Origin: Candidatus Poribacteria bacterium | GTDB taxonomy: Bacteria > Poribacteria > WGA-4E > WGA-3G | Direction of reading: 5' to 3' | Assembly (NCBI GenBank): GCA_022819945.1 | Contig: JAJEGI010000015.1 | Location: 120,865-184,864 of the forward strand | DNA length: 64,000 bases | Shown: piece by piece, positions 1 to 64,000 of the stretch | How positions within the stretch are numbered: position 1 is the first letter of the stretch | Layout: each line of letters starts with the position of its first letter | The notes under the pieces: model-generated | Database searches by the model: none | Seen by the model: the letters and a program-made list of their open reading frames with translations, nothing else | What the model was told of the DNA's origin: nothing | Position numbers and translations under genes: made by a program

Positions 1-2430
1 GCTGGCGCGGTGTTCGGGTAAATTCTCTTGCAGTTCCCTGACTCGATGCTCGTTCAGTGTGGCACCCTCCCAACCTTCATAATCAGGATCTTCAAATTCC
101 TCAGTTAATTCGACGAGTTCTCCGTCGACTACGAGGTGGGTAACCTCAGTTGACGTGAAGTTATACACGGCGATGAGGGTTCCGTTGGGTATGGGTGCTG
201 TGGCGACAAAGTCAACACCTTGGGTTGTGGTATTGAAGTCATTGATAAAGAACTGGAATGTTTCCAGATTCGCTGCACTGGTTACACCTTCAGCGATGAG
301 CTGCGCCTTCTGCGCGTCATCCAATGTATAGTGTTGGGACACCGATAACCGCTCTTTCAGCCGAATATCAAAAAAGTCCATCGTGAAATTTACGCCCAAA
401 ATATCGACGGTAAATCCACCTGTGAAGTTATTTGATTTTTCCGGGTTAAGCGAATTATCTTCCTTGCCTGTTACAACACCGACAGCAGGGTTGGTGGAAG
501 GAATTGTTCCTTTATTAACGAGATCCCCCTTCTCAAAATCGTATTCAGTGGTAATGTTGAACGTATTTTGCTGCCCGGGTGTCGGTGCGCGGAACCCGCT
601 ACTATAACTTCCGCGTAACCGCATCGTTTCCGTAAGCTTGTAGTTTGCAGCGGCTTTGTAGTTCAGGGTGCCACCGAAAAGCTCAAATTGTTCACCGCGC
701 ACAGCCAGTGCGATCAGGAGCGGATCGATCGGTCTGATTTCAGTTTCCAGATAGGCGGCAACGTTGTAACGGTGCCACTTGCCTGCCGCAACTGGACTAA
801 ATCCTGAAAATCCGTTGGATGCAGCCGTGAAGCCTTGCGCTGCGAGGGGCCCGATCTGATGGGACTCGCGTTCGCCCTCTATGATTTCAAATCCTTCGTC
901 CCGATATTCCAAACCGGAAGCGAGGAACACCATGTCGCTGAGCGGATAGGTTACATCAAAGTTGAGGTTATAATCCGTCTGGATATAGTCGCCCGGATCA
1001 AAATAGGTGGGTGTATCTGGGCCGAGGGAAGCATTAACGGTGTTGAAAATAAAGAAATCGGCATGGTTGCGCCCAAAAGAGCCGCTCATATCCCAGGTTA
1101 AGGGTTTGCCTAACGCTTCTTCGAGAGCGGTGCCTTTAAAGCCAACGACGACGAAACTATCCCACATGAATGCACCAAATCTCGGGGTGAATCCGCCTGG
1201 GAACATCTCTTGGAAATTGAAAAGATTCGGGTCATTCTTGACGGCTTGCAACCGTTCGGGATCAGGAAGGTCGTTGGTGATCGGGATATCGTCAGCATCG
1301 TGAGGCGAAAGTTCGGTAAACTCTTCGCCAGCAGCTTCTGCTGCCGCTTTTCGTGCTTCCCAATCCGCCATCTCCGCTGACAAACCGCGCAAATCTCCGA
1401 CGAGCAACGTACCGTCCTTCCCGCTTGGGCTAAACACGCCATTGCGAGTGTTTGGATTTCGGAAATAGAACCCGCCTTCAACGCGCTTGCTTGCGTAGTT
1501 GGCATGTCCGTAGAGTTCGATGGTATCTGTGAGGGTGGCACCGTAGTTGGCAAACAATTTGATGTCATTCTCTATAATCGGCTGCCCCCAAATTTGCGCG
1601 GGGTCTTTCACACTGAAATTGCCTGCGTTAATCAATTTTATGGCATCATCACGTTGGACGGACCGGATGGTAGGATCTGCGCCGCCGTATTCAAAACTGA
1701 GGCTACTCCAGACATCTGGACCCCCTAAACCGATATTCCCAGCAAGCGCGAATTGCCTACCATCACCTTCTTGGTAGATGCCGGGTTTAAATTCGATTGA
1801 ACCGCCTTCATAGTTGTCTTTCAATCGAAAATTCATCACACCCGCAATGGCATCAGACCCGTATTGTGCGGATGCGCCATCTCGGAGGACCTCTACCTGT
1901 TGCAGGGCAATCGCGGGAATAGGTGCCAGGTCGGGTCCCTGTGAGCCATCAGATAAACCGTTCCCCAACCAGTGAATCACTGCGGCACGGTGTCGCCGTT
2001 TGTTATTGACGAGCACGAGTGTATGGTCTGGGGCAAGTCCCCGTAAATTCGCCGGACGGACCACTGTTGACGCGTCGCTAATCGGCTGTGTATTGACGTT
2101 ATAAGATGGCACCAAAGTTCTCAGCAGATCCGGTAGATCCGCGCCACCCTGCTTTTCAAAAGCCTCATTTGACACAATATCGATCGGTACTGCTGAATCC
2201 AAGACGGAGCGCGGTTGCGCACGCGTACCGACGACAACGAGACGCTCAAGTTGTATAGGTTCGCTGCTGGCAGATGCTTCTTCAGATCCCTCAGCCTCTT
2301 CTGTGGTTTCTGCTTCCTCTGCCTCTTCGGCGTGTTGATCCGCTATAACTGTTGAGAATGTGCACATCAAAATGGCTACAACAATACCGAGTGCAACGAC
2401 AATCGGTTTAATATGATTTTTAGAAAACAT
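1..2430 (-). CDS. TonB-dependent receptor, partial (C-terminus beyond window edge)
   Basis: Frame read by hand from ATG at 2430-2428 to position 1 with no stop. N-terminus MFSKNHIKPIVVALGIVVAILMCTFSTVIA (signal peptide), then LERLVVVGTRAQPRSVLDSAVPIDIVSNEAFEKQGGADLPDLLRTLVPSYNVNTQPISDASTVVRPANLRGLAPDHTLVLVNNKRRH = plug domain. Missing from ORF track because it is open at the edge. Confidence 0.93.
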   Translation of the reverse strand, partial: MFSKNHIKPIVVALGIVVAILMCTFSTVIADQHAEEAEEAETTEEAEGSEEASASSEPIQLERLVVVGTRAQPRSVLDSAVPIDIVSNEAFEKQGGADLPDLLRTLVPSYNVNTQPISDASTVVRPANLRGLAPDHTLVLVNNKRRHRAAVIHWLGNGLSDGSQGPDLAPIPAIALQQVEVLRDGASAQYGSDAIAGVMNFRLKDNYEGGSIEFKPGIYQEGDGRQFALAGNIGLGGPDVWSSLSFEYGGADPTIRSVQRDDAIKLINAGNFSVKDPAQIWGQPIIENDIKLFANYGATLTDTIELYGHANYASKRVEGGFYFRNPNTRNGVFSPSGKDGTLLVGDLRGLSAEMADWEARKAAAEAAGEEFTELSPHDADDIPITNDLPDPERLQAVKNDPNLFNFQEMFPGGFTPRFGAFMWDSFVVVGFKGTALEEALGKPLTWDMSGSFGRNHADFFIFNTVNASLGPDTPTYFDPGDYIQTDYNLNFDVTYPLSDMVFLASGLEYRDEGFEIIEGERESHQIGPLAAQGFTAASNGFSGFSPVAAGKWHRYNVAAYLETEIRPIDPLLIALAVRGEQFELFGGTLNYKAAANYKLTETMRLRGSYSSGFRAPTPGQQNTFNITTEYDFEKGDLVNKGTIPSTNPAVGVVTGKEDNSLNPEKSNNFTGGFTVDILGVNFTMDFFDIRLKERLSVSQHYTLDDAQKAQLIAEGVTSAANLETFQFFINDFNTTTQGVDFVATAPIPNGTLIAVYNFTSTEVTHLVVDGELVELTEEFEDPDYEGWEGATLNEHRVRELQENLPEHRAS

Positions 2431-2734
2431 ACTATTTCCCTCATAATATCGGCGTAAACGCCGCGTTTTGACTATTGATTTCACAACTGGTGATAAACAA
2501 AAATAGTTTACTTTAACATAGAGTATAGATTGTAGATAAGTATACAACAGGAAAAGTCAAAGAGCGTAGCGAATAGCCTACGCCTTATGGACAAAAACCC
2601 AAGCATACTATAATTATACTAAATATGACGTAATTAAGCAAATTATGGCATAAAAATTGTTGATTAATCCATTTTTAAGCATCTGTTCTGGTCAATAGTT
2701 GTCAGGATTCAGAGCAGAGCTATAAAATTTAGCC

Positions 2735-2763
2735 TTGACATTGAAAATCTGTTGGTATATACT
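2735..2763 (+). promoter_or_regulatory. sigma70-like promoter TTGACA-N17-TATACT
   Basis: TTGACA 2735-2740, 17-nt spacer, TATACT 2758-2763, upstream of CDS 2865. Confidence 0.7.
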
Positions 2764-2864
2764 TAAAAATAACCTGAACTTGAAGTTAGGTCATGGCTTG
2801 GAATACAAACATCTCTGTGAATTGTTGGTAAATAACGATCTCGTCATCGCAAAAATACATCACT

Positions 2865-4178
2865 ATGGCAAAGAAAAAAGGACGCCGCTCCATCAATGTG
2901 GCACGGAAGCGTGAAAAACGGAATCGCGACCGGAAATCCAGACAGAAGCAACTCGCTCATGAAAAGCAACGTAGGCTTCTTCATAGCAAATCAGAAGAAG
3001 AACATTTACGCGCTTGTATCGCAGCGAGCCAAAAGCTGCTTGACGAACCTGAGCTGGAAAATATGCTTTTCGAGCCAGAGTTGATGCAGAAACGTGTAAT
3101 AGAGGTCCTTAGTGAGATTGAATTGGAAGAAGAAGCAGACGCACCTGAAAATAATTTAGAGGACTTTCTTGTATCTGAAGTAGACCTCTTTTATCCGACT
3201 GATGAAAGTGTAGATGAAACAGACGTAGACGAGGTAGCAACACCGATGTCGGAAGCCGAAGCGGCATGCGAACATTTCCGGTTAAGGGTGATTCCACATC
3301 TGCTCACACCAGATTTCATGGATCGATTGACACGCGCATTGACAGCGTGTGAAACACGTCTCAAATTGACTGGTAACCGCGAACTCGCCGAGGTCGCTTT
3401 CGTTACCCGTTCGCTTTTTGAAGCAGCGCCGCCGGAAATATTCGCGTTTCATCCGATGATTCAAACCATCGGCGTCGAAACTTTACGCGTACTTGTGGAA
3501 GATATGGATGTAATGACTGAGGGGCGCGAGGATGTTAAAGGGATCCTATCGGATGTCTTGGCACAGGAGGACTCAGAATCGTATCTATCCGAATCAGCGT
3601 CCATTTTTTCAAACCCGTCTTTAGAAGAAAATACCGACGAACATATTGCCGCTAAACCTGATGCTGTAGCGTCGGTTCCTGTCGAAGAAACAGCGGAAGA
3701 GATGCCAGAGATCGAAACTGAGCCCCCATCATCTACCTTTAACAATGAGGCAGAGATGGAGCAACCTGTAGAATCCGAGATAGCGTCCGAGAGACTTTCG
3801 GAACCAGAGCCGGTTGCCTCTCAGGAAACAGCACCAGCAGAGCCATCACCGCCTGTACCAACATTGTCTTCTGATGAACTTCCAGCACGAGCACTCTATA
3901 AAAATTTCGACGGTTTAGCCATAAAAGAGAATTTTGAAGCGTCAACAGGGGATGGGTCCTCAGAGGAAGGGTTGACGAACTATGCTTTGGTGAACGAGAA
4001 CGAAGAACAGGTTGAGTTTGTTGACGCGGAGAACGAACGTTACGTCACTATTACCGAAGACAGACTGCGGTTACATGCGCGTTCTGAAGCAGAGCTTGCC
4101 ATTGCGATGACAGAAGTCGAAACGCACTGCACATCCGCAGTGATGTACCTCGCTAAAACGGTTGAAGAAAGGGGGTAA
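2865..4178 (+). CDS. hypothetical protein, basic N-terminus and long acidic low-complexity region
   Basis: 437-aa ORF with upstream promoter; N-term MAKKKGRRSINVARKREKRNRDRKSRQKQ, Glu-rich middle. Confidence 0.75.
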   Translation: MAKKKGRRSINVARKREKRNRDRKSRQKQLAHEKQRRLLHSKSEEEHLRACIAASQKLLDEPELENMLFEPELMQKRVIEVLSEIELEEEADAPENNLEDFLVSEVDLFYPTDESVDETDVDEVATPMSEAEAACEHFRLRVIPHLLTPDFMDRLTRALTACETRLKLTGNRELAEVAFVTRSLFEAAPPEIFAFHPMIQTIGVETLRVLVEDMDVMTEGREDVKGILSDVLAQEDSESYLSESASIFSNPSLEENTDEHIAAKPDAVASVPVEETAEEMPEIETEPPSSTFNNEAEMEQPVESEIASERLSEPEPVASQETAPAEPSPPVPTLSSDELPARALYKNFDGLAIKENFEASTGDGSSEEGLTNYALVNENEEQVEFVDAENERYVTITEDRLRLHARSEAELAIAMTEVETHCTSAVMYLAKTVEERG

Positions 4179-4182
4179 AACG

Positions 4183-4302
4183 ATGCCAAGAAGTAAAAGT
4201 GGACAGGTCCGACGCCGGACACAGATCCGGCAACGCCAGTTACGGCGACTGAAAAGAAAGAAAGCGGCATTGAAAGAACTCTTGCAAAATCGCGAAGCCT
4301 AA
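4183..4302 (+). CDS. small very basic protein (39 aa)
   Basis: ATG 4 nt after the preceding stop; MPRSKSGQVRRRTQIRQRQLRRLKRKKAALKELLQNREA*; GAAAGGGGG upstream could serve as RBS. Confidence 0.5.
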   Translation: MPRSKSGQVRRRTQIRQRQLRRLKRKKAALKELLQNREA

Positions 4303-4340
4303 TGCTGCCATCCGCAGTTGCGGCGGGTCCCCGTACCCGC

Positions 4341-5117
4341 CTACTTCGCTTTCATCTTTTCCGTGTGTACAAATCCTGAAGTTTGCAGCCGTACAGAACC
4401 GCTGCCTTCCGCCTCCATATATCCCATCCTGAGCAGTGTAATGATCTCGTATGAGGTCGGCACGTTGAACAGTTGGCGGATCCGTTCACGATCCGCAGCA
4501 CTTTCGAGTGGCGCGCTGACAAACTGCACACCAATTTTCAAGGCAGTCGCAGCGAGCAGGACATTCTGAATTAGCATCCCCATGCTCAGCCACATCCATC
4601 GGGTCGCACCTTGACCGGGCGGAAATCTCTTGCAATTCATCGTTACTAACATGAGTAGTGGTGCCTCGCGCACCTGTGTTGCGATCTCTCCGGCGGGTAT
4701 CTTCCCGGCACCCAAATGTCCGAGGAGCGCGAACGATTTCGCGTTTTTTAACAATTCTTCTAAAAGTTTCTCCGGGGCATGCTGAAGCGGTTTCGGTAGT
4801 GTGACATGTTCCGACAACAGAACGCCATCGCCACGCTCCTGCCACTCCTTCTCATTAACACGCATCCACCGACTGTTGTCATCAAGGAATTTTGGGTCTG
4901 TGAATTGCGCAACAACGGCACGTTCTGTCAGATCGGCGAGAGCCGTTTTGCCTTCCGATTCCTGAATGAGCACTAGTTCCCAAGGTTGAACGTTGAAAGG
5001 TGAGGGTGCCCACCGCGCCGCCTCAATGAGTTTCTCGAGGTCATCAGCATCTATTGCGCGTTTTTGAAACGTACCGCGATGGCTTCGGCGTTGGATCATT
5101 GCATCAAAAACATTCAT
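4341..5117 (-). CDS. nitroreductase family protein
   Basis: MIQRRSHRGTFQKRAIDADDLEKLIEAARWAPSPFNVQPWELVLI, typical FMN-binding N-terminus. Confidence 0.88.
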   Translation of the reverse strand: MNVFDAMIQRRSHRGTFQKRAIDADDLEKLIEAARWAPSPFNVQPWELVLIQESEGKTALADLTERAVVAQFTDPKFLDDNSRWMRVNEKEWQERGDGVLLSEHVTLPKPLQHAPEKLLEELLKNAKSFALLGHLGAGKIPAGEIATQVREAPLLMLVTMNCKRFPPGQGATRWMWLSMGMLIQNVLLAATALKIGVQFVSAPLESAADRERIRQLFNVPTSYEIITLLRMGYMEAEGSGSVRLQTSGFVHTEKMKAK

Positions 5118-6178
5118 GGGTTAGTGAGGCTCCGATGGCGTTCAAGGACTTCTGCGGGTGAGGCGGTCCCGGTCGTCCCGATTTTGGTAACAGTGATTGA
5201 AGCCACCAAGTTCCCGACGTAAGCCGCTTCAACGGCATGATCGGCTCCAAGGCAACAGAGCGTCGCGACGAGACCTGCTGAGACGCTGTCGCCTGCGCCA
5301 ACAGGATCTGTTTTGTCGTCAATCGAGATCCCCGGAATATGCGTGAACGCGTGATTATAATAGACGAGGATGCCGTTCTCACCGAGCGTGATGTATGTCG
5401 TGTTTTGCGTCTTCTCCGAGAGGCGAATCGCGTCCTGTTTTGCTTCATTAAGGTCAACGTGCTGTCCATCCCAGTCTGGTTGAACGGCACGTTTTGCCTC
5501 GAACCGGTTCGGTTTAATGATAACGTTTTGATATTCAGCAATCCGCGTGCGAGAATCCGCGAAAAAAACTTTTTCTCGAAAGTGCGATGCCGACGCACAT
5601 AGTATTTCCCTCACGCGTGTCGTGACAACCCCTAAATTCTCAAGCGGCATCTGATCGCCGATGATAACCCCGTCAACAAGTGGAAGACAGGTTTGAAGTG
5701 CCTCAATAACAGAATCTTCAACTTCCGCTGGTATGGGAGATTGGTTCTCAATATCAAATCGCGGTCCTTCTGTTTCTATACCTTCGTAGCCGCGATGAAT
5801 CGGCTTAAGATAGGTCGGCGTAACCCGTCCGGGTGCTTGTACCATAAAATCTGTCAAGCATCCGTTTTCCCGCAAGCAACTGAGGAGCGTCCCGCTAAAC
5901 CCGTCCTTACCGATGACCCCTAAAGTATAGACCGTCTCAACGCCTAACGCTTTCAGATTATTTGTAACGGTTCCTGCAGCACCCGGGCTATAACGTTGTT
6001 CAACGACAGGGTTTGTATGCCACGGCGTTTCCAGCGACAGCGTCGATAGTGTCTTGTCTATGTACCAGTAAGCATCGAGGTAAAAGTCGCCTACAACAAG
6101 GATCCGCAGGTCGCGAAAGTTATTGAGAATTGTCGTCAGATGCCTTTCGCTAATCAAGGTCTTCCTCCAATGTTCCAA
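5114..6178 (-). CDS. PfkB-family carbohydrate kinase (HldE/RfaE-like)
   Basis: N-term RILVVGDFYLDAYWYIDKTLS; DPVGAGDSVSAGL PfkB signature; overlaps nitroreductase start by 4 nt. Confidence 0.85.
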   Translation of the reverse strand: MEHWRKTLISERHLTTILNNFRDLRILVVGDFYLDAYWYIDKTLSTLSLETPWHTNPVVEQRYSPGAAGTVTNNLKALGVETVYTLGVIGKDGFSGTLLSCLRENGCLTDFMVQAPGRVTPTYLKPIHRGYEGIETEGPRFDIENQSPIPAEVEDSVIEALQTCLPLVDGVIIGDQMPLENLGVVTTRVREILCASASHFREKVFFADSRTRIAEYQNVIIKPNRFEAKRAVQPDWDGQHVDLNEAKQDAIRLSEKTQNTTYITLGENGILVYYNHAFTHIPGISIDDKTDPVGAGDSVSAGLVATLCCLGADHAVEAAYVGNLVASITVTKIGTTGTASPAEVLERHRSLTNP

Positions 6179-6205
6179 GATACCGAGTTTCTTGGCTTAT
6201 CATTT

Positions 6206-7063
6206 TCATCGGTTATCTCCAAGCTTGTAAGCTCCTGTCGTATAGGGGTTGATATTGTAGTTCCAACCCATTAGATTTTCAATTTCAGCGTCTGTCATCT
6301 CGTCAAGGTTGATGATGACTATTTCACTGAAAGGTTGGGAAGCATCTGGCGGACCGAAATAATAAGATTTCGTCTCTTTACGTCCACTTTCAACGTCCAT
6401 GACCTCAGTGAATATCACTTCATAACGGTAATTCGTTTTCATACGAAAGATGCGACCATCATGAAGCACAGCTACATTCCAGTCGGGGTCTTTCTCGCCC
6501 AATTCAACCTTCAGTACATACCACGCACGTGGAGAATCCACCTCCATCAGAACGGCTATTTCTGGAAAGTCAAGTAACATTTGTATAGACATATCTAACG
6601 TGGCATCGCCTGCCAATGAGCGTTTGTATCTTTCTATCATCGGAGTCCAAATTTCTGTTAGTGGTCGATTCGGGTTCCATTTCTTCTCTACTTCTGCCAT
6701 CATCGTTTCGATTTTTGAACCGATCTGTTCGATCAAAGCTTCGTCGATTTCATCAGGATCAATACCGATCCATTCAGGTGGACATTGTAGATGTTCAGGT
6801 ACCCCATCGGCAAAGAGTGGGTTCGTAGAGGTGCTCGTAGGATTCACGAAGTCTGGCGGTGTTTCTGTTGCAATAGGTGCTTCGGAAACCTCTGCTGCAT
6901 GAGGATTGGCTTGATGCTCAACCTTAACAGGATTGTCACTCTTTACTGGCGTGTGCTTGCTAACGCTTCTGTTTTTATATAACAGACCGCAGCCCATCGC
7001 CAGCAGCAAAACAAAAAACAATACACCGAGAAAAAAATGGTGGCGAAAAATCCATTTAAACAT
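6206..7063 (-). CDS. hypothetical membrane-anchored or exported protein
   Basis: N-terminal hydrophobic segment FFLGVLFFVLLLAMGCGLLY. Confidence 0.65.
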   Translation of the reverse strand: MFKWIFRHHFFLGVLFFVLLLAMGCGLLYKNRSVSKHTPVKSDNPVKVEHQANPHAAEVSEAPIATETPPDFVNPTSTSTNPLFADGVPEHLQCPPEWIGIDPDEIDEALIEQIGSKIETMMAEVEKKWNPNRPLTEIWTPMIERYKRSLAGDATLDMSIQMLLDFPEIAVLMEVDSPRAWYVLKVELGEKDPDWNVAVLHDGRIFRMKTNYRYEVIFTEVMDVESGRKETKSYYFGPPDASQPFSEIVIINLDEMTDAEIENLMGWNYNINPYTTGAYKLGDNR

Positions 7064-7157
7064 CTGTCGACCTCCTTAGCAGCCATCACCAAGGATATAA
7101 TCACCCATCATTATAGCATATCTCTCTTTTTGCGGAAACACCAAATTCGGTTAAGAT

Positions 7158-7389
7158 CAGGGCGATTTAGTTTTCAGTTCCGGTATTGGTTTTGGTTGAC
7201 ATAGGTTAAGTTTAGACGCAAGATCGCGAGCGTGAAGAAATCCGCAGAAATCCGCAGAAATCCGCAGAAACCCCCTATCAAATACCCCTATCAAATACCC
7301 CAAGCAAATACCCCCAGCAAAAACACTCGCTCCTACAGAGGAGGAGTATTTACATAGATAAAGTGAATGTGTAAAACTAAATACCCCTG
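7158..7389 (-). mobile_element. MITE-like element, copy A
   Basis: CAGGGCGATTTAGTTTT ... AAAACTAAATACCCCTG terminal inverted repeats; flanks CGGTTAAGAT (7148-7157) / CGGTTAGGAT (7390-7399), 9/10 match. Confidence 0.85.
7241..7270. repeat. 10-bp tandem repeat (tccgcagaaa x3) followed by degenerate caaatacccc units
   Basis: Three exact copies inside MITE copy A; further caaatacccc-like units to ~7315. Confidence 0.9.
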
Positions 7390-7413
7390 CGGTTAGGATC
7401 TTGTTTGCACAAT

Positions 7414-7442
7414 TTGCAATATTGGCGTAGATGTGGTAAAAT
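7414..7442 (+). promoter_or_regulatory. sigma70-like promoter TTGCAA-N17-TAAAAT
   Basis: TTGCAA 7414-7419, TAAAAT 7437-7442, upstream of CDS 7489 with GGAGC near ATG. Confidence 0.6.
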
Positions 7443-7488
7443 ATAGGGTATCGAAAATTCAAGATATGATTATGTTAGGAGCAAATCT

Positions 7489-8541
7489 ATGTATAAAATC
7501 GGTCTCATCCCAGGCGATGGAATTGGCCCCGAAGTAACGCGCGAAGCGATGAAAGTCTTCGGGGCAGCAGCTGCAGAAGCAGGCATTCAATACGAAACAG
7601 TCGAATACGATGTCGGTGGCGATCGGTATCTTGCAACTGGCGAGGTACTCCCCGATTCAGTCTTAGAAGAACTTCGCGGGTTAGACGCAATCTATCTCGG
7701 CGCGATCGGACACCCCGATGTTAAACCCGGCATTTTAGAGAAAGGTATCCTGCTAAAGGTCCGGTTTGAACTCGATCTCTATATTAACCTCCGTCCGGTT
7801 AAACTCTATCCTGGCGTGCCGACCCCTCTGAAAGACAAAGGTCCCGAAGATATTGATTTCATTATTGTTCGCGAAAATACCGAAGGACTCTATGCTGGTA
7901 TCGGCGGTTTCCTGAAACGTGGTACACGCGATGAAGTGGCGATTCAGGAGATGATTAACACTTACAAAGGTGTAGAACGCTGCGTCCGTTATGCCTACGA
8001 ATTGACCCAAAAACGGAGCAAGGAAAATACCTTGACGCTCTGTGATAAAGCCAATGTGCTCACCTATGCACACGACCTCTGGCGCCGCGTTTTTGACGAA
8101 GTCGGCGAAGACTATCCTGACATCAAAAAAGAGTATGCGTTCGTTGATGCAACAACGATGTGGATGGTGAAAAACCCGGAATGGTTCGATGTGATTGTAA
8201 CGTGCAACATGTTCGGCGACATCATCACCGACCTCGGCGCGATGATCCAAGGCGGTATGGGAATCGCAGCATCCGGCAACTTGAATCCGGAGAGCGTCGC
8301 TATGTTTGAACCGATTCACGGTTCGGCACCGCGTTATACCGGCAAAAACGAGATTAATCCGATCGCAGCGATCGGTGCAGCCGGAATGATGCTCGATCAT
8401 CTCGGACATGCGGAAGCAGCACAAAAGGTCGAAAAATCTATGAGTGATCTACTCGGAAGCGGCAAAATCAAAGATTTAGGTGCCGGACGGATGGGCTATA
8501 CGACTGAAGAGGTCGGCGACCTTATCGCGGAAGGGCTGTAG
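7489..8541 (+). CDS. isocitrate/isopropylmalate dehydrogenase family (3-isopropylmalate dehydrogenase-like)
   Basis: MYKIGLIPGDGIGPEVTREAMKV; CNMFGDIITDLGAMIQGGMGIAASGNLNPE; FEPIHGSAPRYTGKNEINP. Confidence 0.88.
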   Translation: MYKIGLIPGDGIGPEVTREAMKVFGAAAAEAGIQYETVEYDVGGDRYLATGEVLPDSVLEELRGLDAIYLGAIGHPDVKPGILEKGILLKVRFELDLYINLRPVKLYPGVPTPLKDKGPEDIDFIIVRENTEGLYAGIGGFLKRGTRDEVAIQEMINTYKGVERCVRYAYELTQKRSKENTLTLCDKANVLTYAHDLWRRVFDEVGEDYPDIKKEYAFVDATTMWMVKNPEWFDVIVTCNMFGDIITDLGAMIQGGMGIAASGNLNPESVAMFEPIHGSAPRYTGKNEINPIAAIGAAGMMLDHLGHAEAAQKVEKSMSDLLGSGKIKDLGAGRMGYTTEEVGDLIAEGL

Positions 8542-8588
8542 GCTTGAAAGATCTGTTTTTTCTGAAATTGGCACTTATCATGCCGGTT

Positions 8589-9380
8589 TCAGATGAGACG
8601 TGCCGTGAAGTTAATCCGATCTGAATACCGGTTCCAACGGTTGAAGGTGTACATATCGTAGGCACTCAGCAGTTTATAACCGGTCGCTTTGAGTAGGTCG
8701 TTGACAGTGTGCACTTCAAAGATGCGTTGCTGATGGACCTCCTCATAGCGTCTGAACAATTCGCCTTCGCGGATAAAAAACGTCAGGAGTGTTCTGCACA
8801 TCTTCGTGTTATAGAGGTAGTTGTTTTTCCAGATATAGGTGTAGTCTTCATGGTTTGAAGCGAATGTCTTGTTGTGAAAGTGCTCAACGATGTTCCGTTC
8901 AGTCGTCACATCAAAGATGAAGAGTCCGTCTGGTTCTAAATGTTCAGCAACGTGTTGCAAAACGTTGCTGAGTTCGGTTTCATCGTAAGCGTAGTTGATA
9001 CTATCATAGGTACAGAGGATCGCATCGAACCGTTGGTTCAGCTGAAAATCCCGCATATCCCCGTGATGCAGTTCGATATTCACGTCGTGTGCTTCCGCTT
9101 TATCTTTGGCGATTTCGAGCATGCCGACTGCGCGGTCTACACCGGTCATTTCATAGCCTTTTAGGGCAAGTTGTATTGTCAAGGCACAGGTGCCACAGGC
9201 TAAATCGAGGACTCGGCGCGGCTTACAATCATACTTATCAAAAAGCGATTCGATATAGTGTGTCCAGCGCGTATAGTTGACGTTTGTCATCATCCGGTCG
9301 TAGGCGTAGGCGAATTTTTCATAAGGGGGCGTTAGATGTATCTGCATTGTGTAAATGTCGCTTGCAAACGGGGTTCGCAA
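8589..9380 (-). CDS. class I SAM-dependent methyltransferase
   Basis: RVLDLACGTCALTIQLALKGYEMTGVDRAVGMLEIAKDKA motif I; real start may be the internal MQIHL. Confidence 0.88.
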   Translation of the reverse strand: MRTPFASDIYTMQIHLTPPYEKFAYAYDRMMTNVNYTRWTHYIESLFDKYDCKPRRVLDLACGTCALTIQLALKGYEMTGVDRAVGMLEIAKDKAEAHDVNIELHHGDMRDFQLNQRFDAILCTYDSINYAYDETELSNVLQHVAEHLEPDGLFIFDVTTERNIVEHFHNKTFASNHEDYTYIWKNNYLYNTKMCRTLLTFFIREGELFRRYEEVHQQRIFEVHTVNDLLKATGYKLLSAYDMYTFNRWNRYSDRINFTARLI

Positions 9381-9381
9381 A

Positions 9382-9840
9382 CTACTCTGCCGCTCCTTTA
9401 AATCCGACAGAAGCGTTCATCATCCGAAGGAGCGTGTTAATTTCTTCAGCGTTCCACACTTCATCGCTGTTGGCTTCAATCGCATAGTTTCCTACGGCTC
9501 TGATCTTGCGGAGGTCAATTTTACCGGTGAGAAAACTGAACGGTAGCCGCATAACAGCAGACTTAACCCGCTCAAATGTCGCTTCGATGTCCACCCGTTC
9601 AACGCCTTCAGGTGCCTGGCGAATCAGCGCATCCTTCACCATATCGGCACCGAAACTGAATAATTCTCTGATGATAAACCACTGCAAAATAGCGAAGCAT
9701 ACGGTAAGGATTAAGAGAACCGCCAGAATTTTGACGAGTCGCTGTCTTTTTTTTTCTTTCTGGTCATTCATGTTAAATTTACCTCCGAGTTGGATCCTGT
9801 ATCTACTTCTAATATTAACAATTTCCATAGAGATTGTCAA
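9382..9840 (-). CDS. hypothetical protein with N-terminal TM segment
   Basis: LVKILAVLLILTVCFAILQWFII; just upstream of the methyltransferase. Confidence 0.6.
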   Translation of the reverse strand: MTISMEIVNIRSRYRIQLGGKFNMNDQKEKKRQRLVKILAVLLILTVCFAILQWFIIRELFSFGADMVKDALIRQAPEGVERVDIEATFERVKSAVMRLPFSFLTGKIDLRKIRAVGNYAIEANSDEVWNAEEINTLLRMMNASVGFKGAAE

Positions 9841-9899
9841 CAGATTTTTCTATTGCGAACGGTTGTCAGTCATCTGTAGGTGGATAGGGCGGATAAACA

Positions 9900-10994
9900 A
9901 TGAGAATAGGTATTGTAGGTAGACCACAGGTCGGCAAAACGACAGTGTTTAACACCTTGGCTCAATCGAATGCAGAAATCGGCGGCTACACGAGTCGCGG
10001 ACAAATAAATCTAAGCACTGCCAATGTTCCTGACGCACGTCTCGAACGGTTAGCCGAGATTTTTGAATCGAAAAACATGACACCTGCAACAATTGATTAT
10101 GTAGATGTCGCTGGCGTAACCAAATCCGACGTGGAGCAAGCGGAATTGGATTCTGGGATGCTCGCGGAACTTCGGACCGTTGATGCGCTTGCGCATGTCG
10201 TCAGGCTGTTTGAAAATGATGCGGTGCCACACGTTGACGGCAGCGTTGACGGCGAACGCGATATAGAGAACGTTGCGTTAGAGTTCGCACTGGCAGACCT
10301 GCAAATTGTTGAAGGTAGGCTCGACCGACTCCGAAAGCAGTATCAAAACCAGAAACTACCAGAGCAGCAAAGCGAAATCCGGATTTTAGAACTGTGCCAA
10401 CAGACATTAGAGAGTGGAGAACCGCTCCGTGTTTTAAACTTATCTGCTAATGAAGAGAAACTGATACGCGGTTACGGATTTCTGACGCTGAAACCGTTGC
10501 TGTTGGTCTGCAATATTGATGAAACGCAGCTTGACGAGGCTGACGCAATTCTTGAACGCTTCAGTAAATATGAGTCGGAACCGCAAACCGCAGTTATTGT
10601 ACTCGCTGCACAATTAGAGTTGGAACTCTCGCAGCTGGATGATGACGATACCGAAATCTTTATGGAAGAGATGGGGTTGAGTGAATCTGCATTAGATCGG
10701 TTTGTCCAGACTTCATATCGGTTATTAGGACTCCTCACATTCTTCACAATGAATTCGACAGATACACGTGCGTGGACGCTGCGTGCTGGACAGACTGCCG
10801 TTGAAGCAGCCGGACGTATCCATACAGACTTTGCGGATGCTTTTATCCGTTCGGAAACAATTAACTGGGAAGACTTAGTCGCGTGCGGGAGTTATCAAGA
10901 AGCCCGAAGCAGAGGCTTGCTGAGAGCAGAGGGCAAAACCTATCAGGTTCAAGAGGGTGATGTCTTACTGATTCTGGCGAACCCGACCCGGTAG
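9900..10994 (+). CDS. ychF: Obg-family GTPase, YchF-like
   Basis: MRIGIVGRPQVGKTTVFNTLAQ (Walker A); C-terminal TGS-like WTLRAGQTAVEAAGRIHTDFADAFIRSETINWEDL. Confidence 0.85.
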   Translation: MRIGIVGRPQVGKTTVFNTLAQSNAEIGGYTSRGQINLSTANVPDARLERLAEIFESKNMTPATIDYVDVAGVTKSDVEQAELDSGMLAELRTVDALAHVVRLFENDAVPHVDGSVDGERDIENVALEFALADLQIVEGRLDRLRKQYQNQKLPEQQSEIRILELCQQTLESGEPLRVLNLSANEEKLIRGYGFLTLKPLLLVCNIDETQLDEADAILERFSKYESEPQTAVIVLAAQLELELSQLDDDDTEIFMEEMGLSESALDRFVQTSYRLLGLLTFFTMNSTDTRAWTLRAGQTAVEAAGRIHTDFADAFIRSETINWEDLVACGSYQEARSRGLLRAEGKTYQVQEGDVLLILANPTR

Positions 10995-11057
10995 CGGGCA
11001 GTTATATCATATAGCGAGCGCAGCTCGCTCCTACAGCAAAGGGTTGCTGGGGCTTGT

Positions 11058-11771
11058 TTAACGAAGCAGTTCGTCTCGTAAATCTGCGATGGCTTCCATC
11101 ATCTGATTGCCCATTTCCTGATACATTTCGCGCTTGGTTTCGGATTCCGAGGCAATCAATTCGAGCGGTTCCCCGAAGGCGACGGTTAATTTTGCACGTC
11201 GGAGTCGTTTACTGTTACGCGGTAGCACCCGTTCTGCCCCGCGATGATAGACAGGAATTGTTGGTACACCTGCTCGGTGTGCGATAAAACAGGCGCCGTC
11301 CCGTGCCTTCCCTAATGTGCCGTCAACGCTGCGGGTGCCTTCTGGGAACATAAGTACAACGTTACCGGCTTTCAGCAGTGAGATCGTCTTTCGTAATGCC
11401 CCCAAATCCGGTGCGCCTCTATTCACCGGATAGGCGTTATACATTGAAATGAGTTTGCCTAAGCCGGGGATGTCAAATGCGTTGCTTCGTGCCATGAAAT
11501 GGATTTCACGGTTCGCAGCGGAACCGACGATCACAGGGTCAAGGAAACTGACGTGATTTGAAACGAGCAGTACGCCGCCTGCCTTTGGAATATGGTGAAC
11601 GCCGCGCGTCTCAAGGCGACCAAAGGTTTTACAAAAGATATTAGTGAGCCGATGTCCCCATCGGTAAAGTGGACGCGGTGTCCAGAAACCGTTATTGGTA
11701 TACCACATAATTTTACGTTGAACCGATCCCACCTTTGCAAACTGCTGCGATGATAAAGTCAACCACTTCAT
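11058..11771 (-). CDS. plsC: 1-acyl-sn-glycerol-3-phosphate acyltransferase (PlsC family)
   Basis: VSNHVSFLDPVIVG (HX4D) and VLMFPEGTRSVDGTLG motifs; likely internal start. Confidence 0.88.
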   Translation of the reverse strand: MKWLTLSSQQFAKVGSVQRKIMWYTNNGFWTPRPLYRWGHRLTNIFCKTFGRLETRGVHHIPKAGGVLLVSNHVSFLDPVIVGSAANREIHFMARSNAFDIPGLGKLISMYNAYPVNRGAPDLGALRKTISLLKAGNVVLMFPEGTRSVDGTLGKARDGACFIAHRAGVPTIPVYHRGAERVLPRNSKRLRRAKLTVAFGEPLELIASESETKREMYQEMGNQMMEAIADLRDELLR

Positions 11772-12396
11772 TAATTGTTTTGTCTGTTGTATCGACGATA
11801 ATCGCGTCTTCAGCAGTCCGAAGCGGACTGTGTGCCCGCGTTATATCCTTTTCATCACGTTCTCGAATCTCTGCTTCGACGGATTCTAATGTTGTATCTA
11901 CATCTTGCCGCCGTAGTTCTCTGAGTCTTCGTTTTGCGCGTTCTTTCACGGAGGCATCAAGGTAGAACTTAAAATCGGCATCTGGAAAAACAATCGTCGT
12001 CAAATCTCTACCTTCGGCGACGATACTCCCTTCACTGCCGATCCGTTGTTGATGCTTAACGATCTCATGGCGGATCTCTGGTATTTTTGCAACATCTGCG
12101 ACGAGTCTGTTGACGGGTGGCGTGCGGATTTCGATGGAGACATCTTCGTCATTGAGCAAAATCCTTTTGCCGTTATCTGTGAATTCAATATGACACGCCT
12201 TCACCTGATCAATAAGTTCAGGACTCTCTGCTGCGAGTCCATGGTGTATTGCCAACACGGTTACGGCTCGGTACATCGCGCCGGAATCGAGATAAAGCAA
12301 TCCGAGTTTTTCTGCGATGCGCCGTGCGACCGTGCTTTTCCCGGACCCGGCGGGCCCATCCATCGCAATCGTTACCTGAGATCCAATCTTGTTCAT
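11713..12396 (-). CDS. cmk: cytidylate kinase
   Basis: TIAMDGPAGSGKSTVARRIAEKLGLLYLDSGAMYRAVT; EGRDLTTIVFPDADFKFYLDASVKERAKRR. Confidence 0.94.
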   Translation of the reverse strand: MNKIGSQVTIAMDGPAGSGKSTVARRIAEKLGLLYLDSGAMYRAVTVLAIHHGLAAESPELIDQVKACHIEFTDNGKRILLNDEDVSIEIRTPPVNRLVADVAKIPEIRHEIVKHQQRIGSEGSIVAEGRDLTTIVFPDADFKFYLDASVKERAKRRLRELRRQDVDTTLESVEAEIRERDEKDITRAHSPLRTAEDAIIVDTTDKTINEVVDFIIAAVCKGGIGST

Positions 12397-13322
12397 AAGC
12401 CTCCCCGTTCTTTTCTGCGCTTTTTGACTGTAATTTGTGCCTCCAGGAGTAGGCGTTCAATCTCAGCGAGGTTATCATTCTGAAGCAAAGTTTTGAATTC
12501 TGTTAAGTTATCTATGATGTCATCAATGAGAGATAAAACGACATCGCTGTTCTGTGTGAAGATGTCGGTCCACAAGTCCGGTGATCCTGCTGCGATACGT
12601 GTGGCATCTCGAAAGCCGGTCGCTGTAAAATTTAGTGCCTTACCGTCTTCGGTCTCTACATTCGCAACGGTGTTGGTGAGTATACTGGCGATAAGGTGTG
12701 GAAGGTGGCTTGCGGCACCGATAAGTAGATCGTGGGTTTCGGGTGAGAGGAGATACGGTACACCGCCAACAAATTCCCAAAGACTTTCAATAAGTTTTAA
12801 GGCATCGGGATCGGTGTTTTCTGTCTGCGTTAGGATACATGTCGCATTTTCAAAAAGCGTTGCGCGCGCTGCACCGACACCTGTTTCATGGGAACCTGCC
12901 ATCGGATGTCCACCAACAAAAGGGAGGGTGTCTGTTCCGTATGCCTGTAGCTGCGCCTCAATTGCCCGAACCATCGTCGATTTTGTGCTGCCGACATCTG
13001 TCAAGACGATCCGGTTCTGGTGTGTGCCAACAGATTCAATGATGCGCGCCACGAACATCGGAACCAAGGTAACAGGTGGACAGAGTACGACGATGTCGGT
13101 TTCTCGGAGCCCCTCAGCCAAATCCGTTGTGATGACATCAACTGCATCACGCGCGAGTGCGGTTTCAAGTCTGCCGATATTTCGTCCGAGTCCGACGCGC
13201 TGTCCCTGAAACCCGTTCTTCTTCAGTGCGAGTCCCAAGGAGCCGCCGATTAATCCGACGCCCCATATTGTAATTCGGTGAATGGTCCGTAAATCTGTAA
13301 ACATACCGTCGGACATCCTCAA
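12393..13322 (-). CDS. tyrA: prephenate dehydrogenase
   Basis: ITIWGVGLIGGSLGLALKKNGF; DVGSTKSTMVRAIE; PFVGGHPMAGSHETGVGAA. Confidence 0.9.
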   Translation of the reverse strand: MRMSDGMFTDLRTIHRITIWGVGLIGGSLGLALKKNGFQGQRVGLGRNIGRLETALARDAVDVITTDLAEGLRETDIVVLCPPVTLVPMFVARIIESVGTHQNRIVLTDVGSTKSTMVRAIEAQLQAYGTDTLPFVGGHPMAGSHETGVGAARATLFENATCILTQTENTDPDALKLIESLWEFVGGVPYLLSPETHDLLIGAASHLPHLIASILTNTVANVETEDGKALNFTATGFRDATRIAAGSPDLWTDIFTQNSDVVLSLIDDIIDNLTEFKTLLQNDNLAEIERLLLEAQITVKKRRKERGGL

Positions 13323-13412
13323 ACATATCCTTTAACTGGTGGAGGTATTATTGGTATACACGATATTTTAACCAGATTTGCAAGTATTTGTCAAGAGAAA
13401 TAGTTGTTGGCT

Positions 13413-13634
13413 CAGGGGCATTTAGTTTTACAAATTTGCTTTATATGTGTATATGTTTTTTTTGTAGGAGCGAGCTGTGCTCGCGATCTTACTTCTAAAC
13501 GTTAACATGTGTATGTTTTTTTTGTAGGAGCGAGTGTTTTTGCTTGGGTATTTCTTCACGCTCGCGATCTTACTTCTAAACGTTAACATCTGTCAATCAA
13601 AACCAAAGTCAAAGCCTAAAACTAAATCGTCCTG
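13413..13634 (+). mobile_element. MITE-like element, copy B (internal duplication)
   Basis: CAGGGGCATTTAGTTTT ... AAAACTAAATCGTCCTG; perfect 10-bp flanking duplication GTTGTTGGCT at 13403-13412 and 13635-13644. Confidence 0.92.
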
Positions 13635-15939
13635 GTTGTTGGCTACAGATAGCAGAAGACAGTTGGTAGGACTCAATATTTTTGCTGGAAAAATTAACGC
13701 AGACGTGATAGAATGGAATAAAGTAAAATCTCCTTTATCTGCTTTTTTCTTCAGAACTATGAACGCCATAAAAGAGGCACATTATAATCTGGGTATCGCT
13801 TATCTGGAGGCGGGACAATACAGTAGGGCTGTTCCTGAGTTCAAGTCGGCTATACAGTTGGACCCGAACTTTATTGGTGCGCACTGTGCGCTGTGTCGCG
13901 CCTATCTCCAGCAAGATGAACTCGAAAACGCAGGCATTGCGATCACGGCAGCATTGAAACTTGATGCGAACCACCAACCGGCGTTACTCCTATGCGGCAT
14001 GATAACGGATGCCTACTATGACCGAGGCAAAGCCTATCTTGATGACAGAAATTATACGGAAGCCGTCGCAGGATTTCAGAAAGCGATCGCACTCGATGCA
14101 GATTTAGGAGCCAGTTCACAAGACACTGAGTCCGAAAAGACGCATATCCATGTCCATCTCGGTGCCGCTTACATCGGTATGAAGGCGTACGAGCAAGCGA
14201 TTGAGGCGTTAGAACACGCGCTCACACAAGATGCCGACCTCGTCGATGCACACTATCATCTCGGTTACGCTTACGTAGAGCAGGGCGAACACGACAAAGC
14301 GATCCCGCACCTTGAACGCGCTATCGCCATCGCTCCACATCTCAAGCGCGCCCACTATCACTTCGCTCGTGCCCACCGAGCATTGGGAAACTTGGAGGCA
14401 GCTACACATGCTGTCACAGAGACGTTAAGGCTCGACCCGAACTATCAACCGGCACACGAACTCGCGGATACAATAAAACAGGCGCATTATAACAGAGGGA
14501 CCATCCATCTCAACGGTGAAAGTTATAGCGAAGCCGTCACCGCTTTCCAAAATGCGATAACCCTTGATTCCGATTTTGCGACTGCACACTATAACCTCGG
14601 TTTAGCCTACTTGAAGATGGAGACGTACCCACGCGCTGTCCCGTCACTTGAGAAAGCGGTAGTCCTCGATCCAAACCACAAAGCGGCGTACCATGCGCTT
14701 GCGCTTGCCTATCTCGGACAGCAGGAACTCGGGAAAGCGAGAGATGCCGCGAGAGCAGCGTTGAAAATAGACCCGAACTATCAACCGGCACTCTCACTTC
14801 TGGAAGCCGTGGATCCGAGTTTTACTGCTCCTGAAACGCAGGTAACTGCACAACCTGATCCAGAGCCACCGGTCAATCCACAACCAGATACAAAATCGAG
14901 ACAAGAGATGCATTACGATCTCGGTATCGCGTATTTGGAATCGAAAATGCACGCCGAAGCGATCGCGGAATTCCGAAAGGCGATAGATGTGGCCCCCGAC
15001 TTCGTGGCAGCACACGTCGGTTTAGGCACGATTTATCTTGAGATGGGACAATTAGACGACGCGGAAAACGCAGCGCGGGAAGCATTACGGATTGATGCCC
15101 CTGCCGATGCTGCCCGTCAACTTTTAGACGACATCAGACAGGCACGTTCCGACCCTCCGCAACCTGAATCCGCAGAGCAAATAGTTCCATCAACGGATAC
15201 CGCTGATGTCCAACGGGATTTAGAGCGCGGACTCGCCTTTCTTAATGGTCGGCAATATCAACAAGCTGCGGCTGCGTTCAAGGGGGTGATAAAGTCGAAT
15301 CCGGATGCCATGGAAGCGCACTACGGTTTAGGTCAGGCATACCTTGAGATAGGTGCGTATGACGATGCCAAAACCGCGGCAGAGGCAGCGTTAAAACTCA
15401 AGCCGAACAGCCACAAAGTACGTGAATTGATTCAAGTCATCGCGTTTGCCAGAAACATAGAGAGAAACCGGAAAATACGGAAGAAAGTTTTGTCTTACGT
15501 TGTCGTTATAGCGATTGTTGCAGTAGCTGCCTTTTTCGTCTGGCGAATGTTGCCACCGGAACCCGGTCCGGATCCGGGACCTCCGCAACCTACACCTCCG
15601 AACCTCTTGATAGAACCCCGTTTAAGTGAACGTCAACTTTTTGCGGGGCGGACGGCATATCTCACGCTGATAATCAAAAACAGTGGTGGTCCGGCGCGCA
15701 ACGTCAAAATCAGACTTCAACCTAAGTCTGGGGACAAAGTAAACTATAAACTCCCTGCATCTATTCCGCAAGTACGTAAAAATGGCGAAGAAACAATTGA
15801 AATTCCTATTACAGCAGATGACAATATAGCAGGAACTCAAAAAATAGAGTTGCAAATTGAATTGTTGGGGGAAAATGGAATCAAACTTGCAACTACAAAA
15901 TTTCCTATTACAATTTTCGGTCCTGTGCCCATAAAATAA
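13534..15939 (+). CDS. TPR-repeat protein with C-terminal TM segment and CARDB-like extracellular domain
   Basis: Repeated AHYNLGIAYLEAGQYSRAVPEFKSAIQLDPNF units; TM VLSYVVVIAIVAVAAFFVWRM; C-terminal beta-rich LLIEPRLSERQLFAGRTAYLTLIIKNSGGPARNVKIRL. First ~33 codons lie in MITE copy B, so the start is uncertain (alternative ATG 13759). Confidence 0.85.
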   Translation: MFLLGYFFTLAILLLNVNICQSKPKSKPKTKSSWLLATDSRRQLVGLNIFAGKINADVIEWNKVKSPLSAFFFRTMNAIKEAHYNLGIAYLEAGQYSRAVPEFKSAIQLDPNFIGAHCALCRAYLQQDELENAGIAITAALKLDANHQPALLLCGMITDAYYDRGKAYLDDRNYTEAVAGFQKAIALDADLGASSQDTESEKTHIHVHLGAAYIGMKAYEQAIEALEHALTQDADLVDAHYHLGYAYVEQGEHDKAIPHLERAIAIAPHLKRAHYHFARAHRALGNLEAATHAVTETLRLDPNYQPAHELADTIKQAHYNRGTIHLNGESYSEAVTAFQNAITLDSDFATAHYNLGLAYLKMETYPRAVPSLEKAVVLDPNHKAAYHALALAYLGQQELGKARDAARAALKIDPNYQPALSLLEAVDPSFTAPETQVTAQPDPEPPVNPQPDTKSRQEMHYDLGIAYLESKMHAEAIAEFRKAIDVAPDFVAAHVGLGTIYLEMGQLDDAENAAREALRIDAPADAARQLLDDIRQARSDPPQPESAEQIVPSTDTADVQRDLERGLAFLNGRQYQQAAAAFKGVIKSNPDAMEAHYGLGQAYLEIGAYDDAKTAAEAALKLKPNSHKVRELIQVIAFARNIERNRKIRKKVLSYVVVIAIVAVAAFFVWRMLPPEPGPDPGPPQPTPPNLLIEPRLSERQLFAGRTAYLTLIIKNSGGPARNVKIRLQPKSGDKVNYKLPASIPQVRKNGEETIEIPITADDNIAGTQKIELQIELLGENGIKLATTKFPITIFGPVPIK

Positions 15940-15949
15940 GGAGATAGTA

Positions 15950-17791
15950 ATGAATGAAAGGATTTGGGGAATCATCGGCGGAGTTGCTCTGTTACTTGCG
16001 CTTTTATCACCACTCGTATTAGGAAATTCTAAAAAAGTGGAGAGGTTTTTTGAAGAGGCTGAGGCGTTGTATGAGCGTTCCAACTATGAGAATGCTATTG
16101 AAAAATATAAGGACGCGCTAAAAGAATCGAACAAACTCGGAGCAAAAACGGAGCATATTGACAAAGATTTCACCACCCTCGTCAATCTTAAAATTGTGCA
16201 ATGCTACTACTACCTCGCCGAAGAGACGCAGGACGTTAATTATTATCGAGATGCCCTTGGACATATCGAAAAGGTTTCGTCAAAAGCCTATGTTACTGGA
16301 CATGTAGAAGAATTAACCTATCTATGGGCAAATATTCTCTACAAAACCGAAAAGTTTGATTTAGCAGAATCCAAATTTGATCAACTTATAAACGATTTTC
16401 CAAACAGCCGTTGGATCCCAAAAGCACTCTTTATTACTGGAGAGATAAACTATCAGCAAGAAAGTAGAGAAGAATCTTTGAGTGCTTTTCAAAGACTTAT
16501 AGACGAATTTCCACATTCTGAATTTACAGCCAAAGCAGAGCAATATATTAACGAACTGTTGTCTTCAAATGGTCCCGAACCACCCGAACCGGAACCAGTA
16601 TCTCAAGACGTGGGCATGTACAACAATGCCATCAACTTAAAACAGCAAGGTAAGGTCCACGATGCCTACGAACTCTATACGAATCTTATTGCCCGATTTC
16701 CAGAGGGCGAACATGTCACTGATGCCTATGTAGGGAAAGCAGACATCCATCTTGAAGCAGAGAATTATGTGAAAGCACGCGAGAACTACGAGGAAGCTAT
16801 ATACAGTACAGATGATGAGGAGCGACGAGTAGAAATTTATGAGGCATATCATCGCACCTATCTTACCCCTGATCCTATATCTCCAACTCCATCACCTGAA
16901 CCTAATGACGAACTCTTTACAAAAGGTATGCTGCTTCGGATGGAAAAACGATTTTCGGAAGCTGCCGAGACATTTGAAGAACTCACCAATAACAGTCTCT
17001 CCACTGAAGATATATCGTCCGGACTCTACTGGTCAGGACGTTGTTACCATGACGCATCACGATTCAAAAAATCAGTTGATGCCTACGAAAAACTTATTGC
17101 AGACTATGACGACAGTTCATATACCATCAAAGCATACTATTATTTAGCTCTTGCATACAGGGATTGGGCAAAAGCACTTCCAGATCAGTCCAAATATGAG
17201 TCGGTAATTGATACGGTTAAGGAAGCCAAAGAGAGATACAAAGACAAAAATGATTCCTCTGTTGAGGGATGGTTGGATCGTATGGGGGATCTCGAAGAAG
17301 AAGCACGTAACCCAACAGAAAAAAGAGAGTATACGGACAAAAACGGAGAGGATTCCAGTCCTCACATAGAACCGGAAAATAAGAACGGTCAATCGACTCA
17401 AGAAACAAACAAACACCCAGACCCCACAAAGCGGGAAAAACCTGATAAGGATAAATACTATGGTCGCGGATTAACATTTTTTGATGAATCACAGTATTCA
17501 GAAGCAATTGAAGCATTCAAAAACGCCATCAATATTGACTCAGAATTTAAAGAAGCACATTTTTACCTTGGAGTGATTTATATTAAACAGAAAAGACACG
17601 CTGAGGCCATAGAAGCATTTGAAGAGGCGATACGTATTGATTCTGAGTTTAAGGAGGCATACTACAACCTCAGTCTTGTGCACTTGGAACGCAATGACCG
17701 TGAAAAAGCAAGGGAGGCAGCCAAGAGTGCTTTAAGAATTGATCCATATTATGAACCGGCGCGCCTGCTTATAGAATTCGTAACTGATTAA
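15950..17791 (+). CDS. TPR-repeat protein
   Basis: N-terminal TM; FEEAEALYERSNYENAIEKYKDALKES and C-terminal YYGRGLTFFDESQYSEAIEAFKNAINIDSEFKEAHFYLGVIYIKQKRHAEAIEAFEEAIRID. Confidence 0.88.
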   Translation: MNERIWGIIGGVALLLALLSPLVLGNSKKVERFFEEAEALYERSNYENAIEKYKDALKESNKLGAKTEHIDKDFTTLVNLKIVQCYYYLAEETQDVNYYRDALGHIEKVSSKAYVTGHVEELTYLWANILYKTEKFDLAESKFDQLINDFPNSRWIPKALFITGEINYQQESREESLSAFQRLIDEFPHSEFTAKAEQYINELLSSNGPEPPEPEPVSQDVGMYNNAINLKQQGKVHDAYELYTNLIARFPEGEHVTDAYVGKADIHLEAENYVKARENYEEAIYSTDDEERRVEIYEAYHRTYLTPDPISPTPSPEPNDELFTKGMLLRMEKRFSEAAETFEELTNNSLSTEDISSGLYWSGRCYHDASRFKKSVDAYEKLIADYDDSSYTIKAYYYLALAYRDWAKALPDQSKYESVIDTVKEAKERYKDKNDSSVEGWLDRMGDLEEEARNPTEKREYTDKNGEDSSPHIEPENKNGQSTQETNKHPDPTKREKPDKDKYYGRGLTFFDESQYSEAIEAFKNAINIDSEFKEAHFYLGVIYIKQKRHAEAIEAFEEAIRIDSEFKEAYYNLSLVHLERNDREKAREAAKSALRIDPYYEPARLLIEFVTD

Positions 17792-17898
17792 CTACGACTA
17801 TACTAAACTTTAGACAATTTTCAGCGGGGCGGGCAACCTGAAAAGAAACCCGCAGAAGCACCCAAGCAAATACCCTCAGGAACCCGCTACGGAAGATA

Positions 17899-17969
17899 CA
17901 TAGCACTCCTACGGAGTGCGGGAGTTTGGATAGACCGTTTTCTATAGACATAGCACTCCTACGGAGTGT
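17899..17969. repeat. two direct copies of palindromic unit CATAGCACTCCTACGGAGTG
   Basis: CACTCCTACGGAGTG palindrome near 17903-17918 and 17952-17967. Confidence 0.7.
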
Positions 17970-18135
17970 GGAATTTTTACGAGGTGCTTGCGTGCATGAA
18001 ACTCTCGTAAAAATATCCACGCCTTTGAAACTCAATGCTTACGAAATAGAGATTGTTCAAACTTCAGTACGGCTATAAATTGACCTTGAAAACTGCTTCC
18101 GAGTTACATAGACAAAACTTTCCATAACCTACACT

Positions 18136-18283
18136 CAGGACGATTTAGTTTTCGGTTTTGGCTTTGGTTTTCGTTTAAGGGTGTTAACGTTTTTTTTTTC
18201 GCAAAATCGCGAGCGCAGCTCGCTCCTACGGAGGAAGACATATCCATGTCTACAAAGTGAATATGTAAAACTAAATACCCCTG
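18136..18283 (-). mobile_element. MITE-like element, copy C
   Basis: CAGGACGATTTAGTTTT ... AAAACTAAATACCCCTG; flanks AACCTACACT / AACCTACGCT (9/10). Confidence 0.85.
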
Positions 18284-18302
18284 AACCTACGCTCTTAAAA
18301 AT

Positions 18303-18331
18303 TTGACCCGAGCTTAATTGTGTGCTAAAAT
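18303..18331 (+). promoter_or_regulatory. sigma70-like promoter TTGACC-N17-TAAAAT
   Basis: TTGACC 18303-18308, TAAAAT 18326-18331; upstream of WD40 gene 18494 with ~160-nt leader. Confidence 0.55.
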
Positions 18332-18393
18332 CGGAGAATATAATTCCCTATTTCGCAAATTACCACTTTATAGTAGATCTCGTAATTATTTGT

Positions 18394-18443
18394 ACACTCG
18401 TGGGCGTAGGGACTGGGCAACCCAGTTTCCCCTACGAGGGTGT
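18394..18443. repeat. long imperfect hairpin in the predicted 5' UTR of the first WD40 gene
   Basis: CGTAGGG-ACTGGG-CAA-CCCAGT-TTC-CCCTACG core plus outer ACACTC/GGGTGT pairing. Confidence 0.7.
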
Positions 18444-18493
18444 GAAGTGTAAACATATTTTCCGATTTTACTATAAACAAGGAGCTGGATTGC

Positions 18494-20305
18494 ATGAGAA
18501 AGATCTGTTTATTAGTTGCTGTCTGTCTACTAACATCAAATCTACTGTTATCTAATACTTTCGCGCAAGAACACACACAATGGGATTTACCTAAAGGCGC
18601 GAAAGCACGCTTCGGCAAAGGATGGGTCCGTGATATAAAATTTTCTCCTTTTGGTAGTCAATTAGCTGTTGCGACTACCATTGGGGTCTGGATCTATGAT
18701 GTCCGCACAGGGAAAGAATTGGCTTTGCTCTCAGGAATTGTTATGGGGGGTGCAAACTCGATTTCATATTCCCCAGGCGGTCTAATGCTTGCCTCTGCAC
18801 ATTGGGACCATACAATCAGACTATGGGATCTTAATGCCAATACGGATCGCCCAAGAACTACCTTTAGAAATCATACAGGCGAGATTTACACTGTCACGTT
18901 CTCACCGGATGGAAGCATGCTTGCTAGTGGGAGTGCTGACAAAACTATTCGGATTTGGGATCCTCACACTACTATTGACAGCGAAAAACAAATCTCAATT
19001 TTGCCGTATAGGGATTCCGTTAATTCCGCAGTTTTCTCTCCTGACAGCCAACTGTTAGCTGGTGGTAGTGAAGATGGCATGATCCACGTTTGGGATACAG
19101 GAACCGGCAACTTGGTGTATGAGTTTGATGGACATACTGACTCGGTTTGGGAAATTGATTTTTCACCAGATGGTAGAATTCTTGCCAGTGCCAGCCATGA
19201 CAGGACAGTTCAATTATGGAATCTCGTCGCACCCGGTGGCAGACTTACCGAACCGACACAACATACTATGCCTGTCTATGCAGTAGATTTCTCCCAGGAT
19301 GGACGAACTTTTGCGACCAGCGGAGCAGATAAGGAAATCCGAGTTTGGAATACTAACACCCGTGAGGTTACTTCTATTCTTGAAGGACACAATGATATAA
19401 TCCCAATTGTTGAATTATCACCAGATGGCACCACGCTTGCAAGTGGCAGTTTAGATGGAACTGTTCGTTTATGGGATATGAGACGTTCTCTAGATCGGTT
19501 AACACTTGCTGGACACACTGGTGGCGTTAAAGCATTGACATATACAGCGGATAATCGCATTCAAGCATGTGGTCCTGGATTAGATAACAAACTCCGATTG
19601 TGGGATGCGAGTACAGGCAAGCAGCTCACTAAGTTCGGTGAGCATAGAGGATTAACACAAGCAGTCGCCTTCTCTAAAAATGGCAAAAGACTTGCCAGTG
19701 CAGGAAGCGAAAACGGCACAATTTTTGTATCGGATATCTCCAACGCACTTGAAAACAACGATGACATTCTGGAAGCAACACTCACTGGAAATGCACTCGG
19801 CATCACTGCGTTAGCACTTTCACCCGCCGATACCACCCTTGCCAGTGGTGGAACTGATGGTAGGATTTATTTACTAAATGTTGATACGGGAGTTGAATTA
19901 AAAATTCTTAGAGGTGCTCAAGGAACTATTACTGCCTTGACCTTCTTCGCGGATGGCACTCATCTATTTAGTGGTGAAGAAAATGGAACTGTCCGACGGT
20001 GGGATGCTCTTACAGGTCAAGAAGTTTGGAATTACACAGGTTCGTTTAGTGCAATCACTGCGTTGGCATTTTCGGCAAATGGACGTTTCCTCGCTATTGG
20101 AGATAAGATAGGAAAAATTCGACTCTTTGATTTCGACGCAGAACCAGAGGTCCGCGAAAGCCGTATATTCACAAGTCATACCCGTAAGATAACTGCTCTT
20201 ATGTTTTCTCGAAACAGTGATACGCTTGTGAGTGGTAGTGAAGATGGTACCATTATTCTTTGGGATGTAAACGAAATCCTATCACAAGCAAATAATAATC
20301 AATAG
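18494..20305 (+). CDS. secreted WD40-repeat protein (paralog 1)
   Basis: Signal peptide ending NTFAQ; EHTQWDLPKGAKARFGKGWVRDIKFSPFGSQLAVATTIGVWIYD; many FSPDG...LASGS.D.TIRLWD blades. Confidence 0.92.
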   Translation: MRKICLLVAVCLLTSNLLLSNTFAQEHTQWDLPKGAKARFGKGWVRDIKFSPFGSQLAVATTIGVWIYDVRTGKELALLSGIVMGGANSISYSPGGLMLASAHWDHTIRLWDLNANTDRPRTTFRNHTGEIYTVTFSPDGSMLASGSADKTIRIWDPHTTIDSEKQISILPYRDSVNSAVFSPDSQLLAGGSEDGMIHVWDTGTGNLVYEFDGHTDSVWEIDFSPDGRILASASHDRTVQLWNLVAPGGRLTEPTQHTMPVYAVDFSQDGRTFATSGADKEIRVWNTNTREVTSILEGHNDIIPIVELSPDGTTLASGSLDGTVRLWDMRRSLDRLTLAGHTGGVKALTYTADNRIQACGPGLDNKLRLWDASTGKQLTKFGEHRGLTQAVAFSKNGKRLASAGSENGTIFVSDISNALENNDDILEATLTGNALGITALALSPADTTLASGGTDGRIYLLNVDTGVELKILRGAQGTITALTFFADGTHLFSGEENGTVRRWDALTGQEVWNYTGSFSAITALAFSANGRFLAIGDKIGKIRLFDFDAEPEVRESRIFTSHTRKITALMFSRNSDTLVSGSEDGTIILWDVNEILSQANNNQ

Positions 20306-20341
20306 ATTGAAAACAATTATAATGAATTTCATGGAGATATT

Positions 20342-21034
20342 ATGAGAAATCTGACGTTTTGTTTTTTGGTCCTGCTACCGTTGCTATTGGGGTGTGCCAA
20401 CTTAGGGCAGATGTTAAGTGAAACTAACGAAGATTATCATTTCCGCAAAGTGAGATGGGGTTTCAGTCGCGAGCGTGTGGAACTGGCGGAAGCCGGAAAC
20501 ACTATATTTGAAAGGAAAGACAACGCCATTGTTTATAAAGTGGAACTCAACGGAGTCTATTGTCGGCTCATCTATACATTCAAGGATAATAGGTTGCGGG
20601 CAGCGGGTTATATGACGATAACACCTATCCCGAATGCCGATAACCTCATCAAGGAAGCAGTTGACAAACATGGCATGCCGGAAACCAACCTAAAATACCT
20701 TGATGGACTTCAAGAAATGGTATGGAAAACGCCTGAAAAGGTGATATTTGCCAACCTGTTTCCTACTATTGAGAAGCGAACGTCTACACCCTATAACTAC
20801 TCCCGTAGAGGATTACTAAGGGATGTCGTACGCAACGAGTTGCCAGACCAAGAGGCAGGAAAGATTCAGTATTGGGATGGGACTTATGCACACGTGGATC
20901 CGGCTTTTTTTAATCAGCTTCATGAGGTAAATTTACCACTATCAGAGTTATCGTTTTATGAGAAACGGCTGATGGGTATTATTCTCAGGCGCGGTGGAAC
21001 AATTATTCCGGGGGTAGGGACGATTCCAAATTGA
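20342..21034 (+). CDS. putative lipoprotein, unknown function
   Basis: MRNLTFCFLVLLPLLLGCANLG lipobox; 37 nt after the WD40 stop. Confidence 0.75.
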   Translation: MRNLTFCFLVLLPLLLGCANLGQMLSETNEDYHFRKVRWGFSRERVELAEAGNTIFERKDNAIVYKVELNGVYCRLIYTFKDNRLRAAGYMTITPIPNADNLIKEAVDKHGMPETNLKYLDGLQEMVWKTPEKVIFANLFPTIEKRTSTPYNYSRRGLLRDVVRNELPDQEAGKIQYWDGTYAHVDPAFFNQLHEVNLPLSELSFYEKRLMGIILRRGGTIIPGVGTIPN

Positions 21035-21146
21035 AGATGCAATTATCCTGGTAACAGATGAACCGCCAACTGTACGAGTAAAGCATCGAGACCGAGGCAT
21101 TCAACACCCCAGCAGATGCCTTTTTTCGGATTATACTCGCCCGACC

Positions 21147-21168
21147 GGCGAGGTTAGGAAACCTCGCC
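21147..21168. repeat. perfect palindrome GGCGAGGTTAGGAAACCTCGCC (REP-like)
   Basis: 9-bp arms, between convergent genes. Confidence 0.7.
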
Positions 21169-21237
21169 TACCAAGTGACGAGAAGCGTAAATTTGGTTTT
21201 ACTATCCAGAATAAAATTCTTCAAAATGAGTGAACGA

Positions 21238-22008
21238 CTACTCTTTAATCACAAAGAATTTTTCCTCTTTAATCCGTTCTTCCGGGAAACGCGCACGCGC
21301 CCAGATCGCCTTCGAGTTCTCAATCATCTGTGGATGTCCGCAGGCGTAGACGACGGCGTTAGTGTGGTCATAGCCGAGTTGATCGCCGTACTTCCGAATC
21401 ACATCTTCGGCACGTCCGCTCTCACCTTCCCACTCAGTGTCCTCCCAGGGACGGCTCACTGTCGGGACAAACGTGAACCATTCCTCCTGCGCTGCGAGTT
21501 CGTTGAGTTCGTCCATATAATATCCGAGTTCCCACGAACGACTCGCGCCGACAATCGCTAAGATCTGATGTGGACTCGTTTTGCCCTGTTCCTGCTCAAT
21601 CTTTTGCGTCCGCGCAATACTGATATACGGTGCAGCACCGGTCACAGTTCCTGCCATGACATGGCGTGTCATACCGCTCTCTGTGTCCATCACGAATTTA
21701 CCGACGAGACGGTCCCGAATAAATACAGTGTCCCCCAACTCCAGTGCCCAAAATAGCGGCGTGGTTGCACCCTCTGGCACCAACTCCACGAAAACCTCCA
21801 TAAACGGTTCGTGTGGAGACGAGACTATCGAATACGGACGTTGGACGATCTTTCCGTCAACGTCAAAACCGATAGTAGCATACTGTCCGGGTATAAATGG
21901 CAACTGTTTATCAACACGGAATTTGAACGCTGCTAAATCTTCGGAAAAATCCTCACGTTCAATCAATTCACCTTTACAATATTGCGTCCTGGCGCGTCTT
22001 CTTTGCAT
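21238..22008 (-). CDS. FAD-binding oxidoreductase (ferredoxin-NADP reductase-like)
   Basis: FIPGQYATIGFDVDGKIVQRPYSIVSSP; VVYACGHPQMIENSKAI. Confidence 0.87.
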   Translation of the reverse strand: MQRRRARTQYCKGELIEREDFSEDLAAFKFRVDKQLPFIPGQYATIGFDVDGKIVQRPYSIVSSPHEPFMEVFVELVPEGATTPLFWALELGDTVFIRDRLVGKFVMDTESGMTRHVMAGTVTGAAPYISIARTQKIEQEQGKTSPHQILAIVGASRSWELGYYMDELNELAAQEEWFTFVPTVSRPWEDTEWEGESGRAEDVIRKYGDQLGYDHTNAVVYACGHPQMIENSKAIWARARFPEERIKEEKFFVIKE

Positions 22009-22186
22009 AATTAGTTCCTTTAAGCTTCCTCTAACAGATTTCGGCGCGTAATTTCTGCCGAAAAGAAAATCGTAGAATTTAGACTAACTCTGCATATATT
22101 ATACGCAAAACGCAAATGTATATCAAGTTTTTTTCTATGGCGATTAGCAATTAGCCGTCGGAAACTGTCAGCCATCAGTTAGATAC

Positions 22187-22215
22187 TTGCAATTCTGGTA
22201 CCCTTGTGCTAAATT
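22187..22215 (+). promoter_or_regulatory. sigma70-like promoter TTGCAA-N17-TAAATT upstream of the seven-gene WD40 run
   Basis: TTGCAA 22187-22192, TAAATT 22210-22215; TTGTGCTAAATT resembles TTGTGTGCTAAAAT of the 18303 promoter; ~176-nt leader. Confidence 0.5.
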
Positions 22216-22391
22216 ACAGTAGCAGCGCAGATACGGTCTGCACTATTTCGGGCACTCTTGTATTTAAGTCTGCCCCATTTTGTGCAGCACCGGTGATTAT
22301 ATCGCCAATAACCCGTCAAACAGCACCTTCAGATAGGCACAGAATTTGCAAATAAAAGATATAAAATCTCACCGGAAAAGGAATTTAGTAT

Positions 22392-24377
22392 ATGAAGAAA
22401 ATAACCTTTCTCTACAGCGTACATCTCTTTATTCTGTGTCTACTACTATCCAACGGTTTTGCACAACAATATACAGCACAGTGGCATTTGCCTGAAGGTG
22501 CGAAAGCACGTCTCGGTAGAGGGAAATTAAACAATGTCATATTTTCACCCGATGGGACCCGAATTGCTGTGTCAACAGCCATCGGCATCTGGGTCTATGA
22601 TGTGCAGACAAGGGAAGCCGTCTCACTGTTCGCGGAGATACAGACCGGCGAAAAGGAGAGGTTTTTGCCCTCAAAACCGCCGGAAGCACTAACGTTCTCC
22701 GCTGACGCGGTCCTTATTGCAAGTGCACACGGGAAGCGCATCTATATCTGGGATACTGTGACAGGTGCGGCGTTCGCGAAACTCGACGAACATCCCGATC
22801 CTATAACAGCGATTGCACTTTCACCCGACAGCACAAAACTCGCCACAGCAGGTGAGGACTGGGTGGTACGTTTATGGGATGTCGGGACCGGCAAATATCT
22901 CAACAGCTTGAAAGGACATCCCGGTGCCGTCAACGCACTTACATTTTCGCCTGATGGCAAAATCCTCGCGAGCGTGGGAACCACACTCCGTCTATGGAAT
23001 GCTAACACGGGTGAATTGTTACACGCTGATCATAAAGACTTAGGTTCCATTGACCGGCTCGTTTTTTCACCCGATGGTAAAATCCTTGCGGGAGCCGGCG
23101 GCTGGGACCGCGCTGTACATCTGTGGGATGTTAGCACACGCACCCTGCAAAAAACACCGAAGGGACATATCGGCGAAGTCAAAGATATTGCATTTTCGTC
23201 TGATAGTAAGACACTCGTCTCCGTGGGTTCTGACGCAATGCGACTCTGGGATGTTAGTAACGGTACCGAACTGAAGAGTCTACCGACACCACAAGACCAA
23301 ATACCACAACCCGTACCGCCCATCCTAAAACTTGAAGCGCTTAATCAGGCATACCTACCAAGCCGGCGGGACCATGTTTATTCAGCAAGATTTTCTGAAG
23401 ACGCGACACAACTCATCAGCGTCAGTCGCGACGGCAGTCTTCATCTTTGGGACGTTGAAACCGGACTTTACCGAGCATCCTTTGCCCTCGGCGCACATAG
23501 CGATTCAGTCGGTGTCCTTGCTTTCTCTGAAGATGGTAAATATCTCGCCAGTGATGATGGATTTGAGGAACGAATACGCGTTTGGAATGCCGAAAACGCC
23601 ACACAACACGCCGTCTTAACACCCGGACAAGAGGGAGTTCTTAACCCGCTCAGTGAACTAACGGTCTCTTCAGGCATCAAAAAAGTTGCCGGACGCGAAT
23701 TAGACGGTACAATCCTGGTATGGGACGCTGAAACCGCAGAGCATTTATCTGCTATACCGACTGACCGAATGATGCGGTACTGGCGACTTGTGCTTTCACC
23801 AGACGGGAAATTCCTCGCCGGTAGGGACATAATAGCGCGGAACAAGATTGAGCTTTGGCAAACGGAACCTGGTGCCCATCTGTTTACACTTGAAGATCAC
23901 GTAAGTCCGGTGACTGCCTACGCATTCTCGCCAAACAGCGAGCTCTTCGTGAGTGGTGCTCAAGATTCGACCACTGTTTTATGGGAGGTTAAGACAGGCA
24001 AACGACTTGCATATCTCATGGGGTACACAAAAATGCCCATCGGCGCGTTCGCCTTCTCCGCGGATGGGAACACGCTTGCCAGTGCGAGTGAAAATAAGAT
24101 CCTATTGTGGGATGTCAATACTCGGGAGCAGCGCAATAACTTTGAAGCCGTGGAGGGCATCGCTGCATTAGCTTTTTCTCCAGACGGAAGGACACTCGCA
24201 AGCAGCGGTGCCGATGGACTTATTCAAGTCTGGAATTTAGTGCCAACGCCGCAGGTCCAAACTACCTTCAGCGGACATCGAGGTTCTATTCACGTGCTGA
24301 TGTTCTCACCTGATGGTAAAACGCTCGCAAGCGGCAGTGGGGACGGCACAATCCTCCTCTGGAACATAGAACAGTAG
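22392..24377 (+). CDS. secreted WD40-repeat protein (paralog 2)
   Basis: LLLSNGFAQQYTAQWHLPEGAKARLGRGKLNNVIFSPDG...; ends SGSGDGTILLWNIEQ. Confidence 0.93.
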   Translation: MKKITFLYSVHLFILCLLLSNGFAQQYTAQWHLPEGAKARLGRGKLNNVIFSPDGTRIAVSTAIGIWVYDVQTREAVSLFAEIQTGEKERFLPSKPPEALTFSADAVLIASAHGKRIYIWDTVTGAAFAKLDEHPDPITAIALSPDSTKLATAGEDWVVRLWDVGTGKYLNSLKGHPGAVNALTFSPDGKILASVGTTLRLWNANTGELLHADHKDLGSIDRLVFSPDGKILAGAGGWDRAVHLWDVSTRTLQKTPKGHIGEVKDIAFSSDSKTLVSVGSDAMRLWDVSNGTELKSLPTPQDQIPQPVPPILKLEALNQAYLPSRRDHVYSARFSEDATQLISVSRDGSLHLWDVETGLYRASFALGAHSDSVGVLAFSEDGKYLASDDGFEERIRVWNAENATQHAVLTPGQEGVLNPLSELTVSSGIKKVAGRELDGTILVWDAETAEHLSAIPTDRMMRYWRLVLSPDGKFLAGRDIIARNKIELWQTEPGAHLFTLEDHVSPVTAYAFSPNSELFVSGAQDSTTVLWEVKTGKRLAYLMGYTKMPIGAFAFSADGNTLASASENKILLWDVNTREQRNNFEAVEGIAALAFSPDGRTLASSGADGLIQVWNLVPTPQVQTTFSGHRGSIHVLMFSPDGKTLASGSGDGTILLWNIEQ

Positions 24378-24513
24378 GAACAACTCTCTTATAAAACTTA
24401 GACGCATTTCAAAATTATGCCCCCTTTCCACTGCAAAATTGTGTCATTAATAAAAATTGTGTCATTAATAGTTGAATAGAATCATCAAAACGGACAAAAC
24501 GGAGATTCACGTT

Positions 24514-26466
24514 ATGAAAAAGTTCGGTCTTTTTTCTATAACCTTCCTGTTAGTTGCAGGTATCTTATCAAACGGTAGTCTCGCGCAAGACTATACACAC
24601 TGGAATTTACCCGAAAGCGCGATAGCACGTCTCGGGAAAGGTTCCATAAATGATGTAAAGTTTTCACGCGATGGTGATCTTTTAGCGGTGGCTACCAATA
24701 TCGGTGTTTGGTTGTATGATGTGCCTACCGGCGAGGAAATCCTGCTACTCAACAAAAAACCAAAAAACGTCGAAATAGTGGCTTTTTCACCCGGTGGCAA
24801 AACATTTGCTACTGGAAGTTGGGCACCGGAAGGCAGGATTCAACTATGGGACATTGATACCGCGACACAAACATCTACCATGGGTAAAGGTATAGGCGCT
24901 GTTGGTGTGTTAGCTTTTTCGGGAGACGGTGAAACGCTCGCAAGTGTGGGTTCCGGCAAAGGGACTCGGTTTCATGTATGGGATGCAAGCACAGGGAACG
25001 AGGTGTCGCATTTTATAGGGCAGCAAGTTTCAATCAAGGGTAGAGCGTTAGCAGTATCACCGAATCACCGTTTTGTTGCAAGTACGAATAAAAATAAGAT
25101 ATTTATATGGAATACAGGTACAGGCAACCTACAGCATATTATAGAAGGACGTGAGGAGCTCGCCTCGGCTTTGGTATTCTCACCAGACAGCAAAACACTT
25201 GTCAGTGGACACGCGACGATCCGGCTATGGAATGTAGAAACCGGAAATCAGATGTCCAGACTCGACGGACATACCCGTATCGTTAATGCCCTCACCTTCT
25301 CACGAGATGGGAAAACCTTAGCAAGTGGTGATTCCGGTGGCGACATCCGGTTGTGGGATATCGGGGCTGGAGGTGATCAACTTACGCTACCACGTCTGTT
25401 GGGCACGATTACCGATAAAAGTAAACCGCTACCTGACAAACGCGTCTTCACCGAGCATAAACGGCCCATTAAAGCTTTGGATTTCAACGCAGATGGTACA
25501 ACTTTGGTTAGTGCAAGTCGCGACAACACCATTAGGTTATGGGAGGTTGAGACCGGAAACTCACGCTTAATGACAGCAGGCCATACGGAACAAATTGTGG
25601 CACTCGGTTTCCTCAAAGATGGCAAAACGCTCGCGAGCGGTAGTTTCGATGCCACAATGCAGTTATGGAACACTGAGACCCAAGATCAGCAGCTTATCCC
25701 AATCAAACACCGGTCATTTGCTTTTAGTCTCGCTTTCTCTCAAGATGGCAAAACGGTAGCTATTGGGAGTGCTGGTAATAATGTGAAACTGTGGAATCCG
25801 GATACAGAAGACTTTTTCGCCACTTTCAAAACAGCACACAAGGGGTTTATTGATAAGATTGCATTCTCTCCAAACGACGAAATTCTTGTCAGTGGGAGTC
25901 GCGGTGGAACAATCGAATTATGGAAGGTGCTGAACCATGAACGGATCGCTATACTTAAAGGGCACACGGACGAAATTATAGCATTGACATTTTCACCCAA
26001 TGGAAAAACAATTGCGAGTGCAGGAAAGGGTGAAACGATAGTTTTATGGGATATTATTAACCTCGGTCCCAAAACCGCTTTGCTGGCGAAACACATTGCT
26101 GAAACTGGAGCATTGACATTTTCACCCGATGGAAAAACGATTGTCAGCGGGCACAGCGACGGCTCTATCTATTCATGGGATGTCGCAACCGGCAAGCAAC
26201 TCTCAATTTTCGAGGGAGATGCCGGGAACGTCACTGCATTGGCATTCTCCCGAGATGGAAAAATACTTGCAAATGGCAGCGCTGATGGTTTTATACAGTT
26301 ATGGGACACCAGCACAAGGACGCTGATACAAGGCGCATTACACAGACATGTCGGGCCTGTCAATAAACTCACATTTTCACCTGACGGTGCCATGCTTTTT
26401 AGCGGCGGTTCCGATGGCACAATCCTCGTCTGGGATCTAGAGAACATCCTTGAGAAAAATAGGTAA
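24514..26466 (+). CDS. secreted WD40-repeat protein (paralog 3)
   Basis: Preferred ATG 24514 (MKKFGLFSITFLLVAGILSNGSLAQDYTHWNLPESAIARLGKG); listed ORF begins 24472; ends SDGTILVWDLENILEKNR. Confidence 0.92.
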   Translation: MKKFGLFSITFLLVAGILSNGSLAQDYTHWNLPESAIARLGKGSINDVKFSRDGDLLAVATNIGVWLYDVPTGEEILLLNKKPKNVEIVAFSPGGKTFATGSWAPEGRIQLWDIDTATQTSTMGKGIGAVGVLAFSGDGETLASVGSGKGTRFHVWDASTGNEVSHFIGQQVSIKGRALAVSPNHRFVASTNKNKIFIWNTGTGNLQHIIEGREELASALVFSPDSKTLVSGHATIRLWNVETGNQMSRLDGHTRIVNALTFSRDGKTLASGDSGGDIRLWDIGAGGDQLTLPRLLGTITDKSKPLPDKRVFTEHKRPIKALDFNADGTTLVSASRDNTIRLWEVETGNSRLMTAGHTEQIVALGFLKDGKTLASGSFDATMQLWNTETQDQQLIPIKHRSFAFSLAFSQDGKTVAIGSAGNNVKLWNPDTEDFFATFKTAHKGFIDKIAFSPNDEILVSGSRGGTIELWKVLNHERIAILKGHTDEIIALTFSPNGKTIASAGKGETIVLWDIINLGPKTALLAKHIAETGALTFSPDGKTIVSGHSDGSIYSWDVATGKQLSIFEGDAGNVTALAFSRDGKILANGSADGFIQLWDTSTRTLIQGALHRHVGPVNKLTFSPDGAMLFSGGSDGTILVWDLENILEKNR

Positions 26467-26513
26467 ACGATCAGTCTGCCTTCGTAAATGATGCAGAGAA
26501 AAAGGAGAAAGAT

Positions 26514-28532
26514 TTGACAAAAAAGATTAAACTGTTTTCCATAGTCACCTTGTTGATTGCCGGGATTTTGTCGAACGGAAGTCTTGCACAAGATGACGGA
26601 GAATGGCGTTTTACTGAAGGCGCGAAAATGCGGCTCGGAAAAGGCAGAATAAACGACATCAAGTTTTCACCCGACGGCAGCCGCTTCGCAGTCGCAACAT
26701 CTATCGGTATCTGGATGTATGATGCGCACACCGGGGAAGAACTTTCTTTAATCGCCGTGCTTCCGGGCGAAGGACGCGATGTAACAACCATAGCATTTTC
26801 ACCCGATGGAAAAACACTCGCCAGCGGTGAGGAAGGCGGTGCCGGTAGACTGTGGGATGTAACCACAGGTAAACCTATCGCTACTTTCAAAGAGGTTCTC
26901 CGTCCGCGATACCCGGATCTTAGAGCACTCGTTTTCTCTGAAGATGGCACGAAACTTATAGGTGTAAGCTGGGATAACAAAATTAATATATGGGAACTTG
27001 GCGAACACACAAAACCACCAACTATTTTGCAGATGGATGGGCGGAAAGCGAGGCTGTCAACCTCTACATTGATGCAATTCTCAACAAATGGGAACCTCTT
27101 GGCAATTGCAGAGTTAGGTGAAGAATCATGGAAAAATAAAAACTTTACGATCAAATTGTGGGATGCTACAACCGGAAAACTCTCACATACTTTGACTGGA
27201 CACACACGCTGGATTAAGTCGATAGCATTCTCTGCCGATGGCAAGACGCTGGTGAGTGGTGATGAATACGAGACGGTTCGTCTATGGGATACGGCTACTG
27301 GAAAACTTAAGGCTACATTAAACTGGAGACGTGGCACTACAACCTACGCATTGGCGTTTTCGCCGAGTGGTAGGTTCATCGCGAGTGGACATCGTGAGGG
27401 TGTGAAGTTATGGGATAACACCGTCAAACCGAAACAGCAAGTGGATGACGCTATTGGCGATTATCAACGCACTTTAGAAATCCGTGGACATAAAGATTAC
27501 GTCTCTAAGTTGGCGTTTTCACCGGACGAAAGAACACTGCTCACTGGGAGTAAAGATGGTACAATACAAGCGTGGGATACCGCGACCGGTAGCCACCATT
27601 TTACGTGTCTTGGATATATCGAAGGCACCAAAGACTTGATGTTTACCGAAAAAGGAGATATCCTTTTAAGCCTGAACCAGCCATTCAATCCACCAGGGAT
27701 CTTACAGCAGCAACGATGGGACATCAACACAGGGGACCAACTGTCCACCAATTTTGGGGGGATAGATGCAGGCAATATGATACTGGCCCCGGACGGTAAA
27801 ATGCTCGTTACACACCCATTCGGTAACAAATGCTTTTTATGGGATATTAACACCGACCTGCCACGTATCATAGGTCAGTTTATTTTAAACGGGTATCCGA
27901 GGGACGGCTTGAATGTCAAATTCGCGTTCTCCGCAGATGGGAAAATGTTAGCAGCCGGTGGTGAAGACAACTTAGTGCGTATGTGGAAACTTAACGATTC
28001 CAAAGAGGTTCAGCATCGGTTTACAGTTAAAGGACATAAACATTGGATTCGTACGTTGGCGTTTTCTCCTGATGGAAAAATGCTGGCAAGCGGCGGTAAA
28101 GGCAAGACTCTCTGCTTGTGGCGTGTGGTAGATGGTACTTTGCTTTTTAAATCCACAGCACATAAATCGTGGGTCAGTGCAGTGACGTTTTCACCCGATG
28201 GAAAAATACTCGTAAGCGGCGGTCATGAAATCTTCTTCTGGGACACCGAAACCCGTACACAACTTCAGACAAACCCGCGTCAGTTAACTGCCCGGATCTC
28301 GACGCTCGTATTTTCACCAGATGGCAACACGCTTGTTGTTGGAAATTGGGACGGTATTCTTGAATTATGGGATGTTCGCACCGGTGGACTTTTGTCCACA
28401 CATACAGGACACACACGCTGGATTAACGTACTAAAATTTTCCCCAGATGGTAAAACGCTCGTTAGTTCCAGTTCTTGGGGAACAATCCTCCTCTGGGATT
28501 GGGAAACACTGAAGAAAATCGGTAATAGGTGA
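26514..28532 (+). CDS. secreted WD40-repeat protein (paralog 4)
   Basis: TTG start; ILSNGSLAQDDGEWRFTEGAKMRLGKGRINDIKFSPDGSRFAVATSIGIWMYD; ends GTILLWDWETLKKIGNR. Confidence 0.92.
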   Translation: MTKKIKLFSIVTLLIAGILSNGSLAQDDGEWRFTEGAKMRLGKGRINDIKFSPDGSRFAVATSIGIWMYDAHTGEELSLIAVLPGEGRDVTTIAFSPDGKTLASGEEGGAGRLWDVTTGKPIATFKEVLRPRYPDLRALVFSEDGTKLIGVSWDNKINIWELGEHTKPPTILQMDGRKARLSTSTLMQFSTNGNLLAIAELGEESWKNKNFTIKLWDATTGKLSHTLTGHTRWIKSIAFSADGKTLVSGDEYETVRLWDTATGKLKATLNWRRGTTTYALAFSPSGRFIASGHREGVKLWDNTVKPKQQVDDAIGDYQRTLEIRGHKDYVSKLAFSPDERTLLTGSKDGTIQAWDTATGSHHFTCLGYIEGTKDLMFTEKGDILLSLNQPFNPPGILQQQRWDINTGDQLSTNFGGIDAGNMILAPDGKMLVTHPFGNKCFLWDINTDLPRIIGQFILNGYPRDGLNVKFAFSADGKMLAAGGEDNLVRMWKLNDSKEVQHRFTVKGHKHWIRTLAFSPDGKMLASGGKGKTLCLWRVVDGTLLFKSTAHKSWVSAVTFSPDGKILVSGGHEIFFWDTETRTQLQTNPRQLTARISTLVFSPDGNTLVVGNWDGILELWDVRTGGLLSTHTGHTRWINVLKFSPDGKTLVSSSSWGTILLWDWETLKKIGNR

Positions 28533-28554
28533 TGACCTGAGATTAAAAAGGATT

Positions 28555-30657
28555 TTGAAAATGAAGAAATCTATACTTTTCTATATTGCCTTTCTGTTAG
28601 TTTTGGGGTTATTATTGTCAAATGGAAGCCTTGCACAAGACTATACGCAGTGGCAATTACCAGAAGGTGCGAAAATGCGCCTCGGAAAAGGCGTAGTAAG
28701 CGACATCACCTTTTCGCGGGACGGCACGCAATTCGCTGTTGCGACTACCATCGGGATATGGATATACGACACACACACCGGCAAAGAACTCGCACTCCTA
28801 ACCGGACACGAACGAGAGGTGAAAGCGGTGGAATACGCGCCCGATGGACGCACGTTCACCACTGTAGATGCTGGCGGCGAAACGCGATTATGGGATGCTA
28901 CCACCCATAAACGAATCTCCATTTTAACTGAACCCACAGATTTAGTTGAAAAGGTCACGCTCTCATCGGACGGCACGAGGCTTGTCACTGCCAACATGGA
29001 CGATACATTTCGGTTGTGGCATCTCGCCGATACCGATCAAGAACCGATCCTCATAAATGATACCGAGCAACACGTTTTAGCAATGGCACTCTCACCTGAT
29101 GGCAGAATCTTGGCAACTTCAAAAACACCACATCATAACACGATATCGCACCAGATCGAAAATTTCAGGCTACAGGTGTGGGATACTACCACGCAAGAGA
29201 TGTTGTTCAGTTTGCCGGGCGATACCGCACAGATTCATACCTTGGCGTTTCTAACCGATGGTAGAACACTTGTCAGTTCAGATATAGATGGAAAAACGCT
29301 ATTGTGGGATGTGGATACCGGTACCTCTCGACCTATCATCAAGGAAAATGAAGGTCGAACACGGACATTAGCACTATCGCTGGATGGCAAATACCTTGCA
29401 ACTGGAGACTCAGACGGAAACGCGCAATTGTGGGACATCACCACCGAAGCACAGCAACACGCACCCCGTCAAGTGTTCATGGGACACAGACATCGACATC
29501 GCGTTTTTGTATGGGCATTTTCGCCAGACGGCAAAACGCTTCTCACAACAAGCGAATCTGGGAATACCCGGGCGTGGGACACCGAAACCGGCAAACAACG
29601 CTTTACGATTACAGGACATATAGGGCCTATGCTGCATCTCACATTTTCTGAGACCGGTGATACCCTCACGAGTATAAATTCGCCCAACTCAAGTTGGCTC
29701 TGGGCGTACTTCCAGCACCGACAATGGGATGTCACGATAGGTAAGCCGTTATCCACCCATTTTTTAGAGGTAATGGGTGCAGAAAAAATATCACCCGATG
29801 GCAAAACGGTTCTCGTTGATCATCTTGACGGTACATTGGATATAACGGATATTCACACGAAGCGCACGCGTTCCACCTTGAAAGGGAATATGAAGGATGG
29901 GCTGAATGTCGAATTCGTGTTTTCCTTAGATGGTAAAGTGCTCGCAGGCGTGGGCAAAGATCGCATCATTCGCGTCTGGAAAAGTGAGCAATCCACTTGG
30001 CGACAGCTCTTTTCACGTTTACCTTGGGGACGCTCCTTTTTCGGGTCCAATCCACAGTTTACGTTTAAGGTCGATAAAAAAGATGGGTTCGGGGCGTTGG
30101 CACTCTCACCCGATGGAAAGATTCTGGCACATGCAAGAACACTGCCAAGGACAGTTAACACAACTGTCTATTTGTATAGCACAGAGACAGGCGAAGACCT
30201 TCGCACCCTAAAGGCGTTCACAGATCGTATCACCAATTTGGTGTTCTCACCAGACGGAAAGACCATCGCCGGTGGAAGCCGAGAAGCGATCCATCTGTGG
30301 GATACATCGACAGGGACACAGTTGCGGGTGTGTACACTCGAACGCCTTGCAGCAAGCGTAACGTTTGTATTTTCACCAGACGGCAAAATACTTGTTAGCG
30401 CTGTTAATGGAACAGTACTCGAATTTCCGGATGGCGCAGTTAGGACAGCAGGGGGCGGCTGGATAACCGAAACTACGAGTGCAAGAGGGAGTGGCGTTAT
30501 CCAACTCTGGGATACCCGCACGGGTGAACTACTCTCCTCGCACACGGGACATACAGAGAACATAAACACACTGGCGTTTTCTAAGGATCAGAAAACACTC
30601 GCAAGCGCAAGTGCAGACGGCACAATCCTCCTCTGGGATTGGGAAACACTTGAGTAA
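28555..30657 (+). CDS. secreted WD40-repeat protein (paralog 5)
   Basis: LLLSNGSLAQDYTQWQLPEGAKMRLGKGVVSDITFSRDG; ends SADGTILLWDWETLE. Confidence 0.92.
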   Translation: MKMKKSILFYIAFLLVLGLLLSNGSLAQDYTQWQLPEGAKMRLGKGVVSDITFSRDGTQFAVATTIGIWIYDTHTGKELALLTGHEREVKAVEYAPDGRTFTTVDAGGETRLWDATTHKRISILTEPTDLVEKVTLSSDGTRLVTANMDDTFRLWHLADTDQEPILINDTEQHVLAMALSPDGRILATSKTPHHNTISHQIENFRLQVWDTTTQEMLFSLPGDTAQIHTLAFLTDGRTLVSSDIDGKTLLWDVDTGTSRPIIKENEGRTRTLALSLDGKYLATGDSDGNAQLWDITTEAQQHAPRQVFMGHRHRHRVFVWAFSPDGKTLLTTSESGNTRAWDTETGKQRFTITGHIGPMLHLTFSETGDTLTSINSPNSSWLWAYFQHRQWDVTIGKPLSTHFLEVMGAEKISPDGKTVLVDHLDGTLDITDIHTKRTRSTLKGNMKDGLNVEFVFSLDGKVLAGVGKDRIIRVWKSEQSTWRQLFSRLPWGRSFFGSNPQFTFKVDKKDGFGALALSPDGKILAHARTLPRTVNTTVYLYSTETGEDLRTLKAFTDRITNLVFSPDGKTIAGGSREAIHLWDTSTGTQLRVCTLERLAASVTFVFSPDGKILVSAVNGTVLEFPDGAVRTAGGGWITETTSARGSGVIQLWDTRTGELLSSHTGHTENINTLAFSKDQKTLASASADGTILLWDWETLE

Positions 30658-30721
30658 ACGGATAATTGATAACGACGTTAGAGTTATAGCGTATTCTGAT
30701 ACGACAAAAAGGATTTTGAAA

Positions 30722-32503
30722 ATGAAAAAGTGCGGACTTTTCTATATTGTTTTATTGTTAATTTTAAATCTATTCCTGTCAAACCGAAGTCTCGCCGCCG
30801 ACTATACGCAATGGCACTTACCAGAAGGTGCGAAAATGCGGCTCGGCAAAGGCGAGATAAGTGATATTAAGTTCTCTCCTGATGGCAGCCTATTGGCTGT
30901 AGGTACAAGCATCGGGATTTGGATCTATGACGTTCAATCTCTAAAAGAAGTTGCCTTCTTGAAATCAGAGCTTCATCAGATAAACGCGATCACGTTTATT
31001 GATAACGGTGCAACACTCGTAAGCGCAAGTGAAGGTGGCATGATTTTAACTTGGAAAATCAGCACTGAAAGTCCTCTTATCAATCCGGCCCCTCCGAAAA
31101 CGCTTCGTCGATTATATGGCACCGGACATTTTTGGGGATCAGCATTGTCGAATGATGGCACCCAACTTGCTATTGGAGACGGAAGCGGTTCGATCAGTTT
31201 GTGGGATCTACGCACGGGCAACAAAATTTCCACCTTTAAAGCGCATTCGGATAGTATATATGGCTTAGCATTTTCACCCGATGGAAACACGCTCGTAAGT
31301 GGGAGTTGGGACTCAACGATTCATCTATGGGACGTTGCCACTCAAAACCGCCGCCAAACCTTAACTGGCTTATCTCATACGCATGCTTTAGCATTTAGTC
31401 CTGATGGGAAAAGCGTCGCGAATGGGAATTTTGGCGGCGGTCTTCAGTCTTGGAATCTTGAAACTCAACAAAAACTTGTTACATTCAAAGGACATACTGA
31501 TGCTATACAGGCAGTGACGTTTTCGCCAGATGGAAAAATGTTAGCAAGCGGTAGTTGGGATGCTACCATTCGATTGTGGGACACCCATACCGGTGACGAA
31601 ATCGGAATCATAACTGGGCACCCGCATTTCGTTGAGCAGATGGCATTCTCACCCAATGGAAAAACCGCCGCTGGTGCTTCCAGAGGTGTTATTCATTTAT
31701 GGGATGCTGATACCGGTAAAGAACTTTCTTCTACGAAGAGACATCACGGATTAATCAGAGAATTGGCATTTTCTAATGACAGTAATTCACTTGCCAGTGT
31801 GAGCATCGGTATCAGCCTCAAGGTTGTGGATGTTGCCACTAACCGAGAACTTTTTACACAAACTTTCAAAGGACATAAGAATAACGTCTGGTCAATCTCT
31901 TTCTCTCCGGACCGAACCGTGCTTGCAAGTGGTAGCCGAGGAAATAGGATCCGGTTGTGGAACGTTGCTGTTGGCGATCAACGGAAATTGATTCGCACTA
32001 ACCACAAAGAAGGTATTGGGGCATTAGCGTTTTCTTCTGACGGTACGCTGCTTGCTACGGGTAGTCAGGATGGCACAATTCAAGGATGGGATACTACCAC
32101 TGGTACAGAGTATTTTACGCTCCGTGGACATACGAAAAAAGTAGAGATGTTAGTATTTTCACCAGACGGAAAAATGTTGGCAAGTGGCAGCTGGGATGGC
32201 ACAATGCGTTTATGGGATATCGAAGCGAAAACCCAAATTTCTCAACGTGGCAGATTTATGGGCGGAATTATTGCCGTGCAATTTTCTCTTGACGGTAAAA
32301 CGGTTGTCTGTTCTACCCAATCAAAAGCAATTCAGTTGTGGAAAGTGGACAGCGAACGCCAGGTTCCATCTGCTATGCTCACCGGACATAACGGCTGGAT
32401 CAGAAATCTGGCATTCTCTGAGGATGGCAAAACGCTCGCAAGCGGCAGCGATGATGGCACAATCCTTTTGTGGGATTGGGAAAAAATAGACCCTGTTCAC
32501 TAA
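30722..32503 (+). CDS. secreted WD40-repeat protein (paralog 6)
   Basis: Preferred ATG 30722 (MKKCGLFYIVLLLILNLFLSNRSLAADYTQWHLPEGAKMRLGKG), with AAAAGGATTTTGAAAATG context identical to paralog 5; listed ORF begins 30611. Confidence 0.92.
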   Translation: MKKCGLFYIVLLLILNLFLSNRSLAADYTQWHLPEGAKMRLGKGEISDIKFSPDGSLLAVGTSIGIWIYDVQSLKEVAFLKSELHQINAITFIDNGATLVSASEGGMILTWKISTESPLINPAPPKTLRRLYGTGHFWGSALSNDGTQLAIGDGSGSISLWDLRTGNKISTFKAHSDSIYGLAFSPDGNTLVSGSWDSTIHLWDVATQNRRQTLTGLSHTHALAFSPDGKSVANGNFGGGLQSWNLETQQKLVTFKGHTDAIQAVTFSPDGKMLASGSWDATIRLWDTHTGDEIGIITGHPHFVEQMAFSPNGKTAAGASRGVIHLWDADTGKELSSTKRHHGLIRELAFSNDSNSLASVSIGISLKVVDVATNRELFTQTFKGHKNNVWSISFSPDRTVLASGSRGNRIRLWNVAVGDQRKLIRTNHKEGIGALAFSSDGTLLATGSQDGTIQGWDTTTGTEYFTLRGHTKKVEMLVFSPDGKMLASGSWDGTMRLWDIEAKTQISQRGRFMGGIIAVQFSLDGKTVVCSTQSKAIQLWKVDSERQVPSAMLTGHNGWIRNLAFSEDGKTLASGSDDGTILLWDWEKIDPVH

Positions 32504-32542
32504 AATAGATCGCACACAATTTTGTCGAAAAGGAGGTCAAAA

Positions 32543-34510
32543 ATGAAAAAACCATCTTTTTTTTTCACCGCATTGCTGTTAATATTGAACCTATTTCTAT
32601 CAAACGGATTCGCGCAGGATTACACGCAATGGCGTTTACCTGACGGCGCGAAAGCACGGATTGGTAAAGGAAAAATTAAAGACGTTAAGTTTTCACCGGA
32701 CAATACTCAGTTAGCAGTCGCAACCACAATTGGCGTATGGCTCTATGACGCACAAACCGGGGCAGAAATTGCACTATTAAAAGAACGTCGGCTTGGGCAC
32801 AGAACTGCAAATACACTTGCATTTTCACCGGACGGCAAAACGCTCGCAAGTGGACTTTGGCCCTATAGTGGCCCCATTCAGTTATGGGACATCACTACCG
32901 GCGAGAAGTCTGCTACTTTGGGAGTCGGAATCGGTACGATCAAAGCGATGACATTTTCTGGAGATGGTTCTCTGCTTTTTTGTGGACATTTACCCAGAGA
33001 CGCGAAGATTAAGATTAACGCATGGGAGATCGCTACTGGTCGTGAAGTGGTTAGCTTCTCCGGTTCACAAAAATCACGGAGTGGGCTTAATACTCCGTTG
33101 GTAATTTCGCAAGATGCGCGTTTTATGGTTGGTGCCAGTGATAATATTATCAGGATATGGGATGTAGATAAGAAAAAGTTACATCGTACGTTAAAAAAAG
33201 ATGCTGGTGTTCCGGATCGAAGCAGCCTTGCGCAGGCCTTGGCATTTTCTCCTGATGGGAAAACGCTTGCCTCTGGAAGAACGGCGCTCCGATTATGGGA
33301 CGTAGAGACGGGTAATGAATTAGTTAAACTCCCGGAGCAACCACGTGTTGTTGGAACCTTAGCTTTCTCACCGAATGGAGAAATTCTGGCAACGGGGAAC
33401 TACGCTGGCACAATTTTATTGTGGAATCTGCCCACACAGAACTATCTCTTTCCTGCAGCACTCGCGCACGGCACGCTACCCGTTTTATCTTTTGCATTCA
33501 CCACAGATAGCCAAACGCTGGCCAGTGGGGGCGCGGACGGAACCATCAGAGGATGGGATTTGACAAGCAAAAACCAACATCTAATGATACAGGGACATAC
33601 AGGAAATGTGCGAGGCTTACAATTTCTTGAAAATGGAACGACGCTTTTTAGTTGTGGAACTGATGGCACTTTTCGATATTGGCACTCTGAAACGGGTAAA
33701 GAGCGGTTAATTCCAACCGAACAGAAGTGGTATGTCTTTTCCGCTGCATTATCTAAAGACGGCAAAATGATTGCAAGTGGAAATGTAGATGGGTTAGTCC
33801 GTTTGTGGGATACCGCATCTCACACTATAATTGCTACCCTTACCGGGCACACTCACGGTAGTGTTATCAGGTTTTTGCAGTTTTCGGAAGATGGCAAAAC
33901 TCTTGGGAGTGCCAGTTTTCGAGGCGAAGCGATTGTTTGGGATGTACCAAATCGTAAACAACTCCATTCTTTACCCGGTGACCATTCAACTAATGTTAGA
34001 CCCTCAATATTTGCGTTCTCATCGGATCTGAAAAAAATTGCGTTCATCGGTTCAGGCAAAAAAATTCAACTGTGGGATATCAACGCAGATAAGGTATACA
34101 CCTTAAAAAGGGATTTATCCATCACAAACGTTTTCGCAAATCGGGATTTCAGAGCATTGGCGTTCTCACCGGATGGACGCACGCTGGCAAGCGGTAACTG
34201 GAGCGGCGATATTCATTTATGGGATACTGAAACGCATCGTCGTTTGACAGGTGTTATTGAGGCTAACGGGACTATGGATGCGTTGAAGTTTTCGCCGGAC
34301 GGAAGAACCCTTGCCAAAGGTGGCTCCCTGGGTTTTGTTGAACTATGGGATGTTGAAACAAGAACCCAGATTTGGTGGAACCATTCTGCACACGCCGACT
34401 CGGTCACTCACTTCGCATTTACACCGGATAGCAAGACTTTTGTCAGTGGAAGCGATGATGGTACAATCCTTCTCTGGGATCCGAAAAACATCGGGCACAA
34501 AGATAGATAA
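32543..34510 (+). CDS. secreted WD40-repeat protein (paralog 7)
   Basis: Preferred ATG 32543 with AGGAGG RBS; LFLSNGFAQDYTQWRLPDGAKARIGKGKIKDVKFSPD; ends SDDGTILLWDPKNIGHKDR. Confidence 0.92.
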   Translation: MKKPSFFFTALLLILNLFLSNGFAQDYTQWRLPDGAKARIGKGKIKDVKFSPDNTQLAVATTIGVWLYDAQTGAEIALLKERRLGHRTANTLAFSPDGKTLASGLWPYSGPIQLWDITTGEKSATLGVGIGTIKAMTFSGDGSLLFCGHLPRDAKIKINAWEIATGREVVSFSGSQKSRSGLNTPLVISQDARFMVGASDNIIRIWDVDKKKLHRTLKKDAGVPDRSSLAQALAFSPDGKTLASGRTALRLWDVETGNELVKLPEQPRVVGTLAFSPNGEILATGNYAGTILLWNLPTQNYLFPAALAHGTLPVLSFAFTTDSQTLASGGADGTIRGWDLTSKNQHLMIQGHTGNVRGLQFLENGTTLFSCGTDGTFRYWHSETGKERLIPTEQKWYVFSAALSKDGKMIASGNVDGLVRLWDTASHTIIATLTGHTHGSVIRFLQFSEDGKTLGSASFRGEAIVWDVPNRKQLHSLPGDHSTNVRPSIFAFSSDLKKIAFIGSGKKIQLWDINADKVYTLKRDLSITNVFANRDFRALAFSPDGRTLASGNWSGDIHLWDTETHRRLTGVIEANGTMDALKFSPDGRTLAKGGSLGFVELWDVETRTQIWWNHSAHADSVTHFAFTPDSKTFVSGSDDGTILLWDPKNIGHKDR

Positions 34511-34558
34511 TGCAGACCGATTCGTCAAACAACTATAAAATAAAAAGGAGATTCGGTT

Positions 34559-36661
34559 GTGAAAAAAAATGGACTGTTTTTTATAATTTTCTTGTTGACT
34601 GTAGTCCTTTGGTCAAGCAAGAGTCTTGCGCAGAAGCATATACAGGGGCACTTGCCTGAAGGCGCGAAAATGCGCATTGGCAAAGGGGCGGCAAGTGACA
34701 TCACCTTTACCCCAGATGGCACGCAATTTGCCGTCACTACCAATATCGGCATCTGGATATATGATGCGAAAACGGGTGCAGAAATTACCTCGCTTAAGCA
34801 ACCTGACCGCGGTTACGGGAAAATAGCGTTCTCACCAGATGGGAACGTCTTCGCTTGCGCAACGGGCAGTAACGGACGTGGAGAGGTTCAGTTGTGGGAC
34901 AAAGTTACTGGCGAACTTATCACAACGCTACCGTCACCTACGGGCATCTCCTCTCTATTTTTTTCTGACGATGGCACGAAACTCGCCTGTGCAGGCTCTT
35001 TTGGACGTGTTCATGTATGGGAGATTAGCCCCGAAACACCTCCCGTGCTTGTTACAGATATAAGATTATATTTTGAAAATTGGAGTGAGCTTTGGCTAAC
35101 TGAACTCTCACCGGATGGACGTTTTCTTGCTATCACAATACCGAATTGGGAAGATAAAGACTTCTCAATCCAATTGTGGGATGGTAAGACAGGAGAACTC
35201 TGGCATACTTTGACGGGTCATAAACGCTCGGTTACTGCGCTAACGTTTTCACCCGATAGCAAGACATTAGTAAGTGGTGATGAATATGAAACAATTCGTG
35301 TGTGGGATACTGAATCCGGCAACCTACAATCGACACTGCGGTGGCGGGATCGCACTTCAACCCATGCGTTAGCATTTTCGCCGAAGGGTAGATTTCTTAC
35401 CAGTGGGCATCCGGATGTGGTTCGCTTGTGGCATTATACGGTTGGCGAGGGGCAACACTGGGATTATGCAATCGGTGACTACCAAAACATCATGGATTTA
35501 AAAGCACACAAAGACTCTGTTTACAGATTCGCATTTTCGCCTGATGAATTGACGCTGCTCACTGGTAGTAAAGATGGCACCATTATCGCATGGGATACGA
35601 CCACCGGGAACAAACGTTTTACGTGCGAAGGGCACGAGCAAGGTATCCAAGTTGTAGTAAGTTACCAAAAGTTCCATGTCGTTGCCCACAATCTGAACGA
35701 AACTGGAGACCTCAAGGCTGAATGTAAAGCGTACCTCGGTGAAGGTGTACGACTTGCGGATTGGAATGACATTCTCGACTATTACGAGGCAGAGGGCTCA
35801 ATGGCGGATTTCATCACTGAACTCAAAATACCGCTTGAGTATGGTAACCCCGGGGATATGGAAGCCATCCCGAACACCGGCTATCGTATTTCCAGGAACG
35901 GTGAACTGCGGTGGGGGAACGGAGATCGCCACTATTTCTTTGCTCGGCACGATCACGTCAAGCGAGCAGATTTTTTAGCACACGACAACATCGACAATTA
36001 CTTACTATCACTGGGTTCATGGTTCGGCAAGGGTGGCTTCGCACTCTGTTATGGGGACCTCAATAGCACAGAGCCGCCCCCGGAGCCAGAGGTCATTAAC
36101 ACCAACCAGATGGGGAACCGCTCCATGCCAGCTATTGTACCGAATACCGCCGAACCGGTGCTGACACCGGTAGTGAGTTACCAGAAGTTCCACGTCGTTG
36201 CCCACAATCTGGATGAGACGCAAGACCTCAAGGCTGAATGTAAGAAACAACTCGGCGCAGGCGTGCGACTTGCGGACTGGAATGACATCCTCGCCTATCA
36301 CCAGGCAGGCGGTTCAATGGCGGATTTTATCGCTGAACTCGAAATACCGCTTGAGTATGTTGATCCTGGGGATATAGAAGCTATCCCGAACGCCGGCTAT
36401 CGTATTTCGAGGAACGGTGAACTGTGGTGGGAGAACGGAAATCGCCACTATTTCTTTGCTCGGCACGACCGCATCAAACGAGCCGGTTTTTTAGCACACG
36501 ACAACATCGACAATTACTTGCTATCATTGGGTTCGTGGTTCGGCACGGGCGGCTTCGTACTCTGTTATGGAGACCTCAATAGCACGGTGCCACCGCCAGA
36601 TCCGCCAGAACCACCAGACGTTATTTTATCAACGCCTGACGCTCGACTGTTTGATCGATGA
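34559..36661 (+). CDS. chimeric secreted protein: WD40 N-terminal part fused to two tandem ~143-aa modules (paralog 8)
   Basis: GTG start with AAAAGGAG; N-part SLAQKHIQGHLPEGAKMRIGKGAASDITFTPDG...; after FTCEGHEQGIQ two copies of VVSYQKFHVVAHNL(N/D)ET.DLKAECK..LG.GVRLADWNDIL. Confidence 0.92.
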   Translation: MKKNGLFFIIFLLTVVLWSSKSLAQKHIQGHLPEGAKMRIGKGAASDITFTPDGTQFAVTTNIGIWIYDAKTGAEITSLKQPDRGYGKIAFSPDGNVFACATGSNGRGEVQLWDKVTGELITTLPSPTGISSLFFSDDGTKLACAGSFGRVHVWEISPETPPVLVTDIRLYFENWSELWLTELSPDGRFLAITIPNWEDKDFSIQLWDGKTGELWHTLTGHKRSVTALTFSPDSKTLVSGDEYETIRVWDTESGNLQSTLRWRDRTSTHALAFSPKGRFLTSGHPDVVRLWHYTVGEGQHWDYAIGDYQNIMDLKAHKDSVYRFAFSPDELTLLTGSKDGTIIAWDTTTGNKRFTCEGHEQGIQVVVSYQKFHVVAHNLNETGDLKAECKAYLGEGVRLADWNDILDYYEAEGSMADFITELKIPLEYGNPGDMEAIPNTGYRISRNGELRWGNGDRHYFFARHDHVKRADFLAHDNIDNYLLSLGSWFGKGGFALCYGDLNSTEPPPEPEVINTNQMGNRSMPAIVPNTAEPVLTPVVSYQKFHVVAHNLDETQDLKAECKKQLGAGVRLADWNDILAYHQAGGSMADFIAELEIPLEYVDPGDIEAIPNAGYRISRNGELWWENGNRHYFFARHDRIKRAGFLAHDNIDNYLLSLGSWFGTGGFVLCYGDLNSTVPPPDPPEPPDVILSTPDARLFDR
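35655..36600 (+). repeat. intragenic tandem module duplication (~35655-36082 and ~36170-36600)
   Basis: Near-identical DNA, e.g. AGTTACCA(A/G)AAGTTCCA(T/C)GTCGTTGCCCACAATCTG and CTATCGTATTTC(C/G)AGGAACGGTGAACTG. Confidence 0.95.
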
Positions 36662-36680
36662 GACGCATGCAGAAAACGGT

Positions 36681-38117
36681 TTACATCTCCGCCAACTTCT
36701 TCTGTAGCCACTTTGTCATCGGTGCGTATCCGGGATCGCAGACTTCAATGAAGTGTCCCGGTAAGGGTTGACCGATGAGTGCCTCGACATCCTGCCGTCG
36801 TTCAGCGACAACCGTCGGATGGTCACTCGCGACGTTCACCTTCTCCTCTGGATCGTTCCGGACATCAAAGAGTTCGTCACCGCTCTCATCGGTATAGCCG
36901 ACGGAGGTACAGAAGTTCCAGTGGTTATCGCGCACACTGACGCGTCCGCGCGCATTGCCGGTAGCAAAACCAGCCCAACCCGTGATAATCCGATTGCGGA
37001 GTGCTGCTTTCTCTTGCCTGACGAGTTGCCACATATCCTCGCCATCCGTCCAACCGCACGGGATATCCAGCAGATTCAGGAGCGTCGGCATCAGGTCGTG
37101 GTTCTGCACAAAAGCGGAAATGTCCCTGTCATTCGGGCCCTCTGGGTGCCGGATCATCAAGTTCAGCTGCGTATTGAACGGGTGTAGTTTGTTCGCGCCT
37201 TTCCCGAAGCTCCCGTGGTCCCGGAGTTGCGTGCCGTGATCGGACATCAGCACAACCAATGTTTCGTCTTTGATGTTCAGCTGCTCTATCTTATCAAGCA
37301 GTACACCGACCCATTTATCGACAAACGTGACCTCACCGAGGTAGAGTGCCTCGATTCGGCGGCGTTCATCTTCTGTGGGACCGTCGCCTTCGTTGGCACC
37401 GCCCGGTGTGATGAAATCTTTCCCAGAATAGTCAGGAAAATAGAGATCGGCATAAGACTTCGGTGGGTCCCACGGTTCATGGGGATCGAAACTATCCACC
37501 CATAAGAAGAACGGACCGACGGTGTGGTTATCCTGAAGCCAGTCAGCTGCAGCACGAAAGACACGCGCACAACTATAGTCATCTTCGGATTGGCGGTGTC
37601 GTTGACCGAGTAGATAGTTGACGAGTCCGGCGTGCCGCCGCCAATTGATCGGTTCACGGACATGGTTTCGGAGTTGTTCTTCAATTAATCTCGGATCGCC
37701 GCTCTGCCAGTTATCGGATTCCTGTCCACGGATGAAGTCGAAATGTGCGAACCCGCGCGAGAAATTCATCGTCGGCTTGAACATGTGATATGTATCGGCA
37801 ATGAGTGCAGTAAGGTAGCCGCGTTCGAGCAAGACCTCGGCAATCGTATCCTGTTCGGGTGGAATCTTATGCCAACCCGGGGCGTGATGCCAATGCCCAC
37901 GTCGGTCGAAATTGTATCTCCACGGGAAACTCCGCATCCCTGTAAAGTTGCCACGACGTATCTGAAGCGTCGGTTGCCCTTCGCCAAACGCGCGTGTAAA
38001 ACGGACAGACTCCGATGCCAATGCATCGAGGTTAGGCGTTTGTACGTGGCTATATTTCTTGCCTTCGCCGATGATGTCGGCACGGAACGTGTCTAAACAG
38101 ATACAGATGATATTCAT
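36681..38117 (-). CDS. sulfatase / alkaline phosphatase-superfamily hydrolase (sulfatase activity doubtful)
   Basis: MNIICICLDTFRADIIGEGKKYSHVQTPNLDALASESVRFTRAF; LVVLMSDHGTQLRDHGSFGKG; no CxPxR at the expected site (TLQIRRGNFTG). Confidence 0.85.
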   Translation of the reverse strand: MNIICICLDTFRADIIGEGKKYSHVQTPNLDALASESVRFTRAFGEGQPTLQIRRGNFTGMRSFPWRYNFDRRGHWHHAPGWHKIPPEQDTIAEVLLERGYLTALIADTYHMFKPTMNFSRGFAHFDFIRGQESDNWQSGDPRLIEEQLRNHVREPINWRRHAGLVNYLLGQRHRQSEDDYSCARVFRAAADWLQDNHTVGPFFLWVDSFDPHEPWDPPKSYADLYFPDYSGKDFITPGGANEGDGPTEDERRRIEALYLGEVTFVDKWVGVLLDKIEQLNIKDETLVVLMSDHGTQLRDHGSFGKGANKLHPFNTQLNLMIRHPEGPNDRDISAFVQNHDLMPTLLNLLDIPCGWTDGEDMWQLVRQEKAALRNRIITGWAGFATGNARGRVSVRDNHWNFCTSVGYTDESGDELFDVRNDPEEKVNVASDHPTVVAERRQDVEALIGQPLPGHFIEVCDPGYAPMTKWLQKKLAEM

Positions 38118-38122
38118 ATTTT

Positions 38123-38836
38123 TTATCCCTCCCTCATTTCGTCAAGGATCATTTCGGCAGCCTCTAACGGGTCATCCGCTTCGATGATCGGTCTGCCGAC
38201 GACAATGTAATCTGCGCCTTTATTAATAGCCTCTGCGGGTGTAGTGATCCGACGTTGGTCGTTGCTCTCCGCCCATTCTGGTCGGATACCGGGTGTCACA
38301 ATCAAAAAGTTATCGCCGCAGGCTTTTCGGATCGGTTCAATTTCCAGAGGCGATGCGACGACACCGTCCAATCCGGCTTCCTGTGCCAACTGCGCGAGAT
38401 AGACGACCTGCTTTGTAAGTTGCCGTTCTGAGCCAAAGTTCTGTTGAAAGCCGGTCTCATCCATGCTCGTTAGAACGGTCACCCCGAGTAGGATAGGTCT
38501 CGGAATATTTTCTTTATAGGCGGCATCATCTGCGCTATCCCTTGCAGCTTGCATCATCTCCAACCCACCGGAGGCGTGCATGTTAATCATATTCGCGCCG
38601 TGTTTCGTCATCATGCCGACATCGCGTGCAACCGTATTCGGGATGTCGTGGAATTTCAGGTCAACAAAGACTTTATGCCCGTTTTGTTTGAGCCATGGAA
38701 ACGCTTCCATTCCGAGCGCACTAAACGCCTGAAAGCCCATTTTAAACCAACGGACGCTATCCATAAGTGTTCCAAATAGCCAATCAATATCTTCACCGTC
38801 ATCTGTATCCAATGCGACGATTAATCTGTCTCTCAA
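38123..38836 (-). CDS. pyrF: orotidine 5'-phosphate decarboxylase
   Basis: DRLIVALDTDD; VFVDLKFHDIPNTVARDVGMMTKHGANMINMHASGG; ITTPAEAINKGADYIVVGRPI. TTG start at 38836 preceded by AAGGAGAATAAAAAA; listed ORF (to 39007) is over-extended into the next gene. Confidence 0.9.
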   Translation of the reverse strand: MRDRLIVALDTDDGEDIDWLFGTLMDSVRWFKMGFQAFSALGMEAFPWLKQNGHKVFVDLKFHDIPNTVARDVGMMTKHGANMINMHASGGLEMMQAARDSADDAAYKENIPRPILLGVTVLTSMDETGFQQNFGSERQLTKQVVYLAQLAQEAGLDGVVASPLEIEPIRKACGDNFLIVTPGIRPEWAESNDQRRITTPAEAINKGADYIVVGRPIIEADDPLEAAEMILDEMREG

Positions 38837-38891
38837 TTTTTTATTCTCCTTATTCTGAGCTGGCAAGTTTTTATAGTTGATCGCAGCCTTT

Positions 38892-39251
38892 TCACCTAAC
38901 AACAAGATCGTTTTCCGTATTGGAGGCGCTTTGGACTCTATCTTTCTGAATGCGCGCGGCCAGCTCTGGGTTGTGTGCATGATCATATTTTTCAATAAGT
39001 ACAACAACGAATTCCATTAAGGGCGCAAAAAAATGATTTTCGTCTTCACGTACCACGTCCGTTAATTCACCAAGCAGGACTATTAATTGCTCGTAATCGT
39101 TTTCCGTTAAGGCTACAATAGTATTATCTTGGCATTTGCTAATTGCATTCTTTAAAATGTTTAGTGCTGTAAAGGATTGAGAATCACTCAGAACATCGCG
39201 CTCAAATTTGACTTGCGCTACATTGGGTGCAGCGCGTTTTTCGGTTGACAT
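38892..39251 (-). CDS. hypothetical protein (119 aa)
   Basis: Intact ORF, acidic/helical, no recognised motif. Confidence 0.55.
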   Translation of the reverse strand: MSTEKRAAPNVAQVKFERDVLSDSQSFTALNILKNAISKCQDNTIVALTENDYEQLIVLLGELTDVVREDENHFFAPLMEFVVVLIEKYDHAHNPELAARIQKDRVQSASNTENDLVVR

Positions 39252-39293
39252 AGCATATTCCTGAATTGAGGGTATTGGTTAAGTAAGTTCTAT

Positions 39294-39551
39294 TTAATAG
39301 ATTCTACTACGGTGCCCAACTCGGTGAACAACAATCTCTCGGATACGTCTATCAAAGGTATAAATAACCCGATAATCTTTAGCAACCGATAAACTAAACT
39401 TCCCTCTATGGTCACCTTTCAGTGCCTTATGGGGATAATCGTCACAAATCTCACACAATCGTTCCAGTTTGTTAAAGACCAACAAGCGAATCGGTGCACT
39501 CAACCGTCGCAAATCCGATTCGGCACGAGGTTTTATTATCAATGTATACAT
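39294..39551 (-). CDS. RelE/ParE-family toxin
   Basis: MYTLIIKPRAESDLRRL...HKALKGDHRGKFSLSVAKDYRVIYTFDRRIREIVVHRVGHRSRIY. Confidence 0.85.
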   Translation of the reverse strand: MYTLIIKPRAESDLRRLSAPIRLLVFNKLERLCEICDDYPHKALKGDHRGKFSLSVAKDYRVIYTFDRRIREIVVHRVGHRSRIY

Positions 39552-40261
39552 TTCAGCGGGACCCCAAATTCTTTCGCCACCTCCTGGAGGGGTCTGCCTT
39601 TAATTTCACCAGATTCATGCTCTGTGATACTTTGTTCCAGCTCTTCAGCAACTTTTGGGCGTATTTCTAATCTTTCGTCCGGATCGTACGCATAATCTTC
39701 AAGGAACTGTTCCAATTCCAAATGGCACACGAAAAATTCGTAAACCGCTTCACGTAAATGTCTATCCTCAGTATCCGTCCATCCTACACTTAGTAACTTA
39801 ACGACTCGTCCGTGTGCCGCGAAAAATTCGGACTTCGCCAATGTATGCAGAAATTCGCGAAAGACATCATTCGACAATGCAGATATTTTTATCCGTGGCA
39901 CGGGATCGCTAGGGAGATATGAACCCATCCGCCGCACTTCTCGGCCCATCGGCGATGCCTTTCGCTTACTTTCAACAGTAACGACCCGGTGTTTCAAAGA
40001 GATATAAGTGTCACAGGAATCCAAAACCGAAAGTAGGCACTTTTCATAGCGATCTAACTCGAATGCTATATCATAGTAGTAAGCTTCAAAAAATTCGCGG
40101 AAGGCTTCTGTTAGTGTATCCCTATCTGTATCTATCGTAAGTAATTCAAGTATCCTCTCACGGCACACAAATAGGGTATGTTCCACAAGCGGAAGTAGCC
40201 ATTCACGAAACTGCTTATATGTCATATCTTTTAGAGGTAATTTTCCTTTGTTTAGTTTCAC
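39539..40261 (-). CDS. putative antitoxin partner, unusually long (240 aa), internally duplicated
   Basis: Overlaps the toxin start by 13 bp; C-term EELEQSITEHESGEIKGRPLQEVAKEFGV is RelB-like. Confidence 0.6.
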   Translation of the reverse strand: MKLNKGKLPLKDMTYKQFREWLLPLVEHTLFVCRERILELLTIDTDRDTLTEAFREFFEAYYYDIAFELDRYEKCLLSVLDSCDTYISLKHRVVTVESKRKASPMGREVRRMGSYLPSDPVPRIKISALSNDVFREFLHTLAKSEFFAAHGRVVKLLSVGWTDTEDRHLREAVYEFFVCHLELEQFLEDYAYDPDERLEIRPKVAEELEQSITEHESGEIKGRPLQEVAKEFGVPLKCIH

Positions 40262-40296
40262 AAGAATCTCCTTTCTCCTTATAAAGTCCTAACTTA

Positions 40297-41784
40297 CTAC
40301 CCTAATACTTCATCAACAATCCGTAGTGTCTCTCGGTGCGCATCCTCGATTTGCGTTTGGCAAGTATAGACATGTTGTGCGACCTCATTGAGCTGTTTTT
40401 CAAAGTTGTCTATCATCCGATGGACCTCCGCAGGCGATGTGCCGCCGAGGCTCTGATTGTTCTGAATCGCTGACTTCGGATCCAGAACCTGCTGGAGCTG
40501 CGAAATCGGTATATCAATCTCTTTTTCTCTCAAGAGTGCCTGCGTGAGTTCCCAATCCGAAAACGCCTTTTCCCGATGCACGAGTTCACCGACAAGCCAT
40601 CCGACAATCTCGTGGCACTCCCGAAAACTGATTTTATGCGCCTTAACGAGATAGTTCGCCAACTCCGTTGCGGTGGCGAAGTTCGCATCCGTTAATTCAG
40701 CCATCCGTTCTGTCTTGAAATCCGTCGTTTTGAGGAGTTCCGGTAGGATACCGAGGCACGCCTTCACAACATCAAACGCCTCCCAGAGCGGCGGTTTATC
40801 CTCTTGGAAATCGCGGTTATAGCCCATCGGCAGCCCCTTGAGATTCGTCAGTAGGTCCAACAGTGCCCCATAGACACGTCCCGTGCGTCCGCGTGTGAGT
40901 TCCGCGATGTCCGGGTTCTTTTTCTGTGGCATGATGGAGCTCCCGAAACTATACGCATCGTCGAGCACCGCCATCCCGAATTCATGAGTCGTCCAATAGA
41001 TGATTTCTTCGCTAATCCGTGAGAGGTTCGCCATCACGAGGGACAACGCGAAAAGTACCTCTGCGATAAAATCTCGGCTACTGATAACGTCAAGGGCGTG
41101 TTCGTGTGGCGCATCGAAACCGAGCAGTTTTGTTGTCAGTTCTCGGTCAATCGGGAAGGTCGTGCCAGCCAAAGCACAAGCACCGAGCGGATTCATATTG
41201 GCAAGGGTGTATGCGGACTGCAGACGTTTCTGATCCCGTAGGAACATACTCACATAAGCCGTTGCCCAGAAACCGAGACTAATCGGCTGCGCGTGCTGTG
41301 TGTGCGTATACCCCGGCATCACGGTATCGGTGTGTGCCTTCGCGATCTGTAGGAAGGCTTCACAGAGTGTAGAGAGTCCACGCTGGATATTGAGAATTTC
41401 ATCACGGATGTAGAGGTGTGCATCGACAAGTACCTGATCGTTACGGGAACGCGCAGTGTGGAGTTTACCGCCGAATTCGCGTCCGGCGTTCTCAATCAGG
41501 TAGGACTCAACGTTCATGTGGACATCTTCTTTGTTGGGATCAAGCGTAAAAGTGCCGTTCTGAAAATCCGCTTCCGCCTTTCGGAGCCAGCGCAAAATCT
41601 CGCGTAGATCATCATTGGAGATAATCCCTTGCTGGGCAAGCATAATCGCGTGCGCTTGGCTGCCCCAGATGTCGTATCCGATGAGTCGTGTATCGGCTTC
41701 AATAGAGTGTGTGAAGGCTACTGTCTCTGTGGTGAGGTTCGTACTGAAACGTCCGCCCCAGAGTGTTTTTTGTGGCGTTTGCAT
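40297..41784 (-). CDS. argH: argininosuccinate lyase
   Basis: TLWGGRFSTNLTTETVAFTHSIEAD; GSSIMPQKKNPDIAELTRGRTGRVYG signature. Confidence 0.96.
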   Translation of the reverse strand: MQTPQKTLWGGRFSTNLTTETVAFTHSIEADTRLIGYDIWGSQAHAIMLAQQGIISNDDLREILRWLRKAEADFQNGTFTLDPNKEDVHMNVESYLIENAGREFGGKLHTARSRNDQVLVDAHLYIRDEILNIQRGLSTLCEAFLQIAKAHTDTVMPGYTHTQHAQPISLGFWATAYVSMFLRDQKRLQSAYTLANMNPLGACALAGTTFPIDRELTTKLLGFDAPHEHALDVISSRDFIAEVLFALSLVMANLSRISEEIIYWTTHEFGMAVLDDAYSFGSSIMPQKKNPDIAELTRGRTGRVYGALLDLLTNLKGLPMGYNRDFQEDKPPLWEAFDVVKACLGILPELLKTTDFKTERMAELTDANFATATELANYLVKAHKISFRECHEIVGWLVGELVHREKAFSDWELTQALLREKEIDIPISQLQQVLDPKSAIQNNQSLGGTSPAEVHRMIDNFEKQLNEVAQHVYTCQTQIEDAHRETLRIVDEVLG

Positions 41785-41790
41785 ATTCTG

Positions 41791-42081
41791 TTAGTCAAAG
41801 CGAGGCGGTTCTCGCGCCGGTTCCCGCGGGGGCATCTCAAGTTCTACCCCACCGATCTGTTTGAAAAGCTTGTGGATAAACGTTCCAAGCCCCTTCTCCG
41901 GAATCTCTTGGGCATGATATGTAGGTAATATGTTGTCTGCGTCTTTACCCTGAAGATCCGCAAGGTAATCAACAACTTCTTTAAGTTCTTCAGTAGAGAG
42001 TTGTTCGATTAACATGATCGCCTGTTTTTGTAAGTCTATTTTTTCCATTTTCAAACCCTCCGTTTTAAGATAATAACACAA
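41791..42081 (-). CDS. hypothetical protein (96 aa)
   Basis: Intact ORF just upstream of argH. Confidence 0.55.
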   Translation of the reverse strand: MCYYLKTEGLKMEKIDLQKQAIMLIEQLSTEELKEVVDYLADLQGKDADNILPTYHAQEIPEKGLGTFIHKLFKQIGGVELEMPPREPAREPPRFD

Positions 42082-42087
42082 TTATTA

Positions 42088-42966
42088 CTACGCCATCTGC
42101 GGTGGACGGCGTATTGATGTCGGTTGGATAATCTTGCGTTGTTCTGGTGTTAAATGTGCTAACAACTCGTCTGAATGCGGATAGTCGAACCGCTCACGGA
42201 CATATCTCGGAGAATAACGATAGACGATTGATCTGCGATACCCCTCATTCGTCCGTTCTGCTGATCCGTGCGTGATTGCATCCGTGAACATCACCACATC
42301 GCCTGCTTTCAGATAAACCTCCTGTGTCGCGAAGGCTGTCCCTGCCGGTTTACCGGTCACACCGTCATAAACCAAACCTTTCCCGTTCTGCTTCAGGCGC
42401 GGGTGTATCTCCGTGCATTTGTGGCTCCCCGGCACCAGCACAGGTGCGCCATCTCCGGGTCCAATGTCGTTGAGTGCCATCAGGACATTAATCTGTCCGA
42501 CCATCCACTCACCTGTGTTCTCCTGTCGGAACGTCAGATAACTCAACGGGACATGCCCACCACAGTGGATATGAATGAAGCCGCCGGGCCCGCGGACGTT
42601 AAGGAAATTCTCGTGGATAGAGAGTCCATTGACTTCGTGGACGTATTTACGAACCAACCCGATCCATGCCGGGTGGTCGATTAACTTCCGAAAAACCTCG
42701 CCGCCTTCAATGATATTCTGAAAATTTACGCCATTTTCGATATTATAGGTATGCGTTTCGATGTTCCCGATCCAGCGCGGGGTGCCTCTCTCCGCTGTGT
42801 TTTCTTCCCACGGTTGTTCAACGTATGCCCAATGCTCGTCAATCCACGCGTTTATCTTCTCGAGATCATCTTTGGCTATCGCATTTTCTAAAATGAGGTA
42901 GCCTTGTAGGTCAAACAGATAATCTTGGAATTCTTGGTCCATTTTCCGCCTCCTTAACCGAGACAT
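42088..42966 (-). CDS. phytanoyl-CoA dioxygenase family protein
   Basis: QDYLFDLQGYLILENAIAKDDLEKINAWID; HIHCGGH; LVPGSHKCTEIHP; GDVVMFTDAITHGSAERTNEGYRRSIVYRYSP. Confidence 0.9.
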   Translation of the reverse strand: MSRLRRRKMDQEFQDYLFDLQGYLILENAIAKDDLEKINAWIDEHWAYVEQPWEENTAERGTPRWIGNIETHTYNIENGVNFQNIIEGGEVFRKLIDHPAWIGLVRKYVHEVNGLSIHENFLNVRGPGGFIHIHCGGHVPLSYLTFRQENTGEWMVGQINVLMALNDIGPGDGAPVLVPGSHKCTEIHPRLKQNGKGLVYDGVTGKPAGTAFATQEVYLKAGDVVMFTDAITHGSAERTNEGYRRSIVYRYSPRYVRERFDYPHSDELLAHLTPEQRKIIQPTSIRRPPQMA

Positions 42967-43007
42967 ACTATAAATAGGACGACTACGAACAATCCCGTTT
43001 GTGGTCG

Positions 43008-43026
43008 GGGCGAGGTCACCTCGCCC
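43008..43026. repeat. palindrome GGGCGAGGTCACCTCGCCC
   Basis: 9-bp perfect arms in an intergenic gap. Confidence 0.7.
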
Positions 43027-43058
43027 GTCGCCATCAGTCTAATCCTCATGCATTCCAC

Positions 43059-43862
43059 CTACAAATATGCGTCCAGTTCCGTTTTCGCCGGTGTCGGTGT
43101 CGAGATACCGTCTTCGGGTATCTCTCTTTTCGCGGTCCATACGATTGCGTTGAGGATAAGTTTCCGTATCTGGTCATCCGCCCAATTGCTGTGGAGATGT
43201 CCGCCGGTAAACCCGAATCCGCGTCCACCATCGGGACGTTCGACACACCACGCCAAGTGCTGCGGTTCCCCGTTCGCCACCGATGCGCGGACGTGCGGAT
43301 TACCGCTGTGCGGTCCATCGGGTCTTGTAAGCGTTGATTCGGGTGCGATAGAACTCAGTAGCGGCGTTACGCCATCCATATTTTCACGGAACCGCATGTG
43401 GTAGTACCACTCATCTTCAAGTGAGAACGGTTCCAATCCGCGGGTAATCGGGTGTTCAGGGAATCCGGTGAACGTTGCTGTCCAATACGGGTTGACCGAA
43501 AGATGCGTCTCGAAGTAGCCGCCGATCCAGTCTAAGAAACGGTCTCCGGGTTCGCCTTTCGGGACTTCGACTGCGTAATGCAGCATTGCGAGTCCGACCC
43601 CTTGAGCCATGAGTTCAGAAATCTGTTCGAGGTGTGGAATACTGAGATGTCTGGCGCCACCGTCAGAATAAACAATGATTGCGTCTGCGCCTGCAAGTGT
43701 TTCGGGGTCTTCGGGCCAGCCTTGAGAGACGACTGCCTCTGCACCGTCAATATGCTTGTTCAATAGGTCTGCGAAGAACGCGCATCCGGCGGGATGCTCA
43801 TGTGAACCGCCGCCGTGGCTCGCGCTCCCTGCCACCATAACAATTCGAGATTTTTCTGACAT
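43059..43862 (-). CDS. ThuA-like domain protein
   Basis: IVMVAGSASHGGGSHEHPAGCAFFADLLNK; HPITRGLEPFSLEDEWYYHMRF. Confidence 0.88.
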   Translation of the reverse strand: MSEKSRIVMVAGSASHGGGSHEHPAGCAFFADLLNKHIDGAEAVVSQGWPEDPETLAGADAIIVYSDGGARHLSIPHLEQISELMAQGVGLAMLHYAVEVPKGEPGDRFLDWIGGYFETHLSVNPYWTATFTGFPEHPITRGLEPFSLEDEWYYHMRFRENMDGVTPLLSSIAPESTLTRPDGPHSGNPHVRASVANGEPQHLAWCVERPDGGRGFGFTGGHLHSNWADDQIRKLILNAIVWTAKREIPEDGISTPTPAKTELDAYL

Positions 43863-43979
43863 ACTTTAAACTCCTCTGTATAAAATCTTTATCAGTGTAT
43901 CATATTCTCCAACTTTTTGCCAAAACTTTTTGAGAAATAGCAACCAGAAACCATCAGATTAACGCGGGTTTGATAAAAG

Positions 43980-44047
43980 GACATTGTAGCGGAAACTTTC
44001 TATTTTCCGCCATAGCACACAAACTCTAAAGTTTGTGCTACAATGTC
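43980..44047. repeat. three-way-junction palindromic element
   Basis: Outer arms GACATTGTAGC / GCTACAATGTC enclosing hairpins GCGGAAA...TTTCCGC and AGCACACAAACT-CTAA-AGTTTGTGCT. Confidence 0.75.
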
Positions 44048-44223
44048 GGTTTTCGGATAACCCTACCTATATTGCACATTATGTTGGAATTCGTGGAAAA
44101 TGCCTAAGGTCTATCACTTATATTTTGGTGGTTAGAAGAAAACACCCACCTCAAAGTGCTCTTAACTGACAACTGTTAACTGAAAGATTTTCGCAGAAAA
44201 ATCGTACTGAGTACTAATAATAC

Positions 44224-44252
44224 TTGACAATTCCAAACGGAAGCCTTAGAAT
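44224..44252 (+). promoter_or_regulatory. sigma70-like promoter TTGACA-N17-TAGAAT
   Basis: TTGACA 44224-44229, TAGAAT 44247-44252, then AAAGGAG and ATG 44287. Confidence 0.75.
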
Positions 44253-44286
44253 ACTCCCAAACTTGATAAAATAAAGGAGCAACACA

Positions 44287-45141
44287 ATGGCGAAATTTCC
44301 GATCGTTGACACGCACGTTCATCTATGGCACCCAGAACAGTTAAGATACCCGTGGCTCTCGGAAGTGCCTGCTCTCAATAGACCGTATCTCCTCAAAGAC
44401 TATATCGCAGCGTACGGCGAATTAGAGGTCGAATCCATCGTTTTTGTGCAATGCGACACACACCCCGATGACGGTTTAAAAGAGACAGCGTGGGTGACCG
44501 CCCTCGCCAACGTGGACCCACGGATTCAGGGGATCGTTGCATGGGCACCGCTTGAAGGGGGTGAACAGGTCGCACCTTTCGTCGAAAAATTGGCGGATAA
44601 CCCGCTCGTCAAAGGTATCCGCCGACTCATTCAATCCGAAAGCCTCGATTTCTGCGTCCAACCCGATTTCGTGAACGGTGTCAAAACGCTCGCCCGCTAT
44701 CAACTGAGTTTCGATATCTGTATCTTCCATCCACAACTCGGCAACGCCATTCGGCTCGTCGAGCAGTGTCCTAACGTCCAATTCATCTTAGACCATATCG
44801 GCAAACCTGACATCAAGAACCAACTTTTTGACCCGTGGAAACAGGAGATTGAAACGCTTGCAGCGTTCCCGAACGTCTACTGCAAAATATCCGGCTTGGT
44901 AACAGAGGCGGATCTCGAAACGTGGACACCTGCCGACCTACACCCGTATATTGAACACGTCATCGCCTGTTTCGGTTTCGATCGCGTTATGTATGGGAGT
45001 GACTGGCCCGTCTCTACACAAGCAAGCGATTACCCACGGTGGGTGCAGACATTAAAGGACGCAGTGTCCCGATGCTCACCTGAAGAACAGCAAAACCTTT
45101 TCCGAGACAACGCCATCAAATTTTATCGCCTCGATTCGTAG
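44287..45141 (+). CDS. amidohydrolase 2 family (lactonase-like)
   Basis: FPIVDTHVHLWHPEQLRYPWL; FILDHIGKPDIK; GFDRVMYGSDWPVSTQ. Confidence 0.9.
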   Translation: MAKFPIVDTHVHLWHPEQLRYPWLSEVPALNRPYLLKDYIAAYGELEVESIVFVQCDTHPDDGLKETAWVTALANVDPRIQGIVAWAPLEGGEQVAPFVEKLADNPLVKGIRRLIQSESLDFCVQPDFVNGVKTLARYQLSFDICIFHPQLGNAIRLVEQCPNVQFILDHIGKPDIKNQLFDPWKQEIETLAAFPNVYCKISGLVTEADLETWTPADLHPYIEHVIACFGFDRVMYGSDWPVSTQASDYPRWVQTLKDAVSRCSPEEQQNLFRDNAIKFYRLDS

Positions 45142-45149
45142 AAAAAAGA

Positions 45150-45190
45150 AAAGGGAAGAGCGAATCTTCCGCCCTTCCCTTCTTCCATCC
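45150..45190. terminator. bidirectional intrinsic-terminator-like hairpin between convergent genes
   Basis: AAAAAAGAAAAGGGAAG...CTTCCCTTCTTCC stem. Confidence 0.6.
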
Positions 45191-45211
45191 TTTAACGCTT
45201 CCATCGTTCTA

Positions 45212-47395
45212 TTAGCCGTCTGCTTTAACCTCCCGGCGGCGCGGATGTAGTACAAACTCTGTATAGCCGTTCGGCAGTTCGCACCCTTTAAGCACCAAAT
45301 CTAAAGCCGCTTGAAAAGCGATGCTCTCGTCATAATTAGGCGACATGTTCCGGTAGTTCGGATCGCCAGCGTTCTGTTCGTCAACGATCTTCGCCATCCG
45401 CTGGAATGTTTCTGTTACTTGTGCCTCGCTAACGATGCCGTGGTGGAGCCAATTTGCGATGTGCTGACTCGAAATCCGTAGGGTCGCCCGGTCCTCCATC
45501 AAACCGATGTTGTTAATATCTGGTATCTTTGAGCAACCGATTCCTTGGTCGACCCATCGGACGACGTATCCTAAGATCCCTTGTGCGTTGTTGTCCAATT
45601 CACGTTGAATCTCATCGGGTTGCAGCTCGCGTTCCTTTAGCAGCGGCGGTGTGAGTAGGTCCGCCAAACTCGCGCGTTGCCTTGCCGATAGTTCCTTTAT
45701 CCAGTTCGCCACGTCAACCCGGTGGTAGTGCATCGCGTGGAGCGTTGCAGCTGTCGGGGACGGCACCCACGCCGTTGTTGCCCCTGCCAACGGGTGGTTC
45801 ACCTTCGTCTCGACCATCTCCGCCATCTTGTCAGGTTTTGTCCACATCCCTTTTCCGATCTGTGCGGTACCCAGCAAGGCGGTCTCAATCCCGATATCGA
45901 CGTTCCAATCCTCATAAGCGATCATCCACGGTTCGTTGCGGATGTCCATTTTCGGGATCATCGGTCCCGCCTCCATGCTCGTATGGATTTCGTCACCGGT
46001 TCTATCCAAAAATCCCGTATTAATAAAGACGAGCCGTTCCCTTGCGATCCGAATCGCCTCTTTGAGATTAATGGTCGTACGGCGTTCCTCATCCATAATC
46101 CCGATCTTAATGGTATTCGTCTGGAGTCTGAGTGCGGACTCTATCCACTCGAACATCCGAATCGTCATATCCACTTCTTCGGGACCGTGGAACTTCGGTT
46201 TGACGATGTAGATACTCCCCATTTTGCTATTGGTCTGTGCGCTGCTTCCGCGGAGGTCGTGTACCGCGGCGAAGGTGGTCACCATCGCGTCAAGGATGCC
46301 TTCCGGGACTTCTTCACCCTCTTGGGTTAGAACGGCATCTGTGTACATGTGGAGTCCAACGTTGCGGATAAGGAGCAGACTCCTACCCGGGAGTGTCAAT
46401 GTACTGCCATCGGGTGTCGTAAACGTTTTATCGGGTGCAAGCCGTCGTGTGATCATTTCACCGTTCTTCTCAAATGTCGTCTCCAGCGTCCCTTTCATGA
46501 TACCGTTCCAGTTGCGATAGACGCGGACCTTATCCGCTGCATCTACAGCGGCGACAGAGTCCTCGCAATCTTGGATCGTGGTAATCGCGGATTCCAGGAT
46601 AACATCAACGACACCTGCCGGATGCGCCTTGCCGACCGGATGTTCCCGATCTATCCGTATTTCGATATGCATCCCGTGGTTTTGAAGCAGGATAGCCGTG
46701 AGTTCGTCATCCGCTTGTGTGAACCCGACGAACTTGGTCGGATTCGCTAAGCCTGTCGCACTGCCGTCTTTGCGTATCGCGAGGAGTTGTTGTTCGTTAT
46801 GTTCGGCATTCAGTGTAAACAGTTTAACATCAGCGTAGCTCCCCGTTTCAAGTGCTACCATTTCATCTAAAAACCGCTCCGTATATTCAATGACTTTCTT
46901 ACCTCGGATCGGATTATAGGTCGTACTTCGGGTGGCACCATCTGATTCGTCGATGACATCCGTGCCGTAAAGCGCGTCATAGAGGCTGCCCCACCGCGCA
47001 TTCGCAGCGTTTAGCGCGTAGCGCGCATTATCAACCGGGACGACCAATTGTGGACCTGCCATAAACGCGATCTCAACGTCAACGTCCTCGGTAATCACGG
47101 TAAAATCGCGTCCTTCAGGGAGCAGATAGCCTATATCGGTCAGGAACGCCGCGTACGCCTCACCGTCAAGCCGTTCATCTTTGCGTGCCAGATGCCACGC
47201 GTCGATCTGCTGTTGGAGTGAATCCCGTTTCTCCAAGAGCGACCGGTTTTCTGCTCCGAACGCCGCAACGATGTCGTCAAACGCTTTCCAGAAAGCGTCT
47301 GCTTCTATCCCCGTACCGGGCGCGATCTCGTCTCGGACCAATGCATACAAATCTTCATCTATTCTGAGGTTACCGATTGCGATTCGGTTTCCCAT
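45212..47395 (-). CDS. glcB: malate synthase G
   Basis: 727 aa; [89 protein letters not shown]. Confidence 0.96.
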
Positions 47396-47536
47396 ACCTT
47401 TTTCTCCCTAAGGTGCTGTAAGGTGTTGGATCCTCATTCGCCGATGCTTCTTTGCACCGGCAACCAATTTCGCCTGAATTGCCAAATATCATAGCAACAA
47501 ATCTACAGTTTGTCAATTGCTTTTTTGAATGTTGGG

Positions 47537-48325
47537 TTAATTCTGCTGATTTCTCTGCTTTATGGGGGATTTTTTCCGGTCTTTCCGCCGCGCTTTGAAC
47601 ACATCGCTTGTCTGTTCAATCTGTTTAACACGATCCAGGAAGTACAAGCGCATGGGAGCCGCGGATTTATAATGCGGGTTATCGAGAAAAACATCTGGTT
47701 CGCCTAACAATTCGTTGATGAGACCTTTTGTCCAGCCACGTTCAGAGATGAGACGCGTCTGGGTGATTTTTTCTTTTTCACGCGCTGCCTTGCGTGCTGC
47801 AGCTTTCTGCTGTTTTTCGGTTTGCCATAATATTTTGAAATCGTCTGAACGTTCGACTTTGCGAATATCGGATTTTAGATAAATTGGATAGGTTAAGTGT
47901 CCTCCTAAAAAGGGCATAGAGAAAGACTCACACGACAAGAATCTATCTATGCGTTCGGGGGTCCAATGTCCACGCCCCAACAATTCCTCGTGCGAGAAAT
48001 GGGTGTCAGGGTGGGTTTCCATTTCTATGTTCCAAATCTCACAGAATCTTCTTCGCATTGAGACATCGTTGAAATTCTCAAGCATCAATTCTTTTTCTGC
48101 TTTCTCAATATCATTGTAACGAAAGAGCCGAACCGTGTTTAAATCCTCCAATGTAATCACAGTAACATCTCCCATCGTTGTGCCTACTTTTCTTTCGACT
48201 TCAAAATCATGGAGTTGTGATTCAGAGAGAATCGTGCCACGTTTTCCGAGTTGGGATTTAGTGATATATCCACCTTTTCTGATTGTAAAATTACGCGCGG
48301 GTTTCCGATGTTTTTGCTGTTTCAT
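47537..48325 (-). CDS. hypothetical protein (262 aa)
   Basis: Intact ORF, charged, no recognised motif. Confidence 0.6.
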   Translation of the reverse strand: MKQQKHRKPARNFTIRKGGYITKSQLGKRGTILSESQLHDFEVERKVGTTMGDVTVITLEDLNTVRLFRYNDIEKAEKELMLENFNDVSMRRRFCEIWNIEMETHPDTHFSHEELLGRGHWTPERIDRFLSCESFSMPFLGGHLTYPIYLKSDIRKVERSDDFKILWQTEKQQKAAARKAAREKEKITQTRLISERGWTKGLINELLGEPDVFLDNPHYKSAAPMRLYFLDRVKQIEQTSDVFKARRKDRKKSPIKQRNQQN

Positions 48326-48440
48326 GCCTGATACCTCCGGTCAGTTTTCTCTCGTGTTGAGGACGGGTTTCAGTATCAGATTATACTACACTTTTAGGTA
48401 ATTGCCAATTCCTTTTTTCACAGAAGCACCCACACCCTTC

Positions 48441-48582
48441 CAGGGGTATTTAGTTTTACATATTTACTTTATTTATGTAAATACTTCCCCCTGTAGGAGC
48501 GAGCTGCGCTCGCGATCTTGCGTCTAAACGTTAACTTGTGTCAACCAAAACCGATACCGGAACTGAAAACTAAATCGCCCTG
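48441..48582 (+). mobile_element. MITE-like element, copy D (canonical, 142 bp)
   Basis: CAGGGGTATTTAGTTTT ... AAAACTAAATCGCCCTG; perfect 10-bp duplication CACACCCTTC at 48431-48440 and 48583-48592. Confidence 0.93.
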
Positions 48583-48808
48583 CACACCCTTCTCCCGCGA
48601 CTTGCGAAAATATAAAACTTGTGTTAACATGTTAATCAGTGTGGGCAATTTACCCTCTCGCTGAGAGAAAAATATATGACATGCATTGTAAAAAAATTAG
48701 GACTTACGCGCCCGCCATTGCTGATGAGGTGTTTTTGATTGGGCGTTTCTTTACTCTTCTTTACTCTTCTTTACTCTTTACTCACTCTAGGAGCACATAA
48801 CTTAAAAA

Positions 48809-49888
48809 ATGAAAATCGGAATTATTGGCTGTGGAACGATCAGTGGTGCATATTTTCAAGGCGCACGGAAAACTGATATTTTAGAAATCAAAGCCTGTGC
48901 AGACATCCGACCGGAAGCTGCACAGGCACAAGCCGAAAGATACAATTGTCAAGCACATACCGTTGATGAACTGCTCGCGGACCCTGAAATCGAACTCGTC
49001 GTGAATCTCACGATTCCGAGGGCACACGTCGAAGTCGGCTTACAGGTTCTCGGAGCCGGTAAGCACGTCTATAGCGAAAAACCGCTCGGTGTGGATACTG
49101 AAAGCGGAAAACAACTTATTGACGCTGCAGCGGAAAAAGGATTGCGCGCCGGATCGGCACCCGATACCTTCTTCGGTGCAGGCATCCAAACCTCTCGGCA
49201 AGCACTGGATGCAGGAAAAATCGGCAGACCGATCGCTGGCACAGCGTTCATGTGTGGACACGGACACGAAAGTTGGCATCCGAACCCCGCCTTCTACTAC
49301 GACATCGGCGGCGGTCCGATGCTGGACATGGGACCGTATTATGTGACCGCCCTCGTCAATATCCTCGGGCCCGTCAAGCGCGTCGCTGCGGTTACCACAA
49401 AAGCGTTTGAAGAACGCATCGCAACGAGCGAAGCCGTGCGCGGTTTGAAAATCCCTGTCAAAACGACGACACATCTCGCTGGCACCATCGAATTCCAGAA
49501 CGGCGCGATTATCACGATGATTATGAGTTTCGATATGTGGCGGCACAGCCTCCCTTGCATCGAAATCTATGGAGAAACCGGCTCAATGACCGTCCCCGAT
49601 CCAAACGGATTTGGCGGTCCTGTCCACGTCTGCCCAGCAGGCGGCAATTGGGAAGAAGAGGAAATCCGTTTCCCAAACAACGCACGGATGATCGGCGTGA
49701 TTGATATGGTATCGGCAATTCGTTCCGGACGACCGCATCGGGCAAGCGGTGCCCTGGCATACCATGTGCTTGAGGTGATGTGTGCCTTCGACAAATCCTC
49801 CGAAACCGGCGAACATGTTATCATTGAAAGCACAACAGAACGTCCAGAACCGCTACCGCACGGTCTGGCAGAATGGGAAATAGATTAG
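48809..49888 (+). CDS. Gfo/Idh/MocA family oxidoreductase
   Basis: MKIGIIGCGTISGAYFQGARKTDILEIKACADIRPEAAQAQAERY; GKHVYSEKPLGVD. Confidence 0.93.
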   Translation: MKIGIIGCGTISGAYFQGARKTDILEIKACADIRPEAAQAQAERYNCQAHTVDELLADPEIELVVNLTIPRAHVEVGLQVLGAGKHVYSEKPLGVDTESGKQLIDAAAEKGLRAGSAPDTFFGAGIQTSRQALDAGKIGRPIAGTAFMCGHGHESWHPNPAFYYDIGGGPMLDMGPYYVTALVNILGPVKRVAAVTTKAFEERIATSEAVRGLKIPVKTTTHLAGTIEFQNGAIITMIMSFDMWRHSLPCIEIYGETGSMTVPDPNGFGGPVHVCPAGGNWEEEEIRFPNNARMIGVIDMVSAIRSGRPHRASGALAYHVLEVMCAFDKSSETGEHVIIESTTERPEPLPHGLAEWEID

Positions 49889-49903
49889 TTGTCAGGACGA
49901 TTT

Positions 49904-50866
49904 TTACCGCTGAATCACGTCACTATTTTTCAGATACTTATAGAGATCGCTATCCGTTGTGAGGATCAGTTTCGTACTCGCAGCGGTCGTCTTTCGATAC
50001 GTCTCTAAAGTCTGAATAAACGCATAAAACTCCGGGTCTTGACCGTGTGCTTCGGCATAAATCTGGATCGCTTGGGCATCCGCGTCACCCTTAATCTGCT
50101 CCGCCTCCTTATACGCCTCTGACTGGATGCGCTCCAACTCCTTCTGTTTCTGCCCCATGATGTTCGCGGCTTCGCCTTCACCTTCCGATTTGTACTTCTC
50201 AGAGATACGTTGCCGCTCCGAGATCATCTGGTCAAAGACTTTCTTGCGGACTTCGTCTACATAGTTAATGCGTTTTATCTGAACATCGACGAGTTCAACG
50301 CCGTATTGCGGCACCGTCTCCTGTACTTTCTCAAGTATCATGCGTGTAATCCGCTCCCTGCCGATCTGAATCTCTTCCAAAGGTTCACCCGATTGTCCTT
50401 CTTCTCCTTCGAGGACTTCGAGATCAAGGCTTAAGACGCGATTTGAATCCCGCACGACTTCAATCAAGAGTTGCGCTGTCACTAAATCCCGCGCTGCGGA
50501 GTCGATGATGTCATCCAAACGGGATTGTGCAAACTGTTCTGTGCCGAGTGCTTGATAGAATTTGAGGGCATCTTTAATACGCCAGCGTGCTGTCGTATCG
50601 AGCCAGATGAACCGCTTGTCTTTCGTCGGAATCTGGTTCGGGGACCCATCCCATTCGAGCACGCGTTTCTCAAAACGATGTACCTGCTGAATAAACGGAG
50701 TTTTTAATTTCAGTCCGGCAGTGACAATGGGTTGCCCGACAGGGCGCCCGAATTCGGTGATAACGACCTGCTCACCTTCATGAACAGTATAGAACATCCC
50801 AGCAGCAACCGGAACCGCTAAAATTATAACAATAATTACGGGGATCAGGACCTTTTTCGATTTCAT
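49904..50866 (-). CDS. hflC: HflC-like SPFH protein
   Basis: TVHEGEQVVITEFGRPVGQPIVTAGLKLKTPFIQQVHRFEKRVLEWDG; IKRINYVDEVRKKVFDQMISERQRISEKYKSEGEGEAANI. Confidence 0.92.
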   Translation of the reverse strand: MKSKKVLIPVIIVIILAVPVAAGMFYTVHEGEQVVITEFGRPVGQPIVTAGLKLKTPFIQQVHRFEKRVLEWDGSPNQIPTKDKRFIWLDTTARWRIKDALKFYQALGTEQFAQSRLDDIIDSAARDLVTAQLLIEVVRDSNRVLSLDLEVLEGEEGQSGEPLEEIQIGRERITRMILEKVQETVPQYGVELVDVQIKRINYVDEVRKKVFDQMISERQRISEKYKSEGEGEAANIMGQKQKELERIQSEAYKEAEQIKGDADAQAIQIYAEAHGQDPEFYAFIQTLETYRKTTAASTKLILTTDSDLYKYLKNSDVIQR

Positions 50867-50887
50867 GAGAATCCTCCTTTTGTGCCA

Positions 50888-51865
50888 CTATTCCTTGAGT
50901 TGCAGAAGTGGGATAGGTGAGTTCGTGTTGCCGTCAATCACATAAATCTCTTTGACCTGCGGCAAAATGTCTTGCATCGCTTCGAGATAGAGGCGGCGGC
51001 GGGTGACCTCTTTCGCCTTTTGATACTCTGATCGGATTGAGTTGAACCGATCGGCATCGCCTTGTGCCTCGTTCACGCGTTTGAGGGCGTAGCCTTGCGC
51101 CTCCGAAATCTGTTGCGCTGCCATCCCTTTTGCTTTCGGTACAGATTGGTTGTAATCGCGCCACGCTTCGTTGATCAAACGCTCCTTCTCCTGTTTCGCC
51201 TCGTTAACGGCGTTAAACGCTGCTTTCACCGTTTCCGGTGGATTGACATCTTGCAAAGTCACTGTCGCCACATCTAAACCGGTCTCGTAGAGATCGAGCA
51301 GTTGCTGTAGATGTCGTTCAACTTCTGCGGCAATTTCGATACGACCGACGGTTAACACTTCCGTCACAGTCCGATCCCCAACGACTCGGCTCAATACGGA
51401 TTCTGAGAGGTCTCGCAAGGCGCGCTGCGGATTCCGTACAGAAAACAGGAAACTTTTTGGGTCCTTGATTTTATACTGCACCACCCATTCGACATCGGCG
51501 ATGCTCAGGTCCCCTGTTAGCATCAGGGATTCCTCCGAGTAGTCGCGGGTGTCATACTGCGTACGCACCCCTGCCCTCAGTGTCCGAAACCCGAATTCCT
51601 CTTTAAAAACTTTCCGAACGGGAACGTTAATCGCTCTCTCAATACCGAGTGGTAACTTGAAGTGGAGTCCCGGTTCGGCTTGCCGCACCGATTTACCAAA
51701 CATCAGTACGACAGCGATTTCGTCCGCTTCAACCGTATAAAAACTTGTCGCCAAGCACGCTAAGACGATCACACCGAGAACCACAAACAAAATCCGTTTA
51801 GGCGTGATAAAGCGTGTGTAAGGTTGCCGCGTAATTAATTCTTGAAATTCTTGTATATCTTGCAT
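50888..51865 (-). CDS. hflK: HflK-like SPFH protein
   Basis: ATSFYTVEADEIAVVLMFGKSVRQAEPGLHFKLPLGIERAINVPVRKV; preferred ATG 51865 with AAAAGGAGAA RBS (listed ORF to 51931). Confidence 0.9.
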   Translation of the reverse strand: MQDIQEFQELITRQPYTRFITPKRILFVVLGVIVLACLATSFYTVEADEIAVVLMFGKSVRQAEPGLHFKLPLGIERAINVPVRKVFKEEFGFRTLRAGVRTQYDTRDYSEESLMLTGDLSIADVEWVVQYKIKDPKSFLFSVRNPQRALRDLSESVLSRVVGDRTVTEVLTVGRIEIAAEVERHLQQLLDLYETGLDVATVTLQDVNPPETVKAAFNAVNEAKQEKERLINEAWRDYNQSVPKAKGMAAQQISEAQGYALKRVNEAQGDADRFNSIRSEYQKAKEVTRRRLYLEAMQDILPQVKEIYVIDGNTNSPIPLLQLKE

Positions 51866-51949
51866 AAGAGTTCTCCTTTTACTTGTATGTATTAACGAAG
51901 CAATCATAACGCCTTTAGCAAAAACAGTCAAGGAGAATCGGAATCAAGA

Positions 51950-52134
51950 CAGGGGTATTTAGTTTTCCATATTTACTTTATCTATGTAAATACGCCTCCC
52001 CTGTAGGAGCGAGCTGCGCTCGCGATCTTGTGAAAAAACGTTGCGATCTTGTGAAAAAACATTGCGATCTTGTGAAAAAACGTTAATATCTATAAACGAA
52101 AACCAGAATCAAAACCGAAAACTAAATCCTCCTG
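51950..52134 (+). mobile_element. MITE-like element, copy E with internal 21-bp triplication
   Basis: CAGGGGTATTTAGTTTT ... AAAACTAAATCCTCCTG; flanks GGAATCAAGA / GAGTCAAGA; GCGATCTTGTGAAAAAACGTT x3 at 52022-52084. Confidence 0.87.
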
Positions 52135-52137
52135 GAG

Positions 52138-55101
52138 TCAAGAAACTGTAGACGGTTGTTCAAGGTAGGCTTGGTAGAGACGTTGCTTGAGATCGGCGTT
52201 AATTTCTGGTTTCGATAATTTCTTATACAACTCCACTTTGTTATTGATGAAATCCAATAAAAATGCATCAATCACTTTATCGAAATAATACCGTTTGTTG
52301 TCTTCCGAATTATCACCCGTAATCACCTGTCGCAGTTCTTCATGCTGACGAACCTTTTGGTAAACGTTCTCAATGTCAACTTTGTCTTCCATAGTGAAAT
52401 CTGTCTGATAAGCATCATTCAGAGCGCCAATAATATTGGAGAGAAAATCCTGCTCAGGATCCCTGACGGTAGCGACATCGCTGCCAATCCCGTCAATCTC
52501 ACTATCCTGCGCTTCAAGAGAGAGTTGTAGGTTCTCATGCGTTCTTTGCACACGAAACGAATCTAAGTCCACAGATGACAAAACATCGTTCAGGTCCGAG
52601 TGTTCCCGTTTTGGTAGTTTCTTGTTGAGACTGTGACTGAAGATATACAACTTTTCCAACGCCACATCGGTGAAGGTAATCAACTGCGAGATGTACCCGT
52701 AGAGGCGAATATAGCTCTGCAAGGTGGAACGGAATTCCTCCCTGTCATTTTCTTCAAGTGCTGACCACCGCTCAACAACGCTATCAAGAACGCCTTGTAG
52801 CAATTCATCAGGCTGGTCAGGGTCATAAAAGACATCACAGAATCGGTCAACGGTTTCTGCCTGATAGAGGTCGAACCCTTCCAATAAGCTCTGTAGGTCA
52901 TACAACCGGTTCGGGTCGGTCTCCTCTGCAAGTGTCGTGGTCTGATAGTATTGCTGAAACGCTTCCTGTATCTGCTCCGGTTCATTCACAAAGTCGAGTA
53001 CCAAAGTATCCGTTTTACCAGTGGCGACGCGGTTCAGACGGCTCAAAGTCTGGACACATTGCAGCCCGTCTAACCGTTTATCGACGTACATTGTCTGTAG
53101 CAGCGGCTCATCGAAACCTGTCTGGAACTTGCTCGCGACAATCAGAATCCGATACTGCGGCTCCTTGAAACTTTCCGCAATGGAAGTGCTTGGTGGCAAT
53201 TCGTTCATCCCGTTTTCCGTGTAATCTTGTCTGTTGTCGGTGTCGTGCACCGTGCCGCTGAACGCTACGAGACACCCGTACGGCAGCCCCATCTCTTTCA
53301 TCTGCTGATCAAACGCCTGCTTGTATCTGACACAGTGCAGTCGGGACGGCGTAACCAGCATCGCACGCCCTTTCCCTTCAATCGTCTTTGCGGTGTGTTC
53401 GGTGAAGTGTTCCAAGATAATCCGGGTCTTGGTCTCAATACTGTGGTGCTGCAGGTCAACGTAATTGGTCAGTGCCCGAAGCGTCCGCGCCTTCTCATAT
53501 TCTCTGTCCTCTGGGACACTTTTGACCAGTTCAAAATATCTTTTAAAGGTGGTATAGTTCTGTAGCACGTCCAACGTGAAGCCTTCGCTGATACTCTGAC
53601 GCATCGAATAGGTATGAAACGGAATAAAGGTTCCTTCTCCGTTTTTCCGTCCGAACAGTTCTAAGGTCTTGTTCTTCGGTGTGCCGCTGAAACCGAAATA
53701 GGAGATATGATCCTGCATTCTGCGCTGTTCCATCTGTTCAAGGATTTTAGCGTCTATATCTGATACTTCAACATCCTCATCGTCTTCGATTTCTGTCGGA
53801 ATTCCTTGTGAGAGCGAAACTCTGAGGTTTTTCGCGGATTCACCGCTCTGTGAAGAGTGGGCTTCGTCGATAATCACAGCGAAGGTCTTGCTTTTCAGCT
53901 TGCCAATCTCCGCGGCAATCACACTGAATTTCTGAATCGTCGAGATGATGATGTCTTTACCAGATTCGAGAAAACCCCTGAGTTGTGCTGAATTCTTGTC
54001 AACGGCATGCACCACACCCTCAACTTGTGCTACCTGCTTGATTGTGTTCTGCAGCTGCCTGTCAAGCACGCGCCGATCCGTCACCACGATGATGGAGTCA
54101 AATATCCGATTGGTATCGTTCTCTGACCGATACAGATGCGTGAGCAGGTGCGCCAACCAGGCGATGGAGTTCGATTTGCCGCTCCCTGTGGTGTGTTGGA
54201 TGAGGTAGTTATGTCCAACGCCTTCTTCCACGATAGCACCTTCCAATTGACGAATCACATCCAGCTGGTGGTATCGCGGGAAAACGAGGACACGGGACTT
54301 CTCATCTCTCACCGCGCGAATCCTGTCATCGTAAACCTTTTCTGTGGTCTCCTGCTCGTGGATAAAGTTATTGATTAACGCCATCAGGTTATCGGGCTGT
54401 AGGATGCCTTCCCACAGGTAAGCGGTCTTGTGACCGTTTGGGTTCACAGGATTTTCGATCCCTTTGTTGAACGGAAAGAACCGTGTCTTACCACTTTGCA
54501 GTTGGGTTGTCATGGAGACTTTCTCATTGCCCACCGCAAAGTGTACCAGACACCGTTTGAATTGGAACAACGGTTCCCTCGGATCCCGATCCGTGCGGTA
54601 CTGTTTCTCCGCATCTGTGAGAATCTGACCGGTGAGACTGTTTTTCAGTTCCATCGTTACCAACGGCAGCCCGTTGAGAAACAGCACCATATCGAGCGAT
54701 TTCTCGTTCCGTTCTGAGTAATGCAGTTGTCGAATGAGGGAGAATCGGTTTTGCGCGTAAAGCCGTTGATGGTCGGGGTTCATGCCACTTGCCGGTTGGA
54801 AGTAGGTCAGTTTAAAATCACAACCGCGATCTTTAACGCCTTTCCGAAGCACGTCCAGCACCCCGCGACTCTTAACCTGATTGCTGATACGAACCATGAG
54901 TTTCTGCGGTGTGTCTTCCCCGTACTGACGTTCGAGTTTCTGGTATTCTTCCAATTGCGTCATCTGGATAAATCGTAATGTCTCACTGGATATCAGGCAG
55001 AGGGGTTTACTATAATGGGAAGATTGTAATGACCGGTAGCCTGACCGGTTCAGGTGTTGCTCGATGTGATCCTCAAAATCTGTTTCTGTATACCTCGGCA
55101 T
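52138..55101 (-). CDS. hsdR: type I restriction endonuclease, R subunit
   Basis: MVLFLNGLPLVTMELKNSLTG; YLIQHTTGSGKSNSIAWLAHLL; AVIIDEAHSSQSG; SKFQTGFDEPLLQTMYVDKRLDGLQCVQTLSRLNR. Confidence 0.96.
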   Translation of the reverse strand: MPRYTETDFEDHIEQHLNRSGYRSLQSSHYSKPLCLISSETLRFIQMTQLEEYQKLERQYGEDTPQKLMVRISNQVKSRGVLDVLRKGVKDRGCDFKLTYFQPASGMNPDHQRLYAQNRFSLIRQLHYSERNEKSLDMVLFLNGLPLVTMELKNSLTGQILTDAEKQYRTDRDPREPLFQFKRCLVHFAVGNEKVSMTTQLQSGKTRFFPFNKGIENPVNPNGHKTAYLWEGILQPDNLMALINNFIHEQETTEKVYDDRIRAVRDEKSRVLVFPRYHQLDVIRQLEGAIVEEGVGHNYLIQHTTGSGKSNSIAWLAHLLTHLYRSENDTNRIFDSIIVVTDRRVLDRQLQNTIKQVAQVEGVVHAVDKNSAQLRGFLESGKDIIISTIQKFSVIAAEIGKLKSKTFAVIIDEAHSSQSGESAKNLRVSLSQGIPTEIEDDEDVEVSDIDAKILEQMEQRRMQDHISYFGFSGTPKNKTLELFGRKNGEGTFIPFHTYSMRQSISEGFTLDVLQNYTTFKRYFELVKSVPEDREYEKARTLRALTNYVDLQHHSIETKTRIILEHFTEHTAKTIEGKGRAMLVTPSRLHCVRYKQAFDQQMKEMGLPYGCLVAFSGTVHDTDNRQDYTENGMNELPPSTSIAESFKEPQYRILIVASKFQTGFDEPLLQTMYVDKRLDGLQCVQTLSRLNRVATGKTDTLVLDFVNEPEQIQEAFQQYYQTTTLAEETDPNRLYDLQSLLEGFDLYQAETVDRFCDVFYDPDQPDELLQGVLDSVVERWSALEENDREEFRSTLQSYIRLYGYISQLITFTDVALEKLYIFSHSLNKKLPKREHSDLNDVLSSVDLDSFRVQRTHENLQLSLEAQDSEIDGIGSDVATVRDPEQDFLSNIIGALNDAYQTDFTMEDKVDIENVYQKVRQHEELRQVITGDNSEDNKRYYFDKVIDAFLLDFINNKVELYKKLSKPEINADLKQRLYQAYLEQPSTVS

Positions 55102-55140
55102 GGTCTAAATCTCGTTAAGTAGATGAGGGGTGCTGCTGCA

Positions 55141-55608
55141 TCAGGAGAGATGCGTATCTATTTCTTCTAAGCTTTGTGCGGTCATGGCTTGTTCTAAGAG
55201 CGTGTCGAGGTGCGATAAGTTGTGGATGTTGCGGATTTCACGGGAGAGCACTTCAGGCACGTCCTGAAATTTGAACTGCAGGAGTTTGAGGATTGCGTCC
55301 TGTTTACCTTCTGCTTTACCTTTCGCTTCGCCTTGTTCTATAAGAAATTCGGCTGTTGTCTGTGCCATCGTGTTTAACTCCTTATGGTCTTGAATGTGTT
55401 GTCTGATAATATCTACTAATGCATCGCGTTCCTCAAGGGAACGCCGGTGGAATATCAACTGCACAAAATACCGGAGTGCCTCCGCAACTTGCGGGGCGAA
55501 ATCTTCATCTATTGACGCTAAATGCGACACGGCATCTGTTAGTGCTTCGCTTATCTCTGTCTCGTCTGAATGCTCCTTTTGAAGAAAACGTTTTGCAAAG
55601 TATAGCAT
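55141..55608 (-). CDS. Rpn/transposase-like C-terminal fragment protein
   Basis: FLIEQGEAKGKAEGKQDAILKLLQFKFQDVPEVLSREIRNIHNLSHLDTLLEQAMTAQSLEEI, typical C-terminus of Rpn/PDDEXK_2 families; no nuclease domain visible. Confidence 0.55.
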   Translation of the reverse strand: MLYFAKRFLQKEHSDETEISEALTDAVSHLASIDEDFAPQVAEALRYFVQLIFHRRSLEERDALVDIIRQHIQDHKELNTMAQTTAEFLIEQGEAKGKAEGKQDAILKLLQFKFQDVPEVLSREIRNIHNLSHLDTLLEQAMTAQSLEEIDTHLS

Positions 55609-55704
55609 AAAAGTATTGAAAAATCAACGCGATATGTATCGCACGCCAGGGGCGTTCAATTTTAAGAAATTATTGGGTTTCGCGTCCTTTTCCCAGGGTC
55701 CGGT

Positions 55705-55780
55705 GCGAAATGCTGCGAAATCTAGCGAAATGCTGCGAAATCTAGCGAAATGCTGCGAAATCTAGCGAAATGCTGCGAAA
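55705..55780. repeat. 20-bp tandem repeat (GCGAAATGCTGCGAAATCTA x3.8)
   Basis: Direct reading between hsdS and the Rpn-like gene. Confidence 0.93.
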
Positions 55781-55920
55781 ATTTCCGTGAATTGTTTTAA
55801 TTGTATTCGTATTTTAAGTGATATATATTAAGTTTTTTGCCTGTGAAAAGGACAGCACAAAAAACGGACAATTGAATGACCCTGTATCGCATGCCACATG
55901 AGAAAATAACAAGATAGGAT

Positions 55921-57270
55921 CTAAACCTCGTTTCGGACATCTATTTTGCCGGTCACTGCTTCGGAGATGAGGGATTGCCGGTATTCTTTGAGGAGTTCGA
56001 TTTTTCGCTGCTCTGCGGTTATCAGTTCGTCAATCTGTCTGGTTTTGCAGTTGAGGAAACCGGCGATTTTTGTTTGTTCACTAAACGGAGGTGTTATTGC
56101 GAACATGCTAAAGAAAGCATCAGGATACAATCTCCATCTGGAATGCCATATTCCTTTTGACCAACGTATAATTTCTTTGATATGATTTGGAGTTCGGTAG
56201 AGATAATTGTAATATTTTGGCACGTATTCACTACTTTTAAATTGGTACACATTGTAGGAAGGACTTACAATTCCGTCAAACGATGAAACACCTAATGCCC
56301 CCATATATGCCCACATTGTATTAATAACTAGATTCCCTACAGAACAGTGTTTATATCCTTCCATAGTTTCGGCTAAAAACATACCGACATTCTTCTTTTC
56401 TGCTCTTGGGGAAACCCCGGTGATGTGTGATACTGTAAGCAATTCTTCCTCTCCAGTCTCTGACCTATGGTCTCTCTCATGAAAGATGCGTTTGTTTCTT
56501 CTAACTTCCCAATGCACTGGTATCTCCCCAATCCATTCCACGCCCGACGGTTTCATCTCCACATTCGGGTCAAGTCCTTTCATCACTGCCTGATTTATCA
56601 GTGCGGTGCGTTGTTCTTGTAGCAGTTCTATCTGGCGTTCTTTGATGCGGATGAGCTCGTCAATCTGCTCTGTTTTGCGGTCAAGGAAGTCAACGATTTG
56701 CTGCTGTTCAGGATCAGTAGGTATGGGTAAGAGTAGATTTTCAATTGATGGTTTTCCCAAACCGTATCTGGTAATTCCATTTGACTCCAACTCAAAATAT
56801 TTTCTTGTCCTATCGGATTGAATAAATCTAAAAATAAACTCCCCACGACAAGAAAGTGGTTTAATCATTGTTAAATGATAGCCGCAGACAACATTGTCCA
56901 AATCGTCTTTGACATAAGTTGGAACACCAATATCATCTGGAGTCTCAGAATCTTTGGTAATTACAACATCGCCTTTCCTCAAAACAAATTTTGCAAATTC
57001 ACTTTCCTTACAACTACCCTTTTTCAAAACGGTATCAACTGTAATATAATCGTTGTAATAAACATCTGTATAATTGCATAATCTGACCTGGATCTCATTT
57101 GGATAGATGTGTTTATCAACATTACTTGGTAGTATCTTCGCGACGTGTTTAAGTCTTTTGACTTTCCAGTGTGCTGGTATCTTCCCAATCCACTCCACCC
57201 GCGATGGTTTCATTTCCACACATGTAGTCAGCCTCTTCGTCACTTCCTCATATTTCATGATCTTCCTCAT
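55921..57270 (-). CDS. hsdS: type I restriction specificity subunit
   Basis: Two half-repeats MKPSRVEWIGKIPAHWKVKRLKHVAKI and MKPSGVEWIGEIPVHWEVRRNKRIF; coiled-coil IVDFLDRKTEQIDELIRIKERQIELLQEQRTALI. Confidence 0.95.
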   Translation of the reverse strand: MRKIMKYEEVTKRLTTCVEMKPSRVEWIGKIPAHWKVKRLKHVAKILPSNVDKHIYPNEIQVRLCNYTDVYYNDYITVDTVLKKGSCKESEFAKFVLRKGDVVITKDSETPDDIGVPTYVKDDLDNVVCGYHLTMIKPLSCRGEFIFRFIQSDRTRKYFELESNGITRYGLGKPSIENLLLPIPTDPEQQQIVDFLDRKTEQIDELIRIKERQIELLQEQRTALINQAVMKGLDPNVEMKPSGVEWIGEIPVHWEVRRNKRIFHERDHRSETGEEELLTVSHITGVSPRAEKKNVGMFLAETMEGYKHCSVGNLVINTMWAYMGALGVSSFDGIVSPSYNVYQFKSSEYVPKYYNYLYRTPNHIKEIIRWSKGIWHSRWRLYPDAFFSMFAITPPFSEQTKIAGFLNCKTRQIDELITAEQRKIELLKEYRQSLISEAVTGKIDVRNEV

Positions 57271-57600
57271 TCTAACTCAATTTTTTCATATAACTCAAGC
57301 CCGAAACCAGTTATAGAGCAGATTTTCGGTTTATTCTATTCATTTATATACAACAATCTCACACAAAGAAGAAAAACTCATATATCTCCAGAGTGTAATA
57401 TTTTCATCAGGTTCTAAATCAGGTGGTATGTTTCCAAAATTTATTTGGTATTTTGACATTGGTATATCCATTTTCTATGTGCAGCATAATCTGTTAGATT
57501 GAGTTTCCCATGAGTGCGCAAACTAAAAGTTTACGCTACAAAGCACTAGCGATACTCAAGCATCTTATATTATAGACCCAATATCTCGTTCAGCAAGCCT

Positions 57601-58116
57601 TCACTTTTCTGTTCTAGTGCTGCCATGCAATCGTTGAATATCATCCTCGCAAATAAACTCAACTGTCACACCGTTTTGACGGAATACATCGCGGAAATTC
57701 AACCACTTGCTATCTACTGCCTGCAAAATAGGGGGGCTCTCTAAATGTGCACAAGCAACCGCTATAAATTTCCGATCAGCCGGATCGAAACCATCCAATG
57801 CCGGATCATTTGGGAACTCTTCAAACGCATTATCTGAACCATTGACAGGCGTAATCGAAACTAAGTCACACTGTTCAGGGTTTGTCCAATTCCGTAGAAC
57901 CCATCCGAGAAACCTATCCCCAACATTGACACCACTGGAACGAAGATTTTGCATGTATTCACCGAGAATTATCCACCTATTATCAAGCACGAGTTTCACC
58001 TCACCACGCATAATTTCCCCAAGTCTCTCTGCACAGGTTTGGACGCAATCGGCGGAAGCTTGTTCAGATTTTCCGTTAGCGACCACTGGAACGTTTGTGT
58101 CTACAACAACTATCAT
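57601..58116 (-). CDS. PIN-domain protein
   Basis: MIVVVDTNVPVVANGKSEQ; DPADRKFIAVACA; 4-nt overlap with the ATPase gene. Confidence 0.78.
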   Translation of the reverse strand: MIVVVDTNVPVVANGKSEQASADCVQTCAERLGEIMRGEVKLVLDNRWIILGEYMQNLRSSGVNVGDRFLGWVLRNWTNPEQCDLVSITPVNGSDNAFEEFPNDPALDGFDPADRKFIAVACAHLESPPILQAVDSKWLNFRDVFRQNGVTVEFICEDDIQRLHGSTRTEK

Positions 58117-59462
58117 TCTATCACTTTCCGCCTTTGCATTTCGGCTTTCGTCTTTTCCACCAATTCACCTGTACTATCACCAAAGAAGTCTTGCGGCCAA
58201 TTGCTGATGTTGCCGTATCCATCCATGTTGAGTCGTTCAATTTCAGACGTGCCGTCGTGGATCTGGCAGAAGTAGAGGGCTGTCTGATCTGCTGAAATGT
58301 CTTCCTCAGCCATCCGGCGCATCAAGCGTAGCAACAGATGCTCGCTGTGGCTCTCAAGGATAATCTGGACGTTCCGATTTTTCACGACATCAATGAGCAC
58401 ATCCGCTAAATCGGATTGCACTTTCGGATGCAGATGAATTTCTGGTTGTTCAAGGATAATCGTCGAATTTTCGGGAACATAGTAACAAAGCACAAGCACA
58501 GGCAGGAGCTGCGACACACCAAAACCGACATCGGTAATCAGCACTTCGGAACTGTTTGGACTCTTTTTCACACGGAATTCATAATCCTTGCGGTTCTCCG
58601 CGATCGGTTCAAGGGAGAACGAATTGATCAATTCCATTTTTTGTAGCCATTCTAAGATCCGATGCTCGATAGGCTTATGAGAACGTTTGACATTGACGAG
58701 TCGCGGTGAAGTCAATCCTTCCGCACGCGCTGCAAGCAGGGCAGGGATCGCTTCTTCTCCACTGAGCCCAACATCTTGGGGGCGTTCACCCGACCAGATA
58801 TAACTGCGGCGTGGATATTCGCGAAGTGGACCGAGATAGGTTATATCGGAACATAGGTTTTCAAAAGCAAGTACGAAGTCTGAAAGGAAACCGAGGTTCT
58901 GATAGTATCCGCTAACTTCGTCGGGAAAGCCGTAGCATTTCACTGGCGGTGGTAAACTCCATGGGCGTCCGGGGTTTCGTGTTGCCTGAAAGCCACCGTG
59001 AATGAGTTCATACTGATTTCTTCCGCTTTTCTTATGCTTGATGACTCGTCGCATTCCAAACTCGTCTCTATCAGTTGTGTAATGGAAACACTTGACGAGA
59101 GGACGGTCATTTTCCTCGTGAATTTCTGCGTGGAACGTAAGATTGTTAATACGAAAAAGAGAACTTCTATAAAAGGGTTTGGGGAGTTTCCATGATACGT
59201 CTAACTGGAGCGTCAGATCAGTATTATGTGTATAGAGTAAATCGTGAAAAGTGCCAAAGTCAACAAGGGACCGGTCATCTCCAAAGTGTAACACACGATT
59301 GCGGTCTGGAGATTCTACAGTCTGCATGAGCATTAACAGTACCTGTAAAATACTGGTTTTGCCGGAGCTATTCGCGCCGAAAAACCCTGTTAACGGAGCG
59401 AACTGTAGCGGACCAGTATCCTGCCACGATTTGAAATTTTGTGCCCTGAGTTCGGTAATCAT
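58113..59462 (-). CDS. AAA ATPase (SMC/OLD/DUF3696-like)
   Basis: ELRAQNFKSWQDTGPLQFAPLTGFFGANSSGKTSILQVLLMLMQT; IILEQPEIHLHPKVQSDLADVLIDVVKNRNVQIILESHSEHLLLRLMRRM. Confidence 0.88.
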   Translation of the reverse strand: MITELRAQNFKSWQDTGPLQFAPLTGFFGANSSGKTSILQVLLMLMQTVESPDRNRVLHFGDDRSLVDFGTFHDLLYTHNTDLTLQLDVSWKLPKPFYRSSLFRINNLTFHAEIHEENDRPLVKCFHYTTDRDEFGMRRVIKHKKSGRNQYELIHGGFQATRNPGRPWSLPPPVKCYGFPDEVSGYYQNLGFLSDFVLAFENLCSDITYLGPLREYPRRSYIWSGERPQDVGLSGEEAIPALLAARAEGLTSPRLVNVKRSHKPIEHRILEWLQKMELINSFSLEPIAENRKDYEFRVKKSPNSSEVLITDVGFGVSQLLPVLVLCYYVPENSTIILEQPEIHLHPKVQSDLADVLIDVVKNRNVQIILESHSEHLLLRLMRRMAEEDISADQTALYFCQIHDGTSEIERLNMDGYGNISNWPQDFFGDSTGELVEKTKAEMQRRKVIE

Positions 59463-59474
59463 AACCCTAAAACC

Positions 59475-60074
59475 TTATTCAGACGCTTCGGGGAATGTGA
59501 CGCGCCCATATATTTCCTGCAAGGGTAATTCGCACTGAAGGGAAGTTAGCGGAAGGTGCTGCTCAAGTCCTTCAAAGAAAGTGTAACTCCAGTCATCACG
59601 CTTTCGCAGAAAACGTTCAACGTTCACGCTATCTTGTGAAACAAGGATATATTCTTTCAAGGCATCGATCTGTCGGTAGCGCGAGAACTTTTCGCCTCTA
59701 TCATAGCCCTCGGTACTCGGAGAGAGGACCTCTATGATAACAATCGGGTTCAAGAGTGTGTCAAAAACATCGTCTTCAAAACGCGGTTCATCACAAACGA
59801 CACCTACATCAGGGTAAAAGTAGGATTTTGCTGAAGGGATACCGACACGCATTTCATTCGCAAAAACGACACAACTGCTTTCTATCAAAAGATTGTGGAG
59901 TTGAACAAAAATATTCCCTTTAATAAGATTATGTGTAAAACTTGCCCCGGACATAGCGATAATTTCACCTTGGATGTATTCGTTTCTGACCGTGTTCGCA
60001 TCAGGTTTTGCTTTACGTTCTAAAGTGATGTATTCTTCTGGACTGAGGTATGTTTGGACAGCACTTATCGCCAT
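59475..60074 (-). CDS. Uma2 family (DUF820) putative endonuclease
   Basis: LSPEEYITLERKAKPDANTVRNEYIQGEIIAMSGASFTHN; YFYPDVGVVCDEP; PIVIIEVLSPSTEGYDRGEKFSRYRQIDALKEYILVSQD. Confidence 0.9.
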   Translation of the reverse strand: MAISAVQTYLSPEEYITLERKAKPDANTVRNEYIQGEIIAMSGASFTHNLIKGNIFVQLHNLLIESSCVVFANEMRVGIPSAKSYFYPDVGVVCDEPRFEDDVFDTLLNPIVIIEVLSPSTEGYDRGEKFSRYRQIDALKEYILVSQDSVNVERFLRKRDDWSYTFFEGLEQHLPLTSLQCELPLQEIYGRVTFPEASE

Positions 60075-60146
60075 GATTCCCTCCGTTCATTTCTGGAAAT
60101 ATTGATCTGTGAGATGGAGATTCCTGAAAAAACACAGACGTTTTGG

Positions 60147-60277
60147 TGGCACAACCTAAATGAAGTTTAAGAATTTAATTCGGTAATGCATCAATAACCT
60201 CTTGGTAGGAGCGAGCTGGGCTCGCGATCTTTAACGATTACCGAAATATTTATTTAATCTTCATACAGGTTATGCTA
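60147..60277. repeat. inverted-repeat element with ~40-bp imperfect arms
   Basis: Arms AACCTAAATGAAGTTTAAGAATTTAATTCGGTAAT and (rc) AACCTGTATGAAGATTAAATAAATATTTCGGTAAT around GGAGCGAGCTGGGCTCGCGATC. Confidence 0.75.
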
Positions 60278-60363
60278 CGAAAGAGCATCCTGCGTAAGTC
60301 CTAAAAATTTTTTGATTCTATTCTAAAAGAGTATACCACATTTTTTACTTTTTACCAAACAGA

Positions 60364-62109
60364 TTACGACTCTAAAACCTCATGCAGCAAGCCTTCACTT
60401 TTCCGCTCCAGTTCTAACAATTCATCCGTGATTTCCTTCAGTGACCGTAGCGGCGTGTACTGGTAAAAATACCGATTGAAGTTGATCTCGTAACCTACCT
60501 TATCCTTCTGTCTATCTATCCAACTGTCAGGAACGTGCAGTTTCACCTCTCGTTGGTAATAATCTTCGATGTTCTCTGTGAGGGGAACGCGCTCATGGTC
60601 TCGGCGTTTGGTATCCGGTTTCGGATTGCCCTTTTTGTCCCTAACAACGAATTCCTTTTCCTCTCCAAAAACCTCCTGTCTTTCGATGAGCGGTCTCTCA
60701 ACCGTCACCTTCGTGTAGCCGAAAAAGTCGTTTGGATAGATTTTAGAGTGTTCCGTCTCTTCAAAGTTGGTGTACAATTCGGCTATCTGACGGATATGGC
60801 TATCGGAAATGAAAACGTTCTTATCTCCGAGATTCCTTTTCATCTCATCGCGGAAGTCAACGGCGTTGATGAGTTGAATTTTACCCTGTCGTGCCTCGGA
60901 TTTTCGGTTCGTTAGTATCCAGATATAGGTGGCGATGCTGGTGTTGAAGAACAACTTTTCAGGGAGCGCGATAATACATTCCAGCCAGTCGTTTTCGATA
61001 ATCCAACGTCGGATTTCACTCTCACCGCTACCGGCATCACCCGTGAAGAGCGGGGACCCGTTAAAAACGATGCCGACGCGACTCCCGCGGTCCTCCATTT
61101 TTGAGAGCATGTGTTGCAGGAACAGGAGTGCTCCATCGGAGGCGCGCGGCGTACCCGCGGAAAATCTGCCGGTGGCGTTCTCTGCCTCCGCTTTCACCAC
61201 ATCTTCATCTGACTTCCAACTGACACCGAAGGGCGGATTTGTGATCATATAATCGAAGCGTTCGCCTTGAAACCGGTCGTTAGAGAGACTGGAACCGTGT
61301 CGGATATTGTCGGGGTCCTCGCCAGTGATGAGCATATCCGACTTGCAGATGGCGTAGGTCTGCGCGTTCAGTTCCTGACCTAAAAGCCGGATCGTCGCAT
61401 CTGGATTGATCTGTTCACGGAAGTATTCTTTCCCAATCGTCAACATACCGCCTGTCCCGCAACACGGATCGAAGATACTACGGATAACCCCCTGCCCGCG
61501 CAGATCCTCGTGGTGTTCCGCAAACAGCAACGATACCAATAACCGCACGACATCCCGCGGTGTGTAGTGTTCGCCACTCGTTTCGTTGGACATCTCAGAA
61601 AACCGGCGGAGCAGCTCCTCAAAGACCTGTCCCATCGTGTGGTTGTCTACTTTATTCGGGTGTAAATCGACTTCGGTGAACTTATCGCAGAAGATGAACA
61701 GTCGATTGTTTTTGTGCAATCGCTCGATAAACCCATCGAGATTGAAGTTTTCGATGATATCGCGCACATCCTGACTGAATCCGTTGCGGTAATTCTCAAA
61801 ATTGATATGGATGTTGGTCGGGTCCTCTGTCAGTCGAGAGAGGTCGTATTGGGAGATGTTATAGAAACTGGTATTTATCTCTTTCAGGATAATCGGTGGT
61901 AGTGCTTCTTCGGGTACTTGATCTTTAAAATAGTTGTATGTATGTATAGCTTTCTCTTTGCGTCCGTCTGCCTCTAAGATGCAATCCAATCGGCGTAGCA
62001 CCAGAAACGGGAGCGTGATGTCGCCGTATTCGTGTTGTTTGAACAGTCCTCTAAGCACATCATCGGCGACGTTCCACACGAGATTCGCCAGTTCTTGATA
62101 ATTCGCCAT
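60364..62109 (-). CDS. hsdM: type I restriction-modification DNA methyltransferase, M subunit
   Basis: FEELLRRFSEMSNETSGEHYTPRDVVRLLVSLL; FDPCCGTGGMLTIGKEYF; FDYMITNPPFGVSWKSD (NPPF). Confidence 0.97.
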   Translation of the reverse strand: MANYQELANLVWNVADDVLRGLFKQHEYGDITLPFLVLRRLDCILEADGRKEKAIHTYNYFKDQVPEEALPPIILKEINTSFYNISQYDLSRLTEDPTNIHINFENYRNGFSQDVRDIIENFNLDGFIERLHKNNRLFIFCDKFTEVDLHPNKVDNHTMGQVFEELLRRFSEMSNETSGEHYTPRDVVRLLVSLLFAEHHEDLRGQGVIRSIFDPCCGTGGMLTIGKEYFREQINPDATIRLLGQELNAQTYAICKSDMLITGEDPDNIRHGSSLSNDRFQGERFDYMITNPPFGVSWKSDEDVVKAEAENATGRFSAGTPRASDGALLFLQHMLSKMEDRGSRVGIVFNGSPLFTGDAGSGESEIRRWIIENDWLECIIALPEKLFFNTSIATYIWILTNRKSEARQGKIQLINAVDFRDEMKRNLGDKNVFISDSHIRQIAELYTNFEETEHSKIYPNDFFGYTKVTVERPLIERQEVFGEEKEFVVRDKKGNPKPDTKRRDHERVPLTENIEDYYQREVKLHVPDSWIDRQKDKVGYEINFNRYFYQYTPLRSLKEITDELLELERKSEGLLHEVLES

Positions 62110-62179
62110 GCGATTCCTTTCAGGGTGGGGTGTGTTTATTATCGTTCGCGTTGTGGATGGAGACTTCTCCTAACCACAA

Positions 62180-63960
62180 ATTTCCATCTCGTAATCGAGA
62201 TACTTTTCTTTTCAAGTCAGTAGGGTCAGTAGGGACAGACAGGCATAAGACCCTCAAGATGTTTCAATCTCGTAATCGAGATGCTTTTCTTTTTAAGTTT
62301 TTGCTAAAATAAGAGAAACCACACATTCAAGGAGAGTTTCCATCTCGTAATCGAGATACTTTTCTTTTCAAGCAACGCCACGAGGCACTGGAGACCTTCC
62401 TCGACCGACTGCTGTTTCAATCTCGTAATCGAGATACTTTTCTTTTCAAGACAGCGTCCTCACGCATGGTAGCATCCCGAATATCGTCCGTTTCCATCTC
62501 GTAATCGAGATACTTTTCTTTTCAAGGCTCGAGGACATTTTTTTTGGGCAAGGGTCTGGGTCGAGTTTCCATCTCGTAATCGAGATACTTTTCTTTTCAA
62601 GTAACCTGTGGGACTCGCCTTATCGCAAAGAATACCATTGTTTCCATCTCGTAATCGAGATACTTTTCTTTTCAAGTCGTATTCAAAGTTATCCGTCATC
62701 ATCATCTCAATAGTTTCCATCTCGTAATCGAGATACTTTTCTTTTCAAGCTGCAACCGCGAAGATCACGGGAAACTTACCTATGGCAACGTTTCCATCTC
62801 GTAATCGAGATACTTTTCTTTTCAAGTGAACAGAGAACCCGTCTCGGTTTTGTACGATATTGAGTTTCAATCTCGTAATCGAGATACTTTTCTTTTCAAG
62901 TCTAAAATAAGGTGCCCCTGAAGTTACGGAAGCTGTTTTGTTTCAATCTCGTAATCGAGATACTTTTCTTTTCAAGCCACAGAACTTATGATAGACCGTT
63001 CCCACTGAATAAGATCGCCAGTTTCAATCTCGTAATCGAGATACTTTTCTTTTCAAGAGAATTGGGAACTCTCGAAACTCACCGAGACGTTGGGTTTCAA
63101 TCTCGTAATCGAGATACTTTTCTTTTCAAGTCTCGTAAGCACCTCGTGTCAGCCCTGTCAATGAATGTTTCAATCTCGTAATCGAGATACTTTTCTTTTC
63201 AAGTTTAAGGAGAAACGATCTCATTCTAAATGTTTCAGGGTCAATGAATGTTTCAATCTCGTAATCGAGATACTTTTCTTTTCAAGAATCAAGAACTTCA
63301 GACCATCGAAGATAAGTTGGGTGAGTTTCAATCTCGTAATCGAGATACTTTTCTTTTCAAGCGCAGCAGTACAGCCGTCTAACGATGTGCAGCCCTCGGC
63401 AGTTTCAATCTCGTAATCGAGATACTTTTCTTTTCAAGACCGCGAACCACCACGCGTGTTGAAGTCGCTGTTGGTTTCAATCTCGTAATCGAGATACTTT
63501 TCTTTTCAAGTCAAGAATCGACATTTCCTCTACATGATCTTTCGGTCTGGTTTCAATCTCGTAATCGAGATACTTTTCTTTTCAAGGAGATGTATGGTGG
63601 TATTCAAATCCTGAATCTCAGGGTTTCAATCTCGTAATCGAGATACTTTTCTTTTCAAGGACTTTCTTGATGGTGGGGATGTGATTTACCCGACTGTTTC
63701 AATCTCGTAATCGAGATACTTTTCTTTTCAAGTGTAATAATTTTCGGTGTGCCGCATAACCCAGCGCACAGTTTCAATCTCGTAATCGAGATACTTTTCT
63801 TTTCAAGACCCATCAGCCGCAGTGTCAGCGACGACACCGGCACCGCCAGTTTCAATCTCGTAATCGAGATACTTTTCTTTTCAAGTATAACTTATCAACT
63901 CGCTCTGGATAAACACTGTGCCAGTTTCAATCTCGTAATCGAGATACTTTTCTTTTCAAG
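62180..63960 (-). CRISPR. CRISPR array, 24 repeats of 37 bp seen, continues past the window; predicted transcription on the minus strand
   Basis: Plus-strand repeat GTTTCAATCTCGTAATCGAGATACTTTTCTTTTCAAG (rc CTTGAAAAGAAAAGTATCTCGATTACGAGATTGAAAC); starts 62180, 62261, 62336, 62414, 62490, 62565, 62640, 62713, 62790, 62864, 62940, 63021, 63094, 63167, 63250, 63325, 63402, 63474, 63550, 63623, 63696, 63771, 63849, 63924; spacers 35-46 nt. Orientation from the ATTGAAAC end and degenerate repeats at the low-coordinate end. Confidence 0.98.
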
Positions 63961-64000
63961 ACTGGATGTACATCTTGAATCTCAAAATCCGAATTGGGAT

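Follow-up and report, generated by a model that had tools for sequence, protein, structure and literature searches.

At the 3' end of a WD40 array in the analysed window, a stretch of 64,000 nucleotides from a Candidatus Poribacteria genome, lies a gene that encodes a chimera of a single WD40 propeller and two copies of an undescribed 139-aa domain, for which we coin the name ADWND module. This module probably defines an undescribed domain family, a view that we hold with good confidence: its stand-alone members would be multi-Sec proteins with a (Gly-Sec/Cys)n tail and a SECIS element by the true stop, and its WD40, TPR-protease and membrane forms would be free of the selenium tail. For the window protein itself we prefer, at a probability of about 0.5, the reading of an exported scaffold in which one propeller is kept and two undescribed domains replace the second, with the module binding a ligand and with a selenoprotein as its stand-alone form. 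A role in host contact is proposed for the WD40, TPR and LRR proteins found in sponge symbionts, and little is known of the cargo that they carry besides their repeats. The recurrence of one domain absent from the libraries on WD40, TPR and LRR scaffolds thus provides a defined target.

Table 1. Features of the chimeric gene and its surroundings in the window.
Feature	Position (nt)	Strand	Evidence
Upstream array, seven WD40 paralogs	18494..34510	+	ORF list, alignment
Paralogs within the upstream array	18494-20305, 22392-24377, 24472-26466, 26514-28532, 28555-30657, 30611-32503, 32522-34510	+	
Whole chimeric gene, 700 aa	34559..36661	+	ORF list, GTG start; unbroken orthologues in 12/13 loci (L031-L043)
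Export-type signal, hydrophobic N-terminus, aa 1-25 (predicted)	34559..34633	+	hydropathy peak aa 1-19; cleavage site by eye
Seven WD40 repeats, one propeller, aa 26-365	34634..35653	+	PF00400; paralog alignment, WD motif positions
ADWND module copy 1, aa 366-504	35654..36070	+	no library match
Inter-module linker, aa 505-537	36071..36169	+	copy comparison
ADWND module copy 2, aa 538-676	36170..36586	+	83.5% identical to copy 1
Pro-rich C-terminal tail and stop	36587..36661	+	no conserved read-through past UGA
Sulfatase gene, marker of the conserved locus	36681..38117	-	Pfam PF00884, E 3e-33; adjoins the module in 13/13 loci

The WD40 part of the gene is a member of Pfam PF00400 (E 8e-30, 102 bits against a cut-off of 27). 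As the sequence-only reading had proposed, the ORF at 34559-36661 tracks paralog 4 (26514-28532), its best match among the paralogs, at 48.7% identity over aa 2-364 (E 1e-108), and switches near 35650: the first module starts at aa 366, nt 35654. The duplicated module of ~143 aa that this reading had described is likewise present, as two copies of 139 aa, the second from aa 538 (nt 36170). Identity between the copies is 83.5% at the protein level and 86.8% at the DNA level, with a dN/dS of 0.21, and module and 33-aa linker together give a repeat period of 172 aa. It had further held that C-terminal blades were replaced. The replacement stands and its extent does not: the longer paralogs have ~14 WD repeats, by a count made partly by eye, against seven in the window gene, so that the whole second propeller appears to have been removed by the exchange and a complete first one left. 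Across the module and propeller comparisons dN/dS ranges from 0.14 to 0.27, and the chimera is under purifying selection. Most chimeras also share an ending like ILSPPxxQLLD(Q) (36587-36658 in the window; L031-L043), perhaps a sorting or docking signal.

A scan of public bacterial and archaeal genomes recovered 38 module loci in Poribacteria and one in a Ca. Binatia genome. The WD40-module fusion is old and fixed at one locus in 13 Poribacteria assemblies (L031-L043): there the module adjoins the sulfatase gene and pyrF, and argH too where the contig reaches, with WD40 paralogs upstream of it in most of these loci. The fusion is unbroken in 12 of them, one being the single-contig chromosome OX639973.1; in the other, the frame of the chimera orthologue (L041:5235-6486) looks broken between the WD40 part and the module. 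Because repetitive WD40 arrays are easily misassembled, the junction at 35650 could be an assembly artefact; its recurrence across independent MAGs and in the single-contig chromosome leaves this a negligible probability, and the chimeric assembly against which the sequence-only reading had warned did not appear. The chimera might also be a non-functional remnant, formed when a decayed WD40 paralog ran into a neighbouring module gene, as the apparently broken frame in one locus of 13 might suggest. This is highly improbable given the 12 unbroken loci, the dN/dS far below 1 for modules and propeller alike, the signal peptide and the retention of a whole propeller.

The 16 module rows that are linked to WD40 group together in a maximum-likelihood tree, in a clade with support 100/99; hence, a single fusion event is most likely. 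The second copies of the three double-module chimeras group in a separate clade, in a weakly supported position next to the other rows, and the doubling of the module may therefore be old and have been lost later in the other chimeras. The earlier picture of a terminal cassette with a new domain holds in this form: at the array's 3' end, a domain outside all libraries has been fused, with a single origin, to a WD40 scaffold. The effector or binding role proposed for this domain is putative.

By sequence, the ADWND module belongs to no family in Pfam, NCBIfam, PHROGs or the PDB, in agreement with the initial failure to recognise it, and the sequence libraries gave no confident match to a characterised domain fused to WD40. 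Several candidate relatives were set aside: 3h3e, with a phmmer match (E 0.003) that was gone once a profile was used; AGOG, with a weak match in four of 32 members (best E 0.0056) and no other support; and DUF1566/Lcl_C, no such family being found in 30 relatives. A phage or plasmid origin was also rejected, with no phage match, one plasmid match at chance level and none confirmed in viral contigs.

The claim that the module occurs in no other gene is true of the window and of the whole 5.8-Mb assembly, in which both matches of a sequence search fall within the window ORF, and fails for the genus, where relatives are common. A profile search found the module in 34 of 85 Poribacteria genomes, in two genera of one family only; in Binatota, the phylum of the Binatia genome, two of 297 genomes matched, one with an LRR fusion (L069/L116) and the other with a remote relative, L117. 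By these searches the module appears to be confined to two Poribacteria genera and rare Binatota relatives, phyla beyond these two being covered by a scan for near-exact peptides, then tblastn. L117 (reverse strand, G162:C235) is a 154-aa lipoprotein-like protein present in one of the 395 genomes searched with it; it has the motifs RLAxW, RRYFxERHD and LGSY..LCY in common with the module, but differs from it in being shorter, at about 113 aa, and in the lack of any fusion and the lack of a conserved Trp in GSW.

The module is a portable domain: elsewhere in the phylum it occurs on other scaffolds, in tandem and in genes of its own. The sequence-only reading had anticipated neither this spread nor the apparent selenoprotein nature of the stand-alone form. 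The following forms are observed: the WD40 form, with one or two modules after the propeller; the stand-alone form, of ~161 aa as annotated, and a tandem pair; the form with a trypsin-like peptidase and TPRs (L068, L110-L112); the membrane form, in which transmembrane segments flank one or two modules (L100-L109); and the LRR fusion (L069). In L052, L053, L059, L061 and L063-L066, WD40 genes flank the stand-alone gene on one or both sides. All 66 modules compared share twelve invariant residues of polar or aromatic type, including H12, R33, D36, D39, R92, H93, R98, H99 and H110.

The WD40 scaffold as such is ordinary for the phylum, going by the part of the account of Kamke et al. (2014, PMC3909097) drawn on here, which describes abundant, often exported WD40, TPR and LRR proteins in Poribacteria and proposes a role for them in host contact. 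The window protein has the same type of scaffold, and that part of the account names no such non-repeat module. It does report a Por-type C-terminal sorting domain on many poribacterial repeat proteins (PMC3909097), from which the module differs by family search.

AlphaFold gave a pLDDT of 89.7 and a pTM of 0.86 for the module when run on a diverse alignment, and a pLDDT of 64 on near-identical sequences. In a Foldseek search of the PDB the first matches were nearly all C-type-lectin-like chains (best E 0.099, TM 0.25-0.43, with TM above 0.5 as the threshold for a fold-level match), and in the viral set the two best matches to the model were herpesvirus UL45, which we take to be C-type-lectin-like itself. 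A Cys in the first helix and another in the last strand, both present in 58 of 66 modules, are placed as the outer disulfide of the C-type-lectin-like fold. In comparison to C-type-lectin-like domains (PF00059 and kin), the module shows a similar succession of predicted strands and helices, and its two near-invariant Cys occupy comparable sites, but it has no Pfam match or profile kinship, and a TM of about 0.4. The model with its Foldseek matches points weakly to a C-type-lectin-like fold, which is somewhat more likely than not. Against it, none of the 32 module members matched PF00059 in Pfam at E<=5, and hhalign found no kinship with the Lectin_C domains of the phylum, giving a probability of about 0.1% against eleven genuine poribacterial examples. 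Canonical PF00059 domains are found in 25 of 30 Poribacteria genomes searched, with up to 17 matches each, and in none of 14 control genomes; they often lie in gene arrays (G003:C108 23675-31061; G005:C1 4.92-4.93 Mb; G000:C28 25667-28878 and C151 in the own genome).

Nearly every stand-alone module ends, as annotated, in -SGG and then UGA. At L053:6466-6489, and at the same place in L044-L067 and L172-L194, an in-frame UGA is combined with G-C/U-G-C-stop and a SECIS-like hairpin. The codons past the UGA are conserved (GGC TGC GGA TGC TAA), and the variants (TGC/TGT, GGC/GGT, insertions of 6 or 9 nt) keep frame and meaning, with tails read as SGGUGCGC, SGGUGUGCGC, SGGUGUGUGG and similar. L052 has Cys codons in place of UGA, which gives the tail RGCGCGC, and lacks the hairpin; across the stand-alone relatives, UGA is paired with Cys codons in homologues and the frame is kept to a later stop. 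A reading of -SGG as a ubiquitin-like or processing tail was dropped because the frame runs on past the UGA. The hairpin of the UGA-type copies is of the type GCARTGGC-GGT-GCCATTGC, with the loop GGU, an 8-bp stem and an MFE of about -11 kcal/mol; the loop lies 18, 24 or 30 nt past the UGAs (23 and 33 nt once each), and 99.5% of cells in the stem pair, with modest covariation. At 18-33 nt from the UGA it falls within the published bSECIS model, namely: a loop of 3-9 nt, a G in the first two loop positions, a distance of 16-37 nt from the UGA and an MFE <= -7.5 (PMC13188914). These sequence features strongly indicate that the stand-alone module is a selenoprotein in which UGA encodes one to three Sec within a C-terminal G-(U/C) tail.

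The T run that follows the hairpin in several loci would suit a different view, in which translation simply stops at the UGA, the hairpin acts as an intrinsic terminator and no selenocysteine is made. The loci that adjoin WD40 genes, however, have no T run, and L052 combines Cys codons with the lack of a hairpin. Against an ordinary stop also speak the conservation of frame, Gly/Cys meaning and UAA past the UGA through TGC/TGT swaps and 6- or 9-nt indels, and the position of a 1-nt deletion only after the UAA (L061/L176). Moreover, the retrieved loci contain 168 distinct ORFs of 150 aa or more that end in TGA, and 25 of these have an extension made up solely of Gly, Cys and UGA codons. A motif identifies 24 of the 25 as module genes, and the remaining one (L173) is a module-gene tail; among these ORFs, such an extension is a feature of module genes only. 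We therefore consider the ordinary stop unlikely. A portable seleno-tail on other proteins was also rejected: in 83 genomes the tail DNA pattern marked 23 module-gene sites and three other sites without a hairpin, against three matches of the reversed-pattern control.

tRNA-Sec scores above the cut-off in 73 of 83 genomes (76.3 bits in the own genome), and in L163 and L169 it adjoins a selB match that is partial, cut by the locus ends and below the curated cut-off. The Sec machinery, as tRNA-Sec and partial SelB, is thus present in most of the genomes; an exception is G071, which has a UGA tail and no strong tRNA-Sec match. The selenobacteriocin family TIGR04081, with 'SGUG' and 2 Sec (PMC13188914), resembles the stand-alone modules with their SGGUGUGC tails in having several Sec with Gly neighbours; the latter differ in carrying the tail behind a ~145-aa domain, and a tailed protein, with Sec passed as Cys, had no NCBIfam match at E<=10. 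Our literature search found no paper linking Poribacteria and selenoproteins, and none of the 119 families in a 2026 inventory has the architecture of the stand-alone module. With the module outside every library searched, the stand-alone form would be a new selenoprotein family, and it adds a probable selenoprotein family to the Poribacteria. The interchange of Sec and Cys codons at up to three positions with one hairpin further offers a natural series for the reach of a bacterial SECIS.

The tail is absent from the chimeras, the membrane forms and the trypsin-TPR forms. Past the UGA of the chimeras there is unrelated sequence with no SECIS hairpin, and the window gene appears to be a secreted relative that lacks the selenium tail. 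In the ligand-binding reading, the window protein would be exported, as suggested by hydropathy; its propeller would be a rigid platform that displays two modules outside the cell; each module would be a small ligand-binding domain, perhaps C-type-lectin-like, with a putative ligand outside the cell that is plausibly host-derived; and the tandem copy may raise avidity. Against this reading, the stand-alone forms lack a signal, which suggests that the same domain works inside the cell too.

The main rival to a binding function casts the module as an enzyme, or as a redox domain that binds metal, with an invariant His/Arg/Asp site, the Sec/Cys tail as a redox relay and the WD40 form acting outside the cell. 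The twelve residues invariant in 66/66 modules are denser than a variable binding face needs, and Sec/Cys tails are usually involved in redox or metal chemistry; the module nevertheless has no sequence kinship to any enzyme, its first Foldseek matches include no enzymes, and the exported and membrane forms are without the tail. We regard this alternative as possible, at a tentative level.

Where the module precedes the trypsin-like peptidase and TPRs (L110, L111, L112 and L068), the gene neighbourhood is conserved, with an iron-sulfur protein, a GFO/IDH/MocA oxidoreductase and a TPR protein. The stand-alone modules L044, L046, L050, L051, L055, L056 and L067 make up a second class of neighbourhood: in their vicinity a DUF5916/CBM9 protein, a zinc alcohol dehydrogenase and GNAT acetyltransferases are found.
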